Source of the DNA: a virus
DNA: 50,396 nucleotides
Reading direction: 5' to 3' (one strand)
IMG/VR virus record: IMGVR_UViG_3300033144_003191
Coordinates: 1 to 50,396 of that record
Below are positions 1-50,396 of the stretch, one piece after another. A program made the position numbers and the translations under genes. The notes beneath the pieces are model-generated. The model saw only the letters and a list, made by a program, of their open reading frames with translations, did not search any database and was not told the origin of the DNA. How positions within the stretch are numbered: position 1 is the stretch's first letter; each line of letters starts with the position of its first letter.

Positions 1-205
1 CCTTGGCCGTATCAGAGGTCAGAGCCTTGCCGACACGCTGCTTGAGGCCCTTCTCCCCGATGGCTTTGCCGCCGGACTCGAGGAAGGCCTTGACCGTGGA
101 CCCGCCAGCCGCCGTCTTCTCGATGAAGGCGTCGAGCTCCTCAAAGGGGATGTCCGCCTCAGGCTCGGGCGACTCCGTCAGATCAGCTAGCCACGTATCA
201 AGCAT
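1..205 (-). CDS. Partial virion-cluster protein, N-terminal 68 residues
   Basis: The gene runs off the left edge of the window. The ATG at 205 follows a GGAGG on the minus strand (plus-strand cctcc at 211-215), five bases after the stop of the previous gene. The visible part is acidic at first (TESPEPEADIPFEEL) and then carries EKTA at residues 29-32 followed by a Gly/Ser/Ala stretch. The same EKxA tetrapeptide recurs in many virion proteins of this window. The protein is not recognised. Its place at the end of the structural operon suggests a virion or assembly protein. Confidence 0.75.
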   Translation of the reverse strand, partial: MLDTWLADLTESPEPEADIPFEELDAFIEKTAAGGSTVKAFLESGGKAIGEKGLKQRVGKALTSDTAK

Positions 206-214
206 CACGCCCTC

Positions 215-2815
215 CTAATAGCTCATGCCCATCGGTGCGGGACCCGCAGACACCACAGTCGGTGCTGGTGGCCGTGCCGGCCGCTTCTTCACGACACCGG
301 CTAGGGCTCCTCGGATACGCTCACCTGTTGTCGGCGTTGCTGAGAGCTGAGCGCCGCCGCTATGAACAGCGCGACCAGCCTGACCAGAAGCCGCTGCGTC
401 CGCTACTGCGGAGCGGTTGGCGCTAGCCTTTGCGGCTTTGTCCGCCATGATCTTCTTGGCCTGTGCCTGGAATGCCTCTTCGGAGATAGCACCACCGCCA
501 GAGCTGCCACTACCAGCTGCGGCCGGCGCCTTGGCTGCAGCTTGCTCGCCCCTGGCATAGTGCCGATCTGCTCGAACCTTGCTCACAGCGGACCGAGCCT
601 TCACGGCGTGACCCTTCAAAGCCTTGGCGCCCCGAAGCATGGCAGGAGCTCCACCTGCACCTGCAGCGGCTCCGGCCAGAGCCCCACCTATGGTAGCCAG
701 GGGGTTGCCGCCAGATGCTCCAGCACCAGTTGCAGCACCAACCCCAGCACCAGCCGCTCCCCCGATGCCGCGAGTCAGGAGCCCAGCCGGGATGGCGAGT
801 GCCGACTTCTCGACGCCCTTGTCGAAGGGCGAGGCCTTTGACGGCGTGCCAGCCTTGTAGTCGAGGAAGTCGTCGACCTTGGAGTTGTACTGATCCTGCT
901 TCGCAACGAGCTTCTTGAGTGCGGAGCGGATGCTGTCCTTGCCGGTTTGCTCCTTGATGGAGGGGGCCTGCGCCGGATCCTTCCCGGGAGCACACTCACA
1001 TCCACCAGAGGCCTTCTTCTTCTTGGGGAAGGAGACATCCGCACGTCGGCTGATCCTGACATCGACGTCGGGCTTCTTGACCCCAGTAGCAGCCCAGGAC
1101 GCCGGCTTGCCCATACGGCGCCGATGCTCCTTGCGGAGACGGGTGCCGATCTCGTAGGCACCGATGGCAGCGTCACGCCGCACGCCCCGGGGGGCCTGTT
1201 GGCTCTGCGAAATGCGTCCGAGCTTCCGGGCCGTCTCCTCGAGGGCGAGGCGCTGTCCCTCAGACTTGCGGTGCTGACCCACACCGATGGCAGCGCCACC
1301 AGCAGCAGCCACGCCACCCGCTGCCATGAGGGCCTTAGCCGCTGTGGACAGTGCGGCCTTCTTCGACATCCGCTGCTGGTACGCCTGCTGGATAAAGAAC
1401 CCAGGATCGCCGCCGCCCTCATTGAAAGATGGCATATTCGTGCCGTGCTTCTTGTTCCAAGCGCCGATCACGAGACGGTCGTAGTCGGCGGGCTTCAAGC
1501 CACCACCAGCCCCCTTGATCACCGAGTTGGCATGCTCCGCGAAACGATTGTACTCCTTCATACCGGCCGAGGTCGCACGCTCCTTTTGGCTAAGCCCAAA
1601 GAGCGCTGCCTTGAGCATGGCAGCCTTGGGCATCTGGTTCTCGGGGAGAAGCTGGCGCTTCTTCGACTCACGTCGCTTCGCCCAACCCTGATGGGCACGA
1701 GTACTACGGCGCTTCGTTGACTGCCGCTGCAAAGCCCCCACCGCGATGCCAGTGCCAGAAGCAGCTGCGCCGGTATAGGCTATGCCGCGGCGCAGTAGCT
1801 TGTGCTCATGATCCCTGACGATGTCGTCCGTGAGCCTACTAACCCCACCCATATCCCCCTTACTCGTAAGCTCACGAATAGTCTTCAACTGCGCAGGTGT
1901 TGCGATTGTCCCCTCTCTCTTCATGCCAATACCGCCAACACGCCTCAGGGCACTGACGACACCAGCAGCCTTGGGCATCTGTGGACCCGCGCCCGGTGTT
2001 GGCTGTCGTGCCGTAGGCACTCCAGGTGCTGCTGCCGGAGGCTGCTGAGCTTGCTGGGCCTGCGCCTCATCAGCTTGCTGGGCCTGCTGTACTGCCTCCT
2101 GCTGAGCGTTCTGGGCTTCCTGGGTCTCCTTGCCGGCCTTGCCACCCTGGCCCTGGCCCTGTGCGCCCTGGGCCTCTTCCTCTTGCACTGCGGCTTGCTC
2201 CTGCTCAGCCGCCATGCGGTCTGCCTGCGGGTTCTCTGCGGCGCTCTGCTGCATCTGCTCGGTGCTGGCACGAAGCTGGTCGAGTTGGGCCTTGAGCTCC
2301 TCGCCCATGTTGACGAGCTCCTCCCTCTTCTGGGAGGCAGCCATCTGGTCCTGCAGGCTGGTGTCGCGAGCCTGGATGGCCTGCTGCATGGCATCCTGCT
2401 TCTGCGTGGCCTCAGCCATCGCAGACTGGTTCGCTTGATCAGCCTGCATCTGAGATTCTTGAGCCTGCTGCTGTGACTGCTGCGACACCTGCTCGGCCTC
2501 AGCGGAGCGAGCCTCAGCATCCTGAAGAGCTTGGGCGAACTCCTCACGTTCTGCCACGACCTGCTCATAGTCCAAAGCCTTCTGGACCTGAGGATCAACC
2601 ATGGCCTTTCGCTGTGCGTTGGCCACTGCGGCTTCATCGCCCTGCGCGCACTTGTGCTTGAGCACAGCCAACTTCAAGAGTCCGGCATGGACCGACGCCG
2701 TCTTCTCCGGCGGCGGAGGCGGGGTAGTCGAACGAAACAAGTCCACCATGAAGGCAGATGCCGAGTCCTGAGGGATTCGGGTGAAATCAAGAACCATGTC
2801 CTCAAATGACGACAT
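215..2815 (-). CDS. Large Gln/Ala-rich coiled-coil virion protein
   Basis: This is a protein of about 866 residues in the structural operon. After a short globular start it has PPPPPEKTA near residue 40, then a long charged and Gln/Ala-rich segment from about 70 to 270 that should form coiled coil. A Pro/Gln-rich linker follows, and then several blocks of small hydrophobic residues rich in Gly and Ala (about 480-510 and 660-720) that could insert in membrane. Lys-rich basic stretches alternate with these blocks. The in-frame GTG at 2818 lies only two bases from the GGAGG, so the ATG at 2815 (five-base spacing) is the better start. The composition resembles injected or internal head proteins of large phages, but no family is recognised. 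VEKSA and EKTA match the recurrent EKxA pattern. Confidence 0.8.
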   Translation of the reverse strand: MSSFEDMVLDFTRIPQDSASAFMVDLFRSTTPPPPPEKTASVHAGLLKLAVLKHKCAQGDEAAVANAQRKAMVDPQVQKALDYEQVVAEREEFAQALQDAEARSAEAEQVSQQSQQQAQESQMQADQANQSAMAEATQKQDAMQQAIQARDTSLQDQMAASQKREELVNMGEELKAQLDQLRASTEQMQQSAAENPQADRMAAEQEQAAVQEEEAQGAQGQGQGGKAGKETQEAQNAQQEAVQQAQQADEAQAQQAQQPPAAAPGVPTARQPTPGAGPQMPKAAGVVSALRRVGGIGMKREGTIATPAQLKTIRELTSKGDMGGVSRLTDDIVRDHEHKLLRRGIAYTGAAASGTGIAVGALQRQSTKRRSTRAHQGWAKRRESKKRQLLPENQMPKAAMLKAALFGLSQKERATSAGMKEYNRFAEHANSVIKGAGGGLKPADYDRLVIGAWNKKHGTNMPSFNEGGGDPGFFIQQAYQQRMSKKAALSTAAKALMAAGGVAAAGGAAIGVGQHRKSEGQRLALEETARKLGRISQSQQAPRGVRRDAAIGAYEIGTRLRKEHRRRMGKPASWAATGVKKPDVDVRISRRADVSFPKKKKASGGCECAPGKDPAQAPSIKEQTGKDSIRSALKKLVAKQDQYNSKVDDFLDYKAGTPSKASPFDKGVEKSALAIPAGLLTRGIGGAAGAGVGAATGAGASGGNPLATIGGALAGAAAGAGGAPAMLRGAKALKGHAVKARSAVSKVRADRHYARGEQAAAKAPAAAGSGSSGGGAISEEAFQAQAKKIMADKAAKASANRSAVADAAASGQAGRAVHSGGAQLSATPTTGERIRGALAGVVKKRPARPPAPTVVSAGPAPMGMSY

Positions 2816-2824
2816 CACTGCCTC

Positions 2825-3313
2825 CTAAGCGTAGATCAGGACGGTCCAGGTGTCCTGCTCCGCAACGTGGAAATGGACGCTGTTGACATCCGCGGTCGCT
2901 ACCTGAGCCAGGACGGTATCGTCGCCAGGAGTAGCTCCCTCGGTAAACCCCAGCTCCTCGTTGGCGGTGCCGTTGCCCCTCACCGTCAGCGTATCATCAA
3001 CGAGCTTGAGAACGATACGGCTTCTGCGACCAACCACCGTAGGTCGATCAGAGCCGACCAACAGCGCCATCACCACCCCAACGAGCGTGGCGTCGGTGGA
3101 CTCAATCTCCGCGATGATTTCCTTGTACTTCCAGAGCCTCGACTTGGCAGGTGCAAACGTAGTCGTGAGGTTGCCGGCGCCCACGTCGATGATGAACGTC
3201 TTGCCATCAACGTCTGCGCCCGCAAAGAGATCGACGCCACCGAGCAGCGAACCGTTCAGGTAGTCGTCCATCTCCCGCTTGGAGCTAAACACTATCGTTG
3301 ACCATGCCGCCAT
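2825..3313 (-). CDS. Structural protein, tandem paralogue A
   Basis: This 162-residue protein is clearly related to its upstream neighbour. Both begin with a Trp/Ser-Lys-Arg block ending in DYLNG, share a VDG-T-IID-G-G-T-TF pattern, then LLV--D, a TLTVRG-GTAN-GF stretch, ATP-DDTV, and end in a QD-W-V-YA tail. The predicted fold is mostly beta strand. A good GGAGGAT precedes the ATG. The pair probably arose by duplication and could form a tail, decoration or head-tail joining component. No named family was recognised. Confidence 0.8.
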   Translation of the reverse strand: MAAWSTIVFSSKREMDDYLNGSLLGGVDLFAGADVDGKTFIIDVGAGNLTTTFAPAKSRLWKYKEIIAEIESTDATLVGVVMALLVGSDRPTVVGRRSRIVLKLVDDTLTVRGNGTANEELGFTEGATPGDDTVLAQVATADVNSVHFHVAEQDTWTVLIYA

Positions 3314-3322
3314 GCCATCCTC

Positions 3323-3802
3323 CTATGCGTAGGTCGTTACCAACCACGCATCCTGCTCGTCGTGCTGCTGCTGAATCGATTGTACATCGGTGTCAGCAAA
3401 CTCCACGCTCACGGTGTCGTTGGCAGGCGTCGCCGGGCCATCAAACCCGAAGACGGAGTTAGCGGTGCCAGTCCCCCGAACAGTCAGGGTGCCGTCCCGA
3501 TCCAACTTGAGCTGCGACCTCGCAGGGTTGTACTGGGCATGGTCCTGGCTCACCAGCAGTTTCGAAGCAAGCCCCGTCAAGGAGGCATTGATCTTGACAA
3601 CGATCTCGTCCATCGTCCAGGCCCGACCCAGGGCCGCACTGAACGTGACTGTGACGTCACCCCCACCGATGTCGATGATGAGCGTCAAGCCATCGACAAC
3701 GAAACCACCCGCAGGAGCGATAGCCTTCGAGATGATGGCCCCATTCAAGTAGTCGACCATGTCCCGCTTCGAATGGAAGTAGTTCGTCTTCCACAAAGCC
3801 AT
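3323..3802 (-). CDS. Structural protein, tandem paralogue B
   Basis: This 159-residue protein is the first copy, in transcription order, of a tandem duplicate. The conserved blocks are SKRDMVDYLNG near residue 11, VDGLTLIIDIGGGDVTVTF near 36, DGTLTVRGTGTANSVFGF near 105 and the final QDAWLVTTYA. The two copies differ most in the middle, where an amphipathic region aligns with EIV/EII. The predicted fold is beta-rich. Retention of both copies suggests that they form a hetero-oligomer or occupy two positions in the particle. Function is unknown. Confidence 0.8.
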   Translation of the reverse strand: MALWKTNYFHSKRDMVDYLNGAIISKAIAPAGGFVVDGLTLIIDIGGGDVTVTFSAALGRAWTMDEIVVKINASLTGLASKLLVSQDHAQYNPARSQLKLDRDGTLTVRGTGTANSVFGFDGPATPANDTVSVEFADTDVQSIQQQHDEQDAWLVTTYA

Positions 3803-3806
3803 GCCA

Positions 3807-4331
3807 TCACCTCGTTAGATCGATGTGGTAGTAGCCAGACAGAGCAAAGTACTCGGTGTGAGCTCCGCTAGGACCGCCAAGCAAGGACTCGATGTTCCAA
3901 GCCGTCTTGACCTTGTCTCGACCCATTTCCCACTGACGCTGGAACAACTGAATCCAGGCCTGGAGGAGAGGCGTCTTGTCCGACACTGCTACGTTGAGCC
4001 CACCATCCGAGAATGGCAGGTGGTTGCGTGTTTGCAGGATGCCGACACTGTACAAGAGGTTCATGACAGTGCCCTTGCGCAGCAGCGAGGCCTGATTGTT
4101 GGAGATTAGATCGGAGAATGTGTACGTCCCGATCATAGGAGGAGAGCCGTTGAAGTCCTCGATGGCGTCGATGACGGCCCATGCAATCATCCGAGGGCTA
4201 GACTCCTCCCCAGCGACGAGCCGATTCAACTCCGGGAAATCCCGGATGAACAGCCGAATCGTGGACACGAACTGTTGGAACTCCTGGCTCGCTCCCGGAA
4301 TCGCCTCTGGATCAGGTAGGCCTTGAAGCAT
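3807..4331 (-). CDS. Conserved-looking structural protein
   Basis: This 174-residue protein starts immediately after the stop of the upstream gene (TAG then ATG). It is mostly helical with a central SDLISNNQASLLRKGTVMNL segment and ends with an aromatic FALSGYYHIDLTR tail. No transmembrane segment or metal site is visible. Its place between the capsid gene and the duplicated beta proteins fits a head-completion or tail-connector role, but that is inference from position only. Confidence 0.75.
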   Translation of the reverse strand: MLQGLPDPEAIPGASQEFQQFVSTIRLFIRDFPELNRLVAGEESSPRMIAWAVIDAIEDFNGSPPMIGTYTFSDLISNNQASLLRKGTVMNLLYSVGILQTRNHLPFSDGGLNVAVSDKTPLLQAWIQLFQRQWEMGRDKVKTAWNIESLLGGPSGAHTEYFALSGYYHIDLTR

Positions 4332-4706
4332 CTACTTCCTCGTCCGCTTCTTGGTCCTCTTGGGCTCAACGACCATGGGCTCCTCGATCACGACGTCCTC
4401 GTACTTCTCCACAGCCTCAGCCTCCTCAGCTGCCTTGGCCTCCTCAGCTGCCTTGGCCTCCTCAGCTGCCTTGGATGCCGCGTCCTCCTCCGCACGACGA
4501 GCGGCCTGGTACCACTCCGGGATGGAGTCGACGCTGATTGCGTCGTTGACCAGGAGACCTGCCACTGTGCGAAGTGGGAAGTCGTCTGGGACCTGGGCGT
4601 GGTTCCCCGGGTCCACGAACCGAGTCCCGATGCGGAGGCGCTTCGGCCGAAGGGCCGGCTTCCTCCATACCGGGTTGCGGTCCGTGAGGTTATAGATCGT
4701 TCTCAT
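4332..4706 (-). CDS. Small virion-cluster protein with KAAEEA repeats
   Basis: This 124-residue protein has a basic globular N-terminal half containing NHAQVPDDFPLRTVAGL. The C-terminal half is a charged helix built from repeated AAEEAK units and ends in the basic KRTKKRTRK. An 18-bp unit repeated three times at 4421-4474 encodes the helix. The start overlaps the stop of the upstream gene by four bases (ATGA), so translation is probably coupled. The function is unknown; the N-terminal half may be a small adaptor or connector domain. Confidence 0.75.
   Translation of the reverse strand: MRTIYNLTDRNPVWRKPALRPKRLRIGTRFVDPGNHAQVPDDFPLRTVAGLLVNDAISVDSIPEWYQAARRAEEDAASKAAEEAKAAEEAKAAEEAEAVEKYEDVVIEEPMVVEPKRTKKRTRK
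4421..4474. repeat. 18-bp tandem repeat, three copies
   Basis: The unit cctcctcagctgccttgg occurs three times head to tail inside the small virion-cluster gene at 4332-4706. It encodes six residues per unit, so copy-number change would lengthen or shorten the acidic/Ala helix without a frameshift. Confidence 0.95.
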
Positions 4707-5179
4707 GACAGCTTCTCCAGAATCTCGCGCTTCGTCATCGGCTCGAGCTCGGATTCGTCCTTGCCGAGGACGGTCGCGGCGTGTGACATGAGCCTTGTCT
4801 TCGTCCAGGTCATGTCCGGAAGATCGTCCTCGTCCATCTCCTTCGCCTCAGGCTCGGGCTCATCCAGCTCTGGGGCCGGTTCTGGAGTCGGCTCCTTCGG
4901 CGGGGGCGGAGCCTTCTCGACAAGCTCCCTGAAGTCGTAGAGCGGCCCCTCCGGGGACCCGACATGGACATTGAGAATGCCCCGATCATGGTAGCTCTTC
5001 AGCTCCTCCTTGAATTGCTCCAGGAGGTCGGGGCGGAGCTCTACGCCGGCCGGGCCCCGAACCAAGCGAATCTGACCGTTGCAGAGGTCCTGCTTGAAGC
5101 GGTGACGCTCTGGGGACTGCGCCCTCTGCAACCGCGTCTCTACACGACGAACCGTGCTCACCAACCAATATCTCGACAT
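4703..5179 (-). CDS. Virion-cluster protein with Pro/Glu-rich linker
   Basis: This 158-residue protein has a basic first half with RRVETRLQRAQ and FKQDLCNGQIRL. A Pro/Glu/Asp-rich linker follows at about 90-120, and a small C-terminal helical domain ends in TKREILEKLS. The C-terminal part resembles short HeH/LEM-like helix-extended-loop-helix domains seen in phage head proteins, but the match is only by eye. It is the first gene after the terminator that follows the probable capsid gene, so it is presumably expressed at a lower level. Confidence 0.75.
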   Translation of the reverse strand: MSRYWLVSTVRRVETRLQRAQSPERHRFKQDLCNGQIRLVRGPAGVELRPDLLEQFKEELKSYHDRGILNVHVGSPEGPLYDFRELVEKAPPPPKEPTPEPAPELDEPEPEAKEMDEDDLPDMTWTKTRLMSHAATVLGKDESELEPMTKREILEKLS

Positions 5180-5196
5180 CTCGTCACCCCTTCATG

Positions 5197-5234
5197 AAGA
5201 AAAGGGCGCGGCGCCAACGTCGGACGCCGCGCCC
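5197..5234 (-). terminator. Rho-independent terminator after the capsid gene
   Basis: On the minus strand a perfect 10-bp GC stem (plus-strand arms 5204-5213 gggcgcggcg and 5225-5234 cgccgcgccc, 11-base loop) is followed by TTTTCTT (5203-5197). It lies 31 bases past the stop of the probable major capsid gene and just before the ribosome site of the next gene. Partial read-through would set the ratio of capsid to downstream structural proteins. Confidence 0.92.
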
Positions 5235-5265
5235 CATCAGGACACAGAACTCGAGGCCGCAGCTG

Positions 5266-6396
5266 CTAGAAGCTCACGACCTGCGGGAAGCTCAGCCCCT
5301 GATCGACACGGTTGTTCACCGCCCCAAGGTCCTCCTCGTTCACGGGGATGACGCTGGAGAGGATGCCATCCGCATCGTTGGTGGTCGCGTCGCCCGAGTA
5401 GAGCTCGAGCTTGCGAACCGCCGCGATGTTGATGACGGCCATGGCGATGTCCTCCCAGGACTGCCACGTGATCAAGTTCGCGATCTTGTCGATGTAGAAC
5501 TTGACGTTGTTCAGGATGTAGAACTTCCCGAAGAACTCCGGCTTCGTGAAGACGTAGACGTTTCCGGTCCTCAGGATGTCCGTCTTGATCGTCCGCACGA
5601 AGGCATGGCCGAGGAGCAGGGTGTACTTGTACCCATCGGTGGTGGTCTCCGACTGGAGCTTGTCACCGAGATCCTCGACGGTCCACTGCAGGATGTCCGT
5701 GAACTCCCCCTCCGTCATCAGGAAGCGTTCCGCACGCAGCCTGTTGAGGTTGAGGAGCTTCAGGAGGTTGACGAGGTCCGGCCGCTGGAGCGGGCGGACC
5801 ACCGCATCGTTGGTCGAGGCAGCGCGAGCGAGGGAACCCTTGCGGATTGCGACCTCGACCACGGAGCCGGCGACGATTCCCGATGCGTTGAGAGCGGTGA
5901 CGGAACCGCTGTTGGCCTCCTGCTGGAGAGCCTGGCAGGCCGCCTCGATGTGGATCGTGAACTCCCGGTCCTCGATCTCCTGGATGTCCTTCACCGAGTT
6001 GTCCTCGATGATCTTGGTGACGGGCATCTCGTAGGCCAGTAGCTCCTGCTCCGTCTTCTCGAACTTCTCCGAGGAGATGGTGTAGAAGGGCACCTCTGCT
6101 CGAGGCGCACGGATGAACCTGGCAGTGGGCTGGCCACGGAACGTGATCGCCATGGCCCGAGACTCGGGCTCGACGTCCACGATCTTCACGAGGGTGTCGT
6201 GATTGACTGAGCGCTGGCAGTCCGCCTTGGTGACCATCTCCGGGGGGATGATCTGGCGGGAGTAGGCTACCTCGCGCAGTCTGTCACGGATGTAGGACCC
6301 ACCGAACGCTGCGATCTTCTCTTTGGCCTCTGCCGAGTCCAGCTTGGTGGCAAAGAGCTCGTTGAGAACCCGCGGATTGACTTGCTGCTGCGTCAT
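5266..6396 (-). CDS. Probable major capsid protein
   Basis: This 376-residue protein has the size and layout expected for an HK97-fold capsid subunit: a helical N-terminus, a mixed alpha/beta body and a hydrophobic C-terminal domain near 300-340 (KIANLITW, IAMAVINIAAVRKLEL). It is preceded in the operon by a decoration-like gene and scaffold-like proteins, with the putative protease further upstream. A strong terminator follows it, a common arrangement for the most abundant phage protein. EKIAAFGGSY at residues 26-35 carries the EKxA motif and could be a processing site. No diagnostic catalytic motif exists for capsid proteins, so the call rests on context and shape. Another abundant structural role is possible. 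Confidence 0.7.
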   Translation of the reverse strand: MTQQQVNPRVLNELFATKLDSAEAKEKIAAFGGSYIRDRLREVAYSRQIIPPEMVTKADCQRSVNHDTLVKIVDVEPESRAMAITFRGQPTARFIRAPRAEVPFYTISSEKFEKTEQELLAYEMPVTKIIEDNSVKDIQEIEDREFTIHIEAACQALQQEANSGSVTALNASGIVAGSVVEVAIRKGSLARAASTNDAVVRPLQRPDLVNLLKLLNLNRLRAERFLMTEGEFTDILQWTVEDLGDKLQSETTTDGYKYTLLLGHAFVRTIKTDILRTGNVYVFTKPEFFGKFYILNNVKFYIDKIANLITWQSWEDIAMAVINIAAVRKLELYSGDATTNDADGILSSVIPVNEEDLGAVNNRVDQGLSFPQVVSF

Positions 6397-6425
6397 TCGC
6401 TTATCTCCGTTTCCTTTCCGCCGCT

Positions 6426-6893
6426 CTACGCCTGCGTGTGCAGGAAGCGAAGGTAGCCTCCGTTGGCTGCCGCGGTTCGAAGCACGTATCCGACGGTGAG
6501 GTCGGTCGATGCTTGGGTGTTGAGACCAGACAGCGTCGTGGTGAGGGACTTCGGCGTGTTGAGCACGGTGTCGACCATGAGGGCGTCACCGAGCGCGGGC
6601 GCCGAAGTGTCCTCATCGTAGACGTAGGTGTCAGCCATGTAGTGACCGAGCAGAAGCACGGTGACCTGACCGATGGCCTGCGTGTCGCTGCGGCCCTTCT
6701 CGTCGATCATGGCGAAGGCCGGAACAGTACCGTCGCCACGAACGAGCTTGAAGTTTGCATCGAACTGGAGGAACTCCCCCTGCTCGAGCGGGGCCGCGTT
6801 GTTCGGGTTCAGCAGAGTACGATCTGCGAGCTCGAAGGTCTGCCGCTCCTGCGCCTGGAACGGCGTGAGAAGCTTGAAGTTGACTTGTGCCAT
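6426..6893 (-). CDS. Putative head decoration or stabilisation protein
   Basis: This 155-residue beta-rich protein lies directly upstream of the probable capsid gene. It has no Cys, has a GDGTVPAFAMIDEKGRSD stretch near residues 53-70, and ends in YLRFLHTQA. Small beta proteins next to the capsid gene commonly bind the capsid lattice as cement proteins. The strong AAAGGAA ribosome site four bases from the start fits high expression. The function is inferred from size, fold class and position. Confidence 0.6.
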   Translation of the reverse strand: MAQVNFKLLTPFQAQERQTFELADRTLLNPNNAAPLEQGEFLQFDANFKLVRGDGTVPAFAMIDEKGRSDTQAIGQVTVLLLGHYMADTYVYDEDTSAPALGDALMVDTVLNTPKSLTTTLSGLNTQASTDLTVGYVLRTAAANGGYLRFLHTQA

Positions 6894-6922
6894 TTCCTTT
6901 GGCTCCGTTTCTTCCCTTGGGC

Positions 6923-7297
6923 CTACGCCAAATCGCCCAGGATGAAGTTCTCGAAGTCACTGAGACTGTGCCCAGCGACATCAGCGAGCTCGCCAAGGGG
7001 CCTGTCGGCCGCACTCAGCGCGATTGCTTCCTCGATGACGTCGAGCCTGCCAGAATCGGCCTGCTTCTCCAACATCGAGACCCGCTCCTCGAAGGAGTGG
7101 CTGGAATCCAGTCCCTTCTCCTCCATTGCTGCCGCGATCTTCGAGATGCGGTCAGCCGTGGCACGCTTCGTGAGCTCGGTCTCCGCCGAGACTGCACGGG
7201 TGCGCCACTGGTTACGATCTTCATCGAGAGCCTGCAGAGTGCCAGGCACCTCAGCGATGACCGCGGCGATCTTCTCCGCACTGATCTTTGTCTTCAT
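6923..7297 (-). CDS. Small helical scaffold-like protein
   Basis: This 124-residue protein is almost wholly helical and charged. It begins MKTKISAEKIAAV, and the EKIAA at 8-12 is identical to that in the probable capsid protein (26-30). The rest predicts coiled coil up to an acidic, hydrophobic C-terminus (SDFENFILGDLA). An acidic helical protein upstream of a capsid gene is typical of scaffolding or core proteins removed by the prohead protease, but the role is inferred. The start has a clean TAAGGAGG. Confidence 0.65.
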   Translation of the reverse strand: MKTKISAEKIAAVIAEVPGTLQALDEDRNQWRTRAVSAETELTKRATADRISKIAAAMEEKGLDSSHSFEERVSMLEKQADSGRLDVIEEAIALSAADRPLGELADVAGHSLSDFENFILGDLA

Positions 7298-7309
7298 CGA
7301 AGTGCCTCC

Positions 7310-8716
7310 TTACATCTGCGGAGCTGGTGTACCGCCCGCCATTGACCCGGACGGAGACGCTGAGGGAGTCACAGTGGACGGTACTGCGTTTCCCGCACCC
7401 TGGGGGGCAGCCATCTGACTGCGCTTCTCCGACCCCTCGTTCGCCCGCCGCCGAGCCACAGCAGCGAGCTTGTGGAAATAGCACGCCTCTTCTCCAGGCT
7501 GACACTTGCAGCCCTCAGAGGCGATCTTCGACAAGGCGGCTCGAGCCTGCACCGCTGCGATCTTGGCGCCTGCTTGATTCACCTTGTCTGAGCCCAGTGC
7601 CTCGTCCAGGACCTTGTCCGTGGCCGAAGTCTGGGCCGGCTCACCCAAGACCTCCTTCATCCGCTTCTTCGGCACCGCCGCAGTCTGCACCTTCTTGGTG
7701 CTGGTGGCAGCCTCATTCGAGCCCACCATCTTCTCTTGCGACGTCACCTCGGCGGGCCGCTTCATCGAGGATGGCTTGTCCTCTGGAAGCGCACTGGTCT
7801 TCGATGCCGAGATCGTGGCTGGGTTGATTGCGTCTTCCGCCTTCTTCTCCTTGTTCCTCTTGCGGAGAGCCAGCGGAACCGCGACGCCAGTACCGGCAGC
7901 CGTGGTAGCAGCGGCGCCGATGCCGACCTTCTTCGCGATGCTCTTGCCGCGCGCCTTGGCTGCGGCGTGAGCTGCCTCAGTGGCTGCGCCGACCTGCTGC
8001 TCTGCACGTGCGGCTTGGCCACCAGCCCCCAGGGCGCCACTGGTCTCAGCGGCCCCCTTCAGGTTCTTGGCCTTGGTACTCAAAGCCTTGATCTCCTCCT
8101 TGCCAGCGCCCGGCGCCTTGCGACCGATCCACTTCAGGCCCTGGCTGACCGTCCCGCCCTCCTTGTCCATGGCTCCGAGGATCACTGCCTCGAGGGGGTT
8201 GGAGGCTTGCTTCAGGACCTCGCCTTGCGGACCGTGCATCATCTCCGCATTGGTCGCCATGGCGTTGTCGGGGTTCTTCTCGTTTCCGCCGGACCCCTTG
8301 GACTCCAGCGGGGTCTTCATCGGGATCTTGGTCTTGGCCTCGCCGCTGACATCGGACTGCTCGCCGCTGACAGGGGACTCGAGGTTGGTGTCCGACGCGC
8401 CAGGTCCCTTGCCGGGGCCGACGTTCTTGGCCGCTTCGTCCGCTGCGGCGGTGACGACCATGCCAGAATCGTCGACGATCTCTTGGACAGCAGCAGCGAG
8501 CTTCTGCACGTACTCGGAGCTACAGGCTTGCTTCTCCTGGTCCTCGTACGAGTCGGGGCTGCCGCCGCCTTGCTGGGCTTCTTCCTTGGCAGCCTTCCGC
8601 TCCGCCTCGTCCTTGGACATCTTCTTGTCCTTGGCTTCCTCAGCGAGCTTCGCCATACCGTCGGTCGAGGCCTCGTCAATGACCTGGTCGATCATATCTT
8701 GCAGGCTCAGCCTCAT
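7310..8716 (-). CDS. Ala/Lys-rich internal virion protein with one hydrophobic segment
   Basis: The protein has 468 residues. It starts with an acidic helix and a low-complexity KDKKMSKDEAERKAAKEEAQ region, then disordered Gly/Ser/Pro stretches. Near residues 265-290 a small-residue hydrophobic segment lies between basic clusters (KKVGIG... and LRKRNKEKK) and could cross a membrane. Further on there are four Cys/His residues in a short space (CKCQPGEEACYFH), a possible metal site, and a Pro/Ser-rich tail. Several K-x-A sites are present (KKAEDA, SKIASE, HKLAAV). The composition resembles phage internal or ejected head proteins. No family is recognised. Confidence 0.75.
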   Translation of the reverse strand: MRLSLQDMIDQVIDEASTDGMAKLAEEAKDKKMSKDEAERKAAKEEAQQGGGSPDSYEDQEKQACSSEYVQKLAAAVQEIVDDSGMVVTAAADEAAKNVGPGKGPGASDTNLESPVSGEQSDVSGEAKTKIPMKTPLESKGSGGNEKNPDNAMATNAEMMHGPQGEVLKQASNPLEAVILGAMDKEGGTVSQGLKWIGRKAPGAGKEEIKALSTKAKNLKGAAETSGALGAGGQAARAEQQVGAATEAAHAAAKARGKSIAKKVGIGAAATTAAGTGVAVPLALRKRNKEKKAEDAINPATISASKTSALPEDKPSSMKRPAEVTSQEKMVGSNEAATSTKKVQTAAVPKKRMKEVLGEPAQTSATDKVLDEALGSDKVNQAGAKIAAVQARAALSKIASEGCKCQPGEEACYFHKLAAVARRRANEGSEKRSQMAAPQGAGNAVPSTVTPSASPSGSMAGGTPAPQM

Positions 8717-8726
8717 AGGTTTCTCC

Positions 8727-9023
8727 TTACGATCTCACTACAGGAGGCGTCATAGCCTTCTGCGCTGAGGTCAGCGATGGATTCGGGGGAGGGACCATGG
8801 TGTTGGGCTTCGTGTAGTTGGTCTTCTTCAAGTTCGTCTTCGTGACGACCTTACCCACCAATTTCTGGGGAGTGACAGGGGCAGCAGGCTTTGAGGGCAT
8901 GGTGCCACCATCACCCCCCGGAGAGGGAGGTGCGATGATCGATGGGGAGGAGAAGCCAGCAGCCTTCATGATGCTGGCTAGCTCCTCGCCCATCGACCGG
9001 AAAACCAGAGAGCCCAAGTCCAC
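8727..9023 (-). CDS. Small Pro-rich virion-cluster protein, GTG start
   Basis: This 98-residue protein starts at a GTG five bases after the stop of the upstream gene, with AGGTCAG in front of it. It has a short helical N-terminus (VFRSMGEELASIMKAAGF), then Pro/Gly-rich and Lys/Thr/Asn-rich sequence that is probably disordered. No domain is recognised. A later start at the ATG of residue 11 is possible. Operon position is the only hint of a structural role. Confidence 0.65.
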   Translation of the reverse strand: MDLGSLVFRSMGEELASIMKAAGFSSPSIIAPPSPGGDGGTMPSKPAAPVTPQKLVGKVVTKTNLKKTNYTKPNTMVPPPNPSLTSAQKAMTPPVVRS

Positions 9024-9028
9024 CTGAC

Positions 9029-9646
9029 CTAGCCCTCAGTCCCGGTGTTGACGGGGTAACCCATGTCCGCGAGGACCTGCCAGGCCGCAGTGTCCACAGC
9101 GACCTTCTCTTCCTCGGCCTGCTTCTGCAGGGCATCCGGGGGGACGATGGTGCCGTCCTCGTTGACGAGACCGTTCTCGTTGAGGATGTCGAAGGCGCGC
9201 TTCTCGACGCTCTCCTGGAAGGCCGCGTCCTTCTCCTTGTCCTCGCCCTTGTCCTCCTTGGCCTCTTCCTTCTTCTTCTGGACGGCGGCCAGGAGAGGAT
9301 TCCCCTTCTTCTCGGGCTCGGGCTCCCCGCCCTCCTCGGCATGCTTCTGGATCGACTTGAGCTCGTCGACGTAGGCATGGGCCATGATGCGGCCCATGTA
9401 GTCGGCCTGCTTCACCATGTCGGCAGCGGCGTCCTTCTCCATGTCGTCGTCGGTGGTCTCCTCGGGGGTGCCCGCCAGCTCATTGTAGGCCTCGACGATT
9501 TGCTCGTCGCTGAGCTTGGTCAGGTCGATGTCGCCTTCTTCGGCGATCTTCTCGAGCAGCTCGAGCTCCGCGGTCTTCGCCATCTGCTCTTGCGACGGCT
9601 CGACGGCACCCAGAGTGTCGTAGAAGTCAGCCAGTGTCTTGTCCAT
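9029..9646 (-). CDS. Acidic helical scaffold-like protein
   Basis: This 205-residue protein is very acidic and helical, with many Glu/Lys runs (EPEKKGN, KKKEEAKEDKGEDKEKD). It lies between the putative protease and the capsid region, as scaffold genes often do. K-x-A sites are unusually dense: AKTA (23-26), EKIA (32-35), EKDAAA, VKQA, QKHA, EKDAAF, EKRA, QKQA and EKVA. If that motif is a cleavage signal, this protein would be cut into small pieces, as T4 core proteins are. The start follows AGGAGAAGAGGA. The role is inferred. Confidence 0.7.
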   Translation of the reverse strand: MDKTLADFYDTLGAVEPSQEQMAKTAELELLEKIAEEGDIDLTKLSDEQIVEAYNELAGTPEETTDDDMEKDAAADMVKQADYMGRIMAHAYVDELKSIQKHAEEGGEPEPEKKGNPLLAAVQKKKEEAKEDKGEDKEKDAAFQESVEKRAFDILNENGLVNEDGTIVPPDALQKQAEEEKVAVDTAAWQVLADMGYPVNTGTEG

Positions 9647-9712
9647 GGTGTTCCTCTTCTCCTTGTCAGTTCATGCCATGCGGAGAAGGGACGATATTCG
9701 AGATAGGCATCT

Positions 9713-11854
9713 CTACGCCGCTCCACCGCGTCCTGCGAGGGCGTTCACCTCTCGCAGACCCGCGTAGCTAGGATGGTCTGCCACATACCGGGATACGGGC
9801 CCAGGCATGTAGACTCCGTTGAGATAAGTGGCAGGGAACATCCCAAGAAACGATTGAATCACGTCCCCACCTGCTTTGACAAGACCCGCCCCCTCTTTTA
9901 GGAACAGATCCTCCTCGGAGACGATCTCTGCGTACAGTCCCGGGTACTCGTGAAGCGCCTTGGGCACCAAGCTCGCGACCTTCTGCATGACCTCTTGGCG
10001 ATAGGCCTGGTACGCACCAGATACCTTGTCCAAGAGGGGGTGCTGAATCATGCGGGACTCATCCTTCGGGACGTGCTTCACGATAGTGATCTTGAGGACT
10101 CGTCGCTTCAGCGGAGGGCCGTAAGCTGAGCGGCCTTCCATCAACGGACCAAGCATCTTGATGAGCCGAGGCAGGAAGTCCGGCGCCAACTGCATACCAG
10201 GGGCGGCATCCGCATCTGCACCTGGCTCGAAGCAAGCCCCAGCATCGTCCAGCTTGTCAGCTAGATCATTGTGGCCCATGCTACGGACCATGACACGCTG
10301 GAACTCCCGCGGCTTCAGGACGATACCCATTCCAGCAGCCGTACCCAGAGAACGACCCGGGCACTCCGACATCTCGTCAAGGGTATCCTTCGGGATGTCG
10401 GGCTCCTCCTTAGCGACGGATGATAGCGACTTGTTGAAGTGGGACTGGATCCTCTTGATGATCTCAGCCTTCTTGTCAAAGGAGAGGTCCGCCAGCTTCT
10501 GCGGTCCAACGGCGAAGGCTTGCTCGAGGTCCGCCATCCCAATCTTCACGACCTTCTCTTGGTGGCTGCGAGTCGTGAACCCAGGGCGGGACAGCTTCCT
10601 GCGCTGCCTGTCGATGATCTTGTTTATGCGGACCTCGTCCTCGGGGTCCTCGAACTCAGGGAAGGCTCGGTACCCAGCCGCCTTCTCATGAACCGCGCTG
10701 AGCTTTGCCTCTCGCGCCTTCTTACGCGCTTTCAGGAACTCCCCGCCCTGCTTTAGGGCCGCGTTCATGATCGGGCCGGCTGTTTTCTCCTTAGCCTCCC
10801 ACTCCTTCTTGAGTCGCGCCATCTCCTGCTTCGAGATGTCCTGAATCTCGCCAGCGTCGCGATCATCACGGTTGTGCTGGACTACGTACTCCTCGAAGGG
10901 GGTCAGTTCCATGGCCGTCTTCTCTCGAGACCAAACGTCATGGATGTGTGAGCTCAGGACTGCGCCATGAGGACTGCACTTGGTGCAGCCTGCCTTACAC
11001 ATCGGGGAGTCGATCTTGATTGGGCACTGACCCACAGCCAACTTCGCCATGACCTTGGAGGACTTGTCGGCTCCGATGAAGACGAACGAGATGTCAAAGA
11101 ACTTGGGGTGGAGGTTCCACATCCACACCCGTCGACCGTCAGGGTAAATCCTTCCTGTCTCGAACTGGAGATGCTGGCAATAGTCCTTGGTCGTGACGCT
11201 GAGTCCGCGGATCGGCTTGCGCCTATGCTCCGCGAGGTCCTTGCGTGGGTTGCCAGTGATGCGAGACCAGTCCGTGCAAATGGAGCAGAGATCAAACGGG
11301 ACACGGCACCCCATGCTGACATCAGGGAACTCGCCGTTGTCGATCCTGTCCACGACGCCGTAGGCTCCCTGCTCCTGAGCCTTTTTACGGGAGACGCCGA
11401 CTACGAGAAGGACCCTCCGCATCTGCGGGTCCCAGGTCGCGTACTCTACATTGCCGAAAGCTCGAGCTGGATCCTTGTTGACGTGGTGCTGATAGGCGTA
11501 GGCGTTGTAGAACGTGGGGTAACCCCACTCCCACTTCGACCCAGTCATTCGCCGCATGCTAGTGCTAAGGTCCTGCCAACCCTGCGGTGCGTGGATCAGG
11601 CTGTGGTGCGGGAAGTAGTCCCCGTTTGTATTTGATCCCCAGTATTCCCCAGCACCGAGGGCGGACAGCAAAGCCATGACCTTGCCCTCGTCCTTGGGCG
11701 CGGCCTTCATGAACTTCTTGACGTCGTCGAGGAGAGGGGCGGAGACGTGAGCCTCCTTCACCATCTCGATGCAGTCGTCATACCCCGGGTGCAGAAGGTG
11801 AAAGTGAACACCAACATCACTCTCCCCGGAGTACTGGCACTGCTTCTCGATCAT
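9713..11854 (-). CDS. Putative prohead maturation protease with extended C-terminus
   Basis: This 713-residue protein has an N-terminal part (about 60-265) with the order of features seen in serine prohead proteases of the HK97/T4 type: a GSNTNGDYF block near 73-81, YQHHVNKDP with His123/His124, and after about 56 residues DVSMGCRVP with Ser180, then a DISFV strand near 254-258. The His and Ser would form the catalytic centre. The enzyme would trim head proteins inside the prohead. Unusually, Cys183, 190, 193, 226, 277, 286, 290 and 293 cluster around and after the active-site region, suggesting bound metal. The long C-terminal half is helical, contains REKTAMEL, KEKTAGP and HEKAAGY, and may be a scaffold-like or self-cleaved extension. 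The assignment is by motif layout; a purely structural role cannot be ruled out. Confidence 0.55.
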   Translation of the reverse strand: MIEKQCQYSGESDVGVHFHLLHPGYDDCIEMVKEAHVSAPLLDDVKKFMKAAPKDEGKVMALLSALGAGEYWGSNTNGDYFPHHSLIHAPQGWQDLSTSMRRMTGSKWEWGYPTFYNAYAYQHHVNKDPARAFGNVEYATWDPQMRRVLLVVGVSRKKAQEQGAYGVVDRIDNGEFPDVSMGCRVPFDLCSICTDWSRITGNPRKDLAEHRRKPIRGLSVTTKDYCQHLQFETGRIYPDGRRVWMWNLHPKFFDISFVFIGADKSSKVMAKLAVGQCPIKIDSPMCKAGCTKCSPHGAVLSSHIHDVWSREKTAMELTPFEEYVVQHNRDDRDAGEIQDISKQEMARLKKEWEAKEKTAGPIMNAALKQGGEFLKARKKAREAKLSAVHEKAAGYRAFPEFEDPEDEVRINKIIDRQRRKLSRPGFTTRSHQEKVVKIGMADLEQAFAVGPQKLADLSFDKKAEIIKRIQSHFNKSLSSVAKEEPDIPKDTLDEMSECPGRSLGTAAGMGIVLKPREFQRVMVRSMGHNDLADKLDDAGACFEPGADADAAPGMQLAPDFLPRLIKMLGPLMEGRSAYGPPLKRRVLKITIVKHVPKDESRMIQHPLLDKVSGAYQAYRQEVMQKVASLVPKALHEYPGLYAEIVSEEDLFLKEGAGLVKAGGDVIQSFLGMFPATYLNGVYMPGPVSRYVADHPSYAGLREVNALAGRGGAA

Positions 11855-11862
11855 CGGAGCCC

Positions 11863-12624
11863 CTAACGACCGAAGCGACCAATCTGTGCGAAGCCCCCTG
11901 GCGTGCCACCTGGCTTGTCGACCTTCGGTGCTGCTGTCAGACCGGCGATCTCTGGCCCCATCTCCTGCTTGGCCAGGGTATCACCGCGAATATTCCCAAC
12001 CTGCTTGGCCATAGCGTCACCCTCCAAGTGGTGTCGCTTGTACTGCTCCAGCCGGTACTTGTTCGTCTGCTTCTCCGACTCCAGTCCGAGCGTGTCCTCG
12101 CGCTTCTGGCGGCCCTCCTCCATGGAGCGGGCGCCGCCCATGGCGCCAACCATGATGGGCATGCCCCGCTCCATCGGTGAAGACCGAGGCCCAGTTTTGG
12201 AGCGGGCCGAGATCAGGTCGCTGATGGTCTTGGTCGGGACGTTGTCGTACTCCGCCAAGGACTTCACCCAGGAACCGGAGACGTAGGGGTCCGCCGCCAT
12301 CTCAGGGTTGAAGTTGTGAAGGGTACGGAATGTGGCGTGGACCTTCTTGCGATCCATCTCCCCCAGCTCCGGGTTCTCCTTGAGCATGCGGTTGAAGCCG
12401 CGGGCCCTGGTGATGGCTTTCTTCGCAGCCTCGTAGATGTCATCGCCGGCTTGAGCGATGGTTCCCGCGATCACGGCACCAGCTCCCAACGCGGCCGCGC
12501 CCATGGCGATTTCACCAGGCTTGGCGCCAAGAAGGGAGGCCATAGAGCCGAGGGCCCTGGTACCGGCCGCTTCCTTCTCCATCCCCTGCGCCTTGAACTC
12601 GAGGAATTCGTCAACGGCGTTCAT
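11863..12624 (-). CDS. Gly/Ala-rich virion-cluster protein
   Basis: The protein has 253 residues. The ATG at 12624 shares its A with the upstream stop (TAATG), which argues for this start over a longer in-frame ORF. MEKEAAG lies at 15-21. A small-residue hydrophobic segment (about 38-60, GAAALGAGAVIAG) then precedes a basic helix (KKAITRARGFNRMLKEN). The C-terminal half is charged and ends in a Gly/Pro-rich tail. The layout, a short polar head followed by EKxA and then a possible membrane helix, is shared with the proteins at 23410 and 32206. It may be an internal virion protein. No family is recognised. Confidence 0.7.
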   Translation of the reverse strand: MNAVDEFLEFKAQGMEKEAAGTRALGSMASLLGAKPGEIAMGAAALGAGAVIAGTIAQAGDDIYEAAKKAITRARGFNRMLKENPELGEMDRKKVHATFRTLHNFNPEMAADPYVSGSWVKSLAEYDNVPTKTISDLISARSKTGPRSSPMERGMPIMVGAMGGARSMEEGRQKREDTLGLESEKQTNKYRLEQYKRHHLEGDAMAKQVGNIRGDTLAKQEMGPEIAGLTAAPKVDKPGGTPGGFAQIGRFGR

Positions 12625-12965
12625 TACATGAACCTCTGCGTTTTGGGATCGTAATGTGGCGCGGTCTGAGCCTGCCACTCACGGTACTTGTTGACCTTGC
12701 CACGCATGTACCTGGACACGTCTTTGGGGCCAGCCACGTACTTGGTCGTGAGGTAGCCGCCGCCGATGAGGGATGCTAGCTCTGGTGATCGGCGGATCAT
12801 GAATGCTGCTGCAGACCCGGGGGCACCGCCGCCTACCATCTTACGGGCGCCTTCACCCCCTGCTGCGAGGCCCTGTCGAATGAGCTTCAGGGCTTTGGCT
12901 GGATCCGCAGCTTCCTTGAGCAGGGATGCGAGGACCCCCGCGGAACGGAGACCCTCGTAGGTCAT
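12624..12965 (-). CDS. Small Gly/Ala-rich virion-cluster protein
   Basis: This 113-residue protein overlaps the upstream gene by four bases (ATGA) and the downstream gene by one (TAATG), so it belongs to a coupled trio. LLKEAADPAKAL lies at 15-26, followed by Gly-rich sequence, a weakly hydrophobic segment (PELASLIGGGYLTTKYV) and a basic/aromatic C-terminus. It is not recognised. The composition is like that of the other proposed internal virion proteins. Confidence 0.7.
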   Translation of the reverse strand: MTYEGLRSAGVLASLLKEAADPAKALKLIRQGLAAGGEGARKMVGGGAPGSAAAFMIRRSPELASLIGGGYLTTKYVAGPKDVSRYMRGKVNKYREWQAQTAPHYDPKTQRFM

Positions 12966-13813
12966 CCAATCTGCCTCTTGATGGTGTCGTTGACGCGAGT
13001 GAGCTGCGCGTCGAGACGATCCACCGCCGCGGACAGAGTGAAACGCTCCTGAGCCAACTTCACGAACTTCCGGAAGACCACCACGATACCGGCGTTCGGG
13101 TTCACGGCACCAGCAGTCTTGGTGACCTCATCGCTGTAGCGATTCAGATCAGCCACGTCGAGGTTGGCCTGAATGTGATTCAGGGCCAGCGTCGCGAAGT
13201 CCGGGTGCGGCGAGTACTCGGACAGAGCACGCGCCATGTCCACGGTACTGTACCCAGACATTGCTGCCTGCTTCGCTTCCTTGACCAAGTCGCTGACGAC
13301 ATAGTCATACTCCTGCCGCGCACCGACCAGCTCCGCTTCGAAGTGGTCCTTCGCACCACGGAGTTTGTCTCGAGTGTCCCAGAAGTCACCCATCGGGTTG
13401 GCCGCCGGGTACTCGGACGCGGTCTTCACGGGCTCGAACGGGTCGCCCGCTGAGTCCTCACCTGGAACGTAGGGAGTGATCGTGTCCCTGCGATCCGACA
13501 TTGCGACTGGGGTATGAGTTGCTCCCATGTCGAGCTCCTTCAGCACGTCGCCTGGATCGGCCGGTCCGCCAGTGAAGTTGACGACCCTGTGGTCCTCAGC
13601 CCCCTTCTCGAACATCATCTGGAACGTCGCGTTGTTGGCGAACTCCACGATCCTGCGCACATGCTCCGGACCGAGCTCGTTGTGCTCTTGAACAACCTGC
13701 ACCACGGCCTCGGTCAGAGGTACAGCACCCCCGAGATGACGAGCGCTAGCCTCCTTGGCCAGCTTTCTCAGATCATCAGGATCGACCATCGATCCATTTC
13801 CCCGGTGGGGCAT
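12962..13813 (-). CDS. Virion-cluster protein, first gene of the leftmost minus operon
   Basis: This 283-residue protein is mainly helical. It carries LRKLAKEASARHLGG near 15-29, a central acidic/Pro region with PVKTASEYPAANP, and VTKTAGAVNP before a C-terminal helix. The ATG at 13813 follows GGAGGAG; a second ATG at residue 9 is possible. It is the first gene of the minus-strand unit running through protease and capsid, and faces the divergent HTH gene at 13898 across an 84-bp gap that should hold promoters for both. Function is unknown. Confidence 0.7.
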   Translation of the reverse strand: MPHRGNGSMVDPDDLRKLAKEASARHLGGAVPLTEAVVQVVQEHNELGPEHVRRIVEFANNATFQMMFEKGAEDHRVVNFTGGPADPGDVLKELDMGATHTPVAMSDRRDTITPYVPGEDSAGDPFEPVKTASEYPAANPMGDFWDTRDKLRGAKDHFEAELVGARQEYDYVVSDLVKEAKQAAMSGYSTVDMARALSEYSPHPDFATLALNHIQANLDVADLNRYSDEVTKTAGAVNPNAGIVVVFRKFVKLAQERFTLSAAVDRLDAQLTRVNDTIKRQIG

Positions 13814-13847
13814 CAGCCTCTAGCTCCTCCCAGCACCCCTTACATCA

Positions 13848-13858
13848 TATAGGGCGCG
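13848..13858 (+). promoter_or_regulatory. Candidate promoter element TATAGGGCGCG
   Basis: The element lies 50 bases before the start of the plus-strand HTH gene, in the gap to the divergent minus operon. It resembles TATAGATGCG at 14673 and TATAGAGCGC at 17037, both also ahead of plus-strand genes. No convincing -35 hexamer is visible, so it is only a candidate. Confidence 0.3.
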
Positions 13859-13897
13859 TCTGGTAAACTATCACAAACGTAACACACGACGGATCGC

Positions 13898-14641
13898 ATG
13901 GGAAGAACCCGAAGTAATTGGATCCCTGTCCAGCAAGCGGCTCAGAAACTAGGCTGTCGCGTTGAGTCTGTGCAGGAATTGATAGGGCAAGGCCTGCTCA
14001 GGAAGCTGAGCAACGGCGACAAGCTCTACGTACATGACTCAGACATAGACGATATAGTCCGGCTGCATGGTGGCGCAGAGATGCCGCCAGAGGAGCAGCG
14101 CCGACGCATCGTGTTCTTGGAGCAGAAGGTATCCCGCCTCGAAGAAGCACTCGAGCTCATGTTCCAGGTCAACCAGATGTCGTCATCACGGATGGAGACG
14201 ATGGAGGATGAAGACCTCTTGAAGCTGTACCACAGCATCGTCGAGACGGAGATCGCCAAGGAGTGGACCCTCCACAGAATTCTGTCATGCTGTGAGGTCT
14301 TCATGCGGATCAGCGAGGTAGAGATAGAGCGCCTCAACGATCTAGTAGACACCAAGACATCATGGCGGCCGTTCTACGAGCTGTGCCTGAAGCAGCTCCG
14401 CTACGTTACAACCCACGAAGAGTTCCCAGTGGACATCAACATGCAACGGAGCCGGGACCTACTGTCTCGTGGGAGGATGAACCTCCGAGAGCTGGCGGTC
14501 CTGTTCATCGAGCTCGAAGCCGACAAGGAATCGAGCTACGAGATGCTGGCCTCTGTCGCTAAGACTGACATCGATGCCTTCGATGCCTTGATGCGCCAAA
14601 TGAAGAAGAGAAACAACCGCGGCCGACTCAGTCTCCTGTGA
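13898..14641 (+). CDS. DNA-binding protein with MerR/excisionase-like helix-turn-helix
   Basis: The protein has 247 residues. Residues 8-55 fit a winged helix-turn-helix of the MerR/excisionase type: WIPVQQAAQKLG, then VESVQELIGQGLLRKL and a wing ending in YVHDSDIDDIVRL. A coiled coil follows (about 70-95), then a helical C-terminal domain of about 150 residues with two adjacent Cys in RILSCCEVF. The gene is on the plus strand between the minus operon of protease and capsid and the minus-strand terminase. It could be a transcription regulator of late genes. A small terminase subunit (HTH plus coiled coil) is a serious alternative, since none was otherwise found near the large subunit. Confidence 0.65.
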   Translation: MGRTRSNWIPVQQAAQKLGCRVESVQELIGQGLLRKLSNGDKLYVHDSDIDDIVRLHGGAEMPPEEQRRRIVFLEQKVSRLEEALELMFQVNQMSSSRMETMEDEDLLKLYHSIVETEIAKEWTLHRILSCCEVFMRISEVEIERLNDLVDTKTSWRPFYELCLKQLRYVTTHEEFPVDINMQRSRDLLSRGRMNLRELAVLFIELEADKESSYEMLASVAKTDIDAFDALMRQMKKRNNRGRLSLL

Positions 14642-14651
14642 AAATCTAGCC

Positions 14652-14677
14652 CTATAGATCAGGTATAAGATCTATAG
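14652..14677. promoter_or_regulatory. Inverted repeat around TATAAG, candidate operator/promoter
   Basis: Perfect 9-bp arms ctatagatc (14652-14660) and gatctatag (14669-14677) flank aggtataa, giving a TATAAG at 14664-14669 that could be a -10 hexamer. It lies 34 bases ahead of the holin-like gene. Such a symmetric site overlapping a promoter would suit a dimeric regulator, possibly the HTH protein encoded just upstream. Confidence 0.5.
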
Positions 14678-14678
14678 A

Positions 14679-14694
14679 TGCGAACCGGTTCGCA
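14679..14694. promoter_or_regulatory. 16-bp perfect palindrome
   Basis: TGCGAACCGGTTCGCA reads the same on both strands. It lies two bases after the previous inverted repeat and directly before the AAAGGAGG ribosome site of the holin-like gene. It may be an operator. In RNA it could fold into a hairpin close to the ribosome site. Confidence 0.6.
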
Positions 14695-14710
14695 CGAAAG
14701 GAGGCCAATA

Positions 14711-15061
14711 ATGGCCGCAGCAGACGCCCCGCGTGACGACGCGGGAAGGTTTCAGTCACCCCCAATGGGGGCGGGGACTACTATCGCACCAACACCCGAT
14801 GACGGGGCCCTGAGCCCCGAGGAGAGGGAGGGACTGACCGACCAGCTCCGGGCCGTGGCGGCCCCCGTGGCGAGCGTCGCCACGGTCGGCACCTTCGTGG
14901 CCGCGGGGCAGATTGCCTCGCACTTCATCCCGGTCCCCTGGATCCGGATCGGAGTGCAGGTCGGGACGTTGGTGTTCGGCGCCGTCGCCGCGCACTACAC
15001 CGGACGCATCACGCGCGGTGTGCCCCTGAAGAAGAAGCGCGAGATCGAGAACGCGGCCTAG
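14711..15061 (+). CDS. Holin-like small membrane protein
   Basis: The protein has 116 residues. The ATG at 14711 is preceded by AAAGGAGG, which favours it over an upstream in-frame ATG at 14678. After a polar, Pro-rich N-terminus there are two likely membrane helices (about 46-65, VAAPVASVATVGTFVAAG, and 73-92, RIGVQVGTLVFGAVAAHYTG) and a short basic tail with KKKRE. Two helices, about 100 residues and a charged C-terminus are typical of phage holins, which time lysis. No endolysin gene lies next to it, so the role is not confirmed. It forms its own transcription unit with palindromes in front and a terminator behind. Confidence 0.5.
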   Translation: MAAADAPRDDAGRFQSPPMGAGTTIAPTPDDGALSPEEREGLTDQLRAVAAPVASVATVGTFVAAGQIASHFIPVPWIRIGVQVGTLVFGAVAAHYTGRITRGVPLKKKREIENAA

Positions 15062-15111
15062 CGTACTCGGCCAGGGAGAAAGGGCGGCGGTTGTACACGC
15101 CCCTTGTACGG

Positions 15112-15138
15112 GGGCGCCTTCGGGCGCCCTTTCTCTTT
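15112..15138 (+). terminator. Rho-independent terminator with TTCG tetraloop
   Basis: A 7-bp stem (15112-15118 gggcgcc, 15123-15129 ggcgccc) is closed by TTCG and followed by tttctcttt. It ends the holin-like transcript and overlaps the stop codon of the convergent terminase gene. An alternative hairpin just upstream (cgcccc, ttgtac, ggggcg) would compete for the first stem arm. Confidence 0.9.
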
Positions 15139-16990
15139 AGTCGATTACGGTTCCGTCCTTGATCGAGACCAGGATGTCTGGCCGCTGCCTGATAATCATG
15201 GAGGCCAGGAAGCAGTACACAACAGCGTCGAAAGTGTCGTCGCTCTTGCCGGGGCTGATCTTGTACTGCGTCATACGGAGCTGTTCCGAATACTCCGAGA
15301 AGATGTTGAGCATATCGACGGCATGAATCTCTTGCCACTGCTCCCAGTTCGGGAACCGGATGATTTCGGGACCGCGCTTGATGGCGTTGAAGATATCGGA
15401 CATGATCTCCGACTTGTGCATCGTGAAGCGGCCCAGCTTGTCCTGCCACTTGATTTTCTGGAGCTGCTTGCCGACGTACTGGTACTTCTTGATTTTCTCT
15501 GGCCCGAAGGTGCGCATCAGCCAGTCGTTGGTGTAGTAACCTCCGCCGTAGTCGGTGCCAGCTAGCTTGAAGTTGACGCCGACCAGCAGCTTGGCGATGG
15601 CCTCGAGCTGCGCAGTAGGCTCCACCTCTGGGCCAGTGAACCTGTGGGCGTAGAAGATGGTGAACACGCCCCCGATGTACCCACCCAAAGTGATCACGGT
15701 ATAGGACTCGTTCTCCGCCGTGCCCCAGTCGATCCCGGCGTAGACACCATCGTCACAACGCGCGGCGTTCTTCCGGACCTCAGTCATCTCGATGTCGTCG
15801 CGGCAGCAGGCTTGGACCTGGGACCGAGTCAGGGGGCGTGACCCAGAGTCGTAGCTGAGACCGAGAACCTCGTTGTAGAACAGAGCTCGTTCGTATCGGT
15901 TGTAGGCAAAGAGGACGTTGTCGTTCCAAGCCTCTTCGTTGTTGATGATCCACGGCACCATGAGCTGCGGGATGCGGAAGCCCTCGAACGTGACACGGTC
16001 CCTGTTGTTGTTGGTCTTGGGCTGCTTCGCTACCCACTGCGCCTTCCCGCCAAGCGGGTTGATGTACTTGCCGCACTTGGCACAGATCGGGCCCTTCTTA
16101 CCGATGTTCCGCTCACCTAGGATGTTCCAGTTGCCGCAGCCCTTCTCATCTAGGCCCAGACCTTCGCATGGAACCGCCCACTCGTTCTGGGTAGAGAACT
16201 GGTCCCAGTAGATCTGGATCGTGTTGTCCATGGACTTCGGTGTGCCAGAGTACCGATACAACTTCCAACTGGAGTGGGAGGCGCATTGCTCGATGACTGG
16301 GATGTTCTGGGTAGCGATGTCCTGTATCTCGTCGATCAGAATCAAGTCGGCAGAGATACCACGGACACGGTCCGCGGACAGGAATGCGTACCTGATCCTG
16401 ATCTGTGAGCGGTTGCGCAGCTGCTTGAAGAACACGTTCTGCGCCAGCTTCGTAGTCGTGAGGTTGTGGATGATTGGACTGATCTCGATTACCTCTCGGA
16501 TTCTGTCCACTGAGAAGACTGTTGCCTGCTGTGCAGTAGCCGTGACGAACAGCACCTTGAAGGCTACGTTGAGGGAGGAGTACGCGACCGAGATGTTGCC
16601 AAGACCAGTCGACTTCTCGGTCTGACGGGCGCACTTCATCAAGACACGGGGTGACTGCAGATCGTAAATCAACGGGAGGTAGGGCCGCTCGTCGAACGAG
16701 AACGGGGATATTGCTCCAGCTACTGGTATGTTGATCGCGAATTCCGTGAACTCGGAGGGGGAGACCTCGACACGATTGTCGGGCCTCTTCACTACAGTCT
16801 CCCCGCCCTCAAGCCCAAGAATGGCGTCGATCTCCTCCTCATCCATCAGGTCTTTTTCGTGCTCCTCAAGGAGGTCGTCGATCTCCCGCTCCAAGCTCTC
16901 ATCGTACCCACCCATCTTGGAGCGTAGGTACAGCCGCTCTCTGTGGGCTGCGAGATCTTTGTCGTAGCTGGTACTGGCGGCGTGAAGCAT
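15137..16990 (-). CDS. terL: Terminase large subunit (packaging ATPase-nuclease)
   Basis: This 617-residue protein is the DNA packaging motor and headful nuclease that docks on the portal. The ATPase domain has a Walker A variant ARQTEKST (121-128), with E in place of the usual Gly before Lys126, and a Walker B LILIDE (216-221). The nuclease domain has GIDWGTAE (419-426), GTDYGGG (478-484) and a late KSDDTFDA, giving the three acidic positions of the RNase H-like fold. An insertion near 275-310 carries Cys275, Cys285, Cys303 and Cys306 (CAKC) and probably binds zinc. The first 100 residues are an acidic helical extension. A minus-strand promoter candidate lies at 17035-17064. It stands alone between two plus-strand islands. 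Confidence 0.95.
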   Translation of the reverse strand: MLHAASTSYDKDLAAHRERLYLRSKMGGYDESLEREIDDLLEEHEKDLMDEEEIDAILGLEGGETVVKRPDNRVEVSPSEFTEFAINIPVAGAISPFSFDERPYLPLIYDLQSPRVLMKCARQTEKSTGLGNISVAYSSLNVAFKVLFVTATAQQATVFSVDRIREVIEISPIIHNLTTTKLAQNVFFKQLRNRSQIRIRYAFLSADRVRGISADLILIDEIQDIATQNIPVIEQCASHSSWKLYRYSGTPKSMDNTIQIYWDQFSTQNEWAVPCEGLGLDEKGCGNWNILGERNIGKKGPICAKCGKYINPLGGKAQWVAKQPKTNNNRDRVTFEGFRIPQLMVPWIINNEEAWNDNVLFAYNRYERALFYNEVLGLSYDSGSRPLTRSQVQACCRDDIEMTEVRKNAARCDDGVYAGIDWGTAENESYTVITLGGYIGGVFTIFYAHRFTGPEVEPTAQLEAIAKLLVGVNFKLAGTDYGGGYYTNDWLMRTFGPEKIKKYQYVGKQLQKIKWQDKLGRFTMHKSEIMSDIFNAIKRGPEIIRFPNWEQWQEIHAVDMLNIFSEYSEQLRMTQYKISPGKSDDTFDAVVYCFLASMIIRQRPDILVSIKDGTVID

Positions 16991-17034
16991 ACCCAGACTC
17001 TACGGCATAAAAATGATCCAGTCTAGCTGATATA

Positions 17035-17064
17035 AGTATAGAGCGCAGTGGCTGTGAACGTCAC
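17035..17064 (-). promoter_or_regulatory. Candidate sigma70-type promoter for terL
   Basis: Read on the minus strand there is GTGACG, an 18-bp spacer and TATACT, about 45 bases ahead of the terL start. The same stretch on the plus strand holds TATAAG-TATAGAGCGC ahead of the divergent gene at 17074, so divergent promoters probably overlap here. Confidence 0.45.
17037..17046 (+). promoter_or_regulatory. Candidate promoter element TATAGAGCGC
   Basis: It lies 37 bases ahead of the start at 17074, the same distance as TATAGATGCG (14673) from the holin-like gene (38 bases). A TATAAG directly precedes it, as it does (overlapping) at the holin-like gene. Confidence 0.3.
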
Positions 17065-17073
17065 GGAGGGACG

Positions 17074-17844
17074 ATGTCCGATAAGAAGCTAAGTGGGGAT
17101 GGGCTCCAGGGGAAGGTGGACTTCGCGTTGAAGTCTGGACTGTATCAGAGCCAGGAGGAGGCTCTAGCCGAAATAGGATTAGGGGATGCTGCACCCGAGG
17201 ACTTCGATAGGATGGTCGCGGAACAAGCTCAGGCCCAACAAATCGAAGGGCTGTGCTATGACGGCCTCCTCAGGATGGTAGGCATCCTCTGGGTACCTGA
17301 TCTTCAGTACCTTCCGCCTATCCCCTTGCCGGAGAACTTCAGAGAGATCAAGGACAAGAAGCTCCGCAACAAAATCATGTCAGAGCGAGAGCAAGAGGAC
17401 CCAAGCAACTACCGGCTCCTCGCCCTCGTCAATGGACCCAGGAAGAAAGGGTCCCTCATCGGCAGGCACGGTCGCACTGCCGAGTTCCAAATCAGGATGC
17501 AACGAAGATCAGGCTTGTGGCTGAAGTTCCTAGGACCAATGGCGAAATCGTCCCCGTCCAATGTCCTAGCCCACAGCCTCAACGTCCCAGTGTCGCGAAT
17601 GAAGCTAGCCGGAAACAAGCTCGTCCGGACCTGCCTCCTCAGCGATTCCTGGGAACGGTTCAACACGTTCCCCGCAGATGTCTCCAAGCTCAAGACCAAG
17701 AACGCCATCTGGATGGCTCATACCCGATACGGTATGCTGCCCCAAGAGCCCGAGGACATCGTCCGTCCAACAGACCAGCCGACGGAGGAGGACATGCAAC
17801 AGCAGGAGCACACCCTGCACGAGTCCGCTAAGGATGAAACGTGA
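17074..17844 (+). CDS. Unknown protein, first of a two-gene plus-strand island
   Basis: This 256-residue protein starts after GGAGGGACG. The N-terminal 60 residues are acidic and helical; the middle is basic (KDKKLRNKIM, GPRKKGSLIGRHGRTAEF, IRMQRRSGLWLKFLG), which suggests nucleic-acid binding. The C-terminus is acidic and Gln-rich. There is one Cys pair separated by more than 100 residues, so no zinc site. It is co-transcribed with the Cys-rich gene that overlaps its end. Its place opposite terL might point to packaging or regulation, but no family is recognised. Confidence 0.75.
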   Translation: MSDKKLSGDGLQGKVDFALKSGLYQSQEEALAEIGLGDAAPEDFDRMVAEQAQAQQIEGLCYDGLLRMVGILWVPDLQYLPPIPLPENFREIKDKKLRNKIMSEREQEDPSNYRLLALVNGPRKKGSLIGRHGRTAEFQIRMQRRSGLWLKFLGPMAKSSPSNVLAHSLNVPVSRMKLAGNKLVRTCLLSDSWERFNTFPADVSKLKTKNAIWMAHTRYGMLPQEPEDIVRPTDQPTEEDMQQQEHTLHESAKDET

Positions 17845-18328
17845 ATCGTACGTGATTCAATGCCCCGGTAAGCGCGGGGGCAAGCGGGGGGTGCGCGACG
17901 GCCAGATCGTCCTGCGAGCGGATGACATGACAACTTCCAGAGAGCTCTGTCTGGCCGCCCCGTACGAAGAGTGCAAACTATGCCCAAACTCCAACTTCGA
18001 GATCAAGGTGCCTGCGATAGGTGACCCACAAGACTTCGAGTGGCTGGACTCAGTGATGAGCCAAGCCGCTCTGGCCATTGAGGCCGAGATCACGAAGACA
18101 ATTCGAAACAGGCAGGACTGTTGCTTCGACCACCCGGACTGCATCGTAGTCGAGGCCCACTTCGTAATGGGTCAGAGTACGATACTGAACAAAGAGACAG
18201 CAAAGATCATCTACGATCTGATAATGCGGTCCTCTGATCAGGCGGGGATAGCCTACAAAGTCCTGCACGTTCACATCCTAAAGCAGAGGGGTGAGTTCGA
18301 CATCCGCATCGGCATGAAGAAGTTGTGA
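17834..18328 (+). CDS. Unknown Cys-rich protein, second gene of the island
   Basis: This 164-residue protein starts at the ATG at 17834 inside the end of the upstream gene (11-base overlap, AAGG just before). It contains CPGK near the start, C-LAAPYEE-CKLC at about 40-50 and CCFDHPDC near 98-105, enough Cys/His for one or two zinc sites. The C-terminal half is alpha/beta with a KVLHVHILKQRGEFDIRIG strand pair. The function is unknown. A terminator follows 13 bases downstream. Confidence 0.75.
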   Translation: MKRESYVIQCPGKRGGKRGVRDGQIVLRADDMTTSRELCLAAPYEECKLCPNSNFEIKVPAIGDPQDFEWLDSVMSQAALAIEAEITKTIRNRQDCCFDHPDCIVVEAHFVMGQSTILNKETAKIIYDLIMRSSDQAGIAYKVLHVHILKQRGEFDIRIGMKKL

Positions 18329-18340
18329 GAAGTAGGAGTT

Positions 18341-18369
18341 GGGGGCGATGGCCAGGCCCCCTTCTTCTT
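18341..18369 (+). terminator. Rho-independent terminator ending the 17074-18328 island
   Basis: A gggggc/gccccc stem (18341-18346, 18356-18361; nine-base loop) is followed by ttcttctt. It separates this plus-strand island from the convergent minus-strand gene ending at 18372. Confidence 0.8.
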
Positions 18370-18371
18370 AG

Positions 18372-18692
18372 CTACACAGGGTAGGCCGAGCTCCCACCAC
18401 GATAGAGCTTCGACGGCTTCTTGACCTTCACTTTCTTGGGGACCTGCTTCAGAAACTTGCCGGCCAAGGCCTCGGCTCCACCCCTCATAGCAGAGGTCGA
18501 TGGCAAGCCACTTTCCTTCAGCTCAGCCGCCTTGTGGATCGCTGCTAGCTCATCAGCCATAGCGGCGTACTTTGCGCTTTCCATCTGACTGTCCTTTGGC
18601 ATAAGGCCGGCCTCGAGTTGGGGGCCATCCTCCGGAGTCTTCTCCGGGGCCTTGGCATTGGCGGGCAGTTCCCGCTTGGATTCTTCCTTCAT
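18372..18692 (-). CDS. Small basic virion-cluster protein
   Basis: This 106-residue protein starts at the ATG overlapping the upstream stop by four bases (ATGA at 18692-18689); a longer in-frame ORF is ruled out by that overlap. It has a charged N-terminus, a helix with KYAAMADELAAIHKAAELKESG, then GKFLKQVPKKVKVKKPSKLYRGG, strongly basic, and a short YPV end. It is the last gene of its operon. The basic tail could bind DNA or the acidic surface of another virion protein. Function is unknown. Confidence 0.7.
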   Translation of the reverse strand: MKEESKRELPANAKAPEKTPEDGPQLEAGLMPKDSQMESAKYAAMADELAAIHKAAELKESGLPSTSAMRGGAEALAGKFLKQVPKKVKVKKPSKLYRGGSSAYPV

Positions 18693-19054
18693 AGTCCGTG
18701 GACTACGCTTTGCAAGACCCACTGGATGTCGTCCGGCCCAGGAGGCATCTCGCCTCCACCGCGGACGATGACGCAGAACGACTGCATCTCGTCCTCCCAA
18801 GTGATCTCGACACCCGTCTTGCCCCCGGGCCACGCATTGAAGGCGTTGACGAGTCGGCTCCGGAATGACTGTGGGTACAACCCACCAGCCGAGCGGAACC
18901 AGTGTACGATACAGTCCTTGTCCTTGAATGCGTACTCGGCCATGTACTTACCGAGCTCGATCTGCGCAAACTCAAGGGGCCTGGCGGAGAGCAGGCCAGA
19001 CTTCACCGGATTGGGCTCTGTCTCCTGCAAGCTCCTCGGTACCGGGAGTCCCAT
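18689..19054 (-). CDS. Unknown virion-cluster protein
   Basis: This 121-residue protein starts after GGAGGTGAC. It is alpha/beta in character, with an aromatic core (KDKDCIVHWFRSAGGLYPQ) and a Gly/Pro-rich loop RGGGEMPPGPDD near the C-terminus. No motif or membrane segment is visible. Tail-end or baseplate accessory proteins of this size are common in such operons, but this is position-based guesswork. Confidence 0.7.
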   Translation of the reverse strand: MGLPVPRSLQETEPNPVKSGLLSARPLEFAQIELGKYMAEYAFKDKDCIVHWFRSAGGLYPQSFRSRLVNAFNAWPGGKTGVEITWEDEMQSFCVIVRGGGEMPPGPDDIQWVLQSVVHGL

Positions 19055-19062
19055 GTCACCTC

Positions 19063-19941
19063 CTAGTAGTCATCCATGTTGATCTTGTCTTCACTACCAG
19101 TGACGTCCTCTGCCTCCGAGAAGGACCCGTCAGTCAGCTCGAGCAACGACGGCACCTGACTCACGACGGTCTTCATCTTGAAGGCCTGGAACGAATCCAG
19201 GACGTCAGTCATTGCAGCCTCAGAGGTATTGACCTCCTCCTGCGACATCTTCGCCGCCTGCACGAAGTTCTTGAATGCTGTCGAGACATCCTTGGTGGCT
19301 GGCTCGAACTCGAGCTCAAGAGCCTTCATGTAGGCTACGTTTCGGAGGTGCTTGAAGATCTTGCCGGAGTCTGCGTGTCGGATTGGACCGGTACCGGTCT
19401 TCCAGAGCAGGAGCTGCACGCCCTTTGGGCCCCTTGCCGTGACGGCGAGGCGTAGCCACTCCTGATGGGACACTCTCCGGTGTGGAATAAACTCGGCCCA
19501 CTCCTCCATGTTCAGGAGCAAGTCGTTCCAGAAGTAGTGACGGAATAGATCGTAGACCTGTTCCGGTAAGTCGTACCCTATACTCTTCCTGATCTTACCT
19601 ACAGCCTGACTCGGCTTCAGCGGGGACAGGATGAAGGTCTCCATGAGGCTGCGCACCTGCGAGTTGCCAAGCAGCGCAATGGCTTCCTTCATGTAGCGGT
19701 TTTTGTTCCAGGCCTCAGCGATGCCGAGCTTCCTCAAGTAGCGCTGACTCGCGACGTGCCTCAGATCGTGGCCCCGAAATGGTACGGGACGGTTCTCCAT
19801 AACAACAGCGTCGATCTGGTCTAGGTATTCAGGTGCAGGAGCCCCCACATCGGCGAGCTCACACATAGCTGTGATCTCGTCGTAGCTGTGCTGCTGCCTA
19901 GACAGCAGGAACCTCAGATAGAACTCGGAGGGATGTCGCAA
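19063..19941 (-). CDS. Unknown virion-cluster protein, TTG start
   Basis: This 292-residue protein probably starts at a TTG (19941-19939) with GAGG six bases upstream and one base after the stop of the previous gene. The next in-frame ATG would remove 25 residues. It is largely helical, with aromatic-rich FRHYFWNDLLLNMEEWAEFIPHR in the middle, and ends in an acidic tail (SEAEDVTGSEDKINMDDY). No domain is recognised. Operon position suggests a tail or baseplate component. Confidence 0.7.
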   Translation of the reverse strand: MRHPSEFYLRFLLSRQQHSYDEITAMCELADVGAPAPEYLDQIDAVVMENRPVPFRGHDLRHVASQRYLRKLGIAEAWNKNRYMKEAIALLGNSQVRSLMETFILSPLKPSQAVGKIRKSIGYDLPEQVYDLFRHYFWNDLLLNMEEWAEFIPHRRVSHQEWLRLAVTARGPKGVQLLLWKTGTGPIRHADSGKIFKHLRNVAYMKALELEFEPATKDVSTAFKNFVQAAKMSQEEVNTSEAAMTDVLDSFQAFKMKTVVSQVPSLLELTDGSFSEAEDVTGSEDKINMDDY

Positions 19942-19942
19942 C

Positions 19943-21931
19943 CTACGCCTCGCTGCGGTACATCAACTTCTTCAGGGACTCGCACACCTCGTTGAGACGT
20001 TCCAGCGCCGATTTCACGGACTGCTCCGGAACGTCGGGGAGCCCAACCCTCACCGCTATCAAGAGATGGGCCAGGTGCTGGATCGCCTCCTCGATGTCAG
20101 GGACGTAGTCGACGAAGGTCGTGACGTTCTCTGGAGTCAAGAACCCCAAGGCCAGGACCTTGTCCACAGTGTTGGCGTCGTTCAGGCCCGCGGCCTCTTT
20201 GAGCAGCATGTACTTCGGAGGCATGCCCTTCGTTGCCTCCTTGGCCAAGCCCTCCGCCTCGCTGTAGCGATCCGACACTGTTCGGATGGGGCGGCAACCC
20301 CACACCAAAGACTCGCCCTGCTGTCCGGCCTGAGCCAGCTTCCTGAGGGCGTACCCTTGGTCCATGCCCAAGGCGCAAGCCAGGAACACAGCGTCATCAG
20401 CTTCCAACATCTCTCGATCAGCGCGGGCGACCTTCTCAAGTCCTTGTCCCGACAGCGACCACACCCGACCGTCAGAAATGATGATAGTGGCGTGCCTGGC
20501 CTGGAGAGCCTCCGCTGTCTTGGCGAACGCCGTGACGTCCTCGGCGAGTCGGATGTTCTTCTCGCCCATCGGACACCACTTCGAGGACCCAGGGATGGCG
20601 TACTCCGCCGGCCCCATCGGGGCGACCTTCACGACTCCTGGGGTCAAGCGGAGCTTCACGGTCTTGGCATCAATCGTCTCGAAGACAACACCTTCTCCGT
20701 CGGGGTCCTCGAACGTGCCCTTGATGGAACCGGGCATCAGAGCCACCGCAGAACCATCTTTGGTCGGGACGTAGAAGAACCCCTCACCCTCAGTGGCTTC
20801 AGCCGAGATGATGTTGGAGCCCTTACCGACCAGGGAGCCGACGACGTCCGTCTGCACCGCCGACGCTGAGCCGTTGTTGAAGATCTTCAGGGGAAGGGAC
20901 GCGCCGTCAAAGTCCACGACGAATGGGAACACCCACCCCATGTGCTCGCGACCCTCGACGTCCTTGACCCTGTACTCGCCGAACTGCTCCACAGTCTCGG
21001 CGTGCTCATCAGCCTCGAGGTCCGACTTCACGACGGGGTCCGTGGACATGGTGGCGACGCCGGTCCGGTCTGCTGTGGCAACGACGTCCTCACCCACGGC
21101 CTCAGCCATCTTGATCCGGTCAGCGACGTAGACCTCGGGCTTGAACATCTGGCTGTGGGCCATCTTCAGGACGTAGTCGTCCCCTTGACGGGACACCTGC
21201 ACCGTGTCGGGTTCTGTGATGTCGTAGATCACCTTCGACACGTCGCCGACACGGGATGGGGTCGCCGCACCGAGCAGCTGCATGAAGGGCTGCGATGCCT
21301 TCTTGGTAATGAGGGTTCGAGCCAGGAGCTGATCCTCATTGAGAGCGTCCTCCACCCGGTCGATGTCAGCCTGCATGAGCGTGGGCTCGATGGCCTGCAT
21401 CAGGAACTCGGGCTTCGCCGCAGAGGTCTTCTCGGCCTCACCTCCAGCGATCCCGCCACGCCGGCGGTCCGGAGGGGTCATCTGGTCACCGAGGAGCTGG
21501 CTCGTCCTCGGCATCTTGCCCGTCGCATCGAAGAGCTCGGGGCGGAACAAGGCCTCGCGCAGACGCTGCTCCGTTAGGGGGAAGGCGCGGCCCCTGGGGT
21601 CCAGGAACACATCCACATCCTTGAGACTCTGATCGTTGACGATGACTGGGACCTTCACCTCACGGACACCTGAATCAGTTGCAAGCTGACGACCTGCTGG
21701 CGTGTCGAGGCGCGCAGTCTTGTTGCGGACGCGGAGCCAGCCCAAAGCGAAGCCGCGCTCGTCCTCGACCTCCTTCATCATGGGGCTGACGTCATACTGA
21801 CCCAGATAGGGGTGCTGCTTGAACGCCTCCTGCATGATCTCTTGAGGCCACGTGTCAGCACTGTCCGAGAGGCGAGCCTCCATGGCGACCTTCTCGGGTC
21901 CTGTCTCTTCCAGGAACAGCGGCTCGCTCAT
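19943..21931 (-). CDS. Large virion structural protein, unknown function
   Basis: The protein has 662 residues. The start overlaps the upstream stop (ATGA) and follows GGAGGAT. The N-terminus carries PEKVAMEARLSDSADTW, with EKVA at 13-16; AEKTSAAKPEF, AFAKTAEALQ and LEKVARAD occur later. The middle (about 200-450) is rich in beta strands, with Val/Asp/Gly patterns, while the C-terminal 150 residues are helical. There is one GLAKEATKG and one LLKEAAGL near the end. The length and position, next to the spike gene, suggest a baseplate or tail structural protein. No named family is recognised. Confidence 0.75.
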   Translation of the reverse strand: MSEPLFLEETGPEKVAMEARLSDSADTWPQEIMQEAFKQHPYLGQYDVSPMMKEVEDERGFALGWLRVRNKTARLDTPAGRQLATDSGVREVKVPVIVNDQSLKDVDVFLDPRGRAFPLTEQRLREALFRPELFDATGKMPRTSQLLGDQMTPPDRRRGGIAGGEAEKTSAAKPEFLMQAIEPTLMQADIDRVEDALNEDQLLARTLITKKASQPFMQLLGAATPSRVGDVSKVIYDITEPDTVQVSRQGDDYVLKMAHSQMFKPEVYVADRIKMAEAVGEDVVATADRTGVATMSTDPVVKSDLEADEHAETVEQFGEYRVKDVEGREHMGWVFPFVVDFDGASLPLKIFNNGSASAVQTDVVGSLVGKGSNIISAEATEGEGFFYVPTKDGSAVALMPGSIKGTFEDPDGEGVVFETIDAKTVKLRLTPGVVKVAPMGPAEYAIPGSSKWCPMGEKNIRLAEDVTAFAKTAEALQARHATIIISDGRVWSLSGQGLEKVARADREMLEADDAVFLACALGMDQGYALRKLAQAGQQGESLVWGCRPIRTVSDRYSEAEGLAKEATKGMPPKYMLLKEAAGLNDANTVDKVLALGFLTPENVTTFVDYVPDIEEAIQHLAHLLIAVRVGLPDVPEQSVKSALERLNEVCESLKKLMYRSEA

Positions 21932-22224
21932 ACTATCCTCCCTACCTTGGTCGTTGCGCCGGTGTCCACTACATCAGGGATCTCGGCGTGACCCGTCAGA
22001 AGCTCTACGATAGCACGACCAAAGGCTCTGAACATAGGTCGTACTTGTTCGAGATCGACCTCAACAGGACCGACGTCGTCGGTCACTGCGTACTTCGTTG
22101 ACCCGTCTTCTTGGGTCTCCTGCGAAACTGAGCGCCCCTTCACCACCTCTGGGAACTTCGACTCCATCTCCGCTTGGTAGTAGGAGAGGGCTAGATCGAC
22201 AAACACCTCTGGGTCAAGAGCCAT
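21928..22224 (-). CDS. Small acidic structural-cluster protein
   Basis: This 98-residue protein is translated from the ATG that shares its A with the spike gene's stop (TGATG), and its own stop overlaps the next start (ATGA). The sequence begins with a helix (DPEVFVDLALSYYQAEME), followed by strands and a second helix (FRAFGRAIVELLTGH). Small proteins beside spike genes may be baseplate wedges such as the gp25 type, but the key residues of that family were not identified here. Confidence 0.7.
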   Translation of the reverse strand: MALDPEVFVDLALSYYQAEMESKFPEVVKGRSVSQETQEDGSTKYAVTDDVGPVEVDLEQVRPMFRAFGRAIVELLTGHAEIPDVVDTGATTKVGRIV

Positions 22225-23405
22225 CACAAAGCTCCTAGCTTAGTGGCCGTGAACGCAGAGGGCGGCAGCTTTGGCTCGGGCGGGCCAGTAGACGAGCCCA
22301 CGATAGGATGGACGTGCCCAACCATGTACCCGACCATGGCCATACTTGCTAACACCACAGCGGTGGTGCCGCCGGCGGCGCCGATGCTGGTGTACCCAGC
22401 CTGAATGACCTTGGCGCCGCTGATTCGCTCCGTGGAGTCCGCCGCATCAAGAGTGTGGCTGCCCGATACCGTCGTATTCTGGTCGCCATTGATCTCTTCC
22501 GTGAGGCCGCCCTGGTATCGGTACGTTGCTTCGCCAGTGACCTCCCAATCCAGAACCCCCTCCACCTTGTGGTTGTGGTCCTTCTGCGCCTCGGAAGTGA
22601 TCGTGCCCTCTTCATCGATGTCCAGGGTGTACACCGCTGTGCCCGTGACCTCGAGGGTCTCTGTGTTGATGGCATTCGGTGCAATGATCAAGCGCAGTCG
22701 CTTCGTGTCATCGACGTGCCCGATTTGGACAGCTACCGTAGCCTTCTCATCCTGCGCGGCATTGCGGCCCACAATAGTTAGGACCGCCGTTGCCTCACCA
22801 GCAGCGCTCTCATCTGATCGCGCCACTGTCCAGGCCATCTGACCGCCAGCCGTCCACAGCGAGTAGTTCTCACAGATGTCCCGGATGTAGTTGAGCAACG
22901 GGATGTAGAGCCGCTTCGAGATAGCGGTGCTCCCAATCTCGAGGACACCGCCACGGCGCAACCAGATCGAGTTACCGTCTCTGGTGCGGAGCATGATGTC
23001 GCCTTGCTCAAGCTGAGGCCTGCCGGCACGGTACGTCACGTCACCGCCGCCCTCTTCTGCGGCTGGGTCTGACGGATTGTCCCCGACGCTGGAGTCCTCC
23101 CCTGCTTCAGCTCTCCGAGCAGGGCGCTCATGAGAAGCGACGAAGCACATCACGAAGGCGGAGCTCTCTCCGGGCTCGCACACCTTCACCTTGGCGCCCA
23201 CCTCAGGCATGAACAAGATGCCTTCGCCGCCCGTGAAGTGGAGGTACGGAGACGACCACTGGATGTCCTGGAACACCCTCTGGGTCTCACGAGTACGGAC
23301 GTCAACAGTCCACCGTCTCGTGTTGACATTGATGATCCGGCCCTCCTCGATGCTAGTCGAGTTCAGGCCCTCATCTATGACGGACTCTTCGTGTCGACGA
23401 GGCAT
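22224..23405 (-). CDS. Baseplate spike-like protein (gpV/gp5-type OB fold and beta helix)
   Basis: This protein of about 393 residues is proposed to form the trimeric membrane-piercing tip of the tail. The start is taken at MPRRHEES (23405), five bases after the preceding stop, although the frame is open further upstream. Residues about 18-90 look like the OB fold of the gpV family (GRIINVNTRRWTVDVRT, then a strand-rich part with GEGILFMPEVGAKVKV). The later half alternates short strands with Gly/Asp/Thr, as in spike beta helices. Near the C-terminus GHVHPIVGSSTGPP holds the His-x-His that binds iron at the tip of P2 gpV and Mu gp45. A KDHNHK occurs earlier. It is co-transcribed with other virion genes. 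Confidence 0.7.
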   Translation of the reverse strand: MPRRHEESVIDEGLNSTSIEEGRIINVNTRRWTVDVRTRETQRVFQDIQWSSPYLHFTGGEGILFMPEVGAKVKVCEPGESSAFVMCFVASHERPARRAEAGEDSSVGDNPSDPAAEEGGGDVTYRAGRPQLEQGDIMLRTRDGNSIWLRRGGVLEIGSTAISKRLYIPLLNYIRDICENYSLWTAGGQMAWTVARSDESAAGEATAVLTIVGRNAAQDEKATVAVQIGHVDDTKRLRLIIAPNAINTETLEVTGTAVYTLDIDEEGTITSEAQKDHNHKVEGVLDWEVTGEATYRYQGGLTEEINGDQNTTVSGSHTLDAADSTERISGAKVIQAGYTSIGAAGGTTAVVLASMAMVGYMVGHVHPIVGSSTGPPEPKLPPSAFTATKLGAL

Positions 23406-23409
23406 AGCT

Positions 23410-23769
23410 CTACCGTCGTCTACGGCCGCCCAGGGCAGACCCGGCCGCGATACCACCCGCGCCAACGGCCCCTACGCCAGCCACGCCCGCAGCTGCAGCT
23501 TGCCCCATCGGGTTCTTCAGTACTTGCTTCGCGCCGCCCAGGAATTGGCCGACCCTACCCGCGCCACCCTTGGCAGCAGCCGCAGAGCCGCCGCGGTAGG
23601 CAGACTGCAGCATCTTCGCAGACGTAGCAGGCTTCAACTTCGTGAGTGCTTTGGCACCCTGCCCGATGGCCCCAAGGATCGCTTCCTTCTTCATGGCCTC
23701 CTTCTCGATGTTGTGCAGCTCGTCGAAGAAGGAATCGTACAAGATCTCTTGCAGCTCTTTGTCGGTCAT
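23410..23769 (-). CDS. Small Gly/Ala-rich virion-cluster protein
   Basis: This 119-residue protein starts after TTAGGAGACGACG. An acidic helix is followed by NIEKEAMKKEAILGAIG (EKEA at 22-25). The rest is rich in Gly and Ala, with a possible membrane segment near 88-112 (AAAAGVAGVGAVGAGGIAAG), and ends in GGRRRR. It lies between the polymerase and spike genes. The layout matches the proteins at 11863 and 32206, so the three may be one class of internal or ejected proteins. Confidence 0.7.
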   Translation of the reverse strand: MTDKELQEILYDSFFDELHNIEKEAMKKEAILGAIGQGAKALTKLKPATSAKMLQSAYRGGSAAAAKGGAGRVGQFLGGAKQVLKNPMGQAAAAGVAGVGAVGAGGIAAGSALGGRRRR

Positions 23770-23778
23770 CGTCGTCTC

Positions 23779-26700
23779 CTAATAGCCCACGTTGTCGCCG
23801 AGGCCAAACTCAGCACCGAAGACTAGTCCTGGGATCGGATGGTCGCCGTGGATGCTCGACTGCCACCCGCGCTGAGCGCCCTCTATCACAGTTGATTTTA
23901 GCTCCTCATGGTTCAGTCTGGCTAGCCAGTCTTCCATGACGTCCTGTGGGATGTGCTTGACGCCCTTCATAATTGGCCTGTGGCGGATCGGGTCTTTGCC
24001 CCGAAGCATGTTGCGATTCCAGTCCTGAACCTGAGAAGTATTCACGAAGTCCCCGCGTACCAAGTCCGGATGACCGCCTGGATCGTCGACCTTGGTGACG
24101 TTGGACATGGCCCTCACGACTACCTCGGTGTTGCGCCGCCGGATACCCTCTGGGGCGTAGAGCTTGTGCAGCTCATCAGCCAGGTAGTTCTGCACGGGGT
24201 TGAGCCCAGTGAGTGGCAGCATCTCATGGGGGTTCACTGGACCGGACGTGATCGGAGTTCCCTTCTTGACCTTCGCCCCCGACTTCACCCCAGACAGCAG
24301 TGATCGGCCAGCCGGGACGTAATGCCGCTTGCCCTCCACCTCTACGCCGTAACCACCGGCGGGGTCCTCCTTGATGGAATTGATCCTACCGTTCACCGTG
24401 GCCAGGGTCGCCGAGCCTTTGAGGGTCTGCGGCATGTTGAGCAGCTCCTTGGCTCGCTCCAACCCTTGGTCCGCCAGGTTCTGACCCTTTGGATCATGGA
24501 CACCGCCGCTGTGGAACCTACGCATTGATAGCTGGACACCGCGCTCCCCCAAGGCCTGAGCAGCAATGACCCCGATATTGGTGCCCTGGTCATGAAGCTG
24601 CTCGTTCTCATTGAGACCGTAGCACAACGGGCAGACGCCCTTGGCGTGCCGACACTTCAACGGAGATCGAACCACGACCTTGTTGATTTTGGCGTTGCGC
24701 ATCTCCGACACGAGGCGAGGCGTGAGCAGTGTCCCCCGCTTCAGCTCGCCATCTTGTATCTTGACCGCGTTCTGAAGGTACCGTCCCACGACGTCCGGCT
24801 CGTCTGTTGACAGAGCAACACCCTGCTGCGTACCGCAGTCGTCTCCCTGCACGAGCTGGTCCATCGTGGAGTTCATCATGAGCTTGCTGAGGTAGCCGGG
24901 CTCTGCCACGGACTGCACTTTCTGAATGATACCCTTGCGGCCGCCAGACATCGACGTCCAGTAATCCGAGATGTCGAGGCCTTCTGCATAGGACTTGCTG
25001 ACGGGATTCGGTACGACACGCCCCTGCGCATCCTGGAACAGAACCGGCGACGCTATGAGCTGACGATAAGCATTGCCCTTGATCCCCGCGGCGACCTGGA
25101 GCCGGTCGAGGTTGGTCTTCAAGCCCTTGGCCTTCTCCTTGCCGCGGTCCTCGAGCTCAAGCAGTGCGTCCTCGTACGCAGCCACGATCTTCTGCACGTC
25201 CTTGTCGTCAGACGGGTCGAGACCCTTGGTCTTCCTAGCTGCCTTCCGCATGACCTCGGAACGTGCCGCAGTCATTGTCTTGAGATCATCCAAGCCGATG
25301 CTGAATCCAGACATGAAGGCGTGCTCATTCCCCATCTCCTTCATCAGGTCGATGTGCTGCGCATACCCCTTAGGGTCCTCCTTCGCCATGGCGTTGAAGA
25401 GCTTGCTCTGCTCCTTCTTGTCAAAGCGGTAGTCCAGATCATTGAGCAGCGCACCATCCTGCATCTTGACTCGGAGCGCTTTAGGGACAGCCTCAAGAAT
25501 ACGGAGTCGCCCAGCCGTGGTCTTGGAGTCGCCCACGGACACGACATCGGTAACCCCCACCTCCCCAGATGCGACGTCCTTCTCTAGAGCGACGTGACCC
25601 TTGTACTTTTTGTTGGTCTTCTTGCCCACCTCACTGAGGCCAAACAGCCCAACCTGCATCTCCTTGATCGGAGTGTACGCTGCCTTCCCCGATGACGGGC
25701 TAAACAAGATGTTGCTAGGCATCATCTTCCTAGCCTCTTCCACAGCCTCGTTGGAGATCGGAACGAAGGCCGACATAGCGTCACCGTCGAAGTCGGCGTT
25801 GAATCCAGAGGTGACCAAGGGATGGATGCGGATCGCCTTCCCCTCCATGAGGCGCGGCTTGAACGCCTGGATACCATACCGATGCAGCACCGGGTCGCGC
25901 TTCACGATGAGGGGACGGTCCTCGGTCACGCGCTCCAGCGCCCTGGCTGCTAGTGGCCGACTAGATTTGATCTCCTCTTGCGCCTCGAGCGGAGACATGT
26001 TGAAGGTCTGCCGCAGCTCCCGCACCACAAAGGGCTTGTACAACTCCATCGCGGCCTTGCGAGGGATGCCGATCTCATCCAAGGACAATGACGGCTCCGG
26101 TACGATGGTGGAGCGCAGGCTCATGTCCTGCATCCGCTTCACGAGCTTGTCCTGGAAGAACCCCATCTTCGGTTTGGCCCCAGCAATGACGTCCAAGATA
26201 CCGGGGTAGGTTCTGTTCAAGCTCCCACCAAGCCCAGCGATGGCCTTGAGCTCATCGTACAACTCCGCCCGAAGCGGTGCCCTCTCCTCGTCTGGAGCGA
26301 GCCTGTGCATTGACCCCAGCTTCTGGTTCGTCAAGGCCATCTGCTTGTAGAGGTGATTGACGTCGTCGAACTGAACCGATCCGTCGTCCATGACAGAGAG
26401 CGGCCGCATCACCGGCGGCAGCACCGGGACGTGCTTCATCATGTAGACTTCTGTTGGATGGGTCTTCGCCTTCTTCAGGGCGCGTAGGTACTTGATCTTC
26501 TTGTTGGTCTCGTTCAAGACCTGATCTTTGAGGTTGCCTACCCGCGCCTCTTCCTTGGCCAGCTCAGAATCAACTTTGACGTTGCCGAGAAGGCGGCCCA
26601 CGGCACTCGGACCATACATAGCTCCGCGAGTCCCAGGGCCCACGATACTACCGTTCGGAGTGACGCCCTCTTGGCCTGCCACGATCCTGTCGTACTGCGG

Positions 26701-29700
26701 CTTTCGGATGCCCGATACCGACATGATTGCCCGCTCGAAGATCGGATTTGGCATCGCCTCCTTGAGCGTGATGTGCGACCATTTCGTACCACCATCACCT
26801 CCTGTAACCTTCGGATCGAACAACCCATTCTTTTCCGGTTCCAGGGTCCGCATCTTCACCATGCGTCCGCCGTCCTTGATCTCGCCGTTCGACATGGCAA
26901 GGGTCTGCTCATCCGTGAGCGGGGACAGCACCAGAGAGTTGCCGTCCTTCTCCGTGTTTACGCCCAAGGCCTTGAGGTAGGACAACAGCTTCTTGTACGC
27001 GAAGGTCGGTCTCGGTGGTGGCAGTGCTTCGCCACTCTGCAGGGCACCCCACAGCTCGTCGTTGTCTCCACCCTGAGCCTTGTCCGACTTGTAGGTCGCC
27101 ATCTCTCGGATGTTGTGCTTCGCACCATGAGCCAGAAGACCATAGAGCTCCAGAGCTCCAATCGCCTTGCCGCCATGGGGACCACCGCCCTTGGGAACCA
27201 GGTTCCGGTCGTACGAGTCTCGGCTCCGGACACTCATCTTGTCCTCCACCTGATGGTGGAGCTTCAACGTGTACTGATTGCCGACCAGGACAGGGAGCGT
27301 GTGCTTGCCCGTCTTAGGATCGTAGAGCTTCTCCTTGTCGCTGAGGCCGTGCTGCTTCAACTCGTCAGCCACTGCGCTACGGGCGTCGGCCAGCTCGAAG
27401 TTCTTGACCTTGAAGGTCTCACCAGTCTTCTCTGCTATCTTGGAGGCCGCCGTCTCCAGGACCTGTCCAATGTTCATACGACTCGGCACGCCGAGGGGGT
27501 TGTGAATGACCTCGAGGGGTCGGCCGTCCTCTATCCTCGGCATCTCTACGTCTGGCGCTATCTTCGTGATGATGCCCTTGTTGGCGTGGCGGCTTACGAT
27601 CTTGTCACCAATGACAGCGGGCTCCTCAGTACGAACGTGTATCTCGACGCCCTTGCCGCGCTTCGTCACAGCCACGACCTTGCCAGGGGCAGTCTCCTCC
27701 CAAACCAAAGCCTTGTCCTTGTAGGGATTCACAAGGCTCTTGTGGATCAACGCCAGGTCCGGCTCATCCTTGGAGATGATACGCGGAGCCAGCGCGGCCG
27801 CCAGAGTGTCGCCCGGTAGCAGGGTCTGACCAACACGTATGACGCCATCCTTGTCGAGCTTCTTGCCCTGTACAACAGTTACTCTATCGGGATAGTGGGC
27901 TTGGTACTTGGCCAGGCCCATGAGCTGCCCCTCCCGCGTGGACAGCTTCTTCTTGTACATGTGCTCCGACGTCAGCTTCTTCGCTGCCGACTCAGAGATC
28001 ACAATGCCATCCTCTACGTTGTAGCCGCGGGCTGGCACGTACCCAACACGAAGGTTCACACCGGGTGCGTAGACTCCATCCCTCGTGAACGAGGTGTCTG
28101 AGATCAGGTCGCCACTCTTCACGGTCTGGCCCACCTTCACGACCGGGACCGAATCAAGGACCCCCTTCTTGTCATTCAGCGGATAGTTGTCATAGATCGG
28201 GATGTCGTGGACCTTCCCATCCTTGGACTCAATAACGATGCCATCCGCTTTGATCCTAACTACCTTACCAGTGACAGGGGCCGTCTGCGCAGTGAACGAC
28301 CCCACCAAATCGTCGAAGGTCTTGCCCTTGCCAGCGACGGACTGGACCATTGGCTTCTCACGATGCTTCAGCGCCACGGCCTGTTCCTGGTGACGCCCCG
28401 ACATCGTTGCTCGGTTCTGGGAGTTGTTGCCCAAGAACGGGACCATGTTCATGGCCAATGAGAAGACCTGGCTCGAGGCCGGCATCACGTAGTCCGCGTC
28501 CTTGAACCCCGTGTTTCCTACATCGTTGCCGCGCAACGACGCCTTCACATTTGTCGCCTTGGGCTTGGGCTCGCCGCCCTTCCACTCCACTTGATCGGGC
28601 ATCACAACCACGGAGTCAAACGCCATTGACGGATCGACTCGTTCAGTCTTCCCAGTCCTCAAGTTGTAGAGTGGGATCGTAATCTGCTTGCCACTTTTCT
28701 TGGCACCAAGGGCCGTGTGGAGAGTAACACCCGTCTTTTCTGACTCCGGGGTGTGGAGCGGGTCCAAGAACCCAAAGTGGCTTGGGTTTACGAGCTTCGC
28801 CTCCTCGATGATGCGGTGTGCCGACTTCACGCCACCTTCATCACCCATGATAGTCGTCTTCTGGTGCGCCGAGATCATGGACAAGGGGTTGGTCTGCTCC
28901 GCGGTGTTTGCCAAGGACGACTTCGAGAAGAAGGTACGAATCGGTCGGTTGAATATGTCTGGTCCTAGGATGTCACCAATCTTCTCACGTCGGTCGAGGT
29001 TGTTGCGGATCTTCCTATCGATGACCTTGCCGTGGTCTGTAATGCGATCCGCTACGAAGTCCTCAGTCCCCTTGAGGTCCTTGAACATCAGGGCATCACG
29101 GTCATCGGGCTTCTCGCCGCGTGCTACGCCCAGCAAGCGCCCAGAGGTCCGGAGCATGACATCCGGCGTGATGTTGGTGTCCGCCTTGCCGAGGGTCCGC
29201 TTCATCACCTCGGGTCGCACCTCCGACTGAGCAAAGGTGGACTGGATCACTTCCTGTGCCTCTGCGTAGTCTGCGACTGGGCGACCAGGAGGGCGGAGCC
29301 TGTTGGCGAACGTCACGGCCTTAGTCTCGACGTCCTTCTTACTCGATTTGTTGGCAGCGAGGATGTCCTTGCCCCAGGTGCGTTCCAACGTGTCGTCGTC
29401 TATGCCCAGCGCCTTCATCACAGGGTACAGCGGCGGCGCTGCACCACCATGGCGAATGTTGAACCGACGGTTCTTGGGATCGAACTTGACGTGGAAGCCA
29501 CCGCCCTTGACGTTGATCTGAGACTCAAGCTCTCCATTCTGCTTGACCCTGGTGTACACGCCGGGCTTCAAGAGCCAGAGGTTGTCGACCTGGTACTCCG
29601 AGCCAGAAAGGATATGGGAGAACCTCCTCGTCATCTCAGGGAGGGTAGCGATCTTCCTCGTGCTGCGGTCGATGACATCGCCAGTCTCGTTGTCGACTAG

Positions 29701-29916
29701 CGACAGCTTGGCCTTGATGTCAGCACCAAAGGTCCGCCCTTTCATCTTGGCGGCCTTCTGCCCGCGGACATCCGCGATGTCCTTCTCGTTCTTCAGCTCC
29801 AGATCATCGAGACGGAGAGTATGCTTTGACCCTACGTAGGGGAAGCTGCCCTTGATTGCCTCGAGGACCCCTTCTTTGAGAGCCGCCTGACTCTCTCGTG
29901 GGTCGAGACTTGGCAT
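23779..29916 (-). CDS. Single-chain RNA polymerase: fused beta and beta-prime subunits
   Basis: This 2045-residue protein is a multisubunit-type RNA polymerase core in one chain. Beta landmarks in order: a QTNPLS rifampicin-region block at 341-346, PSHFG-LHTPESEKTGVTL (378-397), a DYVMPASSQV to AVAL block (475-515), GYNVEDGIVISES (631-643), SRHANKGIITKI (775-786), NPLGVPSRMNIGQVLET (806-822) and GGPHGGKAIGALELYG (911-926). Without a stop the beta-prime half follows: RTLEPEKNGLFDP (1023-1035), VPVLPPVMRPL, KAAMELYKPFV, DPVLHRYGIQAF, the catalytic NADFDGD (1373-1379), a bridge helix near 1651-1688, the second zinc site (Cys1694, 1755, 1762, 1765) and the trigger loop QLSMRRFHSGG, with Met1798, Arg1799 and His1802. 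The first beta-prime zinc site is missing. The ATG at 29916 has CGAGGT six bases upstream; the in-frame GTG at 29952 has no ribosome site. The gene lies within the virion operon. The identity is certain; packaging in the particle is inferred. Confidence 0.97.
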   Translation of the reverse strand: MPSLDPRESQAALKEGVLEAIKGSFPYVGSKHTLRLDDLELKNEKDIADVRGQKAAKMKGRTFGADIKAKLSLVDNETGDVIDRSTRKIATLPEMTRRFSHILSGSEYQVDNLWLLKPGVYTRVKQNGELESQINVKGGGFHVKFDPKNRRFNIRHGGAAPPLYPVMKALGIDDDTLERTWGKDILAANKSSKKDVETKAVTFANRLRPPGRPVADYAEAQEVIQSTFAQSEVRPEVMKRTLGKADTNITPDVMLRTSGRLLGVARGEKPDDRDALMFKDLKGTEDFVADRITDHGKVIDRKIRNNLDRREKIGDILGPDIFNRPIRTFFSKSSLANTAEQTNPLSMISAHQKTTIMGDEGGVKSAHRIIEEAKLVNPSHFGFLDPLHTPESEKTGVTLHTALGAKKSGKQITIPLYNLRTGKTERVDPSMAFDSVVVMPDQVEWKGGEPKPKATNVKASLRGNDVGNTGFKDADYVMPASSQVFSLAMNMVPFLGNNSQNRATMSGRHQEQAVALKHREKPMVQSVAGKGKTFDDLVGSFTAQTAPVTGKVVRIKADGIVIESKDGKVHDIPIYDNYPLNDKKGVLDSVPVVKVGQTVKSGDLISDTSFTRDGVYAPGVNLRVGYVPARGYNVEDGIVISESAAKKLTSEHMYKKKLSTREGQLMGLAKYQAHYPDRVTVVQGKKLDKDGVIRVGQTLLPGDTLAAALAPRIISKDEPDLALIHKSLVNPYKDKALVWEETAPGKVVAVTKRGKGVEIHVRTEEPAVIGDKIVSRHANKGIITKIAPDVEMPRIEDGRPLEVIHNPLGVPSRMNIGQVLETAASKIAEKTGETFKVKNFELADARSAVADELKQHGLSDKEKLYDPKTGKHTLPVLVGNQYTLKLHHQVEDKMSVRSRDSYDRNLVPKGGGPHGGKAIGALELYGLLAHGAKHNIREMATYKSDKAQGGDNDELWGALQSGEALPPPRPTFAYKKLLSYLKALGVNTEKDGNSLVLSPLTDEQTLAMSNGEIKDGGRMVKMRTLEPEKNGLFDPKVTGGDGGTKWSHITLKEAMPNPIFERAIMSVSGIRKPQYDRIVAGQEGVTPNGSIVGPGTRGAMYGPSAVGRLLGNVKVDSELAKEEARVGNLKDQVLNETNKKIKYLRALKKAKTHPTEVYMMKHVPVLPPVMRPLSVMDDGSVQFDDVNHLYKQMALTNQKLGSMHRLAPDEERAPLRAELYDELKAIAGLGGSLNRTYPGILDVIAGAKPKMGFFQDKLVKRMQDMSLRSTIVPEPSLSLDEIGIPRKAAMELYKPFVVRELRQTFNMSPLEAQEEIKSSRPLAARALERVTEDRPLIVKRDPVLHRYGIQAFKPRLMEGKAIRIHPLVTSGFNADFDGDAMSAFVPISNEAVEEARKMMPSNILFSPSSGKAAYTPIKEMQVGLFGLSEVGKKTNKKYKGHVALEKDVASGEVGVTDVVSVGDSKTTAGRLRILEAVPKALRVKMQDGALLNDLDYRFDKKEQSKLFNAMAKEDPKGYAQHIDLMKEMGNEHAFMSGFSIGLDDLKTMTAARSEVMRKAARKTKGLDPSDDKDVQKIVAAYEDALLELEDRGKEKAKGLKTNLDRLQVAAGIKGNAYRQLIASPVLFQDAQGRVVPNPVSKSYAEGLDISDYWTSMSGGRKGIIQKVQSVAEPGYLSKLMMNSTMDQLVQGDDCGTQQGVALSTDEPDVVGRYLQNAVKIQDGELKRGTLLTPRLVSEMRNAKINKVVVRSPLKCRHAKGVCPLCYGLNENEQLHDQGTNIGVIAAQALGERGVQLSMRRFHSGGVHDPKGQNLADQGLERAKELLNMPQTLKGSATLATVNGRINSIKEDPAGGYGVEVEGKRHYVPAGRSLLSGVKSGAKVKKGTPITSGPVNPHEMLPLTGLNPVQNYLADELHKLYAPEGIRRRNTEVVVRAMSNVTKVDDPGGHPDLVRGDFVNTSQVQDWNRNMLRGKDPIRHRPIMKGVKHIPQDVMEDWLARLNHEELKSTVIEGAQRGWQSSIHGDHPIPGLVFGAEFGLGDNVGY

Positions 29917-30233
29917 CGCTGTACCTCGTATAGCTACTGTAAACGACCCCACAGTCAGAGGTCAATTCTGGGTACAAGAACAGTGACAGGAACCACCGAA
30001 CATTAGGAGGGAACATGGAGGAAGAAGAGTTCTCCGATCCAGTGGAGGACTGGGCTGATTCTCTCGAGGACGCAACCGACCCGACTGAGGAGGATTGAAT
30101 CTTCCGCCTTTGTCTCTTGGCTTTCAGTTTCGGCGCGCTTGTCGAGACCATGAGGGTCATGAGCGAATGGCGGAGAGGGCGGTTGTAGGCCAACCGTCGA
30201 CAGGGAGGGGGCTCCACAAGGCCCCCTCTCTTT
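29917..30233. other. Gap between polymerase and portal genes
   Basis: This 317-base gap holds a plus-strand mini-gene (30015-30098) and a plus-strand terminator (30205-30235). Between them, 30099-30204 shows small hairpins (gaccatgagggtc; ggttgtaggccaacc) and no convincing reading frame beyond a 12-codon one. The left part must also carry the ribosome site, and perhaps a promoter, of the polymerase gene. GAACAGTG at 29979-29986 recurs at 36828-36835 ahead of the replication operon. Confidence 0.6.
30015..30098 (+). CDS. 27-residue acidic peptide on the opposite strand
   Basis: This short plus-strand gene lies in the gap between the portal and polymerase genes, which run on the minus strand. 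The ATG at 30015 has a strong AGGAGGG at 30005-30011. The product is extremely acidic (MEEEEFSDPVEDWADSLED at the start, ending TDPTEED) with one Trp and one Phe. A rho-independent terminator follows at 30205-30235, which supports a real plus-strand transcript. A small acidic peptide could mimic DNA or bind a basic surface of the polymerase, but this is conjecture. It might also be only the leader of a small RNA. Confidence 0.5.
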   Translation: MEEEEFSDPVEDWADSLEDATDPTEED

Positions 30234-30235
30234 TT
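30205..30235 (+). terminator. Rho-independent terminator for the 30015-30098 transcript
   Basis: An 8-bp stem (gagggggc 30205-30212, gccccctc 30221-30228) with an 8-base loop is followed by tctttttag. Read on the minus strand no T tract follows the stem, so it does not end the portal transcript. Confidence 0.85.
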
Positions 30236-32222
30236 AGATGATCGCGGAGGAAGCATCTCGCCGTGGCGGAAGCTGCTCCGGCAGGGGCTTCCCTGCAGAC
30301 CCGCCCCCACCACCGCCACCGGACATCTGCTTGACGGCCTGCTCCACAGCAGAAGCGAGTTGAGGATCGGTCTGGGCTATCTGCTGGTAGGCCAGGTACC
30401 TCATGTCGTCCGGCATCTGCAGCACTTGCTGCGCCATCATCGTCACTTGTTCCTGAGACGCGCCCCCGCCTTGGGGCAGCGGCTGTTGCTGCTGCTGCTG
30501 GGGCGCCTGCTGAGGCGCCTGCTGAGGCGCCTGCTGCTGGGGAGGCACCTGTTGGGGCTGTGCCCCCATAGCTTGCTGAGGCATGGCGCTAGCACCAGCA
30601 CCCATCATGCCCTCACGAGCCTCCCCGGGAGCAGCATCCTGGGCACCCTGCTGGGCCTGTGCCATCTCCTCTTGCATGACCCTCTGCGCCCTGGCCTGGT
30701 ACTTAGCCATGGCGACCTGCGCCGCGCCTTGGATGTCGGCCTGCGCTAGCTGCTGCTTCTTGACTGCCTGCAGCCGCGCGCTTGTCTCCATCTCCATGAG
30801 CTCGTTTTCCTTCTTCGGGTCGAGGTCGGAGTCGGAGAGCAACGTCGTGTCCGAGATCTTTCCAGCCGTGTTGAACTGGAACATCAGGGCCTTGCGCTGT
30901 AGGTCATCGGCCATCTTGAACGGCTTGAACCTGGCCTCTACCACGGGCCACCCTAGGTACGCCGCCACGTTCTTGATCAGGAAGTTACGGACGAACCTGC
31001 GAAGGTCCGAGATGTAACGAAGGAAGTGGTTCTCCAACATCCTGAGGCTGACGTTCGACCCCGAGTACTGGAGACCGCCGTACACGAACTCGTTCGGCAC
31101 GCCCATACCCGCGATGATCTGGTCGCTCCAAATCTTGATCTCGTTGGTCAGCATCAAGGCGCGACCGTCACCACCAATGACTTGGTGCCCCATCGGTATG
31201 GGGAGGATCGGGATGTATGCTCGGTCGCTACGCCATCGCGCAATCTCTCCTTGAATTTGGTCACGCCACTTCGTCAGAGAGATCGTCGAGTACGGGTCCG
31301 ATGTGCTGGACCCCGCCTGCGGGAACACCACCGACAAGGGGTAGACCCTCTCCATGGCGATGGTTTCGTTGGCCTTCTTCAGGAGCTGGAGGTAGAACGT
31401 GTCCTTCAAGACCGGGAGCGTCAGCGGGATACCGTGGCCAGAGTCCTTGACGCCAGTCAGTAGGCTAGGCCTCCGGGAGTGGTAGATGTTGTCCGGGTTC
31501 AACTTCACGGCCTTGTTCAAACGGATCGCATCGATGATGAGCTGCGGCATGCTCTGCACGATGTGCGGCTTGCCCAACATGATGTCGTTGCGGATCGTTC
31601 GAGGCGGGTCGTAGAAGTAGGTGTCCTCTCCCGTGATGTCGTTGTGGACGATGTTGATGTCCTCAGGGTTCCAGATGATGAGGCGGATCTGTCGTGGCGA
31701 CTTGACGTATACGTCCTTGGCCACCGCCTCCCCGTTGCTCCCACACTTGGGGCAGTGCATCACGAAGCGGTACCCATGGAACCGGTACTGCGTGTCCTTC
31801 GCCGGCACACGATGGTTGCAGTAAGCACACTTCAGGAACTTGATGAAGGGATAGGAGATCGAGACGATGGCATTCCCGTAGTTGAAGTAGTACAGCCCCA
31901 TGTCCACAAGGAAGGACCGCAACCGAATCGTATCCTCGAGGAACTCCTCCCAATGACGAGCCAGCCCCTCATTCTCCTCGTCGATCACTACGTCTGTGAC
32001 AGGGTACTCCGACATCTTGTTGACGGTCGCAGCGATCACCGGGTTCGTGAGGTAGTAGTACCTACACCACTTGAACATCTGCTTGACGGTGTCCGGTAGG
32101 TACGTATGAGCTATGTCGAAGAACGGGGACGGGTACGATACGCCCTGAGGGGCCGCTGATCCAACGATGCGGCTCTGTGTACGACTGAAGCGGGAGTACG
32201 GTCCCTCACTGTACTGGAACAT
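30234..32222 (-). CDS. Portal protein with zinc-ribbon insertion
   Basis: This 662-residue protein forms the dodecameric ring at one head vertex through which DNA is packaged and ejected. Portal features are VDMGLYYFNYGNAIVSI (106-122), the helical stem/crown region with IWSDQIIAGMGVPNEFVYGG, and a following helix with RMLENHFLRYISDLRRF. An insertion at 132-160 (CAYC then CPKC) is a zinc ribbon, unusual for portals. The C-terminal 170 residues are Gln/Ala/Pro/Gly-rich with QQAP repeats, probably disordered and inside the head or at its inner surface. The start overlaps the previous gene by 17 bases. The first residues after the start are Ser/Tyr-rich. Confidence 0.88.
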   Translation of the reverse strand: MFQYSEGPYSRFSRTQSRIVGSAAPQGVSYPSPFFDIAHTYLPDTVKQMFKWCRYYYLTNPVIAATVNKMSEYPVTDVVIDEENEGLARHWEEFLEDTIRLRSFLVDMGLYYFNYGNAIVSISYPFIKFLKCAYCNHRVPAKDTQYRFHGYRFVMHCPKCGSNGEAVAKDVYVKSPRQIRLIIWNPEDINIVHNDITGEDTYFYDPPRTIRNDIMLGKPHIVQSMPQLIIDAIRLNKAVKLNPDNIYHSRRPSLLTGVKDSGHGIPLTLPVLKDTFYLQLLKKANETIAMERVYPLSVVFPQAGSSTSDPYSTISLTKWRDQIQGEIARWRSDRAYIPILPIPMGHQVIGGDGRALMLTNEIKIWSDQIIAGMGVPNEFVYGGLQYSGSNVSLRMLENHFLRYISDLRRFVRNFLIKNVAAYLGWPVVEARFKPFKMADDLQRKALMFQFNTAGKISDTTLLSDSDLDPKKENELMEMETSARLQAVKKQQLAQADIQGAAQVAMAKYQARAQRVMQEEMAQAQQGAQDAAPGEAREGMMGAGASAMPQQAMGAQPQQVPPQQQAPQQAPQQAPQQQQQQPLPQGGGASQEQVTMMAQQVLQMPDDMRYLAYQQIAQTDPQLASAVEQAVKQMSGGGGGGGSAGKPLPEQLPPRRDASSAII
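30502..30537. repeat. 12-bp tandem repeat in the portal gene
   Basis: The unit ggcgcctgctga occurs three times (the last copy with one change) and encodes the QQAP repeats of the portal C-terminus. A run of ctg triplets flanks it. Confidence 0.9.
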
Positions 32223-33291
32223 TACGTGTCTCCCGCCTTCCCAACCTGGTCACTTTGCCCACGCCCTTACCGATAGCGCCACCAACACGGCCCATCAACG
32301 ATCCAAGGGCAAGGTTACCCGCGATGGGGATTGGGGCACCTGCAGTATAACCGATCCCTTCACCGATGAGGCGACCAACATTCTCCGGCCGCTTGTCGCC
32401 CTGCGCTTTGGCCAGAGCATGAGGCGCCTGCGCCCCCGTCACTGCAAGCATGGCGCCGCCCCCGAGGACCCCACCACCCGCCGTACCAGTCGTCAGCGTC
32501 TGCTTGATTCTGTCTGGGGCCAAGCCCTTCACGAATCCTGGGATAGAAGTTATCCCCTGACGAGCGGACTCTGAGCGGCCCGACATCAACCTAGCCTTGA
32601 CTGCGAGCCGTGCGTCCTGGAGCTTCCCCGGCTTGCCGAACTCCCCCTTGGTGGCGCGTTCCGCGAGCTCCTTCTTTGCCTCGGCAAGTGACGGACCTCC
32701 GACATCCATCCTCATCTTCTCGAAGGACGCAGATCGTTCAGCTGAGGTGAGCTTCTTACCCTTCCCAGCTTTCCCGGCCTGGTACCACTTCGTGCCCTTG
32801 GCACCGGATCCAGCGACGCCATGCCCAGGCATGTACCCAGTCATGCCATGCAGCTGGCGCTGCCCAAATCTCTGGAGCTGCGACCGAGCTGCCCGCGTCG
32901 CGACCTGGCCAACAGCCAAGCCGGCGCCGGCGCCGAGTAGGGCACCACCTGCAGCACCTCGAAGACGCTGCCCCTCCTCCGCTGTGGCTGCTCCTACGCC
33001 CGCTCCTAGGGCAGAGCCCCCTCCCACACTGGCAGCACGACCCACGCCCCTCTCGAGGGCCTCAGCACCACGTGGCGTGGCAGCCCAACGCGCAAGGCTC
33101 TCACGAGTAGGCCACCCACCGCTGACAGCCTTGCCGCCTGCCTCTGCTGCCTCTGTTGCACCGCGGGTTATGGCAGGACGAAGAAGCCCTACGCCTCGTG
33201 ACACCATGCGGCCGACCGCAGTTGGGAGGAAAGCCTCCTTAGCCATCTCGTCGACGGCGGCCTGAGCCATGACCAATCCGTACTCATCCAT
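32206..33291 (-). CDS. Gly/Ala-rich internal virion protein candidate
   Basis: The protein has 361 residues. An N-terminal helix ends in MAKEAFLPTAVGRM (16-29). Long Gly/Ala-rich stretches follow, with possible membrane segments near 90-130 (GSALGAGVGAAT; GGALLGAGAGLAVG) and 270-290 (GGGVLGGGAMLAVTG). Basic, Lys-rich sequence lies between them and the C-terminus is basic. The start overlaps the upstream stop by eight bases. It is encoded next to the portal, where ejection proteins that cross the cell envelope are often found. No family is recognised. Confidence 0.7.
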   Translation of the reverse strand: MDEYGLVMAQAAVDEMAKEAFLPTAVGRMVSRGVGLLRPAITRGATEAAEAGGKAVSGGWPTRESLARWAATPRGAEALERGVGRAASVGGGSALGAGVGAATAEEGQRLRGAAGGALLGAGAGLAVGQVATRAARSQLQRFGQRQLHGMTGYMPGHGVAGSGAKGTKWYQAGKAGKGKKLTSAERSASFEKMRMDVGGPSLAEAKKELAERATKGEFGKPGKLQDARLAVKARLMSGRSESARQGITSIPGFVKGLAPDRIKQTLTTGTAGGGVLGGGAMLAVTGAQAPHALAKAQGDKRPENVGRLIGEGIGYTAGAPIPIAGNLALGSLMGRVGGAIGKGVGKVTRLGRRETRNVPVQ

Positions 33292-34144
33292 GTTTCAGGG
33301 CTCCGCTCTGGTCCTTGAGCTTCTGCTCGTAGGTCTTGTTGATCATGTCTGCACCGACCAACTTGGCGACCTGAACATCGACCATGTTCTCCACGAGGTA
33401 GTAGTCCCGCTCGTCGCCATCCTTCATTACCTGAGCATACCGCTTCGACACAGATTCTGGATCATGACCCAGGTACTTCTCAAGCATCGAAGCTGGAGCC
33501 CCGCAGGAGTCGCAGACCTCGTTGCTATCATCTGAGTCGATGTTGCCGCAGTGCCGACACCTGTACCTCGGCATGGCGGCGTGGGGCTGAGCGAACCCGA
33601 CCGGAGGGGGGAGGAAGAAGACCCCGTCATCCAAGAAGCAAGCAGCAATGTAGCGACCCACCTCGTCGGAGAACGGGCTCTTCTTGATCCGGTTCATCAT
33701 CGTCACCGCGGATACGATCTGCGATGGGGTTGGTCGATGTAGCACGCGGAAGTTCGGGATGTTGTCCGTGAAGGCGTGGACCACGGCGTTGAACACCTCC
33801 CACGCTATCCATGGGGAGTCCACGACATGGGCTGTCTTCAGGGCGTTGATCTTGTTGCGAGTGTGAACACCGGGTGTAGCACCGAAGTCCGACTCGATCT
33901 CTTGCCACAGTGTTTCGGGCTCCCACCCAAGCCACTGGGGGCCGTACTTGTCCAGCAGGAGAACACCCAGCAAGATAGGGTGGATGTCACGCCTAGAGAA
34001 GGCAGACTTCACCGACAGAGGAGGCGTACCCCCCTCTGCCGACGCAGTCTTGTCCTCAACCGGCTCTTCCCCTCCTGCCCCAACCATGACTCCTGAGTCG
34101 ATCTCGTTACTCAGATAGTCAAGTAGATCAGTACCCGCAGCCAT
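33284..34144 (-). CDS. Zinc-ribbon head-assembly protein candidate
   Basis: The protein has 286 residues. The start shares its A with the upstream stop (TGATG). DKTASAEGG lies near 31-39. The middle third is helical with conserved-looking aromatic residues (WLGWEPETLWQEIESDFG). At about 195-217, YRCRHCG then VCDSCGAP form a four-Cys zinc ribbon. The gene lies two upstream of the portal. A role in head completion, or as partner of the zinc-bearing portal and terminase, is possible. It is not recognised. Confidence 0.7.
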   Translation of the reverse strand: MAAGTDLLDYLSNEIDSGVMVGAGGEEPVEDKTASAEGGTPPLSVKSAFSRRDIHPILLGVLLLDKYGPQWLGWEPETLWQEIESDFGATPGVHTRNKINALKTAHVVDSPWIAWEVFNAVVHAFTDNIPNFRVLHRPTPSQIVSAVTMMNRIKKSPFSDEVGRYIAACFLDDGVFFLPPPVGFAQPHAAMPRYRCRHCGNIDSDDSNEVCDSCGAPASMLEKYLGHDPESVSKRYAQVMKDGDERDYYLVENMVDVQVAKLVGADMINKTYEQKLKDQSGALKHG

Positions 34145-35466
34145 CAGGCGTAGGCCACCAGGTGGACGACGTCCGTGGTATCGATGTCGGTACCGCTGCC
34201 GCAGCCGATGACAACGGTGTCGCCAGTGATGACGATGGTATCCGTCATCGCGATCTTCAGAGCGCCAGACGAATCGAACACCGAGACCAAGAGGACAGTC
34301 GGCGTGAAGGGGAATGCCATGACCACCGAGGTCGCCGTGACCATGTCAGCAGTGATCGTGAGGTTGGTCGCACAGAACACCTGCTTGCCGGCGTCCTTGC
34401 CTGCGAGGGTGTTCATGTTCACGTCGCCGACATCGGCGACCCAGTTAGCCATCCCGCTGGTGTCGAGCACGATGCTCGGGCTGCCAGCGACGACACTGCC
34501 CTGGGGGGCATCTGCCGCCTGGATCGACAGCACAGTGCCCGACTCCTTCGCCCACAGGAGATCCTCCGTGCCGCTTGCGATAGCCGCAGCGAGGATGGCA
34601 TCAAGCGTCAACTCGGCCGTTCCACCGATGGTGACGTTGATGTTGCCCCCGGTTCCATCGATCTCGTAGGTGTCAGCGCCGATGACGAGCAGATCGAGGG
34701 TCGTGACCTGGCCACTCTGAACGAGCAGTGCGTACGCCGTGCTGCCCTCGGACTGGCCCACGTCGACCAGCTCGTCGTCGATTCCGCCGAGGTGTGCTGC
34801 GAGGTGGTCCACGTCCGACGCCTCGGCCGGGCTCGTGGTTGGGGTGTAGTTCGATGGGGTGAGAGTGATGTCGACGTGGTCACCGTCGACCTCGTCACCA
34901 CCGCCCGTGATGTGGCTCGCGGCGTGGGTAGAGGTAGCGAACTGCCCGAAGGTGAGAGAGTCAGTGTCGAGGACGATGGGGTTGTCCGTCGTGAGCATCC
35001 ACATGGTGTGCTCGTTGGCGGAACCCTCCTCCACGACGACGGTCATCCCGGCCCTGACCTTGGCGTCGGTGTCGGCATCCGTTGCACGGGTCAGGACCTG
35101 CTCCACCCCACCAGTACCGACGACGGTAATCGTGTAGATGCCGTTGTCCTCACCGGCAACCTGATCCGTGAGCAGGACCCTGTCGCCTACCACAGGGGTC
35201 ACGCCGTCGATGGTCTCGGCAGCCGCTGTGTCCTGAGTCAGGGTCTTCCCAACTCCGGTACCTGCTGCAGTGCAGGCATTGAGCGCCGAATCCGAAGCCA
35301 TACGCACCGGCTGCTGCGCTGCGACGCCGTCGAGCTCCGCCTCCATGGCCTCGAATCCATCGTCAACGTCTCCGCGAAGATCGTCGACCTCTCCTGCTAC
35401 TCCACCCTTGCCGTCGACGAGGTGAGCCTTCCTCGACCGCTCATCACCAAATGATCTGCTGGCCAT
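34144..35466 (-). CDS. Fibre-like virion appendage protein
   Basis: This 440-residue protein starts after GGGAGGAAAG. A short charged coil (GEVDDLRGDVDDGFEAMEAE) leads into a beta-rich module with GDRVLLTDQV-AGEDNGIYTI (92-111) and LTRATDADTDAKV-GMTVVVEEGS. That module is a well-known repeat of phage tail fibres. The C-terminal half is a Thr/Asp/Gly-rich series of strands ending in a hydrophobic VVHLVAYA, as in trimeric fibre tips. The sequence is very low in Lys and Arg. It probably binds the host or decorates the capsid; its place beside head genes rather than tail genes leaves head fibres open. Confidence 0.65.
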   Translation of the reverse strand: MASRSFGDERSRKAHLVDGKGGVAGEVDDLRGDVDDGFEAMEAELDGVAAQQPVRMASDSALNACTAAGTGVGKTLTQDTAAAETIDGVTPVVGDRVLLTDQVAGEDNGIYTITVVGTGGVEQVLTRATDADTDAKVRAGMTVVVEEGSANEHTMWMLTTDNPIVLDTDSLTFGQFATSTHAASHITGGGDEVDGDHVDITLTPSNYTPTTSPAEASDVDHLAAHLGGIDDELVDVGQSEGSTAYALLVQSGQVTTLDLLVIGADTYEIDGTGGNINVTIGGTAELTLDAILAAAIASGTEDLLWAKESGTVLSIQAADAPQGSVVAGSPSIVLDTSGMANWVADVGDVNMNTLAGKDAGKQVFCATNLTITADMVTATSVVMAFPFTPTVLLVSVFDSSGALKIAMTDTIVITGDTVVIGCGSGTDIDTTDVVHLVAYA

Positions 35467-35512
35467 GTTCTTCTTTCCTCCCGCCCGATCAGCTTGGACC
35501 GGGTGTCAGTGG

Positions 35513-36751
35513 CTACATTATAGCGGCAGAGCCGCCGTCTCCCTGCTGTTGTGCCATCCGAGCGATGACCCGCTTCTCTGGAAGTGGCATCGACTCGAAC
35601 ACCTGGATTGGCTTGTCCTTCAGTCCCTTGGCAACGTCATCGCCGAAGTGCTCCGACAACACAGAGTAGTTGCCCCTACCAAATTCGACAAGCTGCTCCT
35701 CGGTAAGAACGTCTGCACCATTGACCCAACGCCAACGGGCTACCTTCTCGATGCCGAAGGTGGAGAGCCACGGATCAGGGATGTCCTTGCCCCAATGGCG
35801 ATCCGCACCAACATACATGTCGAGCTGCGCCAAGGTTTCAGCGAAGATGCTCGGAGCCAGCTCCGACCTCTTCTCCATGAGCCCGTCGAGGAGTGAGGCT
35901 GCTTCGTCATGGGTGTCACGCCACATCTGGCGCCGGGCCTCGAAGGCCACCTTCATGTCACTTGGTGGAGCGAACGTAGTCGATCCATACTTCCGGACCG
36001 TATCGTCCACCTCAATGCCCAGACTCTCAGCCCTGGCCGCGAGCTTCACGCAGAACTCTCTGCGGGTCCGGGGGTGCATTCGTTTGCCTTGCTCATCGAA
36101 GAACGTAGCTGCGGTCTTGACCTGGGACCATGACACCAGCGGGAAGCTGTGGTTGCCGTCGTCGGAGTGCAGAGCGTAGAGGTTGTCGTCGATCTCAGCG
36201 TAGTCCCGAGCCGGCTCCATGACCGAGCCAGTCACATCGATGTAGGGGTCCTCGATGATGGAGGCAGTCTTCACCCTCTTCTTCGGAGGCCCAGCAGTGA
36301 CGGGCATCAGGGCGGTGCCGGAGAGGTCGGCTCTCTTCTCACCCTTCCTCGGAACCAGGATCTCGGCGCCATCCCCACGAATGAGGCTGCGGCCCGAAGC
36401 CTCCTTCATCAAGTCGGGAGGGATCACCATGTCGTAGAAGCGACAGGCCGACACGAGGTTGGCAGCGATCTTGATTCGCGCCTCCCCAGGCAGCTTGCTC
36501 TTGTTCTCGAGGAAGTAGATCGCACTGGCTGCTGTGTTCCCCTTGTCGACGCAGGCATACTTGCGTAGCTTGGCGTCCCCGTTGATGATGACGGCAGCGA
36601 AGGCGTTGTCCGGCAGCGCGGCCAGCTTCTCGGCGTCGAGTACCTCGGCGTCCGCAAGGGTCGCTGGCACGTCTCGACCCGCGAGCTTGGCCTTGAGCGC
36701 CGCACCTTGGTCGTCATAAAAGTCTAGGACCACACCAGCAGTCTTGATCAT
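35513..36751 (-). CDS. Unknown virion structural protein, first gene of the right minus operon
   Basis: This 412-residue protein begins MIKTAGVVLDFYDDQG. LMKEASGRSL, RVKTASIIED and QVKTAATFFD occur later, matching the recurrent K-x-A pattern. The N-terminal 110 residues are alpha/beta. The C-terminal half is helical and rich in Trp and Asp (MWRDTHDEAASLL, DMYVGADRHWGKD). The last 90 residues end with a Gln/Gly tail. The start follows GAGAGGTCC. It is the first gene of the operon leading to fibre, portal and polymerase, transcribed away from the replication operon. No family is recognised. Confidence 0.7.
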   Translation of the reverse strand: MIKTAGVVLDFYDDQGAALKAKLAGRDVPATLADAEVLDAEKLAALPDNAFAAVIINGDAKLRKYACVDKGNTAASAIYFLENKSKLPGEARIKIAANLVSACRFYDMVIPPDLMKEASGRSLIRGDGAEILVPRKGEKRADLSGTALMPVTAGPPKKRVKTASIIEDPYIDVTGSVMEPARDYAEIDDNLYALHSDDGNHSFPLVSWSQVKTAATFFDEQGKRMHPRTRREFCVKLAARAESLGIEVDDTVRKYGSTTFAPPSDMKVAFEARRQMWRDTHDEAASLLDGLMEKRSELAPSIFAETLAQLDMYVGADRHWGKDIPDPWLSTFGIEKVARWRWVNGADVLTEEQLVEFGRGNYSVLSEHFGDDVAKGLKDKPIQVFESMPLPEKRVIARMAQQQGDGGSAAIM

Positions 36752-36872
36752 GGACCTCTCCGTCTGCCAACATCATAGACAGTCAAGCTCAAGAATACCA
36801 CCACGAAACGACAAGGCAAAGACCACTAGAACAGTGTTACAAGAGAGCTGCTAAAACACAGGAGGTGAGAAG
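36752..36872. promoter_or_regulatory. Divergent intergenic region between virion and replication operons
   Basis: This 121-base A-rich gap must hold promoters for both operons. On the plus strand it contains CTAGAACAGTG at 36825-36835, partly repeated at 29979-29986 (GAACAGTG), and GGAGGTGA at 36861-36868, the ribosome site of the TTG-start gene. No clear -35/-10 pair with good spacing was found on either strand. Confidence 0.45.
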
Positions 36873-37241
36873 TTGGCTGATGATGATTACCCAGTGTGCT
36901 ACGGGAGAGCATGGAGGAATGGGGACGACGAGTGCGATGAGTGCGACCTCGAGTTCGACTGCCGCGACGTCTGCAAGAGGAATCGACGTCACGGAACTGG
37001 CTCCCGCGGCATGAAACCCAGGAAGAAAGATGTAGAGGATCATGTCTCAGTCCTAGGCGCGCCCATCGACGTGAGGGCCGTGCCAAGGATGCGCGGGGAG
37101 AACCCATGGCACAGATTTCTACGGAACCTGCTGTTCGGGCTCGGGTCCAGAAGCGGGGTCGAGGCCAGCCTCTGGTGCGAGGACGAGAGGCAACGCCCAA
37201 TAGAATTCTCCGACCACTCTGACAATGACGAAGATCCGTGA
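36873..37241 (+). CDS. Cys-rich small protein opening the replication operon, TTG start
   Basis: This 122-residue protein is translated from a TTG four bases after GGAGGTGA; no in-frame ATG lies near. Cys9, and a CDECDLEFDCRDVC cluster at about 21-34, provide five Cys and suggest a small zinc-binding domain. The rest is charged, with a basic patch (KRNRRHG, MKPRKK) and an Asp-rich end. Similar short Cys proteins open early operons in other large phages, but the role is unknown. The end overlaps the helicase gene by 17 bases. Confidence 0.7.
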   Translation: MADDDYPVCYGRAWRNGDDECDECDLEFDCRDVCKRNRRHGTGSRGMKPRKKDVEDHVSVLGAPIDVRAVPRMRGENPWHRFLRNLLFGLGSRSGVEASLWCEDERQRPIEFSDHSDNDEDP

Positions 37242-38610
37242 GTATAGCATACCCAGGCTCGATCCAGACCTAACGTACATCGACAGCTCACTATGGCTGC
37301 CGAAGTCTAGGATCGCTGCTCGGGCAATGAAGTCCAGCCTCGAGCTGGACATGGGGGGTGACGAGCCCCTCCGCTTGTGGCGAGACGCGCCACACCATCT
37401 CGGCGTCCCAAGAAAGCTCATTGCTCTGAAAGACGCACCGACACAGGTAGTAGACCTACGGCCCAGGTTCAAGCGGGCCAACATCAAGAGTCTCATATCG
37501 CTGGATCACAACGATCCAACCAAGTCAACGCAGCGTGATGCGTTCCGCGACATGGTTTCGGCCAAAGGCGGAATCCTGAACCTGGCCTGCGGGGCCGGGA
37601 AGACGGTGCTCATGCTGCACGCCATCGCACACTGGAACACTCCGACCCTGGTGATAGCTCACCAGGAGGAGATACTTCACCAGTGGCGCGACGAAATCTT
37701 AGGCTCCGGTGACGACCCACCGAAGCTCAAGGTCCAAGGACTTGGCTGGATACAAGGTGACCCAACGAAATGGGACTGGAAGCAAGACATCGTGTTTGGG
37801 ATGATCAGAACATTAGCTCGACATGCAGACAGCATCCCACCGGAGATGAGGCACTACTTCGGAAACGTGATCTGGGATGAGGTCCACCACCTGTCAGCTC
37901 CCATGTTCTGTAGGACCGCGGACGTCTTCACCGGGAATAGGTTCGGCGCCACAGCAACGGTCGAACGTGGCGACGGCTCCGAGATGGCGTTCCTCTGGCA
38001 CCTCGGGGACGTGTTCCACGCCAACCTGGATCAGGACCTGGTGCCCGTCATCACGTTCATGGTGTCTCCCACCACGATCAACACCAAGGACTCAGAGGTT
38101 CGTCGGCAGTGCTTCGACGTATCCGGACACATGCACCACATCAAGACAGCGGCCTACGTCGGGCAGCTACCCGTAGAGCTAGACTTCGAGGAGCGCCATC
38201 TCGGCACAGCCCTCGACGCTGGGAGAAAGATACTGGCATTGAGCTCGAGCGTCGACCACCTCCGGGCGATACACGCACGGTTCCCAGGGAGCGGGCTCAT
38301 CACGCAAGACGTGAAGGGTGACGCCAGGAAGAGCGCCTTGGTCGACAACATGCTCTGCTTCGGGACGACGAAGCTCGCGTCCGAGGCTCTGAATGATCGA
38401 CCACTCGACACGTTGTTTCTGTTGACGGAGTTCTCGAAGCCTGGTCTCCTGCAGCAGACCACGGGCCGCATCCAAAGGATCATGGAGGGCAAGAAGAACG
38501 CCCACGTCGTAGTGATACGGCACAGACTGATTCAGATGATGGAAGCAATGGCTCGGAAGATGGAGAAGTACTTCATGGAACAAGGATTCAGAGTAAGGGT
38601 GAGGTCATGA
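37225..38610 (+). CDS. SF2 DNA/RNA helicase (DEVH box)
   Basis: This 461-residue ATP-dependent helicase resembles the RadD/UvsW group of superfamily 2. Motif I is CGAGKT (122-127), motif Ia LVIAHQEEILHQW (142-154), motif II DEVH (218-221), motif III FGATATVERGDG (240-251) and motif VI TTGRIQR near the C-terminus; the last fits the second RecA-like domain. Helicases of this group unwind branched DNA in recombination-dependent replication. Loss of the canonical Ser in motif III (ATAT in place of SAT) is common in the UvsW/RadD branch. There is no separate ribosome site, so translation is probably coupled to the upstream gene. Its stop overlaps the next start (ATGA). Confidence 0.9.
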   Translation: MTKIREYSIPRLDPDLTYIDSSLWLPKSRIAARAMKSSLELDMGGDEPLRLWRDAPHHLGVPRKLIALKDAPTQVVDLRPRFKRANIKSLISLDHNDPTKSTQRDAFRDMVSAKGGILNLACGAGKTVLMLHAIAHWNTPTLVIAHQEEILHQWRDEILGSGDDPPKLKVQGLGWIQGDPTKWDWKQDIVFGMIRTLARHADSIPPEMRHYFGNVIWDEVHHLSAPMFCRTADVFTGNRFGATATVERGDGSEMAFLWHLGDVFHANLDQDLVPVITFMVSPTTINTKDSEVRRQCFDVSGHMHHIKTAAYVGQLPVELDFEERHLGTALDAGRKILALSSSVDHLRAIHARFPGSGLITQDVKGDARKSALVDNMLCFGTTKLASEALNDRPLDTLFLLTEFSKPGLLQQTTGRIQRIMEGKKNAHVVVIRHRLIQMMEAMARKMEKYFMEQGFRVRVRS

Positions 38611-39014
38611 CAGAGAAGAAGGAGAGGAAGAAGATCGAGGGGATGCTCATCGTGGCTCAGTGCGGCGCGCTCCGCATCATCGGGAGCTGGGACAGCCCGC
38701 CCACAATGACGAGCGCACTGCCAGTCGTGCCGTTCGAGCTCGACAGCGTGGGTGTGGTCACGGTACAGCGCGGTACCGTGCAAGGGGCTCTCGAGGGTAC
38801 AGTACGCGCAGCCAAGCTCGTACAGATCCACGCCCTCGACTTCGCGACGAGACCAATGAACAGCATCCGCATCGAGGTGTGCGACTTCCTTCACAGCGAG
38901 CACGACATCGACGAAGAAGGGCGCAAGGACATGAGGGAGAACTACGAGAACTTCCTGAATCGGGCCCCCTCCATGGTCGAGCACCACCGCTCATCAACAG
39001 ACGGGCTGCCATGA
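38607..39014 (+). CDS. Unknown small protein in the replication operon
   Basis: This 135-residue protein overlaps both neighbours by four bases. The basic start (MTEKKERKKIEG) is followed by beta strands (MLIVAQCGALRIIGSW; VGVVTVQRGTVQGAL) and an acidic helical C-terminus (HDIDEEGRKDMRENYENF). No known motif is visible. It lies between the helicase and glycosylase genes and may be an accessory replication or regulatory factor. Confidence 0.7.
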   Translation: MTEKKERKKIEGMLIVAQCGALRIIGSWDSPPTMTSALPVVPFELDSVGVVTVQRGTVQGALEGTVRAAKLVQIHALDFATRPMNSIRIEVCDFLHSEHDIDEEGRKDMRENYENFLNRAPSMVEHHRSSTDGLP

Positions 39015-39682
39015 CCGAGAAGCTCCGCCTAGAGTGTGAGAAGCTCTGGTACGGATGCCAACGGTGCGGCCTTCACAACACCCGGAACCATGTCGTCGTC
39101 GGTTACGGCAACACCAACGCGGACATCATGTTCGTGGGTGAGGGTCCCGGCGACCTCGAGGACCGACAAGGCCGCCCCCTCATAGGGCCGGCCGGGGAGC
39201 TGTTCGACGACCTCATCGAGGGTGTCGGCCTGAGCCGGGACGAGATCTTCGTCAACAACATCGTGGCATGCCGGGCATTCATCGAGCAAGATGACGGCAC
39301 GAAGAAGGACAGGCCGCCAAACAAGCCAGAGTACCTCGCCTGCATAGACCGGGTCCGGGAGTCAATCTACACCGTCGACCCAATTCTGATCGTGGCAATG
39401 GGCGTCACAGCGTACAAGGTGCTCGTCAGCGACACTACCGCCATCGGGAAAGCTCGCGGCGGCGTGTACGAGTTCGTGATCCCAGGAGGGGACACGCAAG
39501 TGGTGTACCCGGTCCTCGCTACATACCACCCATCATACCTGCGCCGTAATCCACAAGAGAAGAAGAAGCCGGGGTCGATCTGGGAACGGATGTTCGACGA
39601 CCTGAATATGGCTGTTGAGATGCTGGACACGGCAAGGAAGGCGTACCTGGGGATTGAACCCCCAGAAAGGGAGCAGCGATGA
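39011..39682 (+). CDS. Family 4-type uracil-DNA glycosylase (iron-sulfur)
   Basis: This 223-residue enzyme should remove uracil from DNA. The ATGA overlap fixes the start, although the frame is open further upstream. Motif A is GEGPGDLED (43-51), motif B HPSYLRR (173-179). Cys16 and Cys19 (CQRC), Cys87 (VACR) and Cys111 match the four ligands of the 4Fe-4S cluster of family 4 enzymes; the NNIVACR stretch corresponds to the family's TN-x-KC segment. Length agrees with the family. It is part of the tightly coupled replication operon. It could protect a phage that avoids uracil, or act in nucleotide-excision-like processing of host DNA. The group may also include members without glycosylase activity. 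Confidence 0.9.
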   Translation: MTEKLRLECEKLWYGCQRCGLHNTRNHVVVGYGNTNADIMFVGEGPGDLEDRQGRPLIGPAGELFDDLIEGVGLSRDEIFVNNIVACRAFIEQDDGTKKDRPPNKPEYLACIDRVRESIYTVDPILIVAMGVTAYKVLVSDTTAIGKARGGVYEFVIPGGDTQVVYPVLATYHPSYLRRNPQEKKKPGSIWERMFDDLNMAVEMLDTARKAYLGIEPPEREQR

Positions 39683-40107
39683 GCGACGACACACGCCGAG
39701 TCAAGTCGGCGTACACTCAGTACAAGAAGGCGAAGGACGCGCTCAACGCCCTCGTCACGAAGCACCACAAGATATTCGATCAAGTCTACGAGTTGACTGA
39801 TAAGGTCAACATGAAACGGAAGCGCCTCGACGTAGCATGTCGAGAGGCCGAAGCCGGTATCGGACCGGTTACGGTCACGCGCAGCAAGACTCCGGAGTTC
39901 GACGTCGAATACATCGAGAAGATCCTCATCGACAGCCCGGAACTCGTGGAGGAAGTCATCAAGATCAAGAAGACGGTGGTCCGCCCCGTCTTCGATCAAC
40001 TCGTCGAAGAAGGTGACATCAGCAAGCGGCAAGAGAAACGAGCCATCACCGGGAGCAGGACAGTGATCCGCTTGAGCGGCATGCCCGATGAGATCGTGAT
40101 GCCATGA
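39679..40107 (+). CDS. Unknown helical protein of the replication operon
   Basis: This 142-residue protein starts after GGGAGCAGCG in an ATGA overlap. The N-terminal two thirds form a charged coiled coil (KKAKDALNALV, DKVNMKRKRLDVACREAEAG). The C-terminal part has FDQLVEEGDISKRQEKRA and a basic strand GSRTVIRLSG. No family is recognised. The charge pattern suggests a nucleic-acid or protein bridging role. Confidence 0.7.
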   Translation: MSDDTRRVKSAYTQYKKAKDALNALVTKHHKIFDQVYELTDKVNMKRKRLDVACREAEAGIGPVTVTRSKTPEFDVEYIEKILIDSPELVEEVIKIKKTVVRPVFDQLVEEGDISKRQEKRAITGSRTVIRLSGMPDEIVMP

Positions 40108-40451
40108 AGGCGGTCCTGCACCACTATCTGGAAACGCAGAGGAAGGGCGAGATGCCGAAGCGCGTACGTGAATCGAACAAGGTCGTCAAGATCGACAGTG
40201 AGGGTTTCTGGGGTGACGGCGGGGCAACAGTAGGGCGCAGCTTCACGTTCCGCCTCGGTCTGCCGTACTCGGAAGCCACGACATCGTCTCACATGAGTGT
40301 CAACCTGACCTGCAACCAAGACAAGAAGACGATCAAGCAGGCAGCCATAATCGGCCGGAACCTCGCCCTCGGGGTACTCGACGAGGACCTCGACGACATG
40401 TACAAGTTCCTCGAGGGCGCTGCTGAAAAGCTCAAGGAGATCAACTCATGA
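40104..40451 (+). CDS. Unknown small protein of the replication operon
   Basis: This 115-residue protein overlaps both neighbours by four bases. A basic N-terminus (TQRKGEMPKRVRESNK) is followed by a beta-rich core (GRSFTFRLGLPYSEAT, HMSVNLTCNQ) and a C-terminal helix. The size and fold are compatible with a small DNA-binding or single-strand-binding accessory protein, but no signature was found. Confidence 0.65.
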   Translation: MKAVLHHYLETQRKGEMPKRVRESNKVVKIDSEGFWGDGGATVGRSFTFRLGLPYSEATTSSHMSVNLTCNQDKKTIKQAAIIGRNLALGVLDEDLDDMYKFLEGAAEKLKEINS

Positions 40452-40804
40452 GGACGGACGCACCATCACGAATCGTGGCCGTAGAGGCCATCAAAATCGA
40501 AGCCAACTTCGGGCAGCCCGGAGAGCACACAATCAAAGTCACCTCCGCCCTGATGGACGGAGACGGGAACGCACATGGGAGGGCCGAATTTCTTGGCCCA
40601 TGGCCGGAGCGAGTCAACAGCTTGCTGACGGAGCTCCGCGAAGCCATCGAGGGTAAGCTACTCTCGGTGCATTTCGAGGTACCAGATGACGGTCAACGTA
40701 GCAGAACTGACGAAGCGACAGCCCCAGGAGAAGACCGGAAGCCCACAGGGATCTTTCCGGCCGGACTGGGAACTGCCGAAGGTGAAGGGACTCCGCAGCT
40801 ATAA
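40448..40804 (+). CDS. Unknown small protein overlapping the next gene by 119 bases
   Basis: This 118-residue protein starts after AAGGAGATC. The first 80 residues look folded, with strands (RIVAVEAIKIEANFG, HTIKVTSALMDGDG) and a helix (RVNSLLTELREAIEG). The remaining 40 residues, encoded within the overlap with the gene at 40686, are Gly/Pro/Thr-rich and probably disordered. Function is unknown. Confidence 0.65.
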   Translation: MRTDAPSRIVAVEAIKIEANFGQPGEHTIKVTSALMDGDGNAHGRAEFLGPWPERVNSLLTELREAIEGKLLSVHFEVPDDGQRSRTDEATAPGEDRKPTGIFPAGLGTAEGEGTPQL

Positions 40805-41897
40805 CACGGTTCTCGAGGAGGTCGAGTACCTCGAGAAGCTCGCGATCACGCCACAGTTCACGAGCCCGAAGAGCCGAGGCATACCAGCAGGTAGCAGCCT
40901 AGGCCCACAGTGCGTCAGCCTCAACAAGCTGCTGTTCACCGACGCCGGCACCGTCAAGGTGCCTGGATTCGGACTGCTTCGCACCACGAGCTGGGCGGAG
41001 CGACAACTCGGGAACCTGATCGGGGTGAGATTCAGCAAGTTCTTCAAGGACCAAGACCCCGAGAAGATCAACCGTGCTATCCGAGACCATCTCCGAGCCC
41101 AGGGCGGGGCGCCCGTGGTTCAAATCGTGGCGCGACAACACCTCAACAGGGAGGCCGGGTCCGACGGCATCCTTCGCGGACTCGTAGGTACCAAGTACTC
41201 CCCAGTACCCGACGCCAAGCTCCTAGAGCGCATCCAGGTCAACGTCGGAGCAGCAAAGCTGGACCAAGGAATGGGGTTCAGCAAGGCAGACATGCGGGAC
41301 AACGGATCGCACTTCTGTCTCGTGTACAAAGACCCCATCGATCTGTCTCAGCGCAAACTCCCGGCCACCGCCTTCAGCCACGTCACGGGGCCGCACGGTT
41401 CCCCGGGCCGGGACATCGGCTTCTTCGGGATTCGGCTCCGCAACTCCCAGGTCGGCGCGTACTCCCTCACCGGCGACGGTTACTTGATGAGGCTGGTCTG
41501 CGTGAACGGGGTCATGCAGCTCATCGCCGGCGAGCGTCTCATGAAACGTAAGCACCGCGGCATCGACGAAGCCGTCCTCGACAACTTGATCAAGGACACG
41601 TTCCGCAAGCTGCCCGGCATGCGACAGTCCATCACCGCGGACAACACCAAGCTCGCGCGCATCAAGGTCCCCGACCCCCAAGGGGAGCTCCGGAACTTCC
41701 TGGCCCGACAAGGCCAGCCACAGCGCGTCCAGGAAGCTGCGGCCAACGCCTACACGTACGAGGAGACCCCGACCGCTCTTGGCGTGCTGCAAGCCATCAC
41801 TCGACTCGGCATGTCGCTCCGAGACAACCCAGATCGCCAGCACGAGCTAGAGATCATCGGCGGTCAATACGTCTACAACACGCTCAAGGCGGCGTAG
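40686..41897 (+). CDS. DUF932-like phage protein of unknown function
   Basis: This 403-residue protein starts at the ATG with GAGGT five bases upstream, inside the previous gene. LLRTTSWAERQLGNLIGVRFSKFF lies near 97-120 (it is the region that recalls DUF932 and related phage/plasmid proteins), followed by VQIVARQHLN, a Gly/Asp-rich core (DIGFFGIRLRNSQVGAYSL) and a basic LMKRKHRG stretch. The C-terminus (GGQYVYNTLKAA) is also typical of that group. Such proteins often lie in phage replication modules, but their role is not established. It ends the first part of the operon; a 100-base gap follows. Confidence 0.7.
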   Translation: MTVNVAELTKRQPQEKTGSPQGSFRPDWELPKVKGLRSYNTVLEEVEYLEKLAITPQFTSPKSRGIPAGSSLGPQCVSLNKLLFTDAGTVKVPGFGLLRTTSWAERQLGNLIGVRFSKFFKDQDPEKINRAIRDHLRAQGGAPVVQIVARQHLNREAGSDGILRGLVGTKYSPVPDAKLLERIQVNVGAAKLDQGMGFSKADMRDNGSHFCLVYKDPIDLSQRKLPATAFSHVTGPHGSPGRDIGFFGIRLRNSQVGAYSLTGDGYLMRLVCVNGVMQLIAGERLMKRKHRGIDEAVLDNLIKDTFRKLPGMRQSITADNTKLARIKVPDPQGELRNFLARQGQPQRVQEAAANAYTYEETPTALGVLQAITRLGMSLRDNPDRQHELEIIGGQYVYNTLKAA

Positions 41898-41943
41898 CCC
41901 TACATCTAGTACCGGGCCGGGAGTCAACCCCAATCCCTAGCGA

Positions 41944-41971
41944 TTGACGGGGATCCTCGGCTTGGTACTCT
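41944..41971 (+). promoter_or_regulatory. Weak sigma70-like promoter candidate
   Basis: TTGACG (41944-41949), a 16-bp spacer and TACTCT (41966-41971) lie 26 bases ahead of the start of the Sm-like gene, in the only real gap of the replication operon. The -10 is poor, so activity is doubtful. The gap also contains inverted atccc/gggat and gtcaa/ttgac pairs. Confidence 0.3.
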
Positions 41972-41997
41972 GAGTATGGGATGGAGGTGGCGCGCAA

Positions 41998-42324
41998 ATG
42001 GGAGAGCGTGATCGTCGTGGTGCCCCCGGGCGTGGTAAGCCAGACGTCCGGAAACGAATCTCAGACATCGAGCGGGTACAAGGAGAGCACGGCAGGAAGC
42101 TGCGTGAACTCTCCGATCTACTACACATCAAGGACAACTCCGCCGCTGAGATGAAGGCCTGGGTAGGCGAGCCATTCACGGTCATCATGAATAGCGGCCG
42201 AGAGTACCACGGCACTCTGAAGTGGATCGACAAGTACAATGTCGCTGTCCTCAAAGACGGTTGCAGCGAACCCAGTGTACTGCCAAAGGGTAACATCGAG
42301 AGTATGAAACCCGGAAAGGAGTAG
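41998..42324 (+). CDS. Possible Hfq/Sm-like RNA-binding protein
   Basis: The protein has 108 residues and starts after GGAGGTGG. The N-terminal 50 residues are basic and helical. Residues 55-85 fit the Sm1 pattern of five short strands (WVGEPFTVIMNSGREYHG, then LKWIDKYNVAVLKDG), with the Asn-Gly and the Asp-x-Tyr/Phe-x-Val of Hfq-like folds. The second motif (SVLPKGNIESM) corresponds only roughly to the Hfq YKHAIS segment. If correct, it would bind RNA and could regulate phage or host transcripts. The match is by eye and another small beta barrel (SH3-like) is possible. It is followed two bases later by the helicase gene. Confidence 0.5.
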   Translation: MGERDRRGAPGRGKPDVRKRISDIERVQGEHGRKLRELSDLLHIKDNSAAEMKAWVGEPFTVIMNSGREYHGTLKWIDKYNVAVLKDGCSEPSVLPKGNIESMKPGKE

Positions 42325-42326
42325 CG

Positions 42327-43781
42327 ATGGCAGTACACATCGAGGACCGTCTAATATCAAAGATCATCAAGGAAGGTGACTTCCGGACCGTGCTCAAGGC
42401 CAAGATGAAGCCAGAGCTGTTCTCCGTGACGATGGCACGGTCCATGTTCGTATCGATCTGGAAGTACTACCACAGCCCGAAGCATCCAGGACAGGTACCG
42501 AAGCGTCGGTGGATGTCGACCCGCTTCAGCAACTTCAAGGATCTCAAGCACGGAAAAGAGACTCTGGAAGAGCTATGTGAGGAAGTACGTCAAGCAGCCG
42601 TGGCTCGAGCCTTGGTAGACGTCATCGAAGACGTCCCACTCGAGATACAGGACGACCCCTACAAAGCGCTGGATCGACTCCGCTCCGGGGTGCTGAGCAT
42701 CCAGGGCATGACTGCCACGTCTCGGGACATCTACTTGGCTGAGTACGGCAACGAGAGCATGCGTGAGTACGAGCTCCGGAAGAACGCCGAAGGCGTCATG
42801 GGGATACCCTGGCCCTGGGACGAGTTCACCGAAGAGACGCAAGGCATGCTCCCCGAAGAGTTCATCGTGATCTACGGCCGCATGAAATCGATGAAGACAT
42901 TCGTCGGTATTCTGATCGCAGCTCACGCCTACATCGAGTCAAACCGCAGAGTGATGTTCTACTCCGCGGAGATGAGTCCGCCGCAGATCATGAAGCGGAT
43001 GATACCGGCACTGTGCTACGTGTCGGGCCAGCCCATCGACTACAAAGCGTTCAAGAATGGCGAACTAGGTCAGCGCGACGAGCAGTATGTTCGCTCCCTG
43101 TTGCTGAATGTAGAACTAGAGAAGCAACGAGAACGCGACGGAGAACGAAGCCGATCTCTACTCGTCACCTCCGACAAGGGTGACGACAACCGCATCGGTG
43201 GCGTCAGCCACATCAGAGCCAAGGCCGAGGAATTCGATCCGGACATAATCCTCGTGGACTCGTACTACAGACTCCGCGACGACAGGTCCGGGAAGAACGA
43301 CTACGACTGGAAGGTTCAAGCCGCCATCGCACAGGACCTCAAGCACCTGGCACAGCAGCTCCAAGTACCGGTGATAGGTCTGTCCCAAGCCAACCGCAGC
43401 TCCGAGAACAAGGCGCTAGCCGAAGGGATGTCCGACGCTTCGTATGCTGACGCCACGGGCCAAGAGGCCGACCTCGGTATGCGCATCGTAAAGGGGGCGA
43501 AAGACGGCTACGGTACCAAGCTGACGGTAGTCATCGCAGCGGCACGAGAGATCGAGGCCGACGGATTCTACCTAAAGGTGAAACCGTACACGAGGTTCAA
43601 ATTCGACGGGTGGATGAGGACAACCCCCGAAGACGAAACCCCGCCCTCGCCCACCGCGATAAAGATCAAGAGGGAAGCCAAGAAGCAGCAGAACAAAGAC
43701 GAACAACCGCGGACGGCCCAAGAACGAAGGTCGGACCAATCCGCCGTTAGCAAACTCGCTAGCAAAAGGCGCAAGAAGTGA
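42327..43781 (+). CDS. DnaB-like replicative helicase
   Basis: This 484-residue helicase is the hexameric motor at the replication fork. An N-terminal helical domain (1-120) is followed by the RecA-like domain: Walker A variant GRMKSMKT (184-191), in which Ser and Met replace the usual Gly before Lys190, then FYSAEMSPPQIMKR (211-224), Walker B DIILVDSYYRL near 320, and VPVIGLSQANRSSENK (sensor/arginine region). The last 50 residues are basic and disordered. The start has AAAGGAG. The stop overlaps the primase start (GTGA), as suits partners in the primosome. Confidence 0.93.
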   Translation: MAVHIEDRLISKIIKEGDFRTVLKAKMKPELFSVTMARSMFVSIWKYYHSPKHPGQVPKRRWMSTRFSNFKDLKHGKETLEELCEEVRQAAVARALVDVIEDVPLEIQDDPYKALDRLRSGVLSIQGMTATSRDIYLAEYGNESMREYELRKNAEGVMGIPWPWDEFTEETQGMLPEEFIVIYGRMKSMKTFVGILIAAHAYIESNRRVMFYSAEMSPPQIMKRMIPALCYVSGQPIDYKAFKNGELGQRDEQYVRSLLLNVELEKQRERDGERSRSLLVTSDKGDDNRIGGVSHIRAKAEEFDPDIILVDSYYRLRDDRSGKNDYDWKVQAAIAQDLKHLAQQLQVPVIGLSQANRSSENKALAEGMSDASYADATGQEADLGMRIVKGAKDGYGTKLTVVIAAAREIEADGFYLKVKPYTRFKFDGWMRTTPEDETPPSPTAIKIKREAKKQQNKDEQPRTAQERRSDQSAVSKLASKRRKK

Positions 43782-44830
43782 ACGAGCGCGGGCCGATCTG
43801 GGAGATAGTAGAGCCGTTCCTGCGGGGGATGAAGCAAAGCGGCTCGAGCAATGCGACAGCATTCTGCCCGTTCCACGAAGACCGGAAGGGTCGCAGCTTC
43901 GCCGTCAACACCCAGAATGGTCTCTGGATCTGCTACGGCGGGTGCGGTGGCGGACACCTAAAGAAGTTCCTTCGGTTGGTCGGCCTCACCCCGGGGCAGA
44001 TCAAGACAACCACTGAGCCAGTCCAAGAAGACATCGAGCGGTACGCCAGAAAGCTCGAGCTCCAAGAGAAGATTCAGTTCCGAAGGGACCAGTTCCTTGG
44101 CGAGCACATCCTACCAGAGTCGATCCTTGGCCCATACGACTACTGCCCCGTCAACCTGCTCGACGCTGGATTCGCAAAGCCCCTGCTCCAAACCTACGAC
44201 ATAGGCTACGACGCAGCAAGGGAGCGGATCATCTACCCGATACGGGACCTTTACGGGAACCTCGTCGGGGTCAGCGGCAGATCAGAGTCCGGGGAGGACC
44301 CCAGGTACAAGGTCTACAAGCGCGGCTACAGGCTAAGCGACGGCTCCTGGAAGACAGGGGAGTACGGCGAGAACTTTGACGACGACTTCCCGAAGTACGA
44401 CCTGAAGAAGAGCAGGTACCTGTGGAACGGGCACGTTGCCATACCACTGGTGCTAGACGCGCCCGAAGACGAGCCCCTGATCCTAGTCGAGGGGTACAAG
44501 GCCGGCCTATGGCTGGTCCAATGCGGGTACGTAATGACGGTCGCCCTCATGGGATCGTCGATGTCCAAAATCCAAGCCAACATCCTCAGGATGGTCGGTA
44601 ATCCAATCGTGATCTTCCTGGACAACAACCAGGCAGGCATCGAAGGGACGAAGAGAATCGCCAGCAACCTGGCAAAGACCAACCCTGAAGTTCATGTAGT
44701 GGAGTACCCGGACTGGGCAGACCCCAGCATCCAACCAGACGATCTCAGTTGCAGGGCCGTACACCGCGTCATAGGTGGCGCAGAGAGGTGGCTATGGGTA
44801 AGGACAAGAATCCGTACAAGAAGTTCCTGA
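43778..44830 (+). CDS. DnaG-like primase, GTG start
   Basis: This 350-residue protein makes RNA primers. The zinc domain has Cys30-x2-His33 (CPFH) and Cys52/Cys56 (ICYGGCGG). The TOPRIM domain has LILVEGYKAG with Glu238, and a second motif IFLDNNQAGIEG, where the usual D-x-D is D282-N-N284: the second Asp is replaced. The protein is shorter than bacterial DnaG and lacks its helicase-binding C-terminus, as phage primases often do. The GTG start overlaps the helicase stop. Its last 12 codons overlap the next gene by 37 bases. Confidence 0.9.
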   Translation: MNERGPIWEIVEPFLRGMKQSGSSNATAFCPFHEDRKGRSFAVNTQNGLWICYGGCGGGHLKKFLRLVGLTPGQIKTTTEPVQEDIERYARKLELQEKIQFRRDQFLGEHILPESILGPYDYCPVNLLDAGFAKPLLQTYDIGYDAARERIIYPIRDLYGNLVGVSGRSESGEDPRYKVYKRGYRLSDGSWKTGEYGENFDDDFPKYDLKKSRYLWNGHVAIPLVLDAPEDEPLILVEGYKAGLWLVQCGYVMTVALMGSSMSKIQANILRMVGNPIVIFLDNNQAGIEGTKRIASNLAKTNPEVHVVEYPDWADPSIQPDDLSCRAVHRVIGGAERWLWVRTRIRTRSS

Positions 44831-45885
44831 AGAAGCAGAAGCTCGCTCGAGGTCTCGGGCACACGACGAAGAGCTCCCGGAAGCCCGGCGGTGCCAGCTT
44901 CGGCGACCGGTGGGCGCCCCCGAAGCTGTCCGAGGACGAGGATCCTGAGAGCGTCATCCTGTTCCCCGGCGAGTACTCGATGCCCGTCGTCGTGAACAAG
45001 GACGGCGACATCATGAACATGGAGCGACAGTACTACATGGGCGGCGAGCACTACTTCAAGACCTCGGGCAAAGGCCGAGGCTGCACGTGCTCTGCCGGGC
45101 TGAAGCTCGAGGCCCAAGGCGACGGCACCATGGAGATCGAAGTAGGCGACGCGGACTGCGTCCCCTGCTACCACGTCAACGACGGTGTCGGCGGGTTGTC
45201 GAAGCGGCTCATGCACGTGTTCAACGGCGTGTTGATGGGCAACTTCCACCTCGTGGACTCAGACCGAACCGATGACGACGGGAAGGCCTACAAGGACTGG
45301 GTCCGGTGCGACGGCAAGCGCTGCAAGCACTGCAACAGCGGGGCAAAGAAGATCTACGGTCGCCGAGTGTACTGGCAGATGGGGAAGCGCTTCATCAACT
45401 CCCTGCTCCTGCACTCGAAGACGGTGTTGTCCAAGCACTGCAAGTGCGGAGGTGAACTCGAGCTCGCTGGGTTCCAGTGCGAGAGCTGCGGTGAGATCAT
45501 CCGTGACCTCGAGGACGACCCCGCGGACAAGGCCGAGATCAAGGTCCTTCGGACCAAGGATGCCAAGTGCCCGAACTGCAGGGAGAAGGACATCCCCGAG
45601 GAGATCTACGAGTGCGACTCCTGCAACAAGCCCTCGGCGCTCGAACTCTGGGACGTCGTCCTCCACCTCGGCCGTGAGGGTGAGGGCACCGAATCTCAAC
45701 TCAAGATCGCGGACTGGAAGCCGCTGTCCGAAGACATGCGGGAGAAGCTCAAGGACCGCATGAAGGCCTACGACTTCGCGGAGCGGCTCTTCAAGATCCC
45801 AGACCACAAGTTCCAGTCCAAGAGGCTCGGGCTGCCTAACCCATTCGGTGACGGCGACTCCAAGGGCAAAGTGGACTACGACTGA
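44794..45885 (+). CDS. Multi-zinc replication protein, possible single-strand DNA-binding protein
   Basis: This 363-residue protein starts at the ATG with GAGGTG four bases upstream, within the end of the primase gene. Fifteen Cys are grouped: C97/C99 with C122/C125; C172, C177, C180; C216/C218 with C229/C232; C259/C262 with C274/C277. This gives three to four likely zinc sites. A conserved-looking RRVYWQMGKRFINSLLL follows the second group. The N-terminus is basic, the C-terminus acidic (GDGDSKGKVDYD), as in single-strand binding proteins whose acidic tails recruit partners. Position between primase and polymerase supports a replication role. The exact function is not established. Confidence 0.65.
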   Translation: MGKDKNPYKKFLKKQKLARGLGHTTKSSRKPGGASFGDRWAPPKLSEDEDPESVILFPGEYSMPVVVNKDGDIMNMERQYYMGGEHYFKTSGKGRGCTCSAGLKLEAQGDGTMEIEVGDADCVPCYHVNDGVGGLSKRLMHVFNGVLMGNFHLVDSDRTDDDGKAYKDWVRCDGKRCKHCNSGAKKIYGRRVYWQMGKRFINSLLLHSKTVLSKHCKCGGELELAGFQCESCGEIIRDLEDDPADKAEIKVLRTKDAKCPNCREKDIPEEIYECDSCNKPSALELWDVVLHLGREGEGTESQLKIADWKPLSEDMREKLKDRMKAYDFAERLFKIPDHKFQSKRLGLPNPFGDGDSKGKVDYD

Positions 45886-46193
45886 TGGGGTGGACGAAGC
45901 ACGCCGACGCCGTGAGGCTCATGGACAAGAGGCGCTCCAAGCTCCGGAGGCGCATCAACACGCTAGCCAAGGCTGACACATTCTCACTCGACGAAGCGTG
46001 GGCAGTAGCGTTCGAGTACGAGAAGATAGATCGCGCCCTAGCCCGCGGCCACCAAGACGGCAGCACGGCATCGGGACTGGGTGTTAGCCTCAACTCCAAG
46101 CCTGCACGGCTCGGCGCGCTCGTCCGGGACCTGATCTCAACCCACGAGGAGTTCACCTTTGTGAGGAAAGATGCCGACCTGGACTCTCACTAG
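45885..46193 (+). CDS. Small basic helical protein
   Basis: This 102-residue protein starts in a TGATG junction. It is helical and basic at the start (RLMDKRRSKLRRRINTLAK), then acidic, with aromatic residues (AWAVAFEYEKIDRAL). It overlaps the DNA polymerase start by 23 bases. It may be a polymerase accessory factor, but no motif is visible. Confidence 0.65.
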   Translation: MGWTKHADAVRLMDKRRSKLRRRINTLAKADTFSLDEAWAVAFEYEKIDRALARGHQDGSTASGLGVSLNSKPARLGALVRDLISTHEEFTFVRKDADLDSH

Positions 46194-48198
46194 ACCAGAT
46201 CCCATCTGGGTCAGGACGCCGAAGCAGGTATCAAAGCTGAAGCGGAAGCTCGCCAACAAACTCGAGGCCGCCATCGACACAGAGACGACGGGTCTCACGA
46301 TTGCCGGCAAGGAACCAGACAGCGTCCTATTCTGGTCCCTGTCCACGGGGGACGACCGGTACTTCTTCGAGCGAGGCATGCTCTACGAATTCGAGGAGGT
46401 GTTCCACGACAAGCGTAGGACGTGGATCGGAACGCACACCAAGTTCGACGCCCACATGCTAGCGAACTGCGGCATACGTCTATCCGGCGACTGGCTGTGT
46501 ACCCTCGTCATGGATCGGCTCCTGAACCCGGACAACCCACATGGCCTCAAGGAGGTCTACGAGCGGGAGTTCGAGGAGCGCATGGCGACGTTTGGCGAGA
46601 CGTTCTACCCCAGGAACGTGAATGACAAGCCCTTCAAGCCGAAGGGTGAGCCGCTAGCAACGACCATGATGAAGGCGTGGGACGCTGTCCCGGACCGAGT
46701 CATAGACTACGCCAGCCTCGATGCCTGGGGGTCATACCGCGTCTACCGTAGGCTGCGCGACTACCTCAAAGACGAGACGACATGGCGCGGCGAGTCGTTG
46801 TGGGACCTGTACCTCGACTTCGAAGTCCCGTTCACCCGCATCCTGTACAACTGCGAGAGGGTTGGGACACAGATCAACGCTCCCTACCTCGAGTCCTTGA
46901 AGATCCCCATGCAAAAGGAGATGGACAAGGTCGAGAAGCAACTAGCCAAGATCGCCGGGACCAGGGTCAATCCCAAGTCCCCGAAGCAGCTGGCCGTACT
47001 CTTCTTCGAAAAGCTCAAGCTCAAGCCAATCAAGAAGGGGAAGTCCGGCGCCCCCAGTACAGACGAGTCCGTGCTAAACGTCTTCGCAGCACTGGGCATC
47101 AAAGAGGCGCAGCTCGTACTGCGCCACCGCAAGATCGCCAAGATACAAGGGACCTACGTCGAGGGTATCCTGAACAAACTCGACAAGCACAACAGGCTAC
47201 ACGGGACCTTGAATCAGCACGTCGCCGACACCGCACGACTGTCAAGCAACGAGCCGAACATGCAGAACATGCCGCGGCCCGATGGGGATGAGTTCAAGAT
47301 CCGTAAGGCATTCGTGGCCAGGCCCGGGTACAAGTTCGTCTCTGCTGACTACGACCAGCTCGAGATGTTCCTAGCCGCGCACTGGTCCAACGACAAGGGT
47401 ATGATCCAGACCATCCTTGATGGGAAGGACCTACACTCTGGCAATGCCGCCATGATCTGGGACGAGTCGTACGACGACATCGTGGCAGCAAAGGCCCTGG
47501 ACCCAGAGCACGACACCCTGACGACACGACACTGGCAGCTACGGGAGTACCGACAGTTCGTAAAGATCATTGGCTTCGGCCTGCTTTATGGGAAGGGGCC
47601 TGGGCTCCTGGCCAAGGAGCTAAAGATCGTCGCAGAGGTGCAAGCAGAGAACCCACAATGGGGCGAGAAGAAAGTCTTCCGAGAGGCCAAGACGCGGGCT
47701 CAAGCCGTCATCGACAAGTTCTTCGCTGGCATCCCAGGCGTCAAGCAGTGGATCAACCAAACTCATCGCGATACCTCGGAGATCAAGTACGTCGAGACTC
47801 TCCGAGGCCGCAGACGTTGGCTCATGGAGTCCATGGACTGGGAAGAGCGCGTAGCTCACCAAGCTGAGGCAGAGTACCGCCACAAGCTAGCGTGTTGGTG
47901 CGACGACTGCCGGGAGTCCAGGAAGGCAGACCGGCAAGCCGTGAACACAATCGTCCAGGGCTCCGCCGCTGACGTGGTACAAGCGGCGATGATCAACATG
48001 CACTACGACCCAGACCTGAGCGACAGCACGATGCTGTTCCAGGTCCACGACGAAGTAAACCTCGAGGTCCCTGACGAAATCATCGAGGAGAGCACCGCAA
48101 AGATCAAGTACGACATGGAGGATCCTGGGTACCCAGACCTTCGGGTGCCCCTGAAGTGTACCCCCGGCGTCGGGGACAACTGGGTCGAGGCCCACTAG
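46171..48198 (+). CDS. Family A DNA polymerase with 3'-5' exonuclease domain
   Basis: This 675-residue replicative polymerase carries an N-terminal proofreading domain: DTET at 36-39 (Asp36, Glu38), THTKFDAH at 88-95 (Asp93) and YASLD at 180-184. Polymerase motif A is SADYDQLEMF (391-400; Asp393, and Glu398 as steric gate), motif B RQFVKIIGFGLLYG (461-474; Arg461, Lys465, Phe469, Tyr473), motif C QVHDEVN (624-630; His626, Asp627). Phe469 is at the place of Phe762 in E. coli Pol I. Between motifs B and C an insertion CWCDDC (575-580) just ahead of the DRQAVNTIVQG helix is unusual and may bind metal. There is no 5' nuclease domain. The start has AGGAAAG. Confidence 0.95.
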   Translation: MPTWTLTRPDPIWVRTPKQVSKLKRKLANKLEAAIDTETTGLTIAGKEPDSVLFWSLSTGDDRYFFERGMLYEFEEVFHDKRRTWIGTHTKFDAHMLANCGIRLSGDWLCTLVMDRLLNPDNPHGLKEVYEREFEERMATFGETFYPRNVNDKPFKPKGEPLATTMMKAWDAVPDRVIDYASLDAWGSYRVYRRLRDYLKDETTWRGESLWDLYLDFEVPFTRILYNCERVGTQINAPYLESLKIPMQKEMDKVEKQLAKIAGTRVNPKSPKQLAVLFFEKLKLKPIKKGKSGAPSTDESVLNVFAALGIKEAQLVLRHRKIAKIQGTYVEGILNKLDKHNRLHGTLNQHVADTARLSSNEPNMQNMPRPDGDEFKIRKAFVARPGYKFVSADYDQLEMFLAAHWSNDKGMIQTILDGKDLHSGNAAMIWDESYDDIVAAKALDPEHDTLTTRHWQLREYRQFVKIIGFGLLYGKGPGLLAKELKIVAEVQAENPQWGEKKVFREAKTRAQAVIDKFFAGIPGVKQWINQTHRDTSEIKYVETLRGRRRWLMESMDWEERVAHQAEAEYRHKLACWCDDCRESRKADRQAVNTIVQGSAADVVQAAMINMHYDPDLSDSTMLFQVHDEVNLEVPDEIIEESTAKIKYDMEDPGYPDLRVPLKCTPGVGDNWVEAH

Positions 48199-48201
48199 CC
48201 C

Positions 48202-48513
48202 ATGACTGGGAACGAACTCATCGCGGAGGTCCTGTTCCGACTCCCGAAGCCGTACAACGAGGTGTTCACTCACACGTCGTTGAAGCTAGTGTTCCGAATC
48301 GCGTTCCAGGTGATCCAGGAAGCGACGAGTGTCGGGGAGCCGGTCAAGCTACGTGGCTTCGGCAAGTTCGACACCAGGTCACGTAAGGGACACAAGGTCT
48401 ACTGCGGCTTGACCAAGGAGTACGTGCAAGCTAAGCAGCATATCAGGGTGATCTTCAAACCCAGCAAGAAATGGCGCGAGGCCCTAAATGCGGTCTCGGG
48501 AAGGGAGAGGTAG
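48202..48513 (+). CDS. HU/IHF-like DNA-bending protein
   Basis: This 103-residue protein fits the HU/IHF family in length. An N-terminal helix pair is followed by the VKLRGFGKFDTRSRKG arm-base segment (48-63), which corresponds to V-x-GFG-F-x-R-x-x-R-G of HU, and by IRVIFKPSKKWREALN near the C-terminus (F+ P/A-x-K...L). The N-terminal segment (NELIAEVLFRLP) is shorter than usual. It would bend or compact phage DNA at replication or packaging. It lies three bases after the polymerase stop. Confidence 0.85.
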   Translation: MTGNELIAEVLFRLPKPYNEVFTHTSLKLVFRIAFQVIQEATSVGEPVKLRGFGKFDTRSRKGHKVYCGLTKEYVQAKQHIRVIFKPSKKWREALNAVSGRER

Positions 48514-48515
48514 CT

Positions 48516-48680
48516 ATGGACAAGTACGGCTACGAGCAGGACAAAGAGCAAGACCTGGTCAAGAAAGCGTCCGAAGATGGGAAGTGTCCCATCTGCGGCG
48601 CCACGCTCGAGGGGTCACCGCCTGTGTGCCCGAAGCATGGCTCCGAGCCCTTCGAGAAGAGGGAACGGGATGGGGAGTAA
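48516..48680 (+). CDS. 54-residue zinc-ribbon peptide
   Basis: The ATG at 48516 has GAGAGGTAGCT in front and lies two bases after the HU-like stop; a longer in-frame start within the HU-like gene is less likely. CPICGATL (24-31) and VCPKHG (37-42) provide three Cys and one His for a small zinc ribbon. The remainder is charged. The end overlaps the recombinase gene. Function is unknown; such mini-ribbons often bind nucleic acid or a polymerase. Confidence 0.7.
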   Translation: MDKYGYEQDKEQDLVKKASEDGKCPICGATLEGSPPVCPKHGSEPFEKRERDGE

Positions 48681-49899
48681 GCAACGAGTCGCAGAGGCCA
48701 TCAAATTCGTCAACGACCAGATGAACGAGGGCGTCAAGAAGAAGGACAAGCGCCGCTACGTGTCGACGGCGGACGAGACCATGACGCCGTTCAAGATGCG
48801 CCGCCGGTTCGGCATCTGCTCCTTGGACGTAGCCATTGGCGGCGGAGCTCCCGCTGGAGGCCCAACCCAAATCGCTGCCCCCGATGGGGTAGGCAAGAAT
48901 GCGCTGGTCTGGCAAGGCGTGAAGGAGGTTCAAGAAGTCTACAAGGACGAGTCCGCGATCATCTGGTTGCCGACGGAGTTCGCTGTGGACAAACCGTTCG
49001 GTCACATGTTCGGGGCCGTCTGTCCAATGTCGGATGCGGAAATCGACCTCGAGAATCGAGCCAGAAAGCGGGACAACCGCAAGCAGCTGACGAAGAAGCA
49101 AGCCGACCGCATGCAACGCGAACTGGGCTCGTTTGTAGTCCTGGACGAGGGAACAACAGCCAACAGGTTCGAGGCGTTGGTGGAGCTCGTCAAGACGAAC
49201 CAGTTCCAGATCGCTGTAGTGGACTCCATCGCTGCGATCCTGACAGACCAACGCGACGAAACTCCCCTGGGCCAATTCGCGCAGCAGTCCTCGGAAGCGT
49301 TCCTGGTGACAGAGTTTCAGAAGAAGCTCTGGGGCGCCCTAGGGGCTCCCTACGATCCCGACGGCAATAACCAGCCGAACTGGACGACGCTGCTCCTCAT
49401 CAACCAAGTACGCGCCGCCCGCGGTGCCACAGGTCCCTTCGCCAGGAAGTGGAAGGTTGGTGGGGCCCATGCTCTGAAGCACGGCAAGCTCCTAGACATC
49501 CTCCTCACCCGGGGCAAACCCCTCGAGGGTAAAAGAGTCATCGGGGTTGACGCCGAGGGTGAAGAGAAGACGAAGAAGGTCAAGATCGGTAAGGAGGTCA
49601 ACTGGGAGATAACCAAGGCCAAGGCCGGCACCCATGAAGGTCAGAAAGGCACGCTAGAGTACCACTACGACTCGGGCTGGCAGGTGGAGAAGGACCTAGT
49701 CGATACGGCTAGGGCCACCGGCGTCATCCAACGAGTCGGAACATCGAAGTACGCTGTGATCGATGTAGACGGCGAGGTGGCGGACGAAATCAAGGGGAAG
49801 GAAGCCCTCTACGACGCAGCCTACGACGAGTTCTGGTTCCGGACGGTGTACGATCTCGTGCTGAGGAAGGAAGGCGTATCGTGCATCTACCAATTGTGA
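48670..49899 (+). CDS. RecA-like recombinase
   Basis: This 409-residue protein is a RecA/UvsX-type ATPase for strand exchange and recombination-dependent replication. Walker A is APDGVGKN (70-77), with Asn in place of the usual Thr/Ser; Walker B is IAVVDSIAAI (181-190), followed by TTLLLINQVRAARG (239-252), equivalent to the L2-preceding strand. The region 120-155 is a highly charged insertion (DLENRARKRDNRKQLTKKQ). The C-terminal 100 residues are alpha/beta and acidic. The start is the ATG at 48670, inside the end of the zinc-ribbon gene. Confidence 0.88.
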   Translation: MGSKQRVAEAIKFVNDQMNEGVKKKDKRRYVSTADETMTPFKMRRRFGICSLDVAIGGGAPAGGPTQIAAPDGVGKNALVWQGVKEVQEVYKDESAIIWLPTEFAVDKPFGHMFGAVCPMSDAEIDLENRARKRDNRKQLTKKQADRMQRELGSFVVLDEGTTANRFEALVELVKTNQFQIAVVDSIAAILTDQRDETPLGQFAQQSSEAFLVTEFQKKLWGALGAPYDPDGNNQPNWTTLLLINQVRAARGATGPFARKWKVGGAHALKHGKLLDILLTRGKPLEGKRVIGVDAEGEEKTKKVKIGKEVNWEITKAKAGTHEGQKGTLEYHYDSGWQVEKDLVDTARATGVIQRVGTSKYAVIDVDGEVADEIKGKEALYDAAYDEFWFRTVYDLVLRKEGVSCIYQL

Positions 49900-50360
49900 T
49901 CACTACGTCCGAGGGCGGGCGCGGTGTGTGCGCAGCATGTGACAATAGCAAAGGCGACAGGATCGCCATCCGCCTCACCGACGAGAGAGCCATCGACAAG
50001 ACCGTAAAGGTGTGCGTGGCGTGCGCGAGGTCCGGCATCCGGTTCAAGGAGAACATCCGTATCCTGGGCGCGCCCGCAGCTATACCGAAACGACTCATCA
50101 AGCTGTCCAAAAAGGGGGAGGAAGAGACCGCCAAGGAGATCGGCGGGCGTACGACACTAGCCTCAGGTGCTATAGGCACGCCGGGCGACGTCGTGAACGA
50201 GGATTGGATGATCGAAGAGAAGCGGACCGAGAAGAAGTCGTTCCGCCTAACCTCTACCCTCCTCGACAAGGCTAGGTCTGACGCCATCCGACAAGGCAGG
50301 GAGTGGGCAATACGGATCAAGATGCCGGACATAGGGCACGACATCGGTGTCACAGCCTGA
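49881..50360 (+). CDS. Putative PD-(D/E)XK nuclease with N-terminal zinc site
   Basis: This 159-residue protein starts at a GTG (49881) inside the recombinase gene; a second GTG follows at residue 6. CAAC (17-20) and CVAC (45-48) should bind one zinc ion. The C-terminal part has TPGDVVNEDWMIEEKRTEKK, with the Asp and the Glu-x-Lys spacing of PD-(D/E)XK nucleases, then SFRLTSTLLDKARSDA and a final strand WAIRIKMPD. That order resembles short phage nucleases and Holliday-junction resolvases. It is likely to process recombination or replication intermediates together with the neighbouring RecA-like protein. The assignment is from motif order only. Confidence 0.6.
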   Translation: MHLPIVITTSEGGRGVCAACDNSKGDRIAIRLTDERAIDKTVKVCVACARSGIRFKENIRILGAPAAIPKRLIKLSKKGEEETAKEIGGRTTLASGAIGTPGDVVNEDWMIEEKRTEKKSFRLTSTLLDKARSDAIRQGREWAIRIKMPDIGHDIGVTA

Positions 50361-50396
50361 AAAAACGTCGTCGATATGATACGGGGCGACAGTGAC
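50361..50396 (+). other. End of window, possible promoter
   Basis: After the last stop, TATGAT (50375-50380) lies in a tcgatatgatacggggcgac stretch. It is five of six to a -10 hexamer and loosely like the TATAGGGCG element at 13848. No fitting -35 is visible and the next gene is outside the window. Confidence 0.25.

Follow-up and report, generated by a model that had tools for sequence, protein, structure and literature searches.

Fusion of the two large subunits of RNA polymerase (RNAP) is known from cells, where the RpoBC proteins of Helicobacter and Wolbachia join beta and beta-prime in one chain, in the same order as the protein described here, and are cellular enzymes for which alpha and omega are still used. 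Among phages, both barrels occur in one polypeptide in crAss-like gp66, YonO, and P23-45 gp96 and gp64, some of them virion enzymes, but these lie far from cellular RNAP and group with QDE-1-like enzymes (PMC10770324), unlike the enzyme described here, in which nearly full bacterial beta and beta-prime have been kept. The phiKZ/AR9-type RNAPs are, like it, phage-encoded, alpha-free and of the bacterial two-barrel type, and they show the recurrent split that follows the DPBB of beta-prime, but they are very diverged and comprise 4-5 polypeptides, with two enzymes per phage (PMC7598289); in our family a single chain and a single locus are the usual case, and neither a beta/beta-prime spread over 4-5 polypeptides nor two RNAPs per phage characterizes it. 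The mReC phages are described as having separate beta and beta-prime subunits, a T4-type capsid (PF07068) and a terminase of PF03237 (Weinheimer and Aylward 2020, PMC7481178). The closest characterized isolate is Salmonella phage Arash (Gp206 and Gp216), which, together with Vibrio phages D69, D148 and D181, had been overlooked when a preliminary description of the locus listed its known relatives. The polymerases of these four phages share ~30-36% identity with ours, a position after homologous portals, the fusion of beta to beta-prime and the loss of the beta-prime zinc ribbon. They differ in having AADYDGD in place of NADFDGD and in being cut after the beta-prime DPBB, at ~residue 1435-1465 of our protein; small genes separate the pieces, and the end of beta is still fused to the N-terminal half of beta-prime. 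D148 and D181 have a further cut inside beta, where a homing endonuclease is found.

Our subject is a viral stretch of 50,396 nucleotides (IMG/VR record IMGVR_UViG_3300033144_003191, positions 1 to 50,396; hereafter the window), in which the polymerase gene and its parts are as follows:

23779..29916, minus strand: coding sequence of the single-chain RNA polymerase, 2,045 aa, with ATG at 29916 and stop at 23781-23779 (Pfam and phmmer)
26947..29916, minus strand: beta module, residues 1-990, with protrusion, lobe, fork, flap, DPBB-B and the start of the clamp anchor (Pfam Rpb2_3, Rpb2_6, Rpb2_7; alignment to E. coli RpoB)
26908..26955, minus strand: junction, residues 988-1003 (alignment; within the AlphaFold2 model of residues 430-1445)
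23782..26910, minus strand: beta-prime module, residues 1003-2045, without N-terminal zinc ribbon and without SI3 (Pfam Rpb1_1/2/5; Foldseek)
27577..27603, minus strand: beta active-site lysines K772 and K780 (E. coli K1065, K1073), kept in 92/92 phage sequences
25780..25800, minus strand: NADFDGD catalytic Mg site, residues 1373-1379, its three Asp kept in at least 91/92 phage sequences
24865..24960, minus strand: bridge helix, ~residues 1653-1684 (sequence)
24622..24837, minus strand: zinc site 2, C1694, C1755, C1762 and C1765, kept in 88-90/92 phage sequences
24499..24549, minus strand: trigger loop, Met1798, Arg1799 and His1802, the His in 92/92 phage sequences

The preliminary description had the coordinates right, as well as the single uninterrupted frame of 2045 codons, but gave no strand; the gene is read from the minus strand, 29916 to 23779, as 2,045 codons plus a stop, and the plus strand of the same interval holds many stops. 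A GAGG ribosome site precedes the start ATG at 29916, and a GTG at 29952 is in frame with the ORF. A sigma-70-like site at 29965-29936 was set aside as a promoter of the gene, its count being at chance level (4 found, 3.9 expected), and an upstream TCTTATACC element, at first read as the promoter, was rejected once both strands were read: on the other strand its sequence is GGTATAAG, and it precedes a small divergent gene. A stop or frameshift hidden between the halves, a possibility that might have undone the original claim, is ruled out by relatives at 72%, 65%, 58% and down to ~33% identity, all of which share the same single frame.

Within the chain, beta is followed by beta-prime with a joint of ~15 residues between them, which stands in for the variable C-terminal tail of beta and for roughly 28 residues at the start of E. 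coli beta-prime. The profile search that had been proposed for both halves matched Pfam families of beta and of beta-prime (Rpb2_6, E = 8e-60; Rpb1_2, E = 1e-28; Rpb1_5, E = 2e-22), and a phmmer comparison with bacterial beta-prime chains gave E = 5e-108; given these values, the motifs cannot be attributed to chance. Structure prediction, also proposed, was run as two overlapping parts and recovered bacterial beta and beta-prime folds: the AlphaFold2 model of residues 430-1445, i.e., both barrels and the junction, had a pLDDT of 85.5 and a pTM of 0.73, that of residues 1000-2045 a pLDDT of 85.4 and a pTM of 0.76, and the top Foldseek matches were bacterial beta and beta-prime, with a TM of 0.86 to bacterial beta-prime.

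All the motifs named at the outset (NADFDGD, bridge helix, second zinc site and the Met-Arg-His of the trigger loop) are present, and the predicted protein has the complete two-barrel set of DxDxD in DPBB-A, two lysines in DPBB-B, bridge helix, trigger-loop His and zinc site 2. In E. coli numbering, R678, D814, K1065, K1073 and R1106 of beta, and R352, R425, DxDxD, E925 and H936 of beta-prime, are kept in 91-92 of the 92 phage sequences. The four-Cys zinc ribbon at the N-terminus of beta-prime, in contrast, is missing in 92/92 phage sequences and present in 26/26 bacteria, and the rifampicin pocket is not conserved in the phage RNAPs. The gene, we think, probably encodes a complete and catalytically competent core in one chain, a self-assembling, alpha-free virion RNAP for early genes, which would be injected and put to use early in infection.

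The arrangement is far from confined to the window. The same is seen in related viral contigs, well over a hundred of them. Relatives were found at 150 distinct viral loci; in 147 of these the beta/beta-prime junction lies within a single ORF, and none of the 150 has an ORF break at that point; a single ORF codes for 121 of the 136 full-length cases. The one-chain beta/beta-prime RNAP is the norm in a large phage lineage and not a curiosity of one phage, which refines the preliminary description. The 147 loci also led us to reject assembly error as the origin of the fusion. Several relatives are split at gene level at positions other than the junction and, together with the frequent processing of virion proteins in large phages, these splits would suit a chain that is a precursor, cleaved to separate beta and beta-prime so that an ordinary core of two subunits does the work; we consider this very unlikely, since the junction is short and is unbroken at gene level in the 150 loci, even though breaks elsewhere are tolerated.

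A recently captured bacterial rpoB-rpoC, named early on as a source that would overturn the claim, or a mis-assembled one, would show canonical motifs and have beta ahead of beta-prime, as in bacteria. We regard either as having practically no chance of being correct: identity to bacterial beta-prime is ~29%, the same single frame recurs in more than 100 independent contigs, with phage gene neighbours throughout, and the phylogeny of phage and bacterial polymerases that had been called for placed the phage RNAPs outside all sampled bacterial RNAPs (IQ-TREE, UFBoot 100). Bacteria were the only cellular references in these trees, and we draw nothing from them about where the tree of life is rooted. 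The Carin-5/GN1-type RNAPs, around whose attachment UFBoot was low, were rejected as the source of the fused form, their order being beta-prime then beta and their motif NLDYDGD; scans of viral contigs for close relatives of beta-prime alone, from Carin-5 and from RHph_TM30, gave none.

With the mReC phages the window shares an NADxDGD phage RNAP that is alignable to cellular enzymes and branches as a clade apart, as judged here with Pfam in place of COG0085/COG0086 and with bacterial references only. The T4-type capsid PF07068 had no match in the window capsid protein and was found in 0/11 records of its family, while the window TerL matches PF05876 and PF03237 is above cut-off in 2/11 family records. 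Our searches also recovered a separate-gene lineage, with the order beta-prime then beta, a zinc ribbon that is mostly kept, contigs >200 kb and a gp23 capsid in 3/7 records, and it fits the published description of the mReC phages. Once it had turned up, assignment of the window family to mReC was rejected on the capsid marker.

The neighbours of the polymerase gene are those of a virion-gene cluster, as first described:

30234..32222, minus strand: portal gene directly upstream of the RNAP (PHROG portal match; annotated Arash portal, 30%, 3e-88)
22224..23465, minus strand: gp5-like baseplate hub gene downstream of the RNAP (weak Pfam Gp5_trimer_C and PHROG matches; synteny)
15137..16990, minus strand: terminase large subunit, same cluster (phrog_675, E = 2e-56; Pfam GpA_ATPase)
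5266..6396, minus strand: major capsid protein, same cluster (phrog_2522, E = 6e-10)

Where family loci had sufficient sequence, the portal was found upstream, in the same orientation, in 182 of 195, and the gp5-like hub just downstream in 140 of 201. By mass spectrometry of Arash virions, Gp206 (beta and the N-terminal half of beta-prime) ranked first with 3,516 spectra, above the major capsid protein, Gp216 (the C-terminal half of beta-prime) was fifth with 1,210, and the sigma-like Gp010 gave 467 (PMC10585845). By analogy, the window RNAP may be present in its particle, and since the enzyme is the most-detected particle protein of the closest characterized isolate, such phages probably bring a transcription machine of their own into the cell by injection. 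The Arash authors noted that abundant proteins of infected cells might co-purify with particles, and their 116 virion proteins include ribonucleotide reductases and other unlikely virion components (PMC10585845). Metabolic enzymes in that list would fit carry-over of a polymerase that is no virion component and is synthesized in the course of infection to transcribe middle or late genes, work that a single enzyme might do given one RNAP locus per record; we think this unlikely, as carry-over sits poorly with a protein detected above the major capsid protein, and a gene within the virion cluster, adjoining the portal in nearly all relatives, is what is expected of a packaged protein. As the split in Arash also shows, not every family member needs its chain to be unbroken.

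There is one RNAP locus per long family record, and the enzyme may therefore serve later genes too. No alpha subunit (PF01193) was detected in any of 19 long family records, with 13/14 control genomes positive, although Pfam could miss a divergent alpha-like protein and absence from a fragment is no proof of absence from the genome. Sigma region 2 was found in 9/19 and region 4 in 11/19 of these records, i.e., about half have a sigma-like gene; the window, which is a fragment, yielded none. With no phage alpha, and a sigma-like gene in no more than about half of the records, the RNAP could replace host beta/beta-prime yet still need host alpha and host sigma, which we rate as very unlikely, because fusion reduces the demand for an assembly platform and phiKZ-like phage RNAPs work without alpha (PMC7598289). 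As read from its sequence, the predicted enzyme has a beta/beta-prime fusion through a short junction, intact catalytic residues, no zinc ribbon and no detectable alpha to accompany it.

For the one-chain virion RNAP that we favour, covalent linkage would take over the assembly work of the cellular alpha dimer, the finished enzyme would be packaged in the particle and injected with the DNA, and it would transcribe early phage genes before or without the host RNAP, in many members probably with a phage-encoded sigma-like factor. A broader proposal, which we hold tentatively and at somewhat less than an even chance, is of a large old lineage with genomes of ~160-200 kb whose nearly complete one-chain core assembles without alpha, is carried in the virion and reads lineage-conserved phage promoters, the host polymerase being dispensable from the first minutes. 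As cultured relatives exist (Arash, D69), the idea of a virion polymerase is testable at once. The enzyme would be the simplest canonical bacterial-type RNAP known, made from one gene as one chain without subunits for assembly, and keeping both barrels and almost all of the mobile elements. It would thus be a test bed for the roles of alpha, of omega and of the zinc ribbon in the clamp, and perhaps a tool enzyme that a single gene suffices to express. Two deep lineages of phages with a bacterial-type RNAP are set apart as well, one with separate genes, beta-prime then beta, and one fused, beta then beta-prime, a separation that bears on any claim that the RNAPs of phages go back to early cellular lineages.

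The RNA polymerase (RNAP) gene of the window had been given a single uninterrupted frame of 2045 codons at 23779-29916. That frame proved intact; its strand, which had gone unstated, is the minus.

29916 to 23779, minus strand: RNAP gene, 2,045 codons from ATG, with a GAGG ribosome site before the start

The preliminary description had also placed beta motifs in the first half and beta-prime motifs in the second, and Pfam agreed, with Rpb2_3, Rpb2_6 and Rpb2_7 versus Rpb1_1, 2, 3 and 5 (the Rpb2_7 and Rpb1_3 matches were below Pfam cut-offs). Bacterial beta-prime chains were the top known-structure matches in a sequence search (E=5e-108). Alignment with E. coli RpoB and RpoC puts the end of beta near residue 987 (...LKALGVN) and the restart of beta-prime near residue 1003 (QTLAMSNGEI...), where a junction of ~15 residues takes the place of beta's variable tail and of ~28 residues at the start of beta-prime. 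In E. coli numbering, the equivalents of beta R678, D814, K1065, K1073 and R1106, and of beta-prime R352, R425, D460/D462/D464, E925 and H936, are kept in 91 or 92 of 92 phage sequences; for zinc site 2 the count is 88 to 90. By alignment, 0/92 phage sequences have the N-terminal zinc ribbon of beta-prime, versus 26/26 bacteria. Rifampicin-contact positions are altered (Thr replaces S531 in 90/92, H526 is absent, and R540 has mostly become Ser), from which insensitivity to rifampicin is predicted. AlphaFold2 modelled two segments with confidence: residues 430-1445, which span the junction and the two barrels (pLDDT 85.5), and residues 1000-2045 (pLDDT 85.4). Their Foldseek matches were bacterial beta and beta-prime. 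The single chain would most likely take the usual crab-claw fold, and this fold and its catalysis are strongly supported at the sequence level.

Scans of IMG/VR produced relatives at 72% down to ~30% identity. The scan patterns were short peptides from either half of the chain, so fusion was not required for detection. Once duplicates were removed 150 loci were left, of which 147 carry the beta/beta-prime junction within one ORF, while the remaining three do not cover it; none of the 150 is broken there, and the early worry about a frameshift or hidden stop at the junction was not realised. Full-length loci are a single ORF in 121/136 cases, 21 of the 121 with long inserts. Intein-like inserts, with LAGLIDADG and splicing-domain matches, occur in loci L097, L062, L073, L056, L048, L116, L144 and others, at the catalytic NADFDGD, beta HGNKG, HTPE and the trigger loop; three of them extend the L097 frame to 3,259 aa. 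In a further locus, L374 (4830-10901), the RNAP makes one 2,024-codon frame provided that TGA counts as a sense codon; it has 11 in-frame TGA and no TAA or TAG, and this phage seems to read TGA as sense.

Breaks occur elsewhere in the chain: after the beta-prime DPBB (~1465) in Salmonella phage Arash, Vibrio phage D69 and others, and near 497 in Vibrio phages D148 and D181 and in L313. L320, L321 and L322 have three pieces, cut near 1085 and 1430 with beta still joined to the start of beta-prime, and L146 and L051 have a single in-frame stop each. In D148 and D181 (for D181, L008 2959-8473) the beta part is split by a homing endonuclease gene; D69 is without one. The post-DPBB-split members sampled (Arash, D69, L140, L148, L149) group as a single nested clade (FastTree 1.0, UFBoot 100); the unbroken chain therefore probably came first within the window family, with this split arising later. 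Beta-only and beta-prime-only trees agree.

A recent capture of a bacterial rpoB-rpoC pair, the alternative raised at the outset, was not seen: the phage RNAPs fall outside the sampled bacteria (UFBoot 100), a sample made up mainly of Actinobacteria, Firmicutes and their relatives along with two gammaproteobacteria, since a single genome scan gave the best 80 of a longer list. Among those 80 the closest bacterial beta-prime is ~30% identical, and no fused phage-type relative was found among the bacterial matches listed. Several phage-filed GenBank records (L157, L158, L159, L160 and similar) have ordinary-looking bacterial rpoB and rpoC side by side, which suggests contamination with host DNA. 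A second phage lineage (L334-L337, L340, L343, L350, L385, L387, L388, L393, L396) encodes the two subunits in separate genes, beta-prime first and beta second (~900 and 1,030 aa, with NADFDGD), and has a mostly kept zinc ribbon, contigs >200 kb and, in 3/7 records, T4-type capsid genes. The published description of the mReC phages fits these features (PMC7481178); PF07068, the T4-type capsid family, was found in 0/11 window-family records tested, unlike in mReC phages (PMC7481178). In the beta-prime tree the separate-gene and fused lineages group together (1.0; fused family alone 0.82), which may reflect long-branch attraction.

Fusion of beta and beta-prime as such is known in bacteria. A canonical fused chain in phages was not found described in the literature searched, whose coverage is incomplete. 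Diverged single-chain phage RNAPs are already known (PMC10770324).

Around the RNAP, the window, a virus record of 50.4 kb, has the gene content of a tailed phage.

Minus strand: portal, gp5-like hub, terminase and capsid genes
Plus strand: helicase, uracil-DNA glycosylase, DnaB-type helicase, primase, DNA polymerase A and RecA-like protein genes

A portal gene lies upstream of the RNAP gene in 182/195 eligible loci and a hub gene downstream in 140/201, always on the same strand, counts that include overlapping copies of some contigs. A search of 50,697 phage records with the window portal matched chiefly Arash, D69, D148 and D181, the same four isolates as the RNAP; the RNAP and morphogenesis genes thus travel together. 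Relatives reach 160 to 200 kb at the longest, and each of these long records has one RNAP locus. An alpha subunit was found in 0/19 window-family records, sigma region 2 in 9/19 and region 4 in 11/19; the covalent junction most likely would stand in for the alpha platform. Mass spectrometry of the Arash virion detected the two RNAP pieces as its most and fifth-most detected proteins, and also a sigma-like protein (PMC10585845). From this one relative, packaging of the RNAP in the particle is the most likely reading, the main rival being that the enzyme is made in the infected cell and reaches particles by carry-over alone.

Of the distinct family loci, 102/145 show a GGTATAAG-like element immediately upstream of the RNAP gene but on the other strand. 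GAAA often lies ~16 nt in front of it, and in 87 of the 102 a ribosome site and a mostly short ORF follow, versus 33% of random positions. Strand bias in the flanks is strong, with 130 matches versus 7 on the other strand and 32 in shuffles. The two strands of the Arash genome have 33 and 3 (3 and 5 for a reversed-pattern control), often beside genes on the strand pointed along. The window copy is a variant without clear GAAA.

29971-30231, plus strand: divergent micro-unit between the portal and RNAP genes, with promoter-like GGTACAAG at 29971 and an AGGAGGG ribosome site
30015-30098, plus strand: 27-codon acidic ORF of the micro-unit, MEEEEFSDPVEDWADSLEDATDPTEED
30202-30231, plus strand: terminator-like hairpin of the micro-unit
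14662, plus strand: GGTATAAG element just upstream of a plus-strand gene at 14678 or 14711
17029, plus strand: GATATAAG element just upstream of a plus-strand gene at 17074

In most relatives the micro-unit position is likewise taken by a short ORF, frequently acidic, that follows an element of this kind. The plus-strand genes behind the 14662 and 17029 elements sit within the virion region of the minus strand, where small early units would be expected to look like this. The element is a candidate for an early promoter specific to phages. That it is conserved in phages so diverged points to a reader encoded by the phage, which may be the single-chain RNAP. Once packaged, the RNAP most likely would be injected and transcribe early genes, together with a sigma-like factor in those phages that have one; we infer the injection, the early-gene use and the independence of alpha.
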